From NCBI GenBank assembly GCA_024741835.1, contig JAENRP010000256.1, forward strand, positions 3,788-65,536: a stretch of 61,749 nucleotides of DNA, in the 5' to 3' direction. The translations under genes were made by a program, and so were the position numbers. Positions 1 through 61,749 of this stretch are shown here, piece by piece. Origin of the DNA: Diplocarpon mali. Its lineage: Eukaryota; Ascomycota; Leotiomycetes; Helotiales; Drepanopezizaceae. Numbering within the stretch: position 1 is the first letter of the stretch; every line of letters starts with the position of its first letter. The notes under the pieces are model-generated. The model made no database searches. It saw nothing but the letters and a program-made list of their open reading frames with translations, and was not told the DNA's origin.

Positions 1-499
1 ACTCGCGAGTCGGGCCCGCGAGTGGATTTCAAAGAAATATATAAAGGGAGAGAGGGAAGGGGGAGGTATAATAGTAAACGAATAAAAAATGATAAAAAAA
101 ACTCCTTTTCCTCCTTTAGTAATACGACTCTTAGGCTAGGACCGCGAGTTAAAAGCTTAAAGTTATTAAAGCTATCAAATCGCAATTTTAAAGAAAATTC
201 GAAGACAATTTTAAGTAATCCTAAGTATATATATATTAACTAACTTAAGAGGCGTCTTTATTAAAGAAAATCCAGGCTTTATATAAAATTCGACTGATAA
301 TTTAAGAATTTCTTTAATATAGCTATATTTGATTATTAAGCCTTTCTAAGGTAGCAACTCGCTTATTTAACCTAAAGGAAGCTAGATTTAAGTATTTAGA
401 GTTCGCGTGCTAGTTTTTACCTTCTAAAGCCTATCGATTATTAAACTAAGGGGTGCGATAAGTTTCTTAAAGAAGGCCTTTAATTAAGGTTTCTAAATG

Positions 500-1510
500 T
501 TAAATATAGAGTTTAAAAAACTAAGCTTTAAGTTCCTTGATTTTAAAGGCAGATTTTACTCTTAAGCTAGGACTACGAGTAAAAGGTATAACTATTAAGT
601 TCTTCTTTACCTCCTTTATAACTTCCAAAGCTTTCGAGTATTCTTAGACTAGGCTTTTAAGATCTTTAGTAAAGAAGGACGTAGGCTCTTTTTCCTTCTC
701 TATTGCTTTAATAGTCCTTTTGCTAAAGTCTGATTTTAAGGCGAAGGTTAAGAAGTCTTCGAATTAAGCGTATATTATAGGATCCTGCTTATTAACTTTA
801 AAATGTTTAATAATCTTATTTCAAAGGCTAGTAGGCAATCTAAGTAAAAAAAGGCGTCCTCTTTTAACTTTATTAAGAATCTTTTAATCGATTAAAGTAT
901 TTAATACTTAAGTGAAGGTCCGATAGTAGTTTTTAAATTCCTTAAGAGTGCAAATAATAAGAATAAACTCCTTTAGAAAGGCTAAAGTATTGCGAATTTA
1001 CTATCTATTAAATTTCTAAAATTCAGATTTAAGAGCCTTAGTAAGGAGTTCTTAGGATTTGCAAAGCTTCTACTTAAGTAAAGATTTGATAATATCTTTA
1101 CTAATTTAATTGCAATAGTAGGAAAGTCGATTAATTATCTTATTATATCTAATATCGAAATTATAATAAGTCTCCTTATATTATTTAAGGAAATTAGTAA
1201 TATTAGCTCTAGTAAAATAAGGAGCGCTAAAGGAATTAAGAAGGGGAAAATAATTAGTAATAGCTTTAAAGGCGGCTATTATCGCTTTATTTGTTTCGAT
1301 AAGAGGGGAGCTAGGTCGAATACAAGGCCTAAGGTATTCTAAGGAGTTTTCAGAATCCGAGTCAATCTTAGAGTAACTAAGGCGAGCTTAAAAAGATTTA
1401 GGCAAAGGGTCAAAAGGAGGTTTAAAATTGATATTTCTAGTATTTTCAAGTATTGATATTAAAAAAGCAAGTGCAATTGTCAAAGGGGAAGAAGAACTTG
1501 AGTTATGCAA
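500..1510 (-). pseudogene. Gag-like capsid remnant of A1
   Basis: The frame matches the one in A2 (16290-17330), broken by many TAA/TAG codons. The family resembles the capsid-type Gag of fungal LTR elements (pattern of FLK-YKETYYN-FS, then RLPYYCD, then FKSEF-EF). The N-terminus and start codon cannot be fixed because RIP turns ATG into ATA. Copies of a 23-bp palindrome lie at 1-23, 127-149, 558-580 and 1531-1553. Confidence 0.55.
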
Positions 1511-2264
1511 AATTGCATTTTTATATTCCTACTCGCGAGCCTGGCCTAGGAGTGAAAATCCGGCTTTTGCAGAAAGTTTATTTATACTTCGCTAAGACTT
1601 CTTTAATAGATATAAAGCAATAAATAAAGGTACTATAATTACTAGTAGTAAGAAAAGGTTTATTAAGTTAAAGACTAATTTCTAAGATAAAGTTTTTAAG
1701 AAAGATTCATTTTAGCTTTTAAGATAATTCCTATTAGTTCTTAAAATTAGTATATCTTAAGGGTTGTTTTTAAAGCAAAGAATAGGGTTTTGTCAAATAG
1801 AGGCAGCTAAAGTATCCGATTTAGCTTTTTAAGAAAGCTGAGGAGATACTCTTGATTAGAGCTTTCATTTAGTATTATATAAATACTCGAAACTGCTATT
1901 ATTTAAAGTAGCTATAATAGCTAATCAAACTTCTTTATATTAAAGAGGCTAGAAACCCGACAATTGTACTAATAAGCTAATAATTCAAGCTTTTTAGATC
2001 AGAGGTAGGAGAGACGGAATAAGGCCGAAATAGGAAAATCTAAGGTTATTAATAATAAAGAGTAGCAATCGACAGTTCTAAATAACTAAGTAATTATAAG
2101 GTCGATAATAGAGGAATAACAACCGATAGTCATAAATAACTAAATGATTATTATTTTAAGAGGTTTTCGAAGGGTTGATCTCTTATTTGCAAATTAAGAG
2201 AATCAAAAGAAGAAGTTATATAAAGACGAAATCTCAAAGGAATTGTCCTTACGTAGGTTACTAA

Positions 2265-2510
2265 TATAAGAGGGAGTAGGAATAATATAAGAATAGGCTT
2301 ACGTAAAGACCAAAGACAAAAGGGAGGAAGCACTATAAGCGGGCTCTCTGAAGATAAGAACTAGGATAATTCACTAGTTAAGGGTAGAATAGGTAATTAG
2401 CATTGCGCGCTATCTCTAAGTATAATAGTAGTCCTATATATACCCCTTTCTTAATCCTCATCTGACTATATAACCTATGTCACGAGATCCTCCACTTCCA
2501 GGTCTCTATA
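2265..2510 (-). repeat. A1 5' LTR (246 bp)
   Basis: It has the same length and sequence as the two LTRs of A2. It ends with TGTA/TACA-type termini altered by RIP to TATA. A TATA-like stretch lies in the middle. Confidence 0.85.
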
Positions 2511-2767
2511 ATAGATTTAAGTAAAACGACCTCTGATGTATGGCCGAAGAAAAATGCATTCCGGCCTTCCGACTACCTATTTCCTGCTAGCTTAGCGGTC
2601 TATGCGCCATATCTACGCTACTATAGACTGGGCTAGTACTTAGGCCGCCGGAAAAACTGTTCTTCCGGCGACCTAGGGGGTGTGTTATATAGAAAATAGG
2701 CTAAATATGCTAGTACGCGCCCTAAGGTATGGATTCACATTTTGGCCGAGCGGTATTATGCACGACA
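2511..2767 (-). mobile_element. TRIM-1: miniature LTR element with 85-bp LTR, truncated by A1
   Basis: It is the reverse complement of the unit repeated at 52607-53517. The LTR is 2683-2767. It starts TGTCGTGC (minus) and ends ATAACA, so the canonical TG...CA ends are preserved here. About 170 bp of non-coding internal sequence follows before A1 interrupts it; the remainder lies off-window beyond A1. It is inserted in the reverse transcriptase region of E. Confidence 0.8.
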
Positions 2768-4402
2768 GTATTGTATTAGCTCTATAAGGAATCCTACCCT
2801 TTTGATTTCGTCCTTCTCCTTTTTTAAGAAGTCTGCCTCTTTGAGTATTAAGGTATCGTCTGTCTATAGTCCTATTACGCTGAAAAGGGGAGAAGTGCTT
2901 AAGGTTACTAATAGATAAGGGTTATAAGTTGCGTTGACTATGCCGAGATTGCTGCAATAGTGCTTATAATAAGTACTAAACTAGTAGTTTCCTAATTTAG
3001 GAATACTATAAAGCGGCAGTACTACTTTAAAGACCATACCTATAGAGAATAGCTTAGCAATATCTTATAAAGGAAATATAAATATATCGCATAGTAGCTT
3101 CGAAGCTGCCTAAGTATATGCTTATATAATATCCTATAGGCTAAGAATGCCCTTCTTACCCTATTCTTTAAAGTGTTCCTAGATTAATACTAAAAGGCAT
3201 ACTAAAAGGCATTAGCTTGCTTATTAGATCATTAGAGATTAAGTGATTATGCCTTCCTCCTTCTTACTAGTATCATTCTAGGCCTATACAACTAAGCGTG
3301 ATTTCTTAAATAGGTAATCTATCTCCTTCCCTTTTATCTTATTAACTATTCTCGATTTAAAGATCCTTTTGCCTTTTACCGCAAGGTCATTTTTATTTAT
3401 TAGTATAAATACCCTCCTATTTATCAGCCCTTAATACTCCTTTAGGCAAGATTGCTAAAAAGGGCGCTTAAGAGTAGTGATCTTGCCTTCTGCTTATAGC
3501 TTCTGCAACAGTTCCTAGTCCTTATTCTCCTTCTCTATTAGGAATACCTCCGATTTAGCCATATATAGCTTATCATCTACTTTAAAGGATATTTATATCT
3601 TAGTATTATAGTTATTATTATTTATAGGAAGGCTGGAAATAGGTTTGATAAAGGGAACCTCTACTCTTGGCAATTGCTTATAGCTATTAAGTTACAGCTT
3701 AACTAAGCGAGAGGGCTCTACTTCTTTATCGATATCAGTTGCATTCTACTCCCTTTTAATAGTCGTTCGATCTTTAAGTTTAATTCCTTTAGTTTCCTTT
3801 AAGCAGTTTTCTTTATTATCGATTTTAAATAGATATACGCTTATTGATCTAAAGTGCCTTATTTTACCGCTAATATTAACTATATAGGTTTCGTTCTCTA
3901 AGCCTAGGAACTCGAATAGGCCTATCCATCCTCCTTTCTCTTAATATACTAATACTAGGTCTTTTAGCCTCAAATCGTAGATATAAGTGGTTCTAAGGCT
4001 ATTCCTTATGCCTAAAGTGTTATTAACCTTGCGAGTAGTATAGATCTTCTTAACTTCCTTTATAGCCTTCTTAATTATTACTACCCTCTATTCTACTAAC
4101 GGATTTGGTAGATCTAGTTTAATCAGCCTTAGATATGCCTTAAAAATGAGTAAGGTAGGAATTATCCTATTAGGCCCTACTATATCGTTGATTGCTTTAA
4201 CGGCCATTTGCAGCCTCTTATTATTGCTTAATCGGGGGTATTTAGCTATTATTATCTTAAAGGCCTATCTTAAAGGGCGATAATACCGTTTGACCTTGCC
4301 GATAAAGTGGTGCGCTTTTATAAGAACCAGTTTAAGGGTTATTCCTATAGATCTTAGAGAGCTTCTGAACTCTGCTAAGTTGAAGTTAGTACTATAGTTA
4401 TA
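2768..4402 (-). pseudogene. E pol, distal part: integrase C-terminus to start of reverse transcriptase
   Basis: On the minus strand the frame reads the end of a copia integrase (LDLPNPLVE, then RNSLRTTYIYDLRLKDLVLVY, then GGWIGLFEFLGLENETY), a linker, and the start of the RVT_2 reverse transcriptase (KSRLVV followed by A-NDTSKK, then IFPLY-IAKLFSIGMVFKVV). It is broken by TAG/TAA codons typical of RIP. It continues upstream at 11983 across B1: the TSD TTATA occurs at 4398-4402 and again at 11978-11982. It is cut at 2768 by TRIM-1, so the catalytic RT core is off-window. A typical copia polyprotein is about 1,400 residues; perhaps 450 are here. Confidence 0.85.
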
Positions 4403-4599
4403 TGTCGTGCAGAATGGGCGGAGTCTCCACTTATTCTGGAGACCCTCCACGTGACTCTGCTAAGTTATAGACTCTCCCTTTTCTTTCCGAAGTCTCCTTA
4501 CTATATATATACTAAATAATAATATAATCAATCATCTTCCCCTACTTCTGCAAGCCTCCTAAGCGACCTAATGAAGGCCCTCTAGCCGACCGTACTATA
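4403..4599 (+). repeat. B1 5' LTR
   Basis: It begins TGTCGTGCAGAATGGG and ends CCGTACTATA (CGCACCACA before RIP, as in the 3' LTR). It contains CACGTGACTC at 4448-4457. Confidence 0.9.
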
Positions 4600-4618
4600 G
4601 TTATAAGTCCTATAAGCA
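4600..4618 (+). promoter_or_regulatory. Candidate primer-binding site of B1 (half-tRNA-iMet type)
   Basis: Directly after the LTR comes GTTATAAGTCCTATAAGCA; in B3 the same site reads GTTATAAGCCCTGTGAGC. This matches the complement of the anticodon arm of initiator tRNA-Met (CAGGGCTCATAAC), the primer type known from Drosophila copia. The family D sites (GGTTATAAGCCCTAG) agree. This is inference from sequence likeness only. Confidence 0.55.
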
Positions 4619-4860
4619 CTTTAATATGCTTTCTCTTTGCATACAACCGGCTAGAGGGCCCTTTAAGCTCCTAACCGACTTTTTAAGTATTTATAACAAC
4701 TCGAAGGACCTTTATTTTTAATTAACAAATCTCTAATTTCCGATCGAACCTTATTTGCAAACTCTATTTATATACCTAACCTTTTTACCAGACTCTATTT
4801 AATATATCTGACTCTTTAAGCATCTCTGAGCCTTGCTTTAATACCTTTGCCTTTTAAGTA

Positions 4861-7800
4861 AAGTAGTTTAATAAATATATATTCTTCGCTAAGCTCTATA
4901 ATATTACTATTTTTACCGATCCGAGACTCCTATTTAAGTCAATTATAAAGACTGAGCCTTAAGCTCCCTTTATATAGGAGCTTAAGGAATTGGAAACGGC
5001 TAACCTCTGTATAGTATACGCAAGGTTATATAAAGAGTATATAGCAACTTTATTTAAATAGATTTACGCCCGCTTTCCCTTAGGAGATCTGTCAAAAGCT
5101 CCTCCTTTATAAGCGTCTTATAAGAATATTAAAGATGAATATAAAATCCTAATAAAGGAGCACTATATGCGTAAGGAAACTTGGAAGACCTAACGCAAAT
5201 ACTATAAGCTACTATTAAAATAGGTCTTTAAGACTGTTAATAGAATGCTTTTAGCTTCTGCGATAGCTTAAGTATAAATCTAAGCTAAGAAGCTCTCCTC
5301 TTTAATACCTAATAGAGATACTCCTATAAGTAGAACTACTGCTAACGACCTATATACTAATTTAGTAAACTAGCAACTCTTACTTTAAGGCCTAGTATCT
5401 ATTTTAAAGCGTGATATTGCGCCTTTTGATAAGGCTATTTAGTCTTAGACAAGGCTCTAGTATTGCGATATACTATACTAAGGCAAGATTAAGAGAACTA
5501 ATACTTAGCAGTAGATCCAGGAGTAGCAAGAGGCGTACTGCCTAATAGAATAATACAATCTCCTTAAGATTAAAGGGAGACTGGGAGTAATTGACTTTTT
5601 AAACTTAATTATAATGAAAATTAATCTAAGTTAAGTGACTCGCTTAAGGAAGGAAATAATCACTAATAAGTAGATAGGAACCCTATGCAAGTACGACCTA
5701 ATATAACTAAGCTGCGCCCTAGCGGGTATTAAATCTAATAGAGCGATCGATAATAAAGGGCTAGCAGTTTTTACTACTTAAGAGTCTCTCCTAGATGCCA
5801 AGACCCCTTCGCAGGCTTTAGTAAGCAGCTCTCGAAATCGCTCTATAAGCTCTAGAAGGGAGATTAGGCCTAAGTACCTTTATAAAGGCTTTAAAAATCA
5901 CTATTGAAAGCCTTAGGACTATCGGAAACTATTATATACTATAGACAGGCGCAAGGAAAATATAAAGGTTCTCCCCTTGCGAGAGGAGGTCCTACAAATA
6001 CGAAAGGCGTTAAATGCAAGAGACTAATTTAAAGGTCTTTGAGTATAGCTTAAGGAGAATGATATTGCGGTAATAGCAATTGACAAATTCAAGGGAAAGG
6101 CTTTAGCCTTTAAAGAGGATAGTTTAGGTAAAAGGGAGAACTTACTAATCTTTATAATAATAGATCCCTTTGCCTTCGACGCTTTTAAAGAATCATTTAA
6201 TATTTACTACCTCTTTAAGTTAGAATGCCACCTACTCTCCTTAAGTACGCTCTTTAACAATTGTATAGCCACTTATATTATTAATTTAAAGGATTTACTT
6301 ATCGCAGGCACCTTTAAGCCTTTTAGCGACTTGCAGCAATATATTAAAATAGGTACCTTAAGACTCCTAATTATTAAGAAAGGTGATAAATATATAGTAG
6401 ACTCTCTTCTATAGCATAACGTCTCTCCTATAGGAATAATGCTTTATAACGTTGCTATTATAAAGGAGTTTACTACTAATATTATCTTAAAAAGGCTCCT
6501 TATGGATAAGGGTTTTTAATACTTTAAAGTAGACCTCACTTTGCGCTCTAAGAGTATTAAAGATTCTATAAAGCAAGCTTAATTAAAGCGTTACTATAAT
6601 CTCATTTTCTTTAAATATAAGCCTATTAATTATTTAAATCTTTTAAATATACTTTAATATAACTTCTTTGCTTTAATAGTATTTCCTATAGCTAAGACGA
6701 CGCTTTATAATAGGTTTTAGTCTAACTATGCACTTATAAGGGTGCAGGATAATAATATATATACTTAGCACCTTTGCGCTGGCTACTTAAGCGCAAAGGC
6801 TCTTTAAGCGCTAGTCAAGTGCGCTAAGGGAGTAAAGATCAGGGGAGTACAGAGGCTAAAGTGCCCTATATATATAATAGTATCTGCTAAGTAAGTTATT
6901 TCTTATGCTACCTTTAAGAACCGATCTCTGAGGCCCTTCTTTAAGATCTCTTAGGATCTCTTTAACTTTTTAAATAACTTATATAATAATTGCTTATAAG
7001 TTCTTTTAATTAAGGATAAGTATAGTAGTATACTTTAAATATTCCTACTAAGATCGAAGGGCAGAGACGTAGTTATAAAGGTCCTTTAAGCCTTTGAAGC
7101 ATAAGTGAAACGCTAATATAGGCTTTCTATTTGCAAAATCAGGTAAGATAATAATACTTTAATAATCTCTTTAAAGGAAGACTCTCTTATAAAGTACTAG
7201 AGATAAGTAAAAGAGGAAGGAATCGATTTAGAGCTTACTCCTACTTATATATACTAACCTAATAGAGGCGCAGAGCGAGTAGGAAAGGAGTTAATTAAAT
7301 GCTTTATTAAAATGAGGATTTATACCAGGCTTCTAGTAAGCCTTTGGCTAAAGGTTGTAAAGGCTGCTATATACCTTTATAATATCTCTTTACTTACTAG
7401 GAAGAAGATAATCTCATTAAGCAAGGCTCTCTACAGTTAGTTTAAGTAGTATTTTCGATTTTATAAGCTGCTGCTTATTAAGCAAATAATAGCAAGCTTA
7501 AAGCCTGACTAAAGTCGCATTTATATATATAGCGCTTGCATATACCCTTTAATTAAAGAGAGGAAGGCAAGGAGGGACCGCTGAACCTTTAAAATTAAAT
7601 TATAAAGGCACTTAGGTTACTTAATTGGATATATTACCTCTAATATTTATAGAATCTAAGTTCCTATACTCTAGTAAGTAATAATAACTTATAATATCAA
7701 ATTCGATAAGTCTCTCTTTTATAATCCAAAAGCTAAGCGCGCAAACCCTATATCGCGTTAAGAACTTAAGATAACCCTTTAATTGATCGAAAAGGGAGAG

Positions 7801-10410
7801 GGAGCTTAGAACGCTAAGTTTAAAGGCATTTTCGAAGAATCGGAGCTTATCGTAAGGCCGAACGCAATCGCTATAAAAGAAGCCACTATATAGAAAGAGC
7901 CTATATTATAGACCGACGCTACTCTATAGCCTTTAACTAATAATATAAAAGGCCTTAACTTAAATCTAAATTCTCTAAGAGACCCGCTTAAAAACTTAAG
8001 GGTAGAAGTAAGCGAACTAAAAGCCACTTCGCCAGTCTCTAAGAAGGTAAATAGCGACTAGAGCTTAAGGGTAATGATTCCCTATAGAGGCCTTATTAAA
8101 GAAGGAACTATAAACAACTTTAAAAGAGTCTTTAAAGACGAGTTCTATAAGGCGATCGGCAGATCTTTAGCTGCTATTTTACGCAAGAATGGAAATGGCT
8201 TAAGGGCTTTAAGACAAAGTCTTTAATTATAAAGGTAGGCCTTAGTAAACTCTAGTAAAAGGCTAAAGGTACTACTATCGAGATTTAGGAAGAGCTTTAA
8301 TAGTCTTATAAGAAGTGACTTAGTAAAAGAAGCGGGCCTTAATAATATAATACCTTAAGTTATAATACTAGCTTAAAGACTATAGGCTTAGGAAATAGAG
8401 CTACCCAGACTCCTAAAGGAACCTTTAGTAATAATAAAAATAAAGGAAGAGACCTATAGAAAAAAGCGTAAGAAGGAACTCCCTCTTCTTAAGCAAAAGA
8501 GGATAAGACGCTTAAGCGTTAAGTAATAAGAGACTTTAAAAGTGTACGCTACTACTTTAAAGCATATGCTCTCTTAAAGCAATATTAATTTACCTTACTC
8601 CCTATATGCGTAAGAGTTTATATCAACCTTTTAAGTAAACAAATAAATAAGGGAGGATAGGAAGGACTATTTAATAGTTTATATAGTTATTAAAGCTATA
8701 GTTAATAGTTAGGCAAAGGATAAAGCATAGTCTCTTAACCGCCTATAGTACTAAGGCTCTTTACCAAAGCCTTTAAAAGGATAGCTAGACCTAGAGAAGC
8801 ACCCTTTTAGCAAACGATTTAAGGAAAGAGGGCACTAGGAGATTAGGAATCTAAAATCTCAAAGTTATTAAAGAATTGTACAAAGGGATTACTCAAAGCC
8901 CTCGCTAATACTATTAAAATGGGTTTTTACTTATAAGGTTAATAGTTTTAATAAGCTTTTAAAGTGCCGATTATAGCTAGTTGTATAAGAGGATCTCTAA
9001 GACGAAGCTTCAATTTTCTCAACCTATATAGCCATACTTATAGTAAGGTCTTTTAAGGTATTAATAGCGCTTACTATATACTTTAATATAGAAGTAAAGC
9101 AGTTCGATATTATTAACGCGTTTATTAATGCTCTTAAAGACCTAAGGAGTGCTCTAGTCATATGCTTCCTATTAAATGGCTTTAAGCGCCTTAGTATAAT
9201 AGTAGAACTAGACCGCGCGCTCTATAGGCTGAAAGACTCTTTAGCACTATAATATAAGAACTTCGCAAGAACGCTCAAGGGCCTTTAACTTAAGCCACTA
9301 AGTAAGGAGCCTTATATTTTTATAATAAAGGATCGCATAGTCTTCATAGCATTTTATATCGACGATATTTAAGTATTATATAAGGCCTTTAACTTAAATC
9401 AAGCGACTCGTCTAATTAAAGACCTAAAGAGGGCATATAAGCTTACTATTATAAGAGATATCTCCTAGTTCCTTAAAGTAAGGATTATTTAAGATAGGAA
9501 AGCAAAGAGGATCTCCTTAGTTTATAATACTTATATTAAGAAGATTATTTAAAAGTTCAAAGCTAATATAAGGAGAGTGCCTAATATTCTACTACTAAAG
9601 AAGGAGTTTATTAAGAACTTAAGGCAAGCTTCTTTAAAAAAGGTAAAGGAGTACTAAGAGAAAATAGGCTCTATTCTTTATATAGCGATTATAATACGCC
9701 TAGATATTACGTTTATAGCCTTCTAATTGTCTTTCTTCTTAACTAATCTAAGCTTTAAGCACCTCTTAGCTGCAGATTAGACGCTTTAATACTTATATAG
9801 TATACGCTTCTTAAGAATTGCCTATAGCTTTAAAGTTAAGGAATACCAATTAGTCGCGTCTTTAAATGCTTCTTTTAAAGATGATTAAGAGACCTATAGA
9901 TCCTCTTAAGGATACGTCTTCTTCCTATTTAAAAGACTAATTATTTAAAAAGCAAATCGCCAAGCGACTATTATACTCTCCTTTATTAAAGTAGAACTCT
10001 ATAGTATAGTTTCTATTGCAAAGGAGATAATAGCTATAAAACGCCTTTTTAAAGAGATTCGCATAGACTCCCTCTTTAAATAGAATATATATTATAATAA
10101 CTAATAGACGATTTAGCTAATTGTTATAAAGAATAAGAAGATTAAAACAAGCCTTTAATATATCGAAATCAGTAATATATAAATCCGCTAAAAGTATTAG
10201 AAAGGAAGCTTTTAGATAATCTACCTCTTTACTAAGGAGATATATATAAATAGGCTTACTAAGAACCTAGACTGCTAGAAGTTTAAAAGCTTTATTTATT
10301 TATTAAACCTTTAAAGCTTTTAAATAATTGTTTAGCAACTTATACTTACTAGCAAGTAGTTACTTATTACTAAGAGACTTATACTTATAAGCTCTTACTC
10401 TCTTATAATT
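4861..10410 (+). pseudogene. B1 Gag-Pol polyprotein remnant
   Basis: One reading frame (frame 1) runs the whole way, broken by TAA/TAG only at plausible Gln/Trp codons. In order it shows a Gag region, a GAG_pre-integrase finger (HLCAGYL...VKCAK; Cys and His partly mutated), an integrase core (LLIKDKY, then KIR-DNNTL, then NRGAERVGKELIK), an RVT_2 reverse transcriptase (LPKPLKG, QLV, VKQFDIINAFINA, FYIDDIQVLY) and a copia RNase H (VELYSIV, then YYNN-QTI, then YIEISNI). The YIDD box is intact. The upstream start is not resolvable. The protein makes virus-like particles and copies element RNA. It is certainly non-functional here. Confidence 0.93.
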
Positions 10411-10414
10411 ATAT

Positions 10415-11763
10415 TTATTTGTTTTCTTTTGCAAATCGTACTATAGAAGCTTCTCCTTTTTTAAAAATATAAAATAGGTAATATTCTTAAGCTACTATTA
10501 TAAGGCGCGACCCTCTCTTAGATTCTTTTAGCTAAGGCTAAGAGCCGAGATACTATAGCTAAGAGCTTTGCATAGATCTCCTTTTAAGAGAGGCCTACTA
10601 GTACTCCCTTGGCCAGAGGCCTGCTGGCGAATATACTAGCGACAGCAGGGGCGAAGGCAAAGGGTGCGGCAGGGGCGGCAGCAAAGGCGGAAGCAGTAAT
10701 AATAAAGGCAGGAGAGATAAATAGAGATACAAACGGGTCGGCGTTAGTAGTAGCAGCAGGGATAAGAGTAGTAGCAGCAGCAAGCGGGGGGAATAAAGCG
10801 GCAGAGGATAGGCCGGCGGCAAATGCGAATAGTATACTAAGAGCAAAGGAGGCAATAGCACTACTACTCGCAGGAGTAGTAGGCCCTTTTAGCATTAGTA
10901 TCCGATCGCTCCTATCTTTTAAAATTAGCTTAAAACTTAATAAGACTTAATAAGACGTACTACAGAAGCTTTAAAGAGCACCCTTTACTGCATTAAGTAG
11001 TAGCGCTACCTCCTCCTTAGAGGCGCCGCAGGCATAGGCCGATACAATAGCCTCTTAAGAGGCAAGGAAAGGTCTGCTAGCCTATTAGTAGCCGTTGCTT
11101 AATACTATATAATAAATGCAACGCGTACTAAAGGTGCTATTAAAGTACTAATAATTAAGATTACTAGTACTCTTATATATAATACAATGCATATATATAT
11201 TATTGCGCTCTATTATAGGCTTAGGCATATAGCGCGCAATAAGAGCAGGGCTCTTAAGTAGCAGCGGCGGCAGCAAGGGCGGCGGCGGCGGCAGCGGGGA
11301 CGGCAGCGGCGGCTCATTACCTTGCAAGCGCTAGGAGGACTGCGCTAGGGTTACAGCTCCCGAAGGAGCGCTAGCAACCTAGCGCAAAGTTAGTATAATA
11401 ACGCAGGGTATAAAGACTCTAAGGGTCTTACTTTACAAGGTCGGCTAAGGCCGCGATAAGTAAGAGTTCCTTCTATATTCGAAAATTATTAGTATAAAGA
11501 CGATATTTTTAAATAATAAAGGAGGGTTGTTTTTAAAAAAAGGGAAGGAGAACCTCTGTAATAGAAATACTCTATAGGAAGCCCAATAGAGTACTAGCGT
11601 AAAATTGCGAAGATTCCTAAGCGCGCTTATTGCCTATAGCAACCCTTCTTATTTTAAAAGGAACGACCTTTAAAGGGGCGGTACGTAAGATAGAGCCTCT
11701 TTTCTTTACAATTGCTATTCTTTCCTTTATTTTATCTATATAGCTAAGCGATTCTAAGAGCAT
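10415..11763 (-). pseudogene. B1 antisense ORF between pol and 3' LTR (unknown protein)
   Basis: On the minus strand an ATG at 11763, 18 bp inside the 3' LTR, opens MLLESLSYIDKIKERIAIV..., followed by about 50 codons free of stops. Then come a GC-rich Ala block, a central block (SQEAIVSAY-type, here EAIVSAYACGASKEEVALLL) and an Ala-rich C-terminal block with KEIYAKLLAIVSRLLALAK. In this copy the central and C-terminal blocks share one frame. The N-terminal block is out of phase, presumably through an indel in the Ala repeat. I do not recognise a family. The plus-strand Ala/Gly-rich frame over the same DNA is probably its shadow. Confidence 0.6.
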
Positions 11764-11780
11764 CGCCTAACTAAGGGGTA

Positions 11781-11977
11781 TATTATATAGAATAGGCAGA
11801 GTCTCTACTTATTCTAAAGACCCTTTATATAACTCTACTAAGTTATAGACTCTCCCTTTTCTTTCCGAAGTCTCCTTATTATATATATACTAGATAATAA
11901 TACAATCAATCATCTTCCCCTACTTCTGCGAGCCTCCTAAGCGACCTAATAAAGGCCCTCCAGCCGACCGCACCACA
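11781..11977 (+). repeat. B1 3' LTR
   Basis: It has the same 197 bp as the 5' LTR. It starts TATTATATAGAAT (RIP form of TGTCGTGCAGAAT) and ends GACCGCACCACA, followed by the TSD TTATA. Confidence 0.9.
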
Positions 11978-11982
11978 TTATA

Positions 11983-12859
11983 TATTATAAAATCAAGAGG
12001 TTTAATATACGTATCTAGCTAAGCCAATTTAAGGGCTTAAAATACTACGTCGGCCGAATATGCTCTTATTCCCTTTTATAAGAACCTTGCGGCTCCAAAT
12101 CCCGTTGCTTTATTAACTATATAAAGGGCGTTCCTTCTACCGAACTAAGTAATATTAATATATATAGTATAATTGAAGTCGATATCGTCTTATAGCTTAA
12201 ATTGGAATCTATAAAAGGCGTTAGCATAGAGTTAGCAGTATCGGCATATTTCCTTTACTCTTGCTATAATATTAGAGTCTACGTTATGACCGGCCTAGTT
12301 CAGGAGGTATTTAAGGCGTTTTACTAAAGGATATCCGAATCTTTTATATAGTCTTCGGATCTCTATTTCTATTAAGTAGCATATATTAATCGTACCCTTT
12401 GAAGTTATCAGAAGTTGCTCTATTATATTAAGTAGGAGCTATAGGTGCTTATGTTTTCTAATTATTAAGTATTTCTCTTTGCTAATTATAAGCAAATTGC
12501 GTAGATTATTATATTTAGCTCCTATTTTATCAAGTTATTATAAGTAAACTAAAAACGGTATATCTGCCTCTATAATTAAGAACTCTATAAGGCCTGCCGG
12601 TATTTAAATAGTTATCTTGCCGATTGCATTTCGCAAACTTACCTTAAAGGTAATTTTATACTTTTCAATACTAAGTAGAGCTAGAACTATATCCTATATG
12701 TTTTACAAGGCTTTGAATTAGTTAATTCCACTTATATTTTTATTTAAGGCGCCTATATTGATTAAGAATCCTTAAAAGAATTGATCCGTCTACTAGGTTA
12801 CAAATACCTTAGGGTCCGTTTGTATTAGTTTATTAACCCTTATTATTAAGAGGTATTTA
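11983..12859 (-). pseudogene. E pol, middle part: protease end and GAG_pre-integrase
   Basis: The minus strand reads a copia aspartic protease tail (INIGAL...ISGINQFKALQ), then IGKITI...IEFLIIEADIPFLVYL, then LYKRFGYPLVKRLKYLLNQAGHN shortened by RIP, then ICRYCQLYANAF, the His/Cys finger of GAG_pre-integrase, and the first integrase strand (TIYINIT...ALYIVNKATGFGAARFL). It is continuous with the E gag at 21689 across LINE-1 and with 4402 across B1. The finger His appears as Tyr, as expected of RIP (CAT to TAT). Confidence 0.85.
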
Positions 12860-12971
12860 CATTCGACAACCTCTTTTCTGGATTTTTCACCCCTTAGCAA
12901 ACGACGCCTACTACCTTCCATTCTTTGCAGAATACCTTAAATACCTTGCCCTTTTGCCTTTATAAGCTGTA

Positions 12972-14626
12972 GTGGCTTATAACCACTATAATAGCGAAGT
13001 GGATGGTATAGAGCCTTTAAGCGACCCTGCGGGCGTCCCCTATTACGACTCTGACTCCCTTATAAAGGAGGGAGAGCTACCTAGCCCTATTAGAGGCTCT
13101 GATTCGATTTCTAAAGTCGAATTAACCCCTAGGGGTAACCCTATTGTAAAAGGTAGAGATTCGAGTATTAACCCCTTTAATCTTACCCCTATTTAAACTA
13201 ACGCTAGCCGAATGTAGAATGCGGCTCTTTCGGCTAATTTAAGCCAAATTGTTAATAATGCCAAAAGGAGACTACTGTCCCTAATCGATTAGAGAGCTAA
13301 TAAAACCCTTAGAATCGACTTCTCCTTCTAAAACGACGCTAGTAGTATTAGTATTAATAAATTAACTAAGCTTGTACTTTAAGCAAGAGACCTCCTTATT
13401 AAAGCATACTTAGCGACTAATTCTTAGGAAAAACAGACGAAACTACTTAATTTACTTAAGGTTTTCAAAAAGTATATAAAGTATAACTATATTAAAAACA
13501 CTTCTACAATTTTAGCTACGCAGGTAGCTAATTTAAAGAGAGCAATACGGAAAATCAAGCAAACGCTAAAAATGTATACTTAAGCAATCAAGTCAGTAGT
13601 AGTAGCTATTATAGCTACTACTGCAAATTATAATACTAGCGCTACTACTAGTAGTACTAGTATAGGTAGCGCTAATAGGAATAGGACTAGGGCTACGGGT
13701 AGCCCTAAGAGCCCTACTGCGAATTCGGGGCCTAATAAGCCAAAGGGAAATAGTAAGCCAGTCCTTTTTAAGAGATGCACCCTTTTATAGTCCCCTTTGG
13801 CTTCGACTACTTCTTTTTCATTAATTGCTTTATATAATCGAATTAATACTGCTTTTAAAAAGAATAGTTTTAATGATTTAGTAATTGCTACTGCGTCCTT
13901 ATCTTTATATAGAAATATTATTTTAACTACTATTCCTACGTTTAGCGTTGATTTTTTAATTGCAAATAAGGCTATTATTAAAGGGGTGCTTCTTTAATTA
14001 ATTAGCCTTAAAAAAGGAGAGCTATAGTATAAAGTAGCTATTTATAGTATTCCATTTGCGGATTTTAATATAAAGCGTAGCCTAGACTTAGAGCTAGTCT
14101 TAGAAGAGATTAAAACCTTTAATAAGGGTTTTACCCTAATAGGAAAATCCTACTAGGCTATTCTAAGAAAGAAACGTGACTTTGGTTTATATAAGAGTAG
14201 TATAATTATTATCTCTTTCCTAGATGAAAATCAGGCTAAGCGAGCTATAAGCAAAAGACTATATATTAATAGCGCTTTAATAAAAGTCGTCAAATATATA
14301 GATACTAGTAGTAGGTACTAGTATAAAACCTATACTGGATTTAGCTATTTAAAGGTTCTTTATAAAAGAGAACCAAAATGCTCCTTATATAAAAGTAACT
14401 ATATAAGATAGGCTTATACTTATAATACTTATAAGGTAAATACTAAGTGCAAGTATACTAGTATTAAATGCGCTAATTGTAGAGAAACTATACATTCGGC
14501 TAATTCTAAGCTATATAAAGTTTTTATTACAATTAAAAACAAATCTATAGAAAAACGTACTACTAGTAGTACTACTACTATAAATCGATTCGGCGCTCTA
14601 TCTACTATTAATAATAATTGGGAATA
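12972..14626 (+). pseudogene. LINE-1 ORF1 (Gag-like RNA-binding protein)
   Basis: It starts near MAYNHYNSEVDGIEPLSDPA. An acidic N-terminus, a helical middle, a Ser/Thr/Ala linker (ATTSSTSIGSANRNR) and a C-terminal region with Cys pairs (KCSLYKSN, KCKYTSIKCANCRETIHS) follow; these are CCHC zinc knuckles with some Cys lost to Tyr. It ends at GGGAATAAATG, where the stop TAA abuts an ATG, close to ORF2, which lies in another frame. Typical length for this ORF is 450-550 residues; this one fits. Several TAG/TAA codons interrupt it. Confidence 0.85.
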
Positions 14627-14639
14627 AATGCCTATAAAT

Positions 14640-15293
14640 TAACGTAAATAGAAGCTCGCCTACTATAAAGCACGTTTTACAAATAGCTGTAGAGTTATCT
14701 ATTGATTTAATTGCGATTTAGGAACCTTAGATTATATAAGAGAACGATTTATTATATAGATCTATTATATACTCTAGTTTTAAACAAATCCTTTCGAATC
14801 AAAATTCCTTTAGGCCTAGAATATTATTTTATATTTCAAATAAAATACACGCTATGCTAGCGCCTAGCTTACCAATTGATCCTAATTGTATTATTATAAA
14901 CGTTTTTCATATTCAATTAATTAATGTTTATAATACAAGTCACCTTAAAATGCCGAATAATATTAAATTCTTAAAAAGAGACTATTTACCGGTATTATTT
15001 TCTAAGGATTTAATATTTTTAAAAGACTTTGATACATATCACCCTTAATAGGACCCCCTTAAAGAAACTAATCACTACGCTTAAATTTTATTAGATATTA
15101 TAGAGAAACACTCTTTATATCTATTAAATACTCTAAGGGAAGGAACTTATTTTAGATCAAATATAATAACTCCCTCTATTATTGATTTAACATTTGCTAC
15201 TTAAGGAATAGTAAATAAAATCGTAGACTGGCAAACTATGCCAGATCTAGGTTCTGATCACTTTGGGATTCTATTTACTATTACTGCTAGTAC
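14640..15293 (+). pseudogene. LINE-1 ORF2 endonuclease domain
   Basis: The frame reads ...LQIAVELSIDLIAI-EP-II at the start of the AP-endonuclease fold, then YLPVLFSKDLIFLKDFDTYHP (the D-NAH-region equivalent, Asn and His partly lost), LLNTLREGTYFR, and ends with DLGSDHFGILFTI, the SDH catalytic box. It is cut by A2 at 15294; the coding sequence resumes at 18228. Confidence 0.88.
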
Positions 15294-15539
15294 TATAGAG
15301 ACCTGGAAGTAGAGGATCTTATAATATAGGTCATATAGTCAGATGAGGATTAAGAAAGGGGTATATATAGGACTACTATTGTACTTAGAGATAGCGCGTA
15401 ATGCTAACCACCTATTCTACTCCTAATTAATGAATTGTCTTAGTTCTTATCTTTAGAGAGCCTGCTTATAGTACTTCCTCCCTTTTATCTTTAGTCTTCC
15501 CTTAGGCCTATTCTTATATTATTCCTACTCCCTTTTATA
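15294..15539 (+). repeat. A2 5' LTR
   Basis: Begins TATAGAGACCTGG and ends CCTTTTATA. A TATA-like stretch GGGGTATATATAGG lies near position 70. Confidence 0.88.
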
Positions 15540-16289
15540 TTAATGACCTACGCAGGGACGATTCCTTTAAGATTTCGTCTTTATATAACTTCTCCTTTTA
15601 ATTCTTTTAGTTCGCAGATAAGAGATCAACCCTTTGAAAACCCTTCTTAAATCTATAATCATTTAGTTATTTATAACTATCGGTTGTCATTCCTCTATTA
15701 TCGACCTTATAATCACTTAGTTATTTGGAACTGTCGATTGCTACTTTTTACTATTAATAACCTTAGATTTTCCTATTTCGGCCCTTATTCCGCCTTTTCT
15801 ACCTTTAATTTAAAAAGCTTGAATTATCAGCTTATTAGTACAATTATCGGATTTCTAGCCTTTCTAATATAAAGAAGTTTGATTAGCTATAATAGCTACT
15901 TTAAATAATAGCAGTTTTAAGTATTTATATAATATTAAATAAAAGCTCTAATCGGGAGTATCTTTTTAGTTTTCTTAAAAGGCTAAAATGGATACTTTAG
16001 CTGCTCCTACTTAATAGAACTCTATTCTTTGCTTTAGAAATAACCCTTAGGATATACTAATTTTAAGAACTAATAGGAATTATCCTAAAAGCTAAGATAA
16101 ATCTTTCTTAGAAACTTTATCTTAGAAATTAGTTTTTAATTTGATAAACCTTTTCTTACTACTAGTGATTGCAATACCCTTATTTGCTACTTTGCACCTA
16201 CTAAAGAAATCTTAGCAAAGTATAAATAAACTTTCTATAGAAGCCGGATTTTCACTCTTAGGCTAGGCCTGCGAGTAGGAATATAAAAA

Positions 16290-17330
16290 TACAATTTTAT
16301 ATAACTCGAGTTCTTTATCTTCCCCTTTAATAACTGCACCTACTTTTTTAATATCGATATTTAAAAATATTAAAAATATTAATTTTAAACCTCCTTTTAA
16401 CCCTTTGCCCAAATCTTTTTAAGCCTATCCTAGTCACTTTAAGATTGACTCAGATTCTAAAAACTCTTTAGAATACCTTAAGCCTTATATTCGACCTAGC
16501 TTTCCTCCTATCGAAATAAATAAAGCGATAATAGCCGCCTTTAAAGCTATTACTAATCATTTTCCCCTTCTTAATTCCCTTAGCGCTCCTTATTTTACTA
16601 AAGCTAATATTACTAATTTCCTTAAATAATATAAGGAGACTTATTATAATTTTAGTATTAAATATAATAAGATAATCAATCGACTTCCTTACTATTGCGA
16701 TTAAACTAGTAAAGATATTATTAAATCTCTGCTTAAATAGAAGCTTTGCAAATCTTAAGAACTCTTTACTAAGGCTTTTAAATCTGAATTTTAGGAATTT
16801 AATAAATAGCAGATTCGTAATACTCTGGCCTTTTTAAAGTAGTTTATTCTTATTACTCGCACTCTTAAGGAACTTAAAAACTACTATTAGACTTTCACTT
16901 AAGTATCGAATACCTTAATTAATTAAAAGATTCTTAATAAAGTTGAAAGAGGACGCCTTTTCTTACTTAGATTACCTATTAGCCTTTAAAATAGGATTAT
17001 TAAGCATTTTAGAATTGATAAGCGTAATCCTATAATATATGCTTAATTTGAAAACTTCTCGACCTTCGCCTTGAAATCAGACCTTAGCAAAAGGACTATT
17101 AAGGCAATAGAAAAGGAGAAAGAGCCTACCGCCTCTTTTACTAAAGATCTTAAAAGCCTAGTATAAGAACATTCGAAGGCTCTAGAGGTTACTAAAAAGG
17201 CAAAGAGAAATCCAATAGTAATTCCCTTTACTTACAGTCCTAGCCTAAGAGTAAAATCTACTTTAAAAATCAAGGAACTCGAAGCCTAGTTTTCTAAACT
17301 CTATATCTAACGTTTAAAAACCTTAATTAA
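16290..17330 (+). pseudogene. A2 Gag-like capsid remnant
   Basis: One frame carries APYFTKANITNFLK, then YKETYYNFSIKYNKII, RLPYYCD, LFTKAFKSEF, FLLRLPISL and RIIKHFRIDKRNPIIYA, with TAG/TAA at several Gln positions. The order FDG-like start, RLP-YC, KALK-EF, RQY-F and RLP-NRV resembles the capsid Gag found in fungal LTR elements and gag-only elements. A 23-bp palindrome lies in-frame at 17230-17252 and reads TYSPSLRVK. Start and stop are not certain. Confidence 0.6.
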
Positions 17331-17977
17331 GGGCCTTCTTTAAGAAACTTATCGCGCCTTTTAATTTGATAATCGATAGGCTTTAAAAGGCAAAAACCAG
17401 TATGCGAACTCTAAATACCTAAATCCAGCTTCCCTTAGGTTAAATAAGCGAGTTGCCACCTTAGAAAGGCTTAATAATTGTATATAGCCGTATTAAAGAA
17501 ATTCCTAAATTATTAATCTAATTTTATATAAAGCCTGATTTTCTTTAGCAAAAGCGCCTCTTAAGTTAGTTAAGGTATATATGCTTAGGATTATTTGAAA
17601 TTGTCTTTGAATTTTCTTTGAAATTGCGATTTAATAGCTTTAATAACTTTAAGCTTTTAACTCATAGGCCTAGCCTAGGAGTTGTATTACTAAAGGAGGA
17701 AAAGGAGTTTTTATCATTTTTATTCGTTTATTACCGTACCTCCCCCCTTCTCCCTCTCCCTCTATATATTTCTTTAAAATCCACTCGCGGGCCCGACCTG
17801 CGAGTTAAAAAAAAAAAAAAAAAACCCTCTCTCTTCTCCCTACCTTTACAACTTTAGGTACTAACCTTACTTATACTTATTGTTTTTACAAATAGGGATT
17901 AGTATTCTCAACCTGCAAGAGTCTTATATTATTTACTAAAAGTAGCAAAGGCTGCTACTTAAGTTAGTTAAGGCATA

Positions 17978-18223
17978 TATAAAGACCTAGAAGTAGAGGA
18001 TCTTATAATATAAGTCATATAGTTAGATAAGGATTAAGAAAGGGGTATATATAGGACTACTATTATACTTAAAGATAGCGCGTAATACCAACTACCTATT
18101 TTACCCCTAACTAGTGAATTGTCTTAGTTCTTATCTTCGGAGAGCCCGCTTGTAGTGCTTCCTCCCTCTTGTCTTTGGTCTTCCCTTAGGCCTATTCTTA
18201 TATTGTTCCTGCTCCCTCTTATA
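17978..18223 (+). repeat. A2 3' LTR
   Basis: Begins TATAAAGACC and ends CTCTTATA. It has the same length as the 5' LTR, with RIP-type differences. Confidence 0.88.
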
Positions 18224-18227
18224 GTAC

Positions 18228-21200
18228 TAGTAATACTAGGTCTTACCCTACTGTTCTACAATATAATATAAAAGATTTAGATTAGGAAAAATTTAAAAGG
18301 ATAATTAAAAACGTCTTCTTAGATTTCGAATATTCTAAAGATTTTAGTACAAATCAAGAACTAAAAGACCTAGTAAATACTTTTATTATAAAATTCATAG
18401 AAGCTACGGATAAGGTAATACCTAAATCCAAGTTATCTATAAATAGTAAACCTTAGTAGAATAAGGATTTAAAAAATCTATATAAAATTATATAACAATT
18501 CTACTATAAAAGCAAATCCTTAAGGTATACTCTTTTTCAATAAGAACTAAAATAAGCTAGAAATACGTATTTTAATTCAATTAAAATAGCAAAAACAAAG
18601 CACTAGAACCAATTCTTAGAAAAAGAGGACTCCTAGTCGATATTTAAAGCTATATTTTATACTAAGGGATTGAGCTCTCAATTAATCCCTAGTTTATTTA
18701 ACTCTAATACTCAAGAGCTTAAATCGACTTTTTAAAAAAAGTGTAATATCTTTAGAAGTACTCTCTTTCTAATTCCACCTATTTCTAACGGTCCAAATCT
18801 ATAAGAGTTAAAAAATGATATTAATTATTTAAATAAGAGTAATAAGTGGAGTTGGCCATTATTAATGCAAATTAAGATTCAAAATGCGTATACTTTAAAG
18901 ATAAAGGGTAAAACCTTAAGACTAGATTTTATTATATAAGAAATAATTATTCAAGCTTATTTAACTATTTTAAAAGTGTTTTTTAAGGTCTATTCGTCCT
19001 TAATAAATCAAAGCTTCTACCTTAAAGCATAGAAATAAGCTACTGGATTTATTTTTAAGAAGCCTAAAAAACCAGACTATTTAAAACTAAAAGCATATAG
19101 AGTTATATCACTACTTAATTATCTTAATAAAATTTCTAAAAGAATACTAGCCTAGCGTCTTAATCATTTAGCCGAAACTACTACTCTACTATACCATTCT
19201 CAAATTGGTAGTAGATTATATAAATCGGCTATTAACGCGGCTCTACTCCTGCAAAATGAAGTAGAGCTGAATAAGACAAATAAGCTAAAAACAAGTATAC
19301 TATTCCTTGATATTAAGGGCGTATTTGATCATATTGCGAAAAACAGACTATTACAGATTCTAGTTTCACTAAATCTCCCTATTAATCTTATTATATAGGT
19401 TAAATCGTTCTTAGAAGACCGTACTCTTAGACTTACCTTTAATAACCAAACAGAGGAATTTAAGTCTATTAATATAGGTATTCCTTAAGGAAGTCCTATT
19501 TTACCGATTTTATTCTTGATCTACATTTAAGACCTATTTAAATCCTAAAACGTTAAACCATAGTCTTATATAAATAATTTAAGTCTTATAGCCTCTTCTT
19601 TAAGTTTTAAGAGTAATATCAAAATTCTTAAAAGAGAGGTAAAAGATTTAATTAATCTAAGGGAATAATATTCAATTAGCTTTAATATTGAAAAAATAGA
19701 ATTAATTCATTTTTTCTATAGAAGTCCCCTATCGATTAGACTTCTAGATAATACTATATTAGCTTTAAAAAAGTTAATTAAGTGGTTAGTGATTTATTTC
19801 GACTCGAATCTATAATTTAAAGAATATAGAGCAATTAGGACTTCCTAAGGAAAGCAAATGTTATACTATATAAATAGACTAGCTTCTATTATAGAAGGTC
19901 TCTTCCTATTCGCGATATATCAATTATACTTAGCCTGCGTTATAAGTGTTATAGACTTTGGTTCTATACTTTAGTAGAAACCTTAATATAAAAATAAGGC
20001 GATTTTAAAACCATTATAAGCTATATAAAATCTAGCTTATAGAAAAATATTAAGGGTTTTTAAAATAGCCCCTTTTATCCTAATAGAACTAGAATCGGCC
20101 CTATTACTACTATAGATAAGGCTGAACTATAGTACTAGACGCTACGCACTCTATTCCTTGAAATTAAGCTTAAAACACCCTATTAGGGTAAAAGTTTAAA
20201 AAACAATTCAAATAATTAAAGAAGAGGAAGAGGAAATTATTATAAATGAAAATTTCTATATAAAATCCTCTTTTCAAATTAAGAGCTTAATTAAATCGAT
20301 ATACTTCTTAATCGATTTAGATTTATTAGAGATAATAAAGCACTTTTTTTTTACTTTATAAGAAAAGGAAGTGCCTTATAATATCGAAATATCTAAACTA
20401 CTAAAAAAAGAAGAAGCAGTATAATACCTATAGTATTTATAAAATATCTATAGTACTAATAATTTATCAATTTATACTAATAGCTCTCAAATAGCCAAAG
20501 GGAACGGAGTTGGTTATAGCCACGCTCTATATTCATATAAAGACCTATTTATTCTAAAATTATTAGAATACTCTAATAGAGTAAATATTGGAAATTCAGA
20601 ATTAGTCTATAATAAAGAGCTTAAAGCTATAGCTAAGGCAATCTCAAAAGCAAGCTTAATAGCAAAAGAAGGGGATATTTTTACAATTTTTTTAGATAAT
20701 TAAGCGGCTGTTTAAAGATTAAAAACTCCCTTAGATAGCTTAAGATAAAACCACTAAATTACTACAATTACTACTTCTAAGACTTTAATTAGTAAAGAAG
20801 CTAGTATTGCAATTAAGTAGGTACTAGGGCATACTAATATAATTGGAAATGAAGAAGCAAACAAACTAGCTAAATAAGCTATAAAAACTACTCCTTCTTC
20901 TGATTATACTTCTTTTGCCTTTTTAAAAGTAAAAATAAGTAAAATCAAAAAGTAGGAAATATCTCTATTTATTTAGAATAACCTCAATTCTACTTCCTTA
21001 AAAATTTATAAAACCTAATATTCTTATAGAATATTAAAACAGATCTCTTTACCTATAGGTACTCTAAGAGAAACTGCTAGCGCCTTCTTTCAATTTAAAC
21101 TAAGCTATAGGTATATTAAGTCTTACTTAAAAAGAATAGGTATAACTCAAAACCTATATTATATTTATAGTAATAGAGAAACTCCAATCCACTTAATTCT

Positions 21201-21440
21201 TTCTTATAAAGAGTACTATAATTAAAGACGTACTCTTATATAGAAAATAAAAGAAGAATATAAGGGATTTAAAGAGCTATCTTTACGCTTATTATTTGAA
21301 ACAAAAACTGGAATTAAACACTTCTTAGTATTTTTAAAAGAAACTAAGATTTATACGCGTTAATAGCACTTAAATAGAGAAACAAGGGCTATTATAGCTC
21401 CTAATTCGCAATACTATTCTAACGAAGAATCCTAATAGGT
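18228..21440 (+). pseudogene. LINE-1 ORF2: reverse transcriptase, RNase H and C-terminus
   Basis: It continues the endonuclease frame. RT motifs: YRVISLLNYLNKISKRIL (19093 on), FLDIKGVFDHI (about 19303), GIP-GSPILPILFLIY (about 19473) and YINNLSL (about 19560, YVDD with both Asp changed to Asn). RNase H: YTNSSQIAKGNGVGYS (about 20475) and GHTNIIGNEEANKLAK (about 20828). The C-terminus has LYYIYSNRETPIHLILSYKEY, a Cys/His finger partly lost. An RNase H domain downstream of RT is typical of the I/Tad group. Stops are TAA/TAG. It is non-functional. Confidence 0.92.
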
Positions 21441-21676
21441 GGTTTAAACTACTTATTAATCTCTTTTAAAAACCTTTCTTTTATTTAAGCGTTATAGTTT
21501 ATTTTTATTTTTATTTTCTTTTAAGCGAATTTTTCGCTAAGGAGCCTATTCCCAAATGAATATTAGCAGTTATAGTAGAAAGGATACTATATATATACAA
21601 TTAGACACGCTAGTAGACTAGCCGTACTATATAGTTTAGAACTAATAAAGCATATTAAAAGGAAAAAAAAAAAAAA
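21441..21676 (+). other. LINE-1 3' untranslated region and poly(A) tail
   Basis: About 220 bp of AT-rich sequence without a frame, ending in AAAAGG and an uninterrupted run of A (to 21678, shared with the TSD). Confidence 0.8.
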
Positions 21677-21688
21677 AAGAGGTATTTA

Positions 21689-23500
21689 GCCTTTTGCTTT
21701 TCAAGCTAGTTAAGTACGGTTCTTAAGTCATATTCCTTCTTAAAAGCTAGGAATACTATAGTAAAGTTGATATCACTATCCTTAGGGTTGCTAATTGCTT
21801 AGTCCTCCTCTTTTAAAGACGTTTCCTACTTATCTTTATTAGTCCTATTACCTTTCGAATATGCTCCGTTTTCTTCTTATAAGAGGTATGCCTTATATAT
21901 TTTATCTATTAGCTTATACCCTTCGGCTTATCGGCTTGCTATATAGCGAGACTTCTAAGCGGCTCTTTCTTCTTTTGAATACTTGCTACTATAGTAGTCC
22001 TTTTTCTGGCATATAATGCACCTTATATAGCCTGGTTTTAATTAAAAGGTTATTCCTCTCTTATTACCTTAGGCAAACTTCATCTTTCTATTCGAAAAGT
22101 GCGCTATAGATTGCCCTTACTCCTTAGCCAAATAATATTAGGGTCTATTAATAGCTAAATTAGGGTGCTAGGGTCTGGATAGTCCGTCCTAGGCAACTAC
22201 TCCTACGCAAGCTTATAAGCTATTTAATAGAGTTGGGAACGTTGCTAGTAGTTTAAAAAGTGCTATTTAGAATAGCCGATTCCTAGAAATACCTTATATA
22301 AGTCTATCTTTAATAGATCGATCGTTCCTTATACTAGTATATAGGCCTAATTGCAGGTTTTATAGCTCCTTAGTATAGTTCTTAAGTTAGGTAAGGATTG
22401 GTTTCCCCTTTTAATAGTCCTCTTATTAGAATAGGTCAAATATCAGTCGAAACCACCTTCTTAAGAATCTACTACTCCTCTCTTCGGTCTTGTAATTGGT
22501 CCGAATAGCCTCTATTAGCTTAGCGAAATTAAAGTTCTTATTTTATAGGTATTAATAGTAGTACGTTAAGGCCGAGTCTTATAGTATAGATAGAAAAGCT
22601 TTATACTATATACTTTAATTAATAGAGGCTCTTTAATATAAATCTGCAAATATATAAAGCTATTTATTAAAGTGATCTCTATTGCTTAAGTACTAAGTTT
22701 CTTTAATATATATCTTACTTAGATTTATAAGGGTTTTAGCCTAATTTAAAGTTAAAGGTTCTATAATATACTAAGATAGTTAAGCGTCGCTTTAGTTTAA
22801 GTCTAGCAGCGCTTTTAAACCTCTCCTTATAGTAAAGGGTAGTAATAATCCGTCTCTTAGTTGGATCGGCGGCATTAGTATCAGATTCGGGATCTCTAGG
22901 TATTATATAACTAAAGTTCGTCTTAACTAAGGTTAATATAGTATTCTTTTAAAGTTATATCATTTGATTATTTATCTTAAAGTATCTACTTTATATAAAT
23001 TATCTTATAAAGTGTTATTATTATATTTAAGGTATCTTTGCTAAAGCGAGTCTTAGTGTAGTATCTCTTATTTAACTATAGTAACCCTTTAAGCAAGTGA
23101 CTTGCTTATTTGTATAGATTCGGCAAATTCTAAAGTAGACCTTATTCTATATCTTAAAGATTATACTATAACTAAGTTCAGTACTTCTTAAGTCTATAAT
23201 TCTAGCTAATCTTTTAGCCACTTATTCCCTTCTTAGTATATTATATCGAAAAGTGCCTAGCCGATCGAAACGCCCTTCCTACGCTAAACGTATACTCTAT
23301 AATACCAAAGGTCGTCCCTTAAGCGTTATCGAACGTCCTTATCTAGCGATTTAAAATTGCTAACTATCTAATCTTAAAACTCCTTTTAAAAGTCCTTAAT
23401 AAGGTATAACCCTCTCCTTTTACTATCTTATAGTATCTTTCGAAAGTTCTTTATATATAGGTCTTTTAGTCTAAGGGCCTCTTCGCTAAGTTAATTCTCC
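21689..23500 (-). pseudogene. E gag
   Basis: The minus strand reads a copia-type Gag: LEIPNLILMPPI, then LPFTIRRGLKALLDLN, YIIEPLTLN, AKTLINLSKIYIKET, RDHFNK, DSALTYYY, then FAKLIEAIRTNYKTEERSSR and, near the end, the zinc knuckle CIICQKKDYYSSKYSKEER (last Cys and the His changed to Tyr). It joins the E protease region across LINE-1. The start is upstream of about 23400 but not resolved. Confidence 0.85.
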
Positions 23501-23909
23501 TAGGGTCTTATATCCCTTTTAAGGTCCCTTAGTATCTAGGATTGCCTTAAATTAAGTAGTATTAATAGTTCCCCTTTAATTATTTCCTAATATTATCTAG
23601 ATATTACTCTACGCCCTAATAAGGTCTAAAAGAAGTCCGATATAATTATATTTTATATATTATTATACTATTATCTAATTGTAATCGGAATACCGATTGC
23701 ACTCCGGTTTTGCCTTAATTATAATATATAATAGAATGCAAGTAGAAGAGGATAGTATCTACCTTTAAAGTAATAACTCTAGCTAGATTCGTATACCTTT
23801 TGCCTTTTCCCCTTTAATAGTAACTAATATTACTTCGTACGTTTAAGTTAGTATTTAAAGTAAGCTGGAAATACAATTAAGTACTTCTTAAATTAAGAAA
23901 GAATTCTTC
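23500..23909 (-). other. E leader between LTR and gag
   Basis: About 400 bp with no frame I can follow; AT-rich and RIP-altered. Confidence 0.5.
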
Positions 23910-24255
23910 AGTTTAATAACCTTACTATCTATAGTAAAGGTACTACCACTAATTAATATAAGTTCTATACTAGTAATCGATATTTACGTAAATATTATTA
24001 AGTAATTATTATTAAAAAGAATCTATTACAATATCTATCTATCTTTATATAATTAAGATAGTACCTTTATACCTATAAATATCCTCCCTCCTATAGTCCC
24101 TCTTAGCTATATATAAATATCCTTCTGAAGTCCTCCGGCTAAACAGCCGTCTGAAATACATACGAAACCCCTTATATTGCATATGGTACAGCTGTATAGG
24201 ATAACCCTAGGAATAAGGGCAGCTTGCCTCTTGCATAGGAATCTGCGTACCAACA
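23910..24255 (-). repeat. E 5' LTR
   Basis: On minus it starts TGTTGGTACGCAG exactly where the D5 gag sequence breaks off. The inner end is uncertain; I place it near GGTTATTAAAC (about 23910), which could be a primer-binding site. A 3' LTR is not in the window. Confidence 0.65.
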
Positions 24256-25086
24256 AATATATTTAGCAAATCCTTAGCAGTTGTATTAGCTATTAAAGTA
24301 GAAGTAGACGAATCGGTAAAGGGAGTATAAGGGGCTATTCTCGCATATTTAATAAGTATCTTTTAAATCGCTATTTTAATACCTTTGCTCTTAAAGTAAA
24401 GCTCTAAATAGTCAAATCATTATTGCTAGTTCTTTTAAGAGAGTTAGAGGTCTTTAGGTCTAGTGTTTCGATCGGAATCGGAAGCTATTGCTATTTCAAA
24501 TAGAATTGCGTTTAAAATCAAATAAATTAAATAGTTAAAGGCACTCCTCCTATCGAAAGGTTAAAATGATTAAATAGCAGTATTATAGAAGTATTAAATA
24601 GGGAGGAAGTCCTCTTATTGAAAAGGGTTTTTAGGCTATAACGCAAGGAATCATACCTCTTACGAAATATAGTAAAGCAAGGAATTATACCTCTTGTAGT
24701 ACTAAGGGTTATAGAGCAAGGAATCACACCTTTTGCAATACGGGTTGGCTAAATAGGGAATTATACCTTCTATTCGCCGATTGCTCGCCTCTTACTACAA
24801 GTCTCGTTTAACTTCCTACTAATAGTTGCAGCGCAAGTGCTTTTTAAGGGAAGTTAATAATCTATTATCGGTCTATCTAAGGCTTATAACCTATTAAGCT
24901 TAAGTAAGTCGGCGCAGTAGGTAAAGGAGGCTTCTAAAGGTCGATAGTCGATATATTAGTAAGAGTTAAGGAAGGAAGGTTACCCCTTTCTTCCCTATAG
25001 CTATATATATATCAATATCCTACTGATTAAGTAGTAGGGTCATATAATAATATATCGGAGTGATAGCTGTATCACCTATCTTAACA
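24256..25086 (-). mobile_element. D5: 5' part of a family D copia element
   Basis: The LTR at 24892-25086 is followed on minus by the family D leader and the first codons of gag (LELYFKSKG...IKYARIAPYTP), up to 24256, where E interrupts it. It is inserted in B2; GACTT follows the LTR at 25087. The rest is off-window to the left. Confidence 0.88.
24892..25086 (-). repeat. D5 5' LTR (195 bp)
   Basis: Minus-strand start TGTTAAGATAGGTGATA; end AAGCTTAATA. It has the same 195 bp as all other D LTRs here. Confidence 0.9.
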
Positions 25087-25125
25087 GACTTATACTTTTA
25101 AGCTCTTAATCTCTTATAGTTATAT

Positions 25126-26490
25126 TTATTTATTATCTTTTATAAAGTATATTATAAAAGCTCTCCTTTTTTAAAAATACAAAATAGGTAACGTTCTTAA
25201 GCTACTATTATAAGGCGCGACCCTCTTTTAAATTCTCTTAGCTAAGGCTAAAAGCTAAGACGCTATAGCTATAAGCTTCGCATAGATCTTCTCTTAAGAG
25301 AGGCCTATTAGTACTCCTTTGGCCAAAGGCCTATTAGTAAATATACTAATAATAGCAAAGGCGATAGTAAGAGGTACGGCGATAGGGGTAGCAAAGGCAA
25401 GGGCGGTAGGAGCAAAGACAGAGGCGGTAATAGCAGGGGCTAAGGAGACGAATAAGGAGACTATAGCAGCAGCAGCAATAGTAAAAGCAAAGGGGATAAG
25501 AGCGGCGGCAGTAAGCAAGAGGAATAGGACAGTAGAAGATAGGCTAAAGGCAAATGCAAATAGTATATTAAAAGTAAAAGAGATAGTAATACTACTATTT
25601 GCAAAAGCGGCAAGCCCTTTTAATAATAGGATCCGATCGCTTCTATCTATTAAAAATCAGCTTAGAACTTAATAAGATTTAATAAAACGTATTATAAAAG
25701 CTTTAAAGCGTACCCTTTATTATATTAAGTAGTAGTACTACTTCCTTTTTAAAGATACTATAGGCATAAGCTAATATAATAGCCTCTTAAGAGGCGAAGA
25801 AAGGGCTATTAGCCTGCTAGCAGCTATTGCTTAATATAGTATAATAAACGTAATATGCATTAAAGGTACTATTAAAGTATTAACAATCGAGATTACTAAT
25901 ACTTTTATATATAATATAGCATACGTACGTATTATTATATTCTATTATAAGCTTTGGCATACAACGTATAGTAAGGGCAGGGCTCTTAAGCAGGAGCAGC
26001 AATAGCAGCAGTAGCAAGGGCGGCAGCAATAGTAGCAGTAGCTTATTACCTAATAGGCGCTAGGATAAGCGCGCTAGGGTTGCAGCTCTTAAGGGAGCGC
26101 TAGCGACCTAGCGCAAAGTTAATATAATATAAGGTATAAGGACTTTAAAGGTCTTACTTTATAAAGGCAGCTAAGGCTATAATAAGTACGAGTTCCTTTT
26201 ATACTTTAAAAATAATTAATATAAAGATAATATTTTTAAATAATAAAAGAGGGTTATTTTTAAAAGAAGGAAAGGAGAGCTTTTATAATAGAAATACTTT
26301 ATAAAAAGCCTAATAGAGTACTAGTATAAAATTGCAAAGATTCTTAAGAGCGCTTATTACTTATAGTAACCCTTCTTATTTTAAAAGGAATAACCTTTAA
26401 AAGGATAGCATATAAGATAAAGCCTCTTTTCTTTATAACTGCTATTCTTTCTTTTATTTTATCTATATAGCTAAGCGATTTTAAAAGCAT
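25126..26490 (-). pseudogene. B2 antisense ORF
   Basis: The ATG at 26490 gives MLLKSLSYIDKIKERIAV, 18 bp inside the 3' LTR, with about 50 codons nearly free of stops. The central block reads EAIILAYAYSIFKKEVVLLL and the C-terminal Ala-rich block is open at 25294-25518. Central and terminal blocks are in different phases in this copy. Position and N-terminal sequence match B1 and B3. Stops are TAA/TAG. Function unknown. Confidence 0.6.
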
Positions 26491-26507
26491 CGCCTAATTA
26501 AGGAGTA

Positions 26508-26705
26508 TATTATATAAAATAGGCAAAGTCTCTACTTATTTTAAAGACCTTCTATATGACTCTATTAAGTCATAGACTCTCCCTTTTCTTTTTAAAGTCT
26601 CCTTACTATATATATATATTAAATAATAATATAATCAATTATCTTTATTTATATTAGCGAGCCTTTAAAGCGACCTAATAAGGCCCTCTAGCCGACCGCA
26701 CCACA
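26508..26705 (+). repeat. B2 3' LTR
   Basis: 198 bp, from TATTATATAAAAT to GACCGCACCACA; matches the other B LTRs. Confidence 0.9.
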
Positions 26706-28330
26706 ATTTGCCTATTTTCTAATAACTCTAATATTGCAAGTCTTTTAATACTATATACTCTCTTAGTTTTATATACTAGCCTCTTTATAGCTCTTATAAG
26801 AGGTCTGTTAATAATATCTACTAGCCTTATAGGTCTTATTAAGCTTATAGCACTATATGCTAGCCTCTTCTTTTAAGGTCCTTCCTATAGTTATACTTCT
26901 TTTACATTATATATTAAGTATTTATTAAATTTAACGTTAGCAGATATTAGTTCTCTTAGAGTCTTAACGTTTAATAGCTTATACGTCTTCGAGCTTATTA
27001 TACCTACGAGTATCTAAGCTCCTATTATAGTTCTTAATTCGAACTTACCTAAGCCATTTCCTCTATTATTTAATAAGAGCGCTTTAGACCTAAATACTCT
27101 AATTTTTAAAAGATCTTCAATACGTTTTAAGTATGCCTTTAATAGAGTTAGGCCTTTTAGCTCTCCAAAAGGGAGAGCCTTCGTAGGCCTCCTATTCTTC
27201 AGCCTATAGGCCTATTTTATAGCGTAGCATTATATATAGCTATTTATCTTAGCGTTATATATATAAGAGCGAGCTATTTTTATAATTTCGTATATCTAAC
27301 GTTCGACGATGCTATTTAAACTATACTTATAAGCAGGTAAAGGTTCTAAGGTTATACCTCCTTCTAATAGCTATAATAAGAATCTGCCTCCAAACTCTCC
27401 TTTACTATTATTAGACCTTTAGTATACTACTAAAGTAGAGTTCTCTATCTTTAGTTACTTCTTTAGATCTTTGATTTTTAGCTATATCTTATCAGCGGTC
27501 TTATTCCTTAATAGCCTTATCCAATAGTATCTATAAGCGTTGTCTACTATTAGTAGGAAGTAGCGATACCCTCTAATTAATAGTAGTAGTATACCTAATA
27601 TATTGGCGTAAAGTCTTCTACAAATCTTATCTATTCTTATATCTATTTTCTTATTAAATTACTCCTTCATTCTGCCTATTAAGCAGCTTTCGCAGTTTCT
27701 CTCTCCTTTAAGAGCAATTCAAGCTTCTATATTCAAGCTATAGTTATTATCGACTAGCCTCTTTAGCTTAGTATAGTTAAAGTGACCTAGTCTTTTATAA
27801 AGGAGCTCTGAATCCGTTTTATTCGAGTTTTACAGTATCGTCTCTATATTAATTAGTTCTAAAGGTTATATAAGGCTAAGGTTTATAGCCTTTTCATCTA
27901 CTTCAATTGCAATAGCAGTATACGATCGAAATAAAGTGAATAATCTACTAAGCTATAGTATAGTAAATACTATATCATCGCCTTAATACCCTTTTACCTC
28001 TCCTTTACTAAAGATCATAGTAAGATTATCATCGCCGAGCTTTAAGACCGATATAAGTCGAGTATTACTAAATAATAGAACGTATTATACATTATATAAT
28101 ATCAGTTTATCGTTGATTATATAATCTCTATAGCCAATTGCTTCTAAGAGCGCGCCGTTTGCTATTCTAACTTGCTTTAAGTTATTCTACTTCCTAATTT
28201 TAATAAAATCATTCTATACTTTAAAGAAGTATCTTATAGCGCCAGAGTCTACTTTCTAAAAAGGCTAATCTGCCTCTAAGCTTAAAGCTATCTTAATAGC
28301 TTCTATTATTAAAGCGACTTTATATATTAA
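26706..28330 (-). pseudogene. G pol: protease to integrase of a Ty1/copia element
   Basis: The minus strand reads ELLYKRLGHFNYTKLKRLVD followed by CESCLIGRMKE, the His-Cys finger of GAG_pre-integrase. An integrase core follows (LLLLIRGYRYFLLIVDNAYRYYWI, then NSKGEFGGRFLL and SLNSIVERQIYEIIKIARSYI), then the integrase C-terminal region with GNGLGKFELRTIIGA. RT and RNase H would lie beyond B2, off-window. The DDE acidic residues are partly visible (VDNA, GEFGG, ER). A family distinct from B, D and E. Confidence 0.85.
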
Positions 28331-28379
28331 GGAATAAGAGTAGATAGATAAGGTTATATTATCTTTAGCTATTTAAGCT

Positions 28380-29223
28380 CTAGCTTTATCTCCTCCTCTC
28401 TTCTTCGATTAGCACTCTACTTTCTAATAGCTAGACTTGCTATAATTATAACACTTCCCTCTTCTTTCTCCCTTTTATTTTCCTTCTTATTATATTCCTC
28501 CTTTTCCTCTATTACCTCTACCTCTATATCTGCCTCTGCCTCCACCTCTGCTGCGGCCTCCTCCTCTTATAAGGTAGGCCTTAGCGATCAACGCAGCTAT
28601 CTATATAGCTATAAGCGCTACCTTTAGCTCTTCTCTATACGTTACTTCATACTCTTAAATCGCGATGATTATCTCTTATAAGGTTATAAGAGAGGTTTTA
28701 AGGTTAATTATAATTAAACTCCATATTCTAATTGTTAGAAGACTATTAAGCAACTACTTTTTCATTTAAGTATTAGTAAGAGGGTTGCTATAGCCTTAAA
28801 GGAGAGCTTAAATACTCTTGAATCGTAGCATGTAATCCTTAGACGACTTAAAGTAGGGAATATACTTAGCCTTATTAAACTGGTTAATTAAGTTTATATA
28901 AGACTTAAAGTTCTCGATAAGTTTATTCTCTCCTTCTTTAAGAGCGTTCTAAAGAGCGTGAGCGTCGTCGACTATAATCTGATTGCAATACTTCCTATTA
29001 AGACTAAGGGTAAGACTTTTAACTATAGTAGCTATAGCCTTTTAATTCTTTTTCTTCTATTTACCTTCAGATTTGGCAGATTTCCAAAGAATAGGGCCAA
29101 TAGCCTATTAAAGATAGCTATTTATAGCTAAGTTTTAAATAGTAGCTAGTTCCTATTCCTAATAGTTAGAGCAATTGAGCTTGATGTTAATGTTATTATT
29201 CTTAATAGTCTTTTTAATCATTT
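28380..29223 (-). pseudogene. G gag
   Basis: Minus-strand ATG at 29223 (MIKKTIKNNNINIKLNC). A helical Gag follows with QNALKEGENKLIENFKSYIN, ending in a Gly/Arg-rich stretch (GGGRSRGGGRGRYRGRG) and a knuckle CYNYSKSSY-KVEC with one Cys changed to Tyr. Interrupted by TAA/TAG codons. Confidence 0.8.
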
Positions 29224-29532
29224 TTATTAAGTTAGGGTTATTGAAAAAAGGGGTAAAAAATAAGGGTAAAAAGGGGAAGAAGGTATGTATATATAAGGGT
29301 ATATAAAGAGGTATTATATAGTTGTATTTGCTAAGAAGCAGGTTCGAGAGTTCTTTCCAATTGAAGAGATTGATTGAGTTATTAATCGATTCTAGGAATT
29401 GCTACTATAACAGAATCAAAAGGTGTAGATTCTAAGTTCTATAAAGCTAAAGTAGTATATATATAAAGTAGGCTTACTAAGCCTTAGTCTCTGTTCCGTG
29501 CGGTAATCTCCGTACCTTGTATATTTCTAACA
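29224..29532 (-). repeat. G 5' LTR and leader
   Basis: On minus it begins TGTTAGAAATATACAAGG at 29532, next to F sequence. The LTR/leader border cannot be placed exactly; a candidate end is ATCTACA near 29430. Confidence 0.65.
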
Positions 29533-30066
29533 CTCTTAAGTAGAAGAAGCTTAAAAGACTATAGAAGGACTATACGAAGCATACGAATTAATAGCTATAG
29601 GAGATATTAAGTAGTTCTTAAGGGAAAGAGTCTCTTAAGATAAGAAGTAAGGTATAATTACTTTATTCTATAACACTTATATTAAGAAGATGGCAAAGAG
29701 GTTTAGCCTTAATATAAGGCGTTTCCCTAATATGCCACCCCCTTACTTTAAACTTAAAAAGAACTACGAAACAGCTCCATACTCAAGAATTAAGGAGTTT
29801 TAGGAAAAAGTAGACTCTGCCCTATATATAGCTATTATACTACGCTTAAATATAGTGTTTATAGTCGCCTAGCTATCTTACTTCTATATAAATCTAAGCT
29901 TTTAATACTTTAAAGCTATTAATTAGATAATTCGCTACCTTTTTAATATACGCTTCTTAGGAATCACTTATAGCTAATTTAATAGATTAAATAACCTAAT
30001 ACTATTATCAAATACTTCCTTTATAAATAATCTAAAGATAAGGCGCTCCTTTTATAGTTTTATTAT
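29533..30066 (+). pseudogene. F pol: C-terminal reverse transcriptase into RNase H
   Basis: Reads GLYEAYELIAIGDIK, then NTYIKKMAKRFSLNIRRFPN, then KVDSALYIAIILRLNIVFIVA and LNNLILLSNTSF: the end of RVT_2 and the start of copia RNase H. It is cut by B3 (TSD ATTAT at 30062-30066 and 37657-37661) and resumes at 37662. The 5' part lies beyond G, off-window. Confidence 0.88.
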
Positions 30067-30268
30067 TGTCGTGCAGAATGGGCGGAGTCTCCACTTATTC
30101 TGGAGACCCTCCACGTGACTCCTGCTGAGTCATAGACTCTCCCTTTTCTTTCCGAAGTCTCCTTACCAAATATATACTAAAAAAAAAACAATACAATCAA
30201 TCATCTTCTCTTATATCAGCGAGCCTCCTAAGCGACCCAATGAAGGCCCTCTAGCCGACCGCACTATA
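30067..30268 (+). repeat. B3 5' LTR
   Basis: From TGTCGTGCAGAATGGG to CCGACCGCACTATA. An A-run near 30180 makes it slightly longer than the B1 LTR. Confidence 0.92.
30112..30132 (+). promoter_or_regulatory. E-box / Gcn4-type sites in B LTR
   Basis: CACGTGACTC (30112-30121) joins an E-box core CACGTG to TGACTC, and TGAGTCA (30126-30132) is a perfect Gcn4/AP-1-type palindrome. These are candidate bHLH and bZIP sites upstream of the element promoter. Seen in sequence; binding is inference. Confidence 0.4.
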
Positions 30269-30287
30269 GTTATAAGCCCTGTGAGCA
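30269..30287 (+). promoter_or_regulatory. Candidate primer-binding site of B3
   Basis: GTTATAAGCCCTGTGAGCA right after the LTR, the best preserved of the iMet-half-tRNA-like sites in the window. Confidence 0.55.
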
Positions 30288-30530
30288 CTTTAATATGCTT
30301 TCTCTTTGTATGCAACCGGCTAGAGGGCCCTTTAAGCTCCTGACCGACTTTTCGAGTATTTATAACGACTCAAAGGACCTTTATTTTCAATTAACAAATC
30401 TCTATTTTCCGATCGAACCTCATTTACAAACTTCATCTATATACTTAACCTTTTTCACTAGACTCTATTTAATATATCTAACTCTTTAAGCATCTCTAAG
30501 CCTTGCCTTAATACCTCTGCCTCTTAGGTA

Positions 30531-33500
30531 AAGTGGTTTAGTAAATATATATTCTTCGCCAAGCTCTATAATATCACTATTTTTGCCGATCTGAGACTCT
30601 TATTTAAGTCAATTATAGAGACCGAGCCTTAAGCTCCCTCTATATAGGAGCTTAAGGAATTGGAAACGGCTAACCTCTGCGTAGTATACGCAAGGTCGTA
30701 TAAAGAGTATATAGCAATTCCATCTAAATAGATTTACGCCCGCTTTCCCTTAAGAGATCCGTCAAAAGCTCTTCCTCTATAGGCTTCTTACAAAGATATC
30801 AAGGATGAATATGAAATTCTAATAAAGGAGTACCATATATATAAGGAAACTTAGAAGACCTAACGCAAATACTACAAACTACTCTTAGAATAGGTCTTTA
30901 AGACTATTGATAGAACGCTCTTAGCTTCCGCGATAGCTTAAGTATAAATCCAAGTTAAAAAGCTCTCCTCCTTAATACCTAATAAAGACACTCCTATAAG
31001 TAGAACCATTGCTAACGACCCGCATACCAATTTGGTAAACTAGCAACTTTTACTTTAAGGCCTAGTATCCATTTTAAAGCGTAATATTACGCCTTTTAAT
31101 AAGGCTATTCAGTCTTAGACAAGGCTCTAATACCGCGATATACTATAGCGAGGCAAGACTAGGAGAACTAATACTTAGTAGTAGATCCGGGAGTAGTAGG
31201 AGGCGTACCGCCTAATAGAGTAATACAGTCTTCCTAAGATTAAAAGGAGACTAAGAGTTACTGACTTTTTAGACTCAGTTATAGTAAAGATTAATCTAAG
31301 TTAGGCGACTTGCCTAAAGGAGGAAATTATTACTAATAAGCAAATAGGAACCCTATATAAGTACGACTTAATGCAGCTAAGCTGCGCCCTAGCGGGCATT
31401 GAATCTAATAGAGCGATCGATAATAAAGGGCTAGCAGTTTTTACTACTTAAGAGTCTCTCTTAAATGCTGAAACCCTTTCGCAGGCTCTAGCAAGCAGCT
31501 CCCGAAATCGCTCTATAAGCTCTAGAAAGGAGATCAGGCCCAAGTGCCTTTATAAGGGCTTTAAAAATCACTATTAAAAGCCCTAGGACTATCGGAAACT
31601 ATTATATGCTATAGATAGGCGTAAGGAAAATATAAAGGCTCTCCCCTTGCGAGAGGAGGTCTTACGAATATAAAAGGCGTTAAACGCAGGAGACCAGTTC
31701 AAGGGTCTCTGAGCATAGCTTAAGGAGAATAATATTGCGGTAATAGCAATTGATAAATTCAAGGGAAAGGCTTTAGCCTTTAGGGAGGACGGTTTAGGCA
31801 ATAAAAGGGAGAACTCACCAGTCTTTATAGTAATAGATCCCTTTGCCTTTAATGCTTTTGAAGAATCGTTCAATATCTACCACCTCTTTAAGCTAGAACG
31901 CCACCCGCTCTCCTTAAGTACGCTCCTTAATAATTGCGCAGCTACTTATATCATTAATTCAAAGGATTTACTTATTGCAGGCACCTTTAAGCCTTCTAGC
32001 GACTTATAGTAATATATTAAAGTAGGTACCTTAAGACTCTTAATCATTAGGAGAGGTAATAGATATATAGCGAACTCTCTTTTATAGCATAACGGCTCTC
32101 CTATAGGGATAATGCTATGCAATATTGCTATTATAAAGGAGTTTACTATTAATATTATCTTAAAGAGGCTCCTTGCGGATAAGGGTTTTTAGTACTTTAA
32201 AGTAGACCTTACTTTGCGCTCTAAGAGCATTAGAGATTCTGTAAAGCGAGCTTAGTTAAAGCGTTACTATAATCTTGTTTTCTTTAAATATAAGCCTATT
32301 AACTATTTAGATCTTCTAAATATGCTTTAATATGACTTCTCTGCCTTAATAGCGTTTCCTATAGCTGAGATAATACTCTATAATAGGTTTTAGTCTAGCT
32401 ATACACCTATTAGAGTATAGGATAATAACGCGTACACTTGGCACCTTTGCGCTGGCCACTTAGGCGCAAAGGCTCTTTAAGCGCTAGTTAAGTGCGCTAG
32501 GAGAGTGAAGATCAGGAGAATATAAAGGCTAGAGTGCCTTATATACGTAATAGCGTCTGCTAGGTAAGTTATTTCTCGCGCTACCTTTAAGAACCGATCT
32601 CTAAGGCCCTTCTTTAGGATCTCCTAGGATCTCTTTAACTTTCCAGACAACTTATATAACAGTTGCTTATAGGTTCTTTTAATTAAGGATAAGTATAGCG
32701 GTATACTTTAGATATTCCTACTAAGATCAAAGGGCAGAGATATAGTTATAGAGGTCCTCTAGGCCTTTAAAGCATAAGTGAAATACTAATATAGGCTTTC
32801 TATTTACAAAATCAGGCAAGATAATAACACTTTAGTGATCTCCTTAAGGGAAGACTCTCTTATAGAGTACTAGAGATAGGTAAAAGAGGAGGGAATCGAT
32901 TTAGAGCTTACTCCTGCCTATATATATTAATCAAATGGAGGCGTAGAGCGAGCAGGAAGGGAGTTGATTAAACGCTCTATTAAAATGAGAATCTACGCCA
33001 GGCTTTTAGCAAGCCTTTAGCCGGAGGTTATAGAGGCTGCTATATACCTTTATAATATCTCCTTACTCGCTAGGAAGAAGATGATCTCATTAAGCGAGGC
33101 TCTTTACAGTTGGTTTAAGCAGTATTTTCGATTCTATAAGCCGCTGCTTATTAAGTAGATGACGGCGAGCTTAAAGCCCGACTAGAGTCGCATTTATATA
33201 TATAGTGCTTGCGTATACCCTTTAATTAAGGAGAGGGAGGCAGGGAGGGACCGCCGAACCTTTAAAATTGAACTATAAGGGCACCTAGGTTACTTAGTTG
33301 GATATATTACCTCTAATGTTTATAGAATCTGGGTTCCTATACTCTGGCGAGTAATAATGACTTGTAATATCGAATTCAATAAGTCTCTCTTCTATAGTCC
33401 AGAAGCTAAGCGCGCAAACCCTATATCGCGCTAGGAACTTGAGATAACCTTTTAATTGATCGGAGAGGGAGAAGGAGCTTAGGACGCTAAGTTCAAAGGC

Positions 33501-36050
33501 ATTTTCGAGGAATCGGAGCTTATCGCAGGGCCGAACGCAATCGCCGTAGAAGAAGCCGCTATATAGGAAGAGCCTGTATTATAGACTAATGCTACTCTAT
33601 AGCCTCTAACTAATGATATAAAAGGCCTTAACTTAAATCCAAATTCTTTAAGAGACCCGCTTAGAAACTTAGGGGTAGAAGTAAGCGAACTAGAAGCCAC
33701 TTCGCTAGTCTTTAAGAAGGCAAATGGCGACCAAAGCTTAAGGGTGATAATTCCCTATAGAGGCCCTACTGAAGAAGGAACTGTGAACAACTCTAAGGGA
33801 GTCTCTAGAGACGAGTTCTATAGGGCGATCGGCAGATCTTTAGCCGCTATTCTATATAGGAATAGAGATGGCTTAAGGGCTCTAAGATAGAGTCTTCAGT
33901 TATAAAGGCAGGCCTTAGTAAACTCTAGTAGAAGGCTAAAGGCACTACTGCTAAGATCTGGGAGGAGCTCTAATAGTCTTATAAGAAGCGACCTAGTAAG
34001 AGGAGTAGGCCTTAATAATATAATACCTCAAGTTGTAATACTAGCTCAGAGACTATAGGCTTAGGAGATAGAGCTACCTAGACTCTTAAAGGAACCTCTA
34101 GTAATAATAAAAATAGAGGAGGAGACCTATAGAGAAAAGCGCAAGGAGGAACTCCCTCTTCTTAGGCAAAAGAGGATAAGACGCTTAAGCATTAAGTAAT
34201 AGGAGACTTTAAAAGTATATGCTACTGCTCTAAAGCATATGCTCTCCTAAAGTAATATTAATCTACTTTGCTTCTTATATGCATAGGAGTTTGTATTGAC
34301 CTTTTAAGCGAATGAATAAACAAGGGAGGATAAGAAGGACCATTTGACAGTTTATATAGTTGTTAAAGCTATAGTTAATAGTTAGGCAAAGGACAGAGCG
34401 CAGTCTCTTAACCGCTTATAGTATTAAAGCTCTTTGCCAAAGCCTCTAAAAGGATAGCAAGACCTAGAGAAGCACCCTTTTAGCAAACGATTTAAGGAAA
34501 AAGGGCGCTAGGAAATTAGGAATTTAGAATCTCGGAGTTGCTAGAGAATCGTATAAAAGGATTACTCGAAAACCCTACTAATACTATTAAAATAGGTTTT
34601 TACCTATAAGGTTAATAGCTCTAGCGAGCTTTTAAAGTGCCAATCACAGCTAGTTATATAAGGGGATCTTTAAGACAAAGCTTCAATTTTCTTAACCTAT
34701 ATAGCTACGCTTATAGCAAGGTCTTTTAAGGTATTAATAGCGCTTATCGCATACTTTAATATAGAAGTAAAGCAGTTCGACGTTATTAACGCGTTTATTA
34801 ATGCTCCTAGAGACCTAAGGAGTGCTTTAGTTATATACTTCCTACTAGATGGCTTTAAGCGCCCTAGTATAGTAGTAGAACTGGACCGCGCGCTTTATAG
34901 GCTAAAAGACTCTCTAGCGCTATAGTATAGGAACTTCGCAAGAATGCTTAAGGGCCTTTAACTTAAGCCACTAGGCGAGGAGCCTTGTATTTTTATAACA
35001 AAGGATCGCACAGTCTTTATAGCGTTTTATATCGACGATATTCAAGTGTTATATAAGGCCTTTAACCTAGATTAGGCGACTCGTCTGATTAAAGACCTAA
35101 AGAGGGCATATAAGCTTACTATTATAAGAAATATCTCCTAGTTCCTTAAAGTAAGGATTATTTAAGATAAGAAGGCAAAGAGGATCTCCTTAGTTTATAA
35201 TACCTATATTAAGAAGATCGCTTAAAAGTTCGGAGCTAATATAAGGAGAGTGCCTAGTACTCTACTGCTAAAGAAGGAGTTTGTTAAGAACTTAAGGCAA
35301 GCTTCCTTAGAAAAGGTAAAGGAGTACTAAGAAAAAATAGGCTCTATTCTCTATATAGTAATTATAATACGCTTAGACGTTGCGTTCGCAGCCTCTTAAC
35401 TGTCTTTCTTCCTAACTAATCCAAGCTTTAAGCACCTCTTAGCTGCGGACTAGACGCTTTAATACTTATATAGCACGCGCTTCTTAGGAATTGCCTATAG
35501 CTTCGAGGCTAGGGAATACTAATTGGTCGCATCTTCAAATGCTTCTTTCGGAGATGACTAAGAGACCTGCAGATCCTCTTAAGGATATATCTTCTTCCTA
35601 TTTAAAGGATCGATTATTTGGAAAGCGAATCGCTAAGCGACTGTCACGCTCTCCTCTACTAAAGTAGAACTCTATAGTATGGTTTCTACTGCAAAGGAGA
35701 TAATAGCTATAAAACGCCTCTTTAAGGAGATTTGCATAGACTTCCTCTTTAAATGAAATATATATTGCAATAACTAATAGACGATTCGGCTAATTATTAT
35801 AGAGAATAAGAAGATTAAAACAAGCCTCTGATATATCGAAATTAGTAATATGTGGATCTGCTAAGAGTACTAAAGAGGAAGCTTTTAGATAATCTACCTT
35901 CCTATTAGGGAGATGCACGCAGATGGGCTTACTAAGAACTTAGACCGCTAGAAGTTTAAGAGCTTTATTTGTTTATTAAACCTCTAAAGCTTTTAAACAA
36001 TCGTTTAGCAACTCGCACTCGCTAGTAAGTAGTCACTTATTACTAAAAGA
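30531..36050 (+). pseudogene. B3 Gag-Pol polyprotein remnant
   Basis: Frame 0 runs from KWFSKYIFFAKLYN (Gag) to RNase H. Landmarks: finger HLCAGHLGAKAL...VKCARR with LECLIYVIA; integrase VLLIKDKYSGIL, KIR-DNNTLV, SNGGVERAGRELIKRSIKMR and YLYNISLLARKKMISL; RT VKQFDVINAFINAPRDLRSA, ELDRALYRLKDS and FYIDDI-VLYKAFNLD; RNase H GYIFFLFKGSIIWKANR, STKVELYSMV, YCNN-QTIRL, YIEISNMWI and ADGLTKNLDR-KFKSF. All breaks are TAA or TAG. It is better preserved than B1. The open stretch at 30295-30489 in another frame is probably leader or shadow. Confidence 0.94.
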
Positions 36051-36087
36051 CTTATACTTACAAGCTCCTACTCTCTTATAGTTATAT

Positions 36088-37437
36088 TCATTTGTTTTCT
36101 CTTGCAAAGCGTATTGCAAAAGCTCTCCTTTTTTAAAAATACAGGATGGGTAACGTTCTTAAGCTGCTATTATAAGGCGCGACCCTTTCTCAGATCCTCT
36201 TAGCTAGCGCCAGAAGCCGCGAAGCTATAGCTATAAGCTCCGCATAGATCTCCTCTTAAGAGAGGCCTAGAGGCACTCCCTTGGCCAAAGGCCCGCTGGC
36301 GAATATACTAGCAATAGCAGGGGCAAAGGCAGGAGATGCAGCAAGGGCGGCGGCAATAGCAGGAGCGGCGATAGTAGGGGCGGGGATAGGGGAGACGAAG
36401 GGAGATACTATAGCAGCGGCTGCGATAGCGGCGGCAGATAGGATAAGAGCGGCGGCGGCGATGGCAAGGGCGAACGGGTCCGAGCCAGAGGGCCCGGGAG
36501 CGAACGGGAACGGTATGCCAAGAGCAGGAGAGGCAGCAATACTACTACTCGCAAGAGTGGTAGGCCCTCCTAGCACCGGGGTCCGATTGCTCCCATCTTT
36601 TAAAATCAGCCTAGAACTTAATAAGACTCGACAAATGTACTATAGAAGCTTTAGAGCGCACCCTTTACTGCATTAAGCAGTAGTGCCACCTCCTCTTTAA
36701 AGGCGCCGTAGGCGTAGGCCGATACAATAGCCTCTTAGGAGGCGAGGAGAGGTCCGCTGGCCTATTAGCAGCTATTGCTTAGCACTATATAATAAACGCA
36801 ATGCGTATTAAAGGTGCTATTAAAGCACCGACAATCGAGATTACTAGTGCTCTTGCGTGCGATGCAACGTACGCACGCGTTATCGCGCTCTATCGTAGGC
36901 TTAGGCATATAGCGCGCAGCGGGGGCGGGGCTCTTTAGCAGCAGCGGCAGCAGGGGCGGTAGCAGCGGCAGGGGCGATAGCGGCGGCGGCTTATTGCCTA
37001 GCAGGCGCTAGGACGATCGCGCTAGGGTTGCAGCTCCCGAAGGAGCGCTAGCAACCTAGCGCAAAGTCAGTATAACGCAAGGTATAGGGACTCTAAGGGT
37101 CTTACTTTGCAAAGGCGGCCAGGGCCACGATAAGCAGGAGTTCCTTTTATATTTAAAAATTATTAGTATAAAGATAATATTTTTAAATAATAAAGGAGGG
37201 TTATTTTTAAAAGAAGGGAAGGAGAACCTCTGCGATGGAAATACTTTATAGGAAGCCTAATAGAGCACTAGTATAGAATCGCAAAGATTCCTAAGCGCGC
37301 TTATTGCCTATGGCGACCCTTCTCGTTCTAGAAGGAACAACCTCTAGAGGGGCGGCATATAAGATAGAGCCTCTTTTCCTTATAACTGCCATTCTTTCTT
37401 TTGTTTTATCTATATAGTTAAGCGATTCTAAGAGCAT
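36088..37437 (-). pseudogene. B3 antisense ORF between pol and 3' LTR (unknown protein)
   Basis: The ATG at 37437 lies 18 bp inside the 3' LTR. The N-terminal block reads MLLESLNYIDKTKERMAVIR and stays open for 49 codons to GNKRA, then continues with TAG/TAA only (ELLLIVALAAFAK; GCN-rich Ala run). The central block, in another phase, reads RYMPKPTIERDNA, then EAIVSAYAYGAFKEEVALLL. The C-terminal block (36256-36576 open, Ala/Pro-rich) ends EEIYAELIAIASRLLALAK and ERVAPYNSSLR, with a TGA at 36088. The phase shifts probably reflect indels. No family is recognised. It lies tail-to-tail with pol. Confidence 0.62.
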
Positions 37438-37454
37438 TGCCCAATTAAGGGGTA

Positions 37455-37656
37455 TATTATGTAGAATAGGCGGAGTCTCCACTTATTCTAGAGACCCTCT
37501 ACGTGACTCCTGCTAAGTCATAGACTCTCCCTTTTCTTTCCGAAGTCTCCTTACCAGACATATACTAAAAAAAAAACAATATAATCAATCATCTTCTCCT
37601 ATATCAGCGAGCCTCCTGAGCGACCCAATAAAGGCCCTCCAGCCGACCGCACCACA
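37455..37656 (+). repeat. B3 3' LTR
   Basis: From TATTATGTAGAATAGG to GACCGCACCACA, 202 bp, followed by ATTAT. Confidence 0.92.
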
Positions 37657-37661
37657 ATTAT

Positions 37662-38090
37662 ATTCTTATTTAAAAGAGCAATCGTTTAAAAGGCTTTAAA
37701 GCAACCTATAAATACTACTTCTACTATAAAGGCTAAGCTCTTCACAGTAGCGCATATAGCAAGGGAGATAATAGCTTTAAGGAGGTTCTTTAAGGAAATA
37801 GAGCTTAAGGTAAAAGCTTTATAATCTATATTTTGCAATAATCAATAGATAATAAGGCTTATTACTAAAGACTCTTAAAGGAGTTCTATAAAGCTCAAAT
37901 ATATTAATATATATAATATATAGCTATAATAAGAGTATTAAAAAGGGAGCTTTTCAATAGCCTATCTCCTTACTAAGGATATATACGCAAATGGTCTTAT
38001 TAAAGACCTTCTTTAATAGAAGTTCAAAAGCTTTATTAAGCTTTTAATCCTTTAAGACGTAAGAGGTCTAATTGAAAAGCTAGTATTTTA
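37662..38090 (+). pseudogene. F RNase H, end of pol
   Basis: Continues F across B3: IFLFKRAIV, then ALK-PINTTSTIKAKLFTVAHIA, RRFFKEIELK, IFCNN-QIIRLITKDS, SIKLKYINIYNI, KGSFSIAYLLTKDIYANGLI and KFKSFIKLLIL-DVRGLIEK. These are the standard copia RNase H landmarks. The 3' end overlaps the tail of the antisense ORF. Confidence 0.88.
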
Positions 38091-39424
38091 AATGCTTTAT
38101 AATACTTTTATATCTCCTTTATAATAGCAAATAAGGAAAGAAGCGTAAGATAGGGTTTAAGTTCCTTATACTAATATATAAAAAGGCCTAAAACCAACTC
38201 CTTTAGATAATCAAAACCTCTAATAGCTCTGCAAAAAAATATAAAGGCGCGTCCTTATAAAGAAGCAATAGACTCCTCTGATAGCATAACCTTAATAGCA
38301 GCCTAAGGAGCAATACTAAGAGCGGCCGCAGGCAGAGGAATACTATGATCTACTATAGGAGCAGGTGCTTCGAACGCTTTTGCGAGATAAGCAGCAAGGT
38401 TAAAAAGTACTATAATAAGCGGCGGCAAGAGCTTCTTAGCACCTAGTTTTAAGAAGCTATTAGCTAAAGTATAAGAAAGCTTATAATTAATATACCCTTT
38501 GATAATACTACCTCTTTTATCTTTCCTTAGCGCGCCTTTTAAAGCTCTACTTTTACTTTTCTCTTAATAGTAGCAAGGCCTTAAACTATTTATTAAAGGC
38601 AAACCACTTAGAGGAAGTATAAGAATGTACCGCAGCGTTACTATTATTCTCCTTTAATAAAAATATATAATCTTCCTATGCCTTTAAGGCGCCGATAAGA
38701 AGCTCTTAGCAAGTATAGCCTCCCTTTGTAAAATAGAAGTAACGTACTCCTACTATACTATTAAAGTATACTTTAGTAGATTTTCCTACTAATAAGCTTT
38801 AAATGCACCCTTTATATAGTATATCTCTTATTAGCCTTTGCTTTAGCTTGCGGTAAAAGGAGGGAGCGCTAGAAGGGACCGCTGGTGTTTAAGGAACTAT
38901 AACCTAAGGGGTAGCAGGGAGGGGGGAAGGCGCGCTTCCTCTTAAGGGTATTACTACGTCAAACATCTTAAGCTTGTTATTATCTTACTATCTATCGCAC
39001 AAAGAAGCTCTAAGCTAAGTTCGGGCATAACGACTTCGCTATAACTCTATTAATAGGGGTAAAGGAGCATAAATTGGGAAGCGTATAGTCGTCGCCTTAA
39101 GAGGGCGATCCTAAAAGTTATTATTACTATTCTCTATTTTAAAGTGATTATTTAAAGAGGTATAAAGAAAGAAAGCTTTATAAAAGAAAAATGCGTACTT
39201 TTAAAGGCGCGCTATCTTTATTAACTTTCCCTTTATCACTTAATTTAGCTTCTATTTTATAAAGGAAACACTTAAAACCGCGCTCCCTCTTTTATTTATT
39301 ATAGATTTATTAAGCAATTTTTATTATTCTAAAAGCTAAGGAGTATAATAAAGGAGTCTTATATATTAAATCTAGCGCTATTATAGCTAAGCCTAGCTAA
39401 GAGCTACTTCTTACCTAAGGGGTG
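38024..39424 (-). pseudogene. F antisense ORF between pol and 3' LTR (unknown protein)
   Basis: The minus frame starts at the LTR edge. From about 39420 to 38580 it reads KTPLLYSLAFRIIKIA, RGFKCFLYKIEAKLSDKGK, DRPLKATTIRFPIYAPLP, NNKLKMFDVVIPLRGSAP, a Pro/Ser/Thr linker, SSAPSFYRKLK-RLIRDILYK, VGKSTKVYFNSIVGVRYFYF, ELLIGALKA, EDYIFLLKENNSNAAVHSY. After a 1-base shift it continues ALKGALRKDKRGSIIKGYIN, LANSFLKLGAKKLLPPLII and AAYLAKAFEAPAPIVDHSIP to a TGA at 38024. The breaks noted are TAA or TAG. The sense strand over the same DNA has far more stops. No family is recognised; the central part resembles that of the B antisense ORF. Confidence 0.65.
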
Positions 39425-39587
39425 TATTGCGCTATAAGGAGCCTTAGGCTCTAAGGACTGGCTTATATAATATACTCCTAAAGTAGCCACGGAGCACTTC
39501 TATAAAGAGAGCTCAGATATACAATTAGAGTAGAATTTTATAAGCTTCTGCCACTACTAGGAATCCACCTCTAAATACAGCACGACA
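39425..39587 (+). repeat. F 3' LTR (163 bp)
   Basis: A PPT-like CTAAGGGGTG is followed by TATTGCGC (TGTT... before RIP), and the LTR ends GCACGACA. After it, CACTCCCTTAGCC resumes B4 exactly as in B3 at 36275. The 5' LTR is off-window, so the TSD (probably CACTC) cannot be confirmed. Confidence 0.75.
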
Positions 39588-40510
39588 CACTCCCTTAGCC
39601 AAAGGCCTATTAGCGAATATATTAGCAATAGTAAGGGCGATAGCAAAAGGTGCGGCAATAGTAGTAGTAAAGGCGAATATAGTAAAGGCAAGGGCAATAC
39701 TAGAAACAGCGATAGTAAAGGTAGAAAAGATAAAAGGCAATACTATATTAGCTATAGTAATAATAGCGGCAGATAGGATAAAAGCAGCGGCGGCGGTGAA
39801 TAAGGGGAATAGGGCTACGCTAAAAGGACTAAGGGTAAACGGGAATAGTATATTAGAAGTAGAAGAGGCTATAGTACTACTACTTATAAAAGTAGCAGGC
39901 CCTCTAAGCACTAAGGTTTAATCGCTCCTATCTTTTAAAATCAGCCTAGAACTTAATAAGACTTGATAAACGTACTATAGAAGCTCTAGAGCGTACCCTT
40001 TACTACGTTAAGCGATAGGACTACCTCCTCTTTAAAGGTACTGCAGGCGCGAGCTAATATAATAGCCTTTTAAGAGGTAAGGAAAGGGCCGCTAGCCCAT
40101 TAGCAGCTATTGCTTAGTATAATATAATAGATATAACGCGCATTAAAGGTGCTATTAAAGTACTAATAATCGAAATTACTAATGCTCTTATATATAATAT
40201 AGCGTACGTATGCGTTATTATATTCTATTATAGGCTCTGGCATATAACGCGTAATAAGGGCAAGGCTCTTAAGTAGCAGCAGTAGTAGCAGCAGCAGCGA
40301 AGGCGGCAGGGATAGCAGCGGCGGCTTATTGCCTAGCAGGCGCTAAAATAATCCGACCAAGGTTTCTATTCCTTAAAGAGCGCTAGCGACCTAGCGCAAA
40401 GTTAGTATAATATAGGATATAAAGACTTTAAAGGTCTTACTTTATAAGGGCGGCTAAGTTTATGATAAGTAGGAGTTCCTTTTATATTTAAAAATTATTA
40501 GTATAAAGAC
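39588..40510 (+). mobile_element. B4: fragment of the post-pol region of a family B element
   Basis: It matches B3 from about 36275 to 37175. F is inserted at its left end and D1 at its right end. On minus it holds the central and C-terminal blocks of the B antisense ORF; the Ala-rich block is open from 39911 down to the F junction at 39588. The outermost element of the visible nest. Confidence 0.85.
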
Positions 40511-40705
40511 TGTTAAGATAGGTGATATAGCTATTACTCTGATGTATTATTATATAACCCTATTGCTTAGTTAATAGGATGTTAATACGTATATAGCTAT
40601 AGGGAAGAAAGGGGTAACCTTCCTTCCCTAACTCTTATTAATATATCGACTATCGACCTTTAAAAGCCTCCTTTACCTACTGCGCCGACTTACTTAAGCT
40701 TAATA
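40511..40705 (+). repeat. D1 5' LTR (195 bp)
   Basis: TGTTAAGATAGG to AAGCTTAATA. Confidence 0.9.
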
Positions 40706-41331
40706 GGTTATAAGCCCTAGCTAGACCGATAATTGATTATTAACTTCCCTTAGAAAGTACTTACGCTATAACTATTAATAGGAAGTTGAACGAAACTTAT
40801 AGTAAAAGGCAAACAATCGGCGAATAAGAGGTATAATTCCCTATTTAGCCAACCTATATTATAAAAGGTATAATTCCTTACTTTATAACCCTTTCGTACT
40901 ATAAGAGGTATAATTCCTTACTTTACTATATTTCGTAAGGGATATAGTTCCCTATGTAATAGCTTAAAAACCCTTTTTCATAAAAGGACTTCCTTCCTAT
41001 TTAATACTTCTATAATACTACTATTTAATCATTTTAACTTTTCGATAGGAGGAGTGCCTTTAACTATTTAATTTATTTGATTTTAAACGCAATTCTATTT
41101 AAAATGGTAATAGCTTCCGATTTCAATCGAAATACTAAGTTTAAAGACCTCTAATTCTCTTAAAAGAACTGGCAATAATAGTTCGATAATTTAAAGCTTT
41201 ACTTTAAGAGCAAAGGCATTAAAATAGCAATTTAAAAGACACTTATTAAATATATAAGAATAGCCTTCTATACTATTTTTACTAATTCGTCTACTTCTAC
41301 TTTAATAGCTAATATAACTGCTAAAGATCAT
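40511..41331 (+). mobile_element. D1: 5' part of a family D element
   Basis: The LTR at 40511-40705 is followed by GGTTATAAGCCCTAG (candidate PBS), the repeat-bearing leader and the start of gag, up to 41331, where LINE-2 interrupts it at ACTGCTAAAGAT. The intact join is seen in D2 at about 47450. The remainder is off-window. Confidence 0.88.
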
Positions 41332-41446
41332 CGACATAAGCATACCTCTTTTCTGGATTTTTCACCCCTTAGCAAACAACGCATACTACCTTCCATTCTT
41401 TATAGAATACCTTAAACACCTTGCCCTTTTGCCCCTATAAGCTGCA

Positions 41447-43277
41447 GTGGCTTATTACTACTATAGTAGCCAAGTGGGTAGTATAGAGCCCTTAAGCGAC
41501 CCTACAGGCGTCTCCTACTACAACTCCGACTCCCCTATAGAGGAGGGAGAGCTACTTAGCTATATTAAAGGCTCTGATTCGATTTCTAAAGTCGAATTAA
41601 CCCCTAAGGGTAACCCTATTGCAAAAGGTAGAGATTCAAGTATTAACCCCCTTAATCTTACCCTTATTTAAACCAACGCTAGCCGAATGCGGAATGCGGC
41701 TCCTTCGGCTAATTTAAGCCAAATTATTATAAAACAGAGGGAGCAGGAATAATACAATAATAGGCCTACGTGAAGACTAAAGACAAAGAGGGAGGAAGTA
41801 CTATAAGCGGGCTCTCTAAAGATAAGAACTAGGACAATTCACTAGTTAGGGGTAGAATAGGTAATTAGCATTGCGCGCTATCTCTAAGTATAATAGTAGT
41901 CCTATTTATACCCTCCCTTCGACCCTTAGCCGATTATATGACTTTGTTATATGACTTATATTACGTGACTCCTCCTTCGACTCTGTATCCCATGACTCCT
42001 CGACTATCATATGACTATCACGTGACTCCTTTTCTTCTAGGTCTCTACATTATCAATAATGCCAAAAGGGGACCACTGTCCCTAATCGATTGGAGAGCTG
42101 ATAAAACCCTTAGAATCGACTTCTCCTTTTAAAACGACGCTAGTAGTATTAATATTAACGAATCAATTAAGCTTATACTTTAAGCAAGAGACCTCCTTAT
42201 TAAAGTATACTTAGCAACTAATTCTCGGGAAAAACAGATGAAACTACTTGATTTACTTAAGGTTTTCAAAGAGTATATAAAGTATAATTGTATTAAAAAC
42301 ACTTCTACAATTCTAGCTACGCAGGTAGTTAATTTAAAGAAAGCAATACGGAAAATTGAGCAAACGCTAAAAACGTATGCTTAAGTAATCAAGTTAGCAG
42401 TAGTAGCTACTATAGCTATTATTGCAAATTATAGTATTAGCGCTACTACTAGTAGTACTAGTATAAGTGGCGCTAATAGGAATAGGGCTAGGGCTACGGG
42501 TAGCCCTAGGAATCCTACTGCGAATTCGGGGCCTAATAAGCCAAAGGGAAATGGTAAGCCAGTCCTTTTTAAGAGATGCACCCTCCTATAGTCCCCTCCG
42601 GCTTCGACTACTTCTTTTTTATCAATTGCTTTACGTAATCGAATTAATACTACTTTTAAAAAGAACGGTTTTAGTGATTTAGTAATTGCTACTGCATCCT
42701 TATCTTTATATAGAAATATTATTTTAACTACTACTCCTACGTTTAGCATTGATTTTTTGATTTCAAATAAGGCTATTATTAAAGGGGTGCTTCCTTAATT
42801 AACTAGCTTTAAAAAGGGAGAGCTATAGTATAAAGTAGCTATTTATAGTATTCCGTTTGCGGATTTTAATATAAAGCGTAGCTTAGACTTAGAGCTAGTC
42901 TTAGAAGAGATTAAAACCTTTAATAAGGGTTTTACTCCAATAGGAAAATCCTATTAAGCTACTCTAAGAGAGAAATGTAACTCTGGTTTATATAGGAGTA
43001 GTATAATTATTATCTCTTTCTTAGATGAAAATCAGGCTAAGCGAGCTATAAGCAAAAGACTATATATCAATAGCGCTTTAGTAAAAGTCGTCAAATATAT
43101 AGATACTAGTAGTACATACTAGTATAAAACCTATGCTAGATTTGGCCATTTAAAGGTTCTCTATAAAAGAGAACTAAAATGCTCCCTATATAGAGGCAAC
43201 TATATAAGATAGGCTCATACCTATAATACTTATAAGGTAAATACTAAGTGCAGGCATACTAGTATTAAATGCGCTAA
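41447..43277 (+). pseudogene. LINE-2 ORF1, first parts
   Basis: MAYYYYSSQVGSIEPLSDP begins it; the coding sequence breaks at 41727 (A solo LTR), resumes at 42054 with NNAKRGPLSLIDWRADKTL, and runs to 43277 in the CCHC region, where A3 splits it. It resumes at 45218 with the Cys of the last knuckle (NCKETTYSADS) and ends near 45367. Confidence 0.85.
41728..42049 (-). repeat. Family A solo LTR (322 bp) with TSD TTAT
   Basis: Minus-strand ends are TGTAGAGACC and CTGTTTTATA. TTAT is duplicated at 41724-41727 and 42050-42053; LINE-1 shows the empty site. It is longer than other A LTRs because its start holds extra repeats of the AGTCAYRTGA type, including CACGTGACTC on plus at 42019-42028. It probably arose by LTR-LTR recombination. 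Confidence 0.85.
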
Positions 43278-45213
43278 TATAGAGACCTAGAAGTGGAGGA
43301 TCTTGTAATATAGGTCATATAGTCGGATAAGGATTAAGAAAGGGGTATAAATAGGACTACTATTATACTTAAAGATAGCGCGCAATATTAACTACCTATT
43401 CTACCCCTAACTAGTGAATTATCCTAGTTCTTATCTTTGGAAAGTCCGCTTATAATGCTTCTTCCCTCTTTGTCTTTAGTCTTCCCTTAGGCCTATTCTT
43501 AGGTGTTATTCCTACTCCCTCTTATATTAGTGACCTATATAGGGATAATTCCTTTAAGATTTCGTCTTTATACGACTTTTCCTTTTGATTCTCTTAGTTT
43601 GCAGATAAGAGATCAACCCCCTTTTGAAAACCTCTTTCGATGCAAGAATCATTCAGTTAATTATAACTGTCGGTCTCTACTTTAAAAACCTCCTTTTCGA
43701 CAACCCCCTTTCGACGCGAGAATCATTTAGTTAATTATAACTATCGGTCTCTGCTTCGAAAACCTCTTTTTCGACAACCCCCTTTCGACGTAAGAATCAT
43801 TTAGTTAATTATAACTATCGGTCTCTACTTCGAAAACCTCTTTTTCAATAACCTCCTTTTAATACAAGAATCATTTAGTTAATTATAACTATCGGTCTCT
43901 GCTTTGAAAACCTCTTTTTCGATAACCCCCTTTCGACTTCTTAGTCGAAACCCTTATTCCTTTCCTTTGCTTAAAAAGCTTGAATTATCAGCTTTAATAG
44001 TACGATTTTTTTAGATTCTAGCCCTTTTGGAATAGATACGTTTGATTAGCTATATTAGCAACCTTAAATACCTATAGTATTGAATATTCAATTTAATAGA
44101 ACTCGAAATCTTATTTTAAAAACAATTCTAAAAAATCCCTCATTTCAATAGCTAATAGGATTTGTTTTAAAGGCTAAAAAAGCCCCCTTTTATTTTAAAA
44201 ACCTTATCTTAGAAATTAATCCTAAATAAGGTAAACCTTCTTCTATTATATTTAATTGCAATACCCTTATTAGCTATTTTATACCTTTTTACACTTACTT
44301 AGCAAAGGCTAATTAAGCTTTATATAAAAACTGGAATTCTACTTCTAAGCCTAGCTTGCGAGTAGGAATATACTAATATAGTTTTAAACAATTCGACTTT
44401 CTTACTAACTTCTTCAATTTTAATACTTAGATATATTGAAAACAACTTTAAACCTTTCGATAACTTTACTATCGAAACCCTTTAAACTTGCTTAAATCAC
44501 TTTAAGGCTAATATAGTTTTTAATTATTTTTACCCTATTCGGCAAGGTCGCCTCTTAAATTAGTTAGGCTATATATCCTTAGGATCGCTTGAAATTGTTT
44601 CTACTTTCTCTTTAACTTGCGCTTTAATAGCTTTACTAGTTTTCGGATTTTTAACTTATAGTCCTAGCCTGCAAGTTATCTTACTTAAAAGAAGATTTTT
44701 AATTTATCGAATTACCCTCTTGCCTCTTTCCCTTTCCTTCTACCGGTTTTTCTAAAATCCACTTATAGTCCCGGCCTGCAAGTCACCTTATTGAAAAAAA
44801 AAAAAAAAAAAAAAATCCCCTTTCTCTTCTCTCCTTCCTTCCCTCTTTACTAATTTAGCTATTAGTCCTTATACTTATAAAAGGGCTAGTATTCTCGACT
44901 TATAAGAGTTTTATATTCTTTGCTAATAGTAGCGGAGGCCGCTACTTAAGTTGGTTAGGGCATATATAAAGACCTGGAAGTGGAGGATCTTATGATATAG
45001 GTCATATGGTTAGATAAAGACTAAGAAAGGGGTATAAATAGGACTACTATTATACTTAGAGATAGCGCGCAATGCTAACTACCTATTCTACCCCTAACTA
45101 GTGAATTGTCCTAGTTCTTATCTTCAGAGAGCCCGCTTATAGTGCTTCCTCCCTCTTTGTCTTTGGTCTTCCCTTAGGCCTACTCTCAGGTGTTATTCCT
45201 GCTCCCTCTTATA
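43278..45213 (+). mobile_element. A3: family A element that has lost gag
   Basis: LTRs of 249 bp at 43278-43526 and 44965-45213; CTAA is duplicated at 43274-43277 and 45214-45217. The internal region is 1.4 kb against 2.4 kb in A2. The gag (16400-17540 in A2) is missing, while both flanks align. A 74-bp tandem repeat sits near the 5' end and 23-bp palindromes at 44341, 44654 and 44761. Confidence 0.88.
43636..43937 (+). repeat. 74-bp tandem repeat, 4 copies, in A3 leader
   Basis: GAATCATT recurs at 43646, 43720, 43794 and 43868, exactly 74 bp apart. Each unit also has TTAGTTAATTATAACTATCGG-type sequence and CGAAAACCTC. A2 has only about two weaker units (15640-15745). Confidence 0.9.
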
Positions 45214-45379
45214 CTAATTGCAAAGAAACTACATATTCGGCTGATTCTAAGCTATATGAAGTTTTTATTGCAATTAAAAACAAATCTATAGAAAAACGTA
45301 CTACTAGTAGTACTACTACTATAAATCGATTCGGCGCTCTATCTACTGTTAATGATAATTGGGAATAAATGCCTATAAA

Positions 45380-46640
45380 TTAATGTGAATAGAAGCTCGC
45401 CTACTATAGAGCACGTTTTACAAATGGCTATAGAGTTATCTATTGATTGAATTGCGATTTAGGAACCTTGGATTATATAAGAGAACGATTTATTATATAG
45501 ATCTATTGTATACTTTAGTTTTAAACAAATCCTTCCGAATCAAAATTCCTTTAGGCCTAGAACGTTATTTTATATTTCAAATAAAATACACGCTATGCTA
45601 GCGCCTAGCTTACCAATTGATCCTGATTATATTATTATAGACGTTTTTTATATTTAATTAATTAACGTCTATAATGTAAGTCACTTTGAAATGCCGAATA
45701 ATATTAAATTCTTAGAAATAGACTATTTACTAGTGTTATTTTCTAAGGATTTAATATTTTTAAGAGACTTTAATACATATCACCCTTAGTGGGACCCCTT
45801 TAGAGAAACTGATCACTACGCTTAAATTTTATTAGATATTATAGAGAAATACTCTTTATATCTATTAAACACTCTAAGGGAAGGAACTTATTTTAGATCA
45901 AATATGATAACTCCCTCTATTATTTATTTAACATTTGCTACTTAAGGAATAGTAAATAAAATCGTAGACTGGCAAACTATGCCAGATCTAGGTTCTGATC
46001 ACTTCGGGGTTCTATTTACTATTACTGCTAGTACTAGTAATACTAGGTCTTACCCTACTGTTCTACGATGTAATATAAAAAATTTAGATTGGGAAAAATT
46101 TAAAAGGATAATTAAAAACGTCTTCTTAGATTTCGAATGTTTTAAAGATTTTAATACAAATCAAGAACTAGAAGACCTAGTAGATACTTTTACTATAAAA
46201 TTCATAGAAGCTACGGATAAGGTAATACTTAAATCTAAGTTATCTATAATAGTAAACCCTAGTGGAATAAGGATTTAAAAAATCTATATAAAATCATATA
46301 ATGATTCTATTGTAAAAGCAAATCCTTAGGGTATACTCTTTTTTAATAAGAACTAAAACAAGCCAGAAATACGTATTTTAATTCAATTAAAATAGTAAAA
46401 ACAAAGCACTAGAACCAATTTTTAAAAAAAGAGGACTCCTAGTTGATATTTAAAGCTATATTATATACTAAGGGATTAAGCTCTTAATTAATCCTTAGTT
46501 TATTTGACTCTAATACTTAAGAGCTTGAATCGACTTTCTAAAAAAAGTGTGATATCTTTAAAAGTACTCTCTTTCTAACTCCACCTATTTCTAATAGTTC
46601 AAATTTATAAGCGTTAGAAAATAACGTTAATTATTCAAAT
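45380..46640 (+). pseudogene. LINE-2 ORF2: endonuclease and start of linker
   Basis: Same frame order as LINE-1: endonuclease, SDHFGVLFTI box, then a 99-codon open stretch at 45979-46278 (MPDLGSDHFG to LSIIVNPSGIRI) that is the best preserved piece of ORF2 here. D2 interrupts it at 46640 before the RT. Confidence 0.87.
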
Positions 46641-46835
46641 TGTTGAAATGGGTGATATAGCCATCACTCTGATGTATTATTATGTGACCCTACTGCTTAG
46701 TCAGTAGGATTTTGATACGTATATAGCTATAGGGAAGAAAGGGGTAACCTTCCTTCCTTAACTTTTACTAATATATCGACTATCGACCTTTAGAAGTTTC
46801 TATTACCTATTGCGCCGACTTACTTAAGCTTAATA
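46641..46835 (+). repeat. D2 5' LTR (195 bp)
   Basis: TGTTGAAATGGGTGATATAGCC to CTTAATA; the ends are the inverted repeat TGTTGAG/CTCAACA before RIP. Confidence 0.92.
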
Positions 46836-47212
46836 GGTTATAAGCCCTAGATAGACCGATAATAGATTATTAACTTCCCTTAAAAAGCACTTGCGCTGCA
46901 ACTATTAGTAGGAAGTTGAACGAGACTTGTAGTAAGAGGCGAGCAATCGGCGAATAGGAGGTATAATTCCTTATTTAGCCAACCTATATTGCAAGAGGTA
47001 TAATTCCTTACTCTATAACCCTTTAGTATTGCAAAAGGTATAATTCCTTGCTTTACTATGTTTTATAAGAAGTATAATTCCCTGCGTTATAGCCTAAAAA
47101 CCCTTTTCGATAAGAGGACTTCCTCCCTATTTAATACTTTTATAATACCTGCTATTTAATCATTTCGACTTTTCAATAGGAGGAGTACCCTTAACTATTT
47201 AATTTATTTGAT
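46836..47212 (+). repeat. D2 leader with PBS and four hairpin-forming repeats
   Basis: GGTTATAAGCCCTAG at 46836 is the candidate PBS. AGGTATAATTCC-type units recur about every 37-41 bp at 46958, 46997, 47036 and 47071, several flanked by GCAAG and CTTGC, which could pair as short stems. The same block is in D1, D3, D4 and D5. No frame. Confidence 0.7.
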
Positions 47213-48404
47213 TTTAAATATAATTTTATTCGAAACGGCAATAGCTTCCGATTCCGATCGAAATACTAGACCTAAAGACCTCTAACTCTTTCGAAAGAAC
47301 TGGCAATAATGGTTTAATGATTTAGAGCTTTACTTTAAGAGCAAAGGCATCGAAATAGCAATTTAAAAGATACTTATTAAATACGCAAGAATAGCCTTCT
47401 ATACTCCTTCTACTAATTTGTCTACTTCTACTTTAATAGCTAATATAACTGCTAAGGATTTGCTAGATATATTAAATAAGCTTAGCCTAAGAGCCTTAGT
47501 AAATAATAACCGAGAATCCTAAAGGTAGATTTTAAATATAAAAAAGGAGAAGGAGTATAGGTTGGCCTTAGCCAAATATAAGCTTAAGATTAATAGAGGT
47601 TTAAGTAATAAAGACCGAGATTTTATTTAAATTTATAATAATATAAAGATAAGAGAAGATACTTTAAAGGTAAAATACTCTTAGACAATTGCCCTTAATA
47701 CCTAGCATCTATTATAATAGATCACTTTATTTTAATATAGAAAAGATAAAGATAGCAAGGATATAGATATGAATATAGACTCTGCTTAATTTATACTATA
47801 TAAAATAAAGAGGAAAGTAAGAGCTATAGATCCTAGGATAGCTATAACTTTTAAGGAAACTTAGCTTTTTAGTTTCCTATTTAATAGCCTCTCTCTTAAG
47901 TTTGCTATTATAAAATAATCTCTTCTTATCTAACCTAACCTTAAGATCTATAAGAAGATCGACCTCCTTTAAACTATTAAGTAAGACCTTAAAGGACGTT
48001 GTAAATCGGCAAATACTATATTATAAGGTAATAATAAGCCTAAGAAGAGGAAGGAGCATAGGATAAGCCCTTAAGCTTATTAAGGATGCTACTTTTATAA
48101 TAGTACTTATAATATTACTAATTGTAAAGTTAAAAGGCAATTGATTAATATAGTTACTAGCTTTAATATTAAGAAGCAATCGAAGCAGAAGTTAAGAAGT
48201 AAACTGCCCTTATCCTATCGAAGGCCGCAACTACTAAAGAAAGGCAAAGGAAAAGGCTATTTAACCAAAACTTTAGCAAATACTTCTAATAATAATAGTA
48301 GGTTATCTAAACCTAAATCCACTTCTAATAATTTAGACGATAATTATAATAAAGATGCTTATATCTTAAAAGCCGATCTTCATAAGATCCTTAAATCCGA
48401 TTAG
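47213..48404 (+). pseudogene. D2 gag
   Basis: Reads NDLELYFKSKGIEIAI, IKYARIAFYTP, AKDLLDILNKLSLRALV, LALAKYKLKINRGLSNKDRD, RAIDPRIAITFKET and LFSFLFNSLSLKFAI, then a knuckle CYFYNSTYNITNCKVK (C-X2-C with one Cys changed to Tyr), and a Ser/Asn/Lys-rich tail open at 48141-48404. The usual copia Gag size. TAG/TAA breaks. Confidence 0.87.
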
Positions 48405-51400
48405 TATAGTAATACTAGTTATATAGTATATATAATTAATAAACCCTACCTATTTAAAGGCCCGCTTATTAAAATAAAAAGGCGCTCTATTAAAGTTAGT
48501 AATAGAAGGTTATATATAGACTTAATAAGTATAGTAGAGATAAATATTACTAGCGTTTCTTGCCTTTTATAAAATGTTCTCCTTATGCCTAGCTTAAGCA
48601 TTAATCTTTTATCTAGCTATAAAATCTATATAGAGTTAAATTATATAAGAGTTTTAATAATCAATTTATATAGTTTATAAATAATAATTATAAAGTGATC
48701 TTTAAGGCTAAAATTAAAGATAGACTTTATATTATCTTAAAGGTAATATTATAGAAATTGACTCTTAAGCTAAACCTATAAGTAGATTCCTTTAAGGAAA
48801 GTATACTCTTTACCCTAATATAATTAAGCGAGAATAAAGAGAATAGATAGACTCCTAAGTTAGGATCGCAAGTGAAATTCGCAAAAATGACTCTTAAGCC
48901 AGGACTATAAGTTGATTATAAGGTGTCTTTAAAGATGACTCTTAAGCTAGGATTATAAGTGAATTTAGTAGAAATGACTCCTAGGCTAGGATTGCAAATA
49001 GATTTTACAGATTTACTAATAATAACTCTTAAGCCGGGATTATAAGTGAAATTCGCAGAAATGACTCTTAAGCTAAGACTATAAGTGAACTTCGCAGATT
49101 TATTAAAAACAACTCTTAAGTTAAGACCTTAAGTAGATCTTGCTATTTTTAAGAAATCGACTCTTAAGCTAGGACCGCAAGTAGATCTTACGATTTTACT
49201 AAAAACGACTCTTAAGCCGGGCTTACAATTAGAAAATAGTAAAACCTTAAACTGCTATTAATAGTCCTTTCTAGCTACTAATAATAAAGTATCGACTAAT
49301 AATAGGCTACTAAAGCTATTAGAAGCCGAAAGCCTATTAAAGTATTAGCTAATATATAGAAGATTCGCGCATTTAAGGCTAGAGAAATTAAAGGGCCTAT
49401 ATAAGGTCTTAATTTTAAAATAGAAGATCTAAGTATTAAAGGATTATTTAATATGCCGAATTTGCAAGCTAATAAAACTTCAAAATCAGATGCAAATTAA
49501 GCTTAGTCTATAGAAAGATTCAATATTAGCGCTAATATCTATTAATACTATTAGACTATTTATAACCTTAATTAAAGGAAATAATTGGTTTTCTTAAATA
49601 GTAGATAACTCTACTTAATAAATATGGACTATTTGCGCTAAGACCAAATCTAAGCTTATAAAAAAGCTAGAAACTTAGAAAGTAATAAAGGAATGCTAGA
49701 CTTAATAAAAACTAATAGCTATTAGGTCTAATAACGCATTAAAGATTAAAGTAAAGCTTAATAAATAGGCAAAATAAGGAGTTTATTATAAACTAACTAT
49801 AATATATAAAGGTTCCTATTAGAATAGCATTATTAAGCGAAGCATTTAATAAGTAGAGACTGACTATCGCACTCTATTGCAAGATGCTGACTTACTATTA
49901 GAATTCTAAGACCTTGCGATTAAGGCAGATGTATACTTGCAAAATAGAATAGGTAGTAAACTAATAGTCAATAGCACCTAAATATTACTATATAAGGTAT
50001 ATTTTAAATAAAAACTAAGCCTAGACTATATTTGCGTCTTTAAAAGCGTCTACTACTCTTATATTAGCCTAAAGTCCTAGCCCGCGGATATAAAGAGTAA
50101 GAAGCTAATAGACTAAGGTAAAGAATATATATTTATTAAGTATATTCAATAGATAATAAAGCAATAGATAATATATACGCTAGATCTAAGGCAAGTAATC
50201 ATATCTTTAATAGTTGAGTTCGACGAATCTTAAAATAAGAGGGAGCTATCCTTAAAGCTTTATATACTTAGAGATTCGCAAGGTATACTATTTAATAGTA
50301 ATACTATTAAGCCGAACTAATAACCCTTTTCTCTTAGCTTAAGTATATTAAGCGCACTTGCTAATCGATAACCTACTAATCGCTTAAAGGCCAAATAGAC
50401 TATTCCTATTATTTGCGAACTGCCTAAAGTAAGGAATAACTTTAATATTATTATCCCTTTAGTTAAAGTACCTATAGTAAAGGATATTCTTAAAATAGAT
50501 ATAAGTAATAATAAGCCTTTATTATTAGAAAGCGGTTCCTTAGATAATAAGCCTATAGAACTTATAGTTGAACCTACGCCTTTAAAGAGAAATAGAGACT
50601 TAGAACTAGAAGATACCTTAAACAAACGCAACTCTAAGCGTATCTAAGCTATAATAGCGCATAATATCTATAAGCTCAAACTTCAATAGAACTTTAATAA
50701 AGATAATGCGTTTTTAGCCGCTAGAAGGATAATAAAAATCTCTCTTTTAAAGACGTATAATAAAGCTATTAATAATCTAGAGAATAGAGTAGTATAAAAT
50801 AAGGCAATATAAGAGGAGATAAGTTCTTTTATTATAAATGGCATATAGATAGAGGAACTAATGCTAAAGGACGTAAACCTGGTTTTAATAAAGTAGGTCT
50901 TTATAATTAAGATATATGCAAATAGGACTTTAAAACATTATAAGGTAAGGCTTATAACTAAAGGCTTCTCTTAATAGTATAGAGAAGACTACTTCGATAT
51001 ATTTACGCTAATAGTTCATATAGATACCCTTTATATATTTATAATAATAGTAGCTGCTAAGGACTTTAAATGCAAATAGTATAATATTAAAAATGTATTT
51101 ACTAAAGCGACTATAAAGGAACGGATTTTTCTCTCTTAATTTAATAGTATTTTTATATGCGCTAGCTACTCTCTTTATATATTCTATAATATTTATAAGC
51201 TTAAACAATTAGCTTATAATTAGAACCTCTTATATAGATTTGCTTTAATAGAAATAGGATTTATTCAAAGCCTAGCTAACCCTTGTCTATTTACCTATAC
51301 TAAGCGTAGAATCAAGTTGCTACTATATATTAACAATATTACTATAGCTGCGAAAATAATTACTCAATTAGATTAGTTCTTTATAACTATTTGAGAACGT

Positions 51401-51806
51401 TTTAATACTAAGAATTTAAGGGGAATTTATAATATCTTTAATATCTGTATTATAAGGAACCGCTTCACTTAAGAACTCTAGTTAGACTAAGAGCAGTATA
51501 TTAAAAAGATCCTAGACCGAATAGGACTTTCCACTTATGCTCCTAACTTTAAGCTAAAGCGTACTCCAATCGAAGGAAAGTATAATAAGTTAAAGCCTAT
51601 TAATAAAAATAAGTAGAAAGGAGATTTAAAAAAGTACTAATAGGATATTAGAGCGATTATATATACTATAGTATATATAAGACCAGATATTGCCTTTATT
51701 ATTAAATAGCTTAATCAGAACTTGAAGGATCTAACGATTTAATATAAGAATATAGTTTAGCGACTTAAAAGGTACCTTTAATTGATAATTATATAAAAGG
51801 TAAGAT
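48405..51806 (+). pseudogene. D2 pol, main part: protease to reverse transcriptase
   Basis: Protease region YIINKPYLFKGP...IKVSNRRLYIDLISIVEI; then an array of 23-bp repeats; then finger IYRRFAHLRLEKLKGLYK with CRICKLIKLQNQ; integrase RLFITLIKGNNWFS, IAIRSNNALKIK, GVYYKLTIIYKGSY; linker LESGSLDNKPIELIVEPTPL; RT RLITKGFS, YREDYFDIFTLI, NVFTKATIKERIF and LLLYINNITIAAK (YVDD changed to YINN). It is broken at 51806 by D3 and continues at 58826. Confidence 0.9.
48761..49230 (+). repeat. Array of about 10 copies of a 23-bp imperfect palindrome (D2)
   Basis: Units of type ACTCTTAAGC followed by YNGGAYYRYAAGT, spaced 20-45 bp apart. They are in frame with pol and read (T)LKPGLQV-like peptides between protease and the GAG_pre-integrase finger. 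The motif also occurs in family A. Confidence 0.85.
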
Positions 51807-52001
51807 TGTTAAGATAGGTGATATAGCCATTACTCTGATGTATTATCATATGACCCTATTGCTTAGTCAGTAGGATATTAATACGTATATAGCTATAGGG
51901 AAGAAAGGGGTAACCTTCCTTCCCTAACTCTTACTAATATATCGACTATCGACCTTTAAAAGCCTCCTTTATCTACTGCGCTGACTTAATTAAGCTTAAT
52001 A
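51807..52001 (+). repeat. D3 5' LTR (195 bp)
   Basis: TGTTAAGATAGG to CTTAATA. Confidence 0.92.
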
Positions 52002-52400
52002 GGTTATAAGCCTTAGCTAGACTGATAATAGATTATTAACTTCCTTTAAAAAGCACTTGCGCTGCAACTATTAGTAGGAAGTTGAATGAGACTTATAGTA
52101 AAAGGTAAGCAATTAGTAAATAGGAGGTATAATTCCCTATTTAGCTAACCTGTATTGCAAGAGGTGTGATTTCTTGCTTTATAATCCCTTTGGTATTGCA
52201 AGAGGTATGATTCCTTGCTTTACTATATTTCGTAGGAGGTGTGATTCCTTGCATTATAGCCTAAAAACCCTTTTCGATAAGAGGACTTCTTTCCTATTTA
52301 ATACTTCTATAATACCTGCTATTTAATTATTTTAACCTTTTAATAAGAGGAGTGCCCTTAACTATTTAATTTATTTGATTTTAATACAATTCTATTTAAA
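52002..52400 (+). other. D3 leader
   Basis: PBS-like AGGTTATAAGCC, then four AGGTGTGATTCC-type repeats flanked by GCAAG/CTTGC (52120-52255). No reading frame. Confidence 0.7.
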
Positions 52401-54480
52401 ACGGCAATAGCTTCCGATTCTGATCGAAACACTAGACCTAAAGACCTCTAACTCTCTTAAAAGAACTAGCAATAATAGTTCGACGATTTAAAGCTTTACT
52501 TTAAGAGCAAAGGCATTGAAATAGCAATTCAAAAGACACTTATTAAATATGCGAGAATAGCCCCTAATACTCCCTTTACTAATTCGTCTACTTCTACTTT
52601 AATAGCTATCGTGCATAATACCGCTCGGCCAAAATGTGAATCCACACCTTAGGGCGCGTACTAGCATATTTAGCCTATTTTCTATATAATACACCCCCTA
52701 GGTCGCTAGAAGAACAGTTTTTCCAATGGCCTAAGTACTAGCCTAGTCTATAGTAGCGTAGATATGGCGCATAGACCGCTAAGCTAATAGGAAATAGGTG
52801 GTCGGAAGGCCGGAATGCAATTTTTTTCGGCCATATATCAAAGGTCGTTTTACTTAAATCTATCGAAACTTCTATTAATGCAGTCGAAACTAAGTATGAT
52901 TATTATCGAATTCTTTTAAAAAGTGGTTTACTAGTAGAACTTTAAAGCGAGAAACGTCGGGTAAACCTTGCATAAGAGGAATGCGAAAAGATTTATTACT
53001 ACGCTTATAAGACTTATAACTATTATATATAATACCGCTTAGCTAAAATGTGAATCTATACCTTAGGGCGCGTATTAGCATATTTAGCTTATTTTCTATA
53101 TAATATACCCCTTAGGTCGCTAGAAGAATAGTTTTTCCGACGGCTTAAGTACTAGCCCAGTCTATAGTAGTATAGATATAGCGCATAAACCGCTAAGCTA
53201 GTAGGAAATAGGTGGTCGGAAGGCCGGAATGCATTTTTCTTCGGCTATATATCGGAGGTCGTTTTACTTAAATCTGTCAAAGCTTCTATTAATACAGTCG
53301 AAACCGAGTATAATCATTGCCGAGAATTTGAAAAATGGTTTACTAATAGAACTTCAAAGCGAGAAAAGTCGGCTAAACCTTGCGCAAGAGGAATGCGAAA
53401 AGATTTATCGCTGCGCTTATAGGGCTTATAACTATTATATATAATACCGCTCGGCTAAAATGTGAATCCACACCTTAGGGCGCGTACTAGCATATTTAGC
53501 CTATTTTCTATATAATAATAGCTAATACAATTGCTAAGGATTTGCCAGATATACTAAATAAGCTTAGCTTAAGAGCTTTAGTAGATAATAACCGAGAATC
53601 CTAAAGGTAGATTTTAAATATAGAAAAGGAGAAGGAGTATAGGCTGGCCTTAGTTAAATATAAGCTTAAGATTAATAGAGGTTTAAGCGACAAAGATTGA
53701 GATTTTATTCAAGTTTATAATAATGCGAAGATAAGATAGGATACTTTAAAGGTAAAATACTCTTAAATAACTGCCCTTAATACCTAGTATCTACTATAGT
53801 AGATTACTTTATTTTAATATAGAAAAGATAAAGATAGTAAGGATATAGATATAAATATAGACTCTACTTAATCTATATTATATAAAGTAAGAAGGAGAGT
53901 AAAAGCTATAGATCTTAGGATAGCTATGACTTTTAAGGAAACTTAGCTTTTTAGTTTCCTACTTAATAGCCTCCTTTTTAAGTTTGCTATTATAAAATAA
54001 TCTCTTCTCGTTTAACCTAACCTTAAGATCTATAAGAAGATCGACCTCCTTCGAACTATTAAGTAAGACCTTAAAGGACGCTCTAAATTAGCAAATGCTA
54101 TATTATAAGGCAACGATAAGCTTAAAAAGAGGAAGGAGCATAGGATAAGCCCTTAAGCTTATTAAGGATGCTACTTTTATAATAATACTTATAATATTAC
54201 TAATTGTAAAGTTAAAAGGCAATTGATTGATATAGTTACTAGCTTTAATATTAAGAAGTAATCGAAGCAGAAGTTAAGAAGTAAACTGCCCTTATCCTAT
54301 TAAAGGCTATAACTATTAAGGAAAGGCAAAGGAAAAGGCTATTTAACCAAAACTTTAGCAGATACCTCTAATAATAATAGTAGGTTATCTAAACCTAAAT
54401 CCACTTCTAATAATTTAAATAATAATTATAATAAAGATGCTTATATCTTAAAAGCCGATCTTTATAAGATCTTTAAATCC
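52401..54480 (+). pseudogene. D3 gag, split by the TRIM
   Basis: Same protein as D2 gag. The first part reaches 52606 (TSTLIA), the second resumes at 53523. The knuckle reads CYFYNNTYNITNCKVK near 54170. Broken by TAG/TAA. Confidence 0.85.
52607..53517 (+). mobile_element. TRIM-2: tandem miniature LTR element (LTR-int-LTR-int-LTR)
   Basis: Three 85-bp LTRs at 52607-52691, 53021-53105 and 53433-53517 with two internal parts of 329 and 327 bp. TSD ATAGC at 52602-52606 and 53518-53522. The LTR starts TATCGTGC (TGTCGTGC in TRIM-1) and ends TATATAATA (ATAACA in TRIM-1). The internal part starts CACCCCCTAGG. It has no conserved ORF: the open frame at 53229-53444 in the second unit is broken in the first. 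It depends on another element for proteins. Confidence 0.88.
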
Positions 54481-57400
54481 AATTAGTATAATAATACTAA
54501 TTGTATAATATATATAATTAATAAACCCTACCTATTTAAAGGCCCGCTTATTAAAATAAAAAGGCGCTTTATTAAGGTTAGTAGTAAAAGGTTATATATA
54601 GATTCGATAGGTATAGTAGAGATAAATATCGCTAGTATTTCTTTCCTTTTCTAAAATATTCTTCTTATACTTAGCTTAAGTATTAATCTTTTATTTAGCT
54701 ATAAGATTTATATAAAGTTGAATTATATAAGAGTTTCTAATAATTAATTTATATAATTTATAAATAATAATTATAAAGTGATCTTTAAGGTTAAAATCAA
54801 AGATAGACTTTATATTAACTTAAAGGTGATATTATAGAAATTAACTCTTAGGCCAGACTTATAAGTAGATTCCTTTAAGGAAAGTGCACTCTTTGCCCTA
54901 ATATAATTAAGTAAGGATAGGGAGAATAGATAGACTCTTAAGCTAGGACTATAGGAAGATTGTAAAGTATCCTTAAAGATAACTCTTAAGCTAGGATCAT
55001 AAGTGAATTTAATAGAAATGACTCTTAGGTTAAGACTATAAGTAGATTCTGCAGATTTGCTAATAATAACTCTTAAGCTAAGATCGCAAATAAAATTCGC
55101 AGAAATAACTCTTAGGCTAGGACTGCGAGTGAAATTCGCGAATTTATTAAAAACGACTCCTAAGCTAGGACTATAAGTAGATCTTGCCATTTTTAAGAAA
55201 TCGACTCTTAAGCCAGGCTTGCAATTGGAAAATGGTAAAACCTTAAACTGCTATTATTAGTCCTTTCTAGCCGCTAATAATAAAGTATCAACTGATAATA
55301 GGCTACTAAAGCTATTAGAAGCCAAAAGCCTATTAAAGTATTAGCTAATATATAGAAGATTTGCGCATCTAAGGCTAAAGAAATTAAAGGGCTTATAAAA
55401 GGTCTTGACTTTAAAATAGAAGATCTAAGTACTAAAGGATCGCTTAGTATACTGAATTTGCAAGCTAATAAAACTTCGAAATTAGATATAAACTAAGCTT
55501 AGTTTATAAAAAGATTCGATACTAGCGCTAATATCTATTAATACTACTAGACTATTTATAACTTTAATTAAAGGAAATAATTGGTTTTCTTAAATAGTAG
55601 ATAATTCCATTTAATAGATATAGACTATTTGTATTAAGACTAAATCTAATCTTATAAAAAAGCTAGAAATTTAAAAAGTAATAAAGGAACGCTAGACTTA
55701 GTTAAAGCTAATAGCTATTAAGTCTAATAACACATTAGAGATTAAGGTAAAGCTTAACAAATAGGTAAAATAAAGAGTTTGCTATAAACTAATTATAATA
55801 TATAAAAGCTCCTATTAAAATAGTATTACTAAGCAAAGTATTTAATAAGTAAAGACTAACTATTATACTCTATTATAAAATGCTAACCTACTATTAGAAT
55901 TCTAGGACCTTGCGATTAAGGTAGATATATACTTGCGAAATAGAATAGGTAGTAGACTAATAGTTAATAGCACTTAAATATTACTATATAAGGCATATTT
56001 TAAATAGAAATTAAGCTTAGACTATATCTACGTCTTTAAAAGCGTTTACTACTCTTATATTAGCCTAAAGTCCTAGCCTATAAGTATAAAGAGTAAGAAG
56101 CTAATAGATTAAGGTAAAGAATATATATTTATTAAGTATATTAAATAGATAATAAAGCAATAGATAGTATATATACTAGATCTAAAGTAAGTAATTATAT
56201 CCTTAGTAATTGAGTTTAACAAATCTTAAAATAGGAGAGAGCTATTTTTAAAGCTTTATATACTTAGAGATTCGCAAGGTATACTACTTAATAGTAATAC
56301 TATTAAGCTGAACTAATAACCCCTTTCTCTTAACTTAAGTATATTAAGCGCACCTATTAATCAATGACCTACTAGTCGCCTAAAGGCCGAATAGACTATT
56401 CCTATCGTTTGTAAACTACTTAAAGTATAGAATAACTTTAATATTATTATTCCTTTAGTTAAAGTACCTATAGTAAAGGATATTCTTAAAATAGGTATAA
56501 GTAATAATAAGCCTTTATTACTAGAAAGTAGTTCTTTAAATAATAAGCCTATAGAACCTATAGCCAAACCTACGCCTTTAAAAAGGAATAAAGACTTAGA
56601 ACTAGAAGGCACCTTAGATAAATTTAAGTCTAAGTATATTTAGACTATAATAGCGCATAAGATTTATAAGCTCGAACTTTAATAGAGCTTTAATAAAGAT
56701 AATATATTCTTAGCCGCTAAGGGGATAATGAAAATCTCTCTTCTAAAGATATATAATAAAGCTATTAATAACCTAAAGAATAAAGTAGTATAAAATAAGG
56801 CAATTTAAAAAGAGATAAGCTCTTTTATTACAAATAGCATATAGATAAAGGAACTAACGCTAAAGGATATAAACCTAGTATTAATAAAGTAGGTCTTTAT
56901 AATTAAGATATATATAAATAGGACCTTAGAATATTATAAGGTAAGGCTTATAGCTAAGGGCTTCTCTTAATAGTATAGAGAAGACTACTTTAATATATTT
57001 GCGCTAATAGTTCGCATAGATACTATTTATATATTTATAGTAATAGTAGCTGCTAAGAACTTTAAATGCAAATAGTATAATAATAAAAATGCATTTACTA
57101 AAGCGATTATAAAGGAACGGATTTTTCTCTCCCGACCTAATAGTATTCTTATATACGCTAGCCACTCTCTTTATATACTTCGCAGTATCTATAGGCTTAA
57201 ACAATTGGCTTATAATTAGAACCTCTTATATAGCTTTACTTTAATAGAAATAGGATTTATTTAAAGCCTAGCTAACCCTTATCTATTTACTTATACTAAG
57301 TGTAAAATCAAATTACTATTATATATTAATAATATTACTATAGCTATAAAAACAATAACTTAATTAGATTGGTTCTTTATAATAATTCGGAAACGTTTTA

Positions 57401-58325
57401 ATATTAAGGATCTAAGGGGAATTTATAAGATCCTTAGCATTTACATTATAAGGAACCGTTTTACTTAAGAACTCTAATTAGATTAAGAGCAGTATATTAA
57501 GAAGATCCTAGACCGAATAGGACTCTCTACTTATACTCTTAACTTTAAGCCAAAGCGTACTCCAATTGAAGGAAAGTATAATAAGTTAGAGCCTATTAAT
57601 AAAAATGAGTAGAGAGGAGATTTCAGAAGTACTAATAGGATATTAAAGCAATTATATATACTATAGTATATATAAGACTAGATATTGCCTTTATTACTAA
57701 GTAACTTAGTTAGAACCTAAAGGATCCGACGATTTAATATAAGAATATAGTTAAGTAATTTAAAAGGTACCTTCAATTAATAATTATATAAAAGGTAAGA
57801 TATAGACTAATAAAATATATAAGCGTAAAGCTTAAAGTATATACCGATTCTAATTAAGTAAATATAAAAGATTAGAAAAGTATATCTAAAAGCGTAGTAA
57901 TATTATATAGTAGACCTATATTATAAGGAAGTAGGAAGTAGAAATTAGTAGTTATCGCAAGTACTAAAGCTAAATATATATTAATATTATTAAATTATAA
58001 GTAAGGATTATAAATTGCTTAAGTTTTAAAAGATATAGGTTTTACTAAGTATATTAGATAAGATAGGAACTATATTAATCTTTAAGTAGATAATATAAAG
58101 GCAATTGCACTTATAAAGAATCCATACTTATATAAGCGATTGAAATATATTAATATTATCTACTACTTTATCTACAACCTTATTATAAAGAATAAGTTAT
58201 CAATTACCTATATCCCAACTGATCGAATAGTAGCAGATGGATTTATAAAGCTATTAGAGATAATTGCAAAGTTTAAAGCGTTTAAAGATATACTAAGGTT
58301 GCAGAAGATAATAAGGACTTAGTAA
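54481..58325 (+). pseudogene. D3 pol
   Basis: Same order as D2, uninterrupted: protease, repeat array (54844-55226), His-Cys finger, integrase, linker (56361-56612 region), RVT_2 with LLLYINNITIAIK near 57320, and RNase H (VYTDSN-VNIKD, KSVVILYSRPIL-GS-K-KLVVIASTKAKYI, KYINIIYYFIYNLIIKNKL, ADGFIKLLE). The last 60 codons (58140-58322) are open to a TAG after RTQ-type sequence. All breaks TAA/TAG. Confidence 0.9.
54844..55226 (+). repeat. Array of 23-bp imperfect palindromes (D3)
   Basis: Eight to nine copies, e.g. ACTCTTAGGCTAGGACTGCG + AGT at 55109. In frame on plus; the antisense is also open (54810-55190) and reads repeated YSPSLRV, but this follows from the repeat and is not taken as a gene. 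Confidence 0.85.
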
Positions 58326-58625
58326 GCTTAAGGACGACTCCTAAGCCTGCCTTGCGAGTTAGGTCATATAGTCTTATAAAGGAAAGTTTTTTAAATCGAC
58401 TCCTAGGCCTAGACCGCAAGTTAAGTCACGTAGTCTTATAAAGGAACGCTTTTAGGAAATTTGACTCTTAGTCCTGCCTTATAAGTAGAGTTTAATGATT
58501 TCAATAGAGGTTATTATTAATTATTTATTTTTAATTTAAAGAGATACTTAAGAGTTGGATTAGCGTAAAAGGATAATTATTATTTTCCCGACTATAGGTC
58601 AATCGGAGTAAAGTCTAAGTAGGGG
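58326..58625 (+). other. D3 3' untranslated region with three palindromes
   Basis: Copies of the ACTC...GAGT motif at about 58337, 58400 and 58463, then AT-rich sequence to the PPT. The same arrangement is in D2 at about 59357, 59421 and 59487. Confidence 0.75.
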
Positions 58626-58820
58626 TATTAAGATAAGTGATATAGCTTTTACTTTAATATATTATCATATAACCCTATTGCTTAATTAGTAGGATATTGA
58701 TATATATATAGCTATAGGGAAGAAAGTGGTAACCTTCCTTCCTTAACTCTTACTAATATATCGACTATCGACCTCTAGAAGCCTCCTTTACCTACTGCGC
58801 CGACTTACTTAAGCTTAATA
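58626..58820 (+). repeat. D3 3' LTR (195 bp)
   Basis: TATTAAGATAAGTG to CTTAATA, followed by AAGAT. Confidence 0.92.
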
Positions 58821-58825
58821 AAGAT

Positions 58826-59345
58826 TTAGATTAATGAAATATATAAGCGTACAGCTTAAAGTATATACCGATTCCGACTAGGTAAATATAAAAGGTTAGA
58901 AAACTATATTTAAAAGCGTAGTAGTATTATATAGTAGACCTATATTATAAGGAAGTAAGAAGTAGAAATTAATAGCTATCGCAAGTACTAAAGCCAAATA
59001 TATATTAATATCATCTAATTATAAACAAGGATTATAAATCGCCTAAGTTTTAAAAGATATAGGTTTTACTAAATATATTAAATAAGATAGGAATTATATT
59101 AATCTTTAAATAAATAATATAAAGGCGATTGCACTTATAAAGAATCTATACTTATATAAGCGATCGAAATATATTAATATTACCTATTACTTTATCTATA
59201 ACCTAATTATAAAGAATAAGTTATTAATTACCTATATTTTAATTAATTAAATAGTAGCAAACGGATTTATAAAGCTATTAAAGATAGTTATAAAGTTTAA
59301 AGCCTTTAAAGATATACTAAGATTGCAAAAGGCAATAGAGGCTTA
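58826..59345 (+). pseudogene. D2 RNase H (end of pol)
   Basis: Continues D2 across D3: YTDSD-VNIKG, SVVVLYSRPIL-GSKK-KLIAIASTKAKYI, KYINITYYFIYNLIIKNKL, IVANGFIKLLK, FKDILRL-KAIEA. The end of the copia polyprotein. A 300-bp 3' UTR with three palindromes follows. Confidence 0.87.
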
Positions 59346-59649
59346 ATAGGCTTAAGGACGACTCTTAAGCCTACTTTATAAGTTGGGTTATATAGTCTTA
59401 TAAAAGAAAGTTTTTAAATCGACTCTTAGGCCTAGACCGCGAGTTAAGTTATATAGTCTTATAAAGGAACGCTTTTGGAAAAATTGACTTCTAATCCTAT
59501 CTTATAAGTAGAGTTTAATGATTTTCATAGAAGTTGCTATTAATTAGTTGTTTTTAATTTAAAAAGATACTTAAGAGTCGAATTAGCGCAAAAGGATAGT
59601 TATTATTTTTCCTAACTGTAGGTCAATTAGAGTAAGGTCTAAGTAAGGG

Positions 59650-59844
59650 TATTAAGATAGGTAATATAGCTATTATTCTAATATATTATCATATAACCCT
59701 ATTGCTTAATTAGTAGGATATTAATACGCATATAGCTATAGGAAAGAAAGGGGTAACCTTCCTTCCTTAACTCTTACTAATATATTAACTATCGACCTTT
59801 AGAAGCCTTCTTTACTTACTGCGCCGACTTACTTAAGCTTAATA
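59650..59844 (+). repeat. D LTR shared by D2 (3') and D4 (5')
   Basis: 195 bp, TATTAAGATAGG to CTTAATA. D2's 3' UTR precedes it and a leader of type GATTATAAGCC follows it directly, with no TSD or second LTR. Confidence 0.88.
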
Positions 59845-61749
59845 GATTATAAGCCTTAGATAGACTGATAATAGATTATTAACTTCCTTTAGAAAGCACT
59901 TGCGCTGCAACTATTAATAGGAATTTGAATAAGACTTATAGTAAGAGGCGAGCAATCAGCAAATAGGAGGTATAATTCCCTATTTAGCCAACCTATATTA
60001 TAAGAGGTATAATTCTTTACTCTATAACCCTTTAATACTATAAAAGGTGTAATTCCTTGCTTTACTATATTTTATAAGAGGTATGATTCCCTGCGTTATA
60101 GCTTGAAAACCCTTTTTAATAAAAGGACTTCCTTCTTATTTAATACTTCTATAATACTACTATTTAATCATTTTAACTTTTCGATGGGAGGAGTGCCTTT
60201 AACTATTTAATTTATTTGATTTTTAATATAATTCTATTTAAAACGGCAATAGCTTCTGATTCCGATCGAAATACTAAGCTTAAAGACCTTTAACTCTCTT
60301 AAAAGAACTAGCAATAATAGTTCGACGATTTAAAGCTTTACTTTAAAAGCAAAGGCATTAAAGTAGCGATTCAAAAGACACTTATTAAGTACGCGAGTAT
60401 AGCATTATTTACCCCTTCTACTAATACTTCTACTTTAATAGATAATACTATTAAAAAGGACCTTATAAATATATTAAATAAGCTTAGCCTAAGAGCTTTA
60501 GTAGAAAATAATTAAGAACTTTAAAAAGTTTTAAATACAGAAAAGCAGAAAGAGTATAAGCTGGCCTTAGCTAAATGCAAGCTTAAGATTAATAGAGGTT
60601 TATATTGAGCTTAAGTAAGTCGGCGCAGTAGGTAAAGGAGGCTTCTAGAGGTCGATGGTCGATATATTGGTAAGAGTTAGGGAAGGAAGGTTACCCCTTT
60701 CTTCCCTACAGCTATATACGTGTCAACATCCTACTGACTAAGCAGTAGGGTCACATGACAATACATCGGAGTGATGGTTGTATCACCCATCTCAACAGTT
60801 TAAGTAATAAAGATTAAGATTTTATTCAAATTCATAATAATATAAAGATAAGTTAGGATACTTTAAAGGTAAAATACTCTTAGACAATTGCCCTTAATAC
60901 CTAGTATTTATTATAATAGATCACTTTATTTTAATATAGAAAAGATAAAGATAGTAAGGATATAGATATAAGTATAGACTTTACTTAGTCTATATTATAT
61001 AAAGCGAGAAGGAGAGTAAGAGTTATAGATCTTAAGATAGCTATAACTTTTAAAGAAACTTAGCTTTTTAGTTTCCTACTTAATAGCCTCCCTCTTAAGT
61101 TTACTATTGCGAAAAAGTCTCTTCTTATTTAATCCAACCTTAAGATTTATAAGAAGATCAACTTCCTTTAAACTATTAAGTAAGACCTTAAAGGACGCTC
61201 TAAGTCGGCAAACGCTATATTATAAGGTAATAATAAGCTTGAGAAGAAGAAGGAGCGTAGGATAAGCCCTTAAGCTTATTAAGGATACTACTTCTATAAT
61301 AGTACTTATAATATTACTAATTATAAAGTTAAAAGGCAATTGATTAATACAGTCGCTAGCTTTAATATTAAGAAGCAATTAAAGCAGAAGTTAAGAAGCA
61401 AACTGCCCTTATCCTATTAAAGGCTATAACTATTAAGGAAAGGCAAAGGAAAAGGCTATTTAACTAAGACTTTAGCAAATATTTCTAATAATAATAGTAG
61501 GTTATTTAAACTTAAATCTACTTTTAATCCTTTAAATGATAATTATAATAAAGATGCTTATATCTTAAAAGCCGATCTTTATAAGATCCTTAAATCTAAT
61601 TAGTATAATAATACTAATTATATAATATATATAATTGATAAATCTTACCTATTTAAAGGCCTGCTTATTAAAATAAAAAGGCGCTCTATTAAAGTTCATA
61701 GTAAAAGGTTATATATAGATTTAATAAGTATAAAAAAGATGAATATTAC
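59845..61749 (+). mobile_element. D4: 5' part of a family D element, runs off the window
   Basis: The leader with hairpin repeats (59950-60100) is followed by gag (from about 60225: FDFKAL-YFKSK, LSLRALV, then after the solo LTR KYS-TIALNT, CYFYNSTYNI at about 61290, ADLYKILKSN at 61575) and the start of protease at the window edge. It is strongly affected by RIP. Confidence 0.87.
60603..60797 (-). repeat. Young solo LTR of family D, TSD GTTTA
   Basis: 195 bp in reverse, from TATTGAGC to CATCTCAACA. Perfect TSD GTTTA at 60598-60602 and 60798-60802. It keeps CA/TG pairs lost in the other D LTRs (TCACATGACAATACATCGGA), so it is the least RIP-altered D sequence here. Confidence 0.92.

What the first reader, a model, noticed from the sequence alone, without database searches (positions are those of the whole stretch)
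36088..37437. Family B copia elements carry an antisense gene between pol and the 3' LTR
In B1, B2 and B3 a minus-strand ATG lies 18 bp inside the 3' LTR and opens the same N-terminus (MLLESL-YIDK-KER; ATG at 11763, 26490, 37437). About 50 codons follow with no or almost no stop, and B1/B3 differences there look mostly conservative (I/V, K/R, S/N). A central block (EAIVSAYAYGAFKEEVALL) and an Ala-rich tail (EEIYAELIAIASRLLALAK) follow. B1 keeps the central block and tail in one frame, and F (next finding) keeps N-terminus and centre in one frame, so together they suggest one protein of roughly 450 residues. I know of antisense ORFs in some plant LTR elements, but not of this one.
Basis: partly seen in the sequence, partly recalled or inferred. 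Interest (0 to 1): 0.88.

Follow-up and report, generated by a model that had tools for sequence, protein, structure and literature searches.

The report
Spliced antisense gene inside fungal retrotransposon
An abundant copia retrotransposon in what looks like an apple-blotch fungus carries an extra gene on its opposite strand, with two apparent introns and a reading frame that seems to have been kept while the element multiplied, a layout known from plant elements and HTLV but that I did not find described for fungi.

Summary
B3 runs LTR to LTR (30067-37656) with a 5-bp target-site duplication. Between its pol stop (36030-36032) and 3' LTR lies a minus-strand gene, 37150-36190: three exons, two short introns (GTAAGA...TACTGAC...TAG; GTACAT...CTGAT...AAAAG), 288 codons rather than 450.

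Main evidence: across 46 copies exons 2 and 3 have 6 and 12 length classes, each constant modulo three. Intron 2 is 44, 45 or 46 nt, yet the spliced length is a multiple of three in 46 of 46. Leader and spacer carry 1, 2 and 5-nt indels. In-frame stops rise as GC falls, as RIP would cause.

The protein has a basic start (AT-hook-like in 3 of 46 copies), a Pro-rich run, a Cys cluster, two predicted helices and an Ala-rich tail. The 19 database relatives found are all from Diplocarpon coronariae. All 46 copies carry at least one in-frame stop, and no RNA was examined. A nuclear regulator of the element is my best guess.

The parts
30067..30268 (+). 5' LTR of element B3, preceded by ATTAT
   Evidence: the same 5 bases follow the 3' LTR (target-site duplication)
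34674..34922 (+). piece of pol reverse transcriptase, which fixes the sense strand of B3 as +
   Evidence: open piece; only Pfam match RVT_2, E 0.026, 14.6 bits, below the 31.6-bit cut-off
36030..36032 (+). stop codon taken as the end of pol
   Evidence: the same in the less mutated copy L061
36190..36596 (-). exon 3 of the antisense gene (Ala-rich tail, EEIYAELIAIASRLLALAKRI), stop at 36192-36190
   Evidence: 12 length classes in 46 copies, all equal modulo 3
36597..36640 (-). intron 2: GTACAT...GCTGAT...AAAAG, 44 nt here
   Evidence: 44, 45 or 46 nt in 27, 10 and 9 of 46 copies; GT kept in 38, AG in 45; fits the junction in P0001-P0003 and P0005
36641..37055 (-). exon 2: Pro-rich run, Cys cluster, helical block EAIVSAYAYGAFKEEVALLLNAVKGAL
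37056..37105 (-). intron 1: GTAAGA...TACTGAC...CTAG, 50 nt
   Evidence: GT kept in 46 of 46, AG in 35 of 46; branch-like sequence present in 46 as seven variants that differ by transitions
37106..37150 (-). exon 1, 45 nt; start codon lost here
37455..37656 (+). 3' LTR of B3, followed by ATTAT; presumed source of the antisense promoter (not tested)
10518..11476 (-). the same antisense gene in element B1 (LTR to LTR 4403-11977, TTATA on both sides)
   Evidence: introns at 11431-11379 and 10960-10916; flanks; outer bounds worked out
25228..26202 (-). the same antisense gene in element B2, more mutated
   Evidence: outer bounds worked out from these
39587..40512 (-). fourth, diverged fragment (leader end to exon 3)

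Best explanation
Family B is a copia-type element whose pol-to-3'LTR region encodes an accessory protein on the opposite strand. An antisense transcript, presumably started in or next to the 3' LTR, carries a short upstream ORF and is spliced twice. It gives a protein of about 288 residues: basic AT-hook-like start, Pro-rich run, Cys cluster (C-x2-C-x10-C-x-C-x8-C-x2-C-x6-C in copy L062), two helices, Ala-rich tail. Because the genomic RNA is the sense strand, antisense introns survive retrotransposition. Shown here: place, splice signals, frame-keeping across copies, stops that track GC loss. Inferred: transcription, splicing, zinc and DNA binding, nuclear location, and the role, which I take to be regulation of the element's own LTR or its integration, as proposed for plant antisense ORFs and known for HBZ. 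Confidence is about 0.85 for the spliced coding gene and about 0.4 for the regulatory role; the figure below is for the gene.
For: Indels: exons 2 and 3 have 10 and 14 listed gap types, all multiples of three; leader/LTR, introns and spacer have 17, of which 1 is. Fisher p 4e-10 was computed with 24:0 against 1:15, one short on the non-coding side. Lengths: exon 1 is 45 nt in 46 of 46; exon 2 has 6 classes and exon 3 has 12, each constant modulo three; intron 2 is 44, 45 or 46 nt; the spliced length is a multiple of three in 46 of 46. The Cys/helix block is 240 nt in 46 of 46. In L061, runs of four or more equal bases number 18 in 850 nt of exon and 16 in 746 nt of non-coding sequence, though exon runs are all C and the others mostly A/T. 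Four NCBI proteins fit the exon 2/exon 3 junction. Stops: this frame has the fewest of six over 46 copies in exon 2 (237 against 374-575) and exon 3 (63 against 94-775); none in exon 3 of the five most GC-rich copies; stops fall with GC, Spearman -0.74; none in exon 1 of 46. Transversion columns by codon position 1/2/3: Cys/helix 0/1/5 within the family and 0/0/4 against the diverged fragment; Pro-rich plus Cys 2/1/13, p 0.0002, with 53 copies.
Against: No RNA data. Every one of the 46 aligned copies has 1 to 10 in-frame stops and 45 have lost the start codon; intron 1 lost its AG in 11 and intron 2 its GT in 8, all of which RIP could do. The exon indels lie in Pro- and Ala-codon runs, where triplet slippage can mimic selection. 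The tail shows no significant codon-position bias (13/6/15, p 0.15; 30/28/33 in the rougher alignment). The pol control has too few changes to test (1/1/4). One sense frame shares the wobble columns. P0001 lacks the Cys block and most other database models are fragments. The AT-hook-like GPGRPRK is read in 3 of 46 copies only (L072, L022, L059) and not in the open copy L062. No convincing Pfam domain; single-sequence fold poor, mean pLDDT 60, most of the Cys part under 50.
Confidence: 0.83

Rival explanations
1. The antisense strand makes a spliced long non-coding RNA that regulates the element; open frames are a by-product of GC-rich triplet sequence.
For: Spliced antisense lncRNAs from LTR elements, copia included, said not to encode meaningful peptides, are reported for Blumeria hordei (PMC10648671, passages). 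In the GC-rich copy L061 several frames are open, and Pro/Ala codon runs favour triplet slippage.
Against: No non-triplet gap in exons although L061 has 18 base runs there; Cys/helix block constant at 240 nt with changes nearly all at third positions; this frame has fewest stops.
Confidence: 0.1
2. The real gene is on the sense strand (an env-like or pol-extension ORF), and the antisense frame only mirrors it because it shares wobble positions.
For: One sense frame, in register with pol, has its third positions in the same columns (worked out) and is open for 171 codons in L061.
Against: That frame has 374 and 339 stops in exons 2 and 3 over 46 copies against 237 and 63, runs through intron 2, whose length varies by 1 nt, and would put more variable columns at second than at first codon positions (19 against 9, summed).
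Confidence: 0.03
3. A host gene was captured once by this family in reverse orientation and hitch-hikes without use to the element.
For: Introns are what a captured host gene would have; no relative outside D. coronariae was found, so a young origin is possible.
Against: Frame kept through many tail-length classes suggests use while copies multiplied; present in B1, B2 and B3 and at many loci. No host source gene stood out among the hits listed, but only the best candidates are scored, and whether elements without the gene exist was not tested.
Confidence: 0.1

Closest known systems
Plant antisense ORFs between pol and 3' LTR (aORF-3R: Retand, Grande, RIRE2)
   Same: Position between pol and 3' LTR, orientation, unknown role with DNA binding suggested for TRP28 (PMC11963269 and PMC7264820, passages).
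   Different: The Retand lineage, Grande included, is plant Ty3/gypsy and nearly always carries the TRP28 domain; this is a fungal copia-type element with no TRP28 or other convincing Pfam match, two introns, a Cys cluster and an Ala-rich tail.
HBZ of HTLV-1
   Same: Antisense gene next to the 3' LTR; HTLV has an antisense promoter inside the 3' LTR (PMC7264820 passage). That HBZ is spliced is recalled.
   Different: HBZ is a bZIP protein (recalled); no bZIP match here. Here the ATG lies outside the LTR and no transcript has been seen.
Spliced antisense lncRNAs of Blumeria hordei LTR elements
   Same: Plant-pathogenic fungus, copia elements among them, antisense, predicted splicing (PMC10648671 passages).
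   Different: Reported as without meaningful peptides; here exon frames are kept.

Membership tests
Ty1/copia LTR element (host of the gene) | Two LTRs with 5-bp target-site duplication | tested here: met
   B3: LTRs 30067-30268 and 37455-37656, flanks ATTAT/ATTAT; B1 flanks TTATA/TTATA
Ty1/copia LTR element (host of the gene) | RVT_2-type reverse transcriptase on the sense strand | tested here: inconclusive
   B3 piece matches RVT_2 at E 0.026, 14.6 bits, below cut-off, the gene being full of stops; 150 RVT_2 matches listed for the genome
Antisense aORF-3R of plant LTR elements | ORF antisense to gag-pol between pol and 3' LTR | tested here: met
Antisense aORF-3R of plant LTR elements | TRP28 (PF04195) domain, typical of the Retand lineage | tested here: not met
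   P0001-P0003 and the open L062 piece: no PF04195; only two chance-level matches at E 2 and 3.2
HBZ-like retroviral antisense gene | bZIP domain | tested here: not met
HBZ-like retroviral antisense gene | Transcript started in the 3' LTR and spliced | not testable with these tools
   no RNA data held; splice signals only
AT-hook protein | GRP core with basic flanks (PF02178) | tested here: inconclusive
   RGPGRPRK in 3 of 46 copies (L072, L022, L059), which are three of the four most GC-rich; L025, the other, reads SPGRPCK. No Pfam match at E up to 1; own-genome family search found nothing, but its controls did not ring either
Antisense lncRNA | No coding constraint | tested here: not met
   triplet-only indels in exons, spliced length a multiple of three in 46 of 46; triplet slippage remains a caveat

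The most novel reading that the evidence does not exclude
A fungal copia family keeps an intron-containing antisense gene whose AT-hook-like, Cys-cluster protein works in trans on chromatin: it steers integration towards, or keeps expression going in, the AT-rich RIP-mutated compartment. That would help explain why this family became so abundant in a genome with heavy RIP-like mutation. Antisense introns, invisible to retrotransposition, would also act as a switch, since only nuclear antisense transcripts make the protein.
Probability: 0.15. Interest if true: 0.85.

Novelty: new variant of a known kind. Interest (0 to 1): 0.62.

Why it matters
Antisense accessory genes of LTR elements are known from plants and retroviruses, with unknown roles in plants. 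A spliced one in a fungal copia-type element, with frame-keeping visible over 46 copies, would extend the theme to another kingdom. It offers a small, testable protein in a family that may make up much of the 20.7% LTR/Copia content reported for D. coronariae strain DC1_JKI (PMC11527701, passages; that this family is the main part is my guess). It also explains 19 D. coronariae database proteins (18 hypothetical, one misnamed) as pieces of one transposon gene.

Tried and rejected
Pfam on the X-masked read-through, on the open L062 piece and P0001-P0003, and PDB by sequence gave nothing convincing. Single-sequence AlphaFold2 of the open L062 piece gave pLDDT 60, so no fold search was run. A scan of viral contigs found no relative. 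The profile search of 5.8 billion proteins found D. coronariae only, but scored just the 7998 candidates sharing most words. An own-genome pattern search for branch-site-like words was uninformative. The looser intron pattern is no better than chance (1 found, 0.48 expected); the stricter one (0.0015 expected) was written after seeing the site. The first alignment of 53 copies had a badly aligned tail; the second left out 7 that were truncated or short: L030, L043, L009, L021, L016, L062 and B2. Before that, loci with matches under 1000 nt (L018, the fragment at 39.6-40.5 kb) and duplicates were dropped. Copies were those ranked best by three searches, two with protein queries, which could favour in-frame copies; 7 of the 46 (L064, L066, L068-L072) were held from the search whose query covers exon 3.

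Full report
Setting. The window is part of a 49.4-Mb assembly of 676 contigs. The protein relatives found are all from Diplocarpon (Marssonina) coronariae, a Leotiomycete, so I take the genome to be that species or very near it; this is inference. The DNA carries RIP-like mutation: in the 46 aligned copies GC runs from 0.34 to 0.58, and TpA/ApT is 1.43 to 1.87 in the loci measured except L061/L072 (0.93) and L062 (1.08).

The element. B3 has LTRs at 30067-30268 and 37455-37656 with ATTAT on both sides; B1 runs 4403-11977 with TTATA on both sides. Pol is on the + strand: an open piece at 34674-34922 looks like RVT_2, though below the Pfam cut-off, and the RNase H end stops at 36030-36032.

The gene. 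The copy at the end of contig C6 (L061, partly also held as L072) is the most GC-rich one aligned and shows the layout without any change of base. A 45-nt first exon reads MEGTPAHRGPGRPRK, then come a 50-nt intron GTAAGA...TACTGAC...TAG, an exon with a Pro-rich run, a Cys cluster and a helical block, a 45-nt intron, and an Ala-rich exon. The exon 2 frame of this copy has one stop. In B3 the exons are 37150-37106, 37055-36641 and 36596-36190, together 867 nt, with 6 internal stops (4 TAA, 2 TAG); the end of exon 3 is about 158 bp from the pol stop. Pol and the antisense gene are thus tail to tail.

Frame-keeping. Of 53 distinct copies collected, 46 could be aligned from LTR to pol. Exon 1 is 45 nt in 46 of 46. 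Exon 2 has 6 length classes (391-421) and exon 3 has 12 (380-431), each constant modulo three in 46 of 46. Intron 2 is 44, 45 or 46 nt in 27, 10 and 9 copies, so exons 2 and 3 stay in one frame only if it is removed; the spliced length is a multiple of three in 46 of 46. Leader, LTR and spacer lengths fall in all three classes, and the pol stretch is 402 nt in 46 of 46. By gap type, 24 of 24 in exons 2 and 3 and 1 of 17 in non-coding parts are multiples of three (one 1-nt gap at the edge of the pol stretch was left out). The counts are not independent, some gap types in the Pro run may be one event aligned in several ways, and triplet repeats slip by threes. Base runs prone to 1-nt slippage are about equally frequent in both parts of L061, but are C runs in exons and mostly A/T runs outside.

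Splice sites. Intron 1 keeps GT in 46 and AG in 35 of 46; intron 2 keeps GT in 38 and AG in 45. The departures are G to A.

Stops. In exons 2 and 3, as cut for the count (L061 3489-3896 and 3951-4334), in-frame stops occur at 11 sites; nine lie at CAG, CGG or an existing stop in the reference copy, one at CGC (9 copies, perhaps misaligned) and one at GAA (1 copy). Every aligned copy has 1 to 10 of them. Their number falls with GC (Spearman -0.74). This frame has the fewest stops of six in both exons.

Substitutions. Counting only purine/pyrimidine changes, which RIP cannot make, columns with any change number 6 of 448 in pol, 3 of 159 in the spacer, 4 of 400 in the leader and 11 of 188 in the LTR, against 16 of 147 in the Pro-rich part, 34 of 275 in the Ala tail and 6 of 107 at the C-terminus; the Cys block has 3 of 170 and the helix block 3 of 96. 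I take the family to be young, with fast-changing low-complexity parts. Codon positions 1/2/3: Pro-rich plus Cys 2/1/13 with 53 copies; with 46 copies Pro-rich 4/2/10 (p 0.04) and Cys plus helix 0/1/5; against the diverged fourth fragment 1/1/2, 0/0/4 and 1/2/4 in the Pro-rich part, Cys/helix part and exon 3. The tail gives 13/6/15, not significant, and the pol control 1/1/4 is too small. One sense frame shares the wobble columns, but its stops and the intron-2 lengths speak against it.

MLLESL is present at the three places named. The frame closes after 48 codons in 44 of 46 copies (34 with ATG, 10 with ATA at the start); the other two close after 34 and 55. Gaps of 1, 2 and 5 nt lie in the leader. 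I read it as an upstream ORF; its conservation says little, since the whole leader hardly varies.

AT-hook likeness. GPGRPRK is read in L072, L022 and L059, 3 of 46, which are three of the four most GC-rich copies; L025, the other, reads SPGRPCK, and L062 differs too. It is a motif I recognise, not a database match.

Database. 19 proteins at E up to 10, all named as D. coronariae (or its older name), were found with a five-sequence profile. The four that reach across exon 2 to exon 3 join RSFR to (N/D)GSDRT, which fits removal of intron 2 as drawn here; no expression evidence was seen for them. P0001 also lacks the Cys block, which I think is a prediction error: the block is constant in length and its changes are at third positions. 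Many of the other models start in odd places.

Copy number. The Cys-block query gave 309 candidate places, of which the best 150 were scored; the P0001 query gave 632 candidates, 150 scored, 226 matches. These are lower bounds, and truncated copies are included.

Literature. [quoted passage not shown] Spliced antisense lncRNAs without meaningful peptides are described for Blumeria LTR elements (PMC10648671, passages). Two surveys of fungal LTR elements do not contain the word antisense (PMC5445492, PMC3248453, term look-ups). In searches I saw no fungal antisense protein gene in the listed titles and abstract starts (66 listed 20 of 45 papers, 86 listed 12 of 24); the library holds open-licence papers only.

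Mechanism. I commit to an accessory regulator made from a spliced antisense transcript. Shown: place, splice signals, frame-keeping. Inferred: everything from transcription on; zinc binding is inferred from the cysteines alone.

Noticed in passing
window 54810-55190 (-); also L062: A 126-codon minus-strand ORF made of degenerate repeats of about 20 residues around 'SPSLRVI'; a similar 175-codon repeat ORF lies in L062.
   Followed up: no
window 39587-40512 (-): A fourth, diverged copy of part of the antisense gene lies between other sequence, its MLLESL block and LTR not found beside it.
   Followed up: partly
46 aligned copies, L061 3956-4230: The Ala-rich tail varies far more between copies than pol or the leader when only transversions are counted (34 of 275 columns against 6 of 448 and 4 of 400), with 12 length classes in exon 3.
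   Followed up: partly
P0016: A D. coronariae protein named as a PTS trehalose transporter subunit resembles the Ala-rich tail of this transposon gene; probably a misannotation.
   Followed up: no
P0006, P0009, P0011: Three NCBI models contain MV(R/Q)SAGGPSLGRL near their start, which looks by eye like antisense LTR sequence, and continue into exon 3: perhaps a prediction artefact, perhaps an LTR first exon as in HBZ.
   Followed up: no
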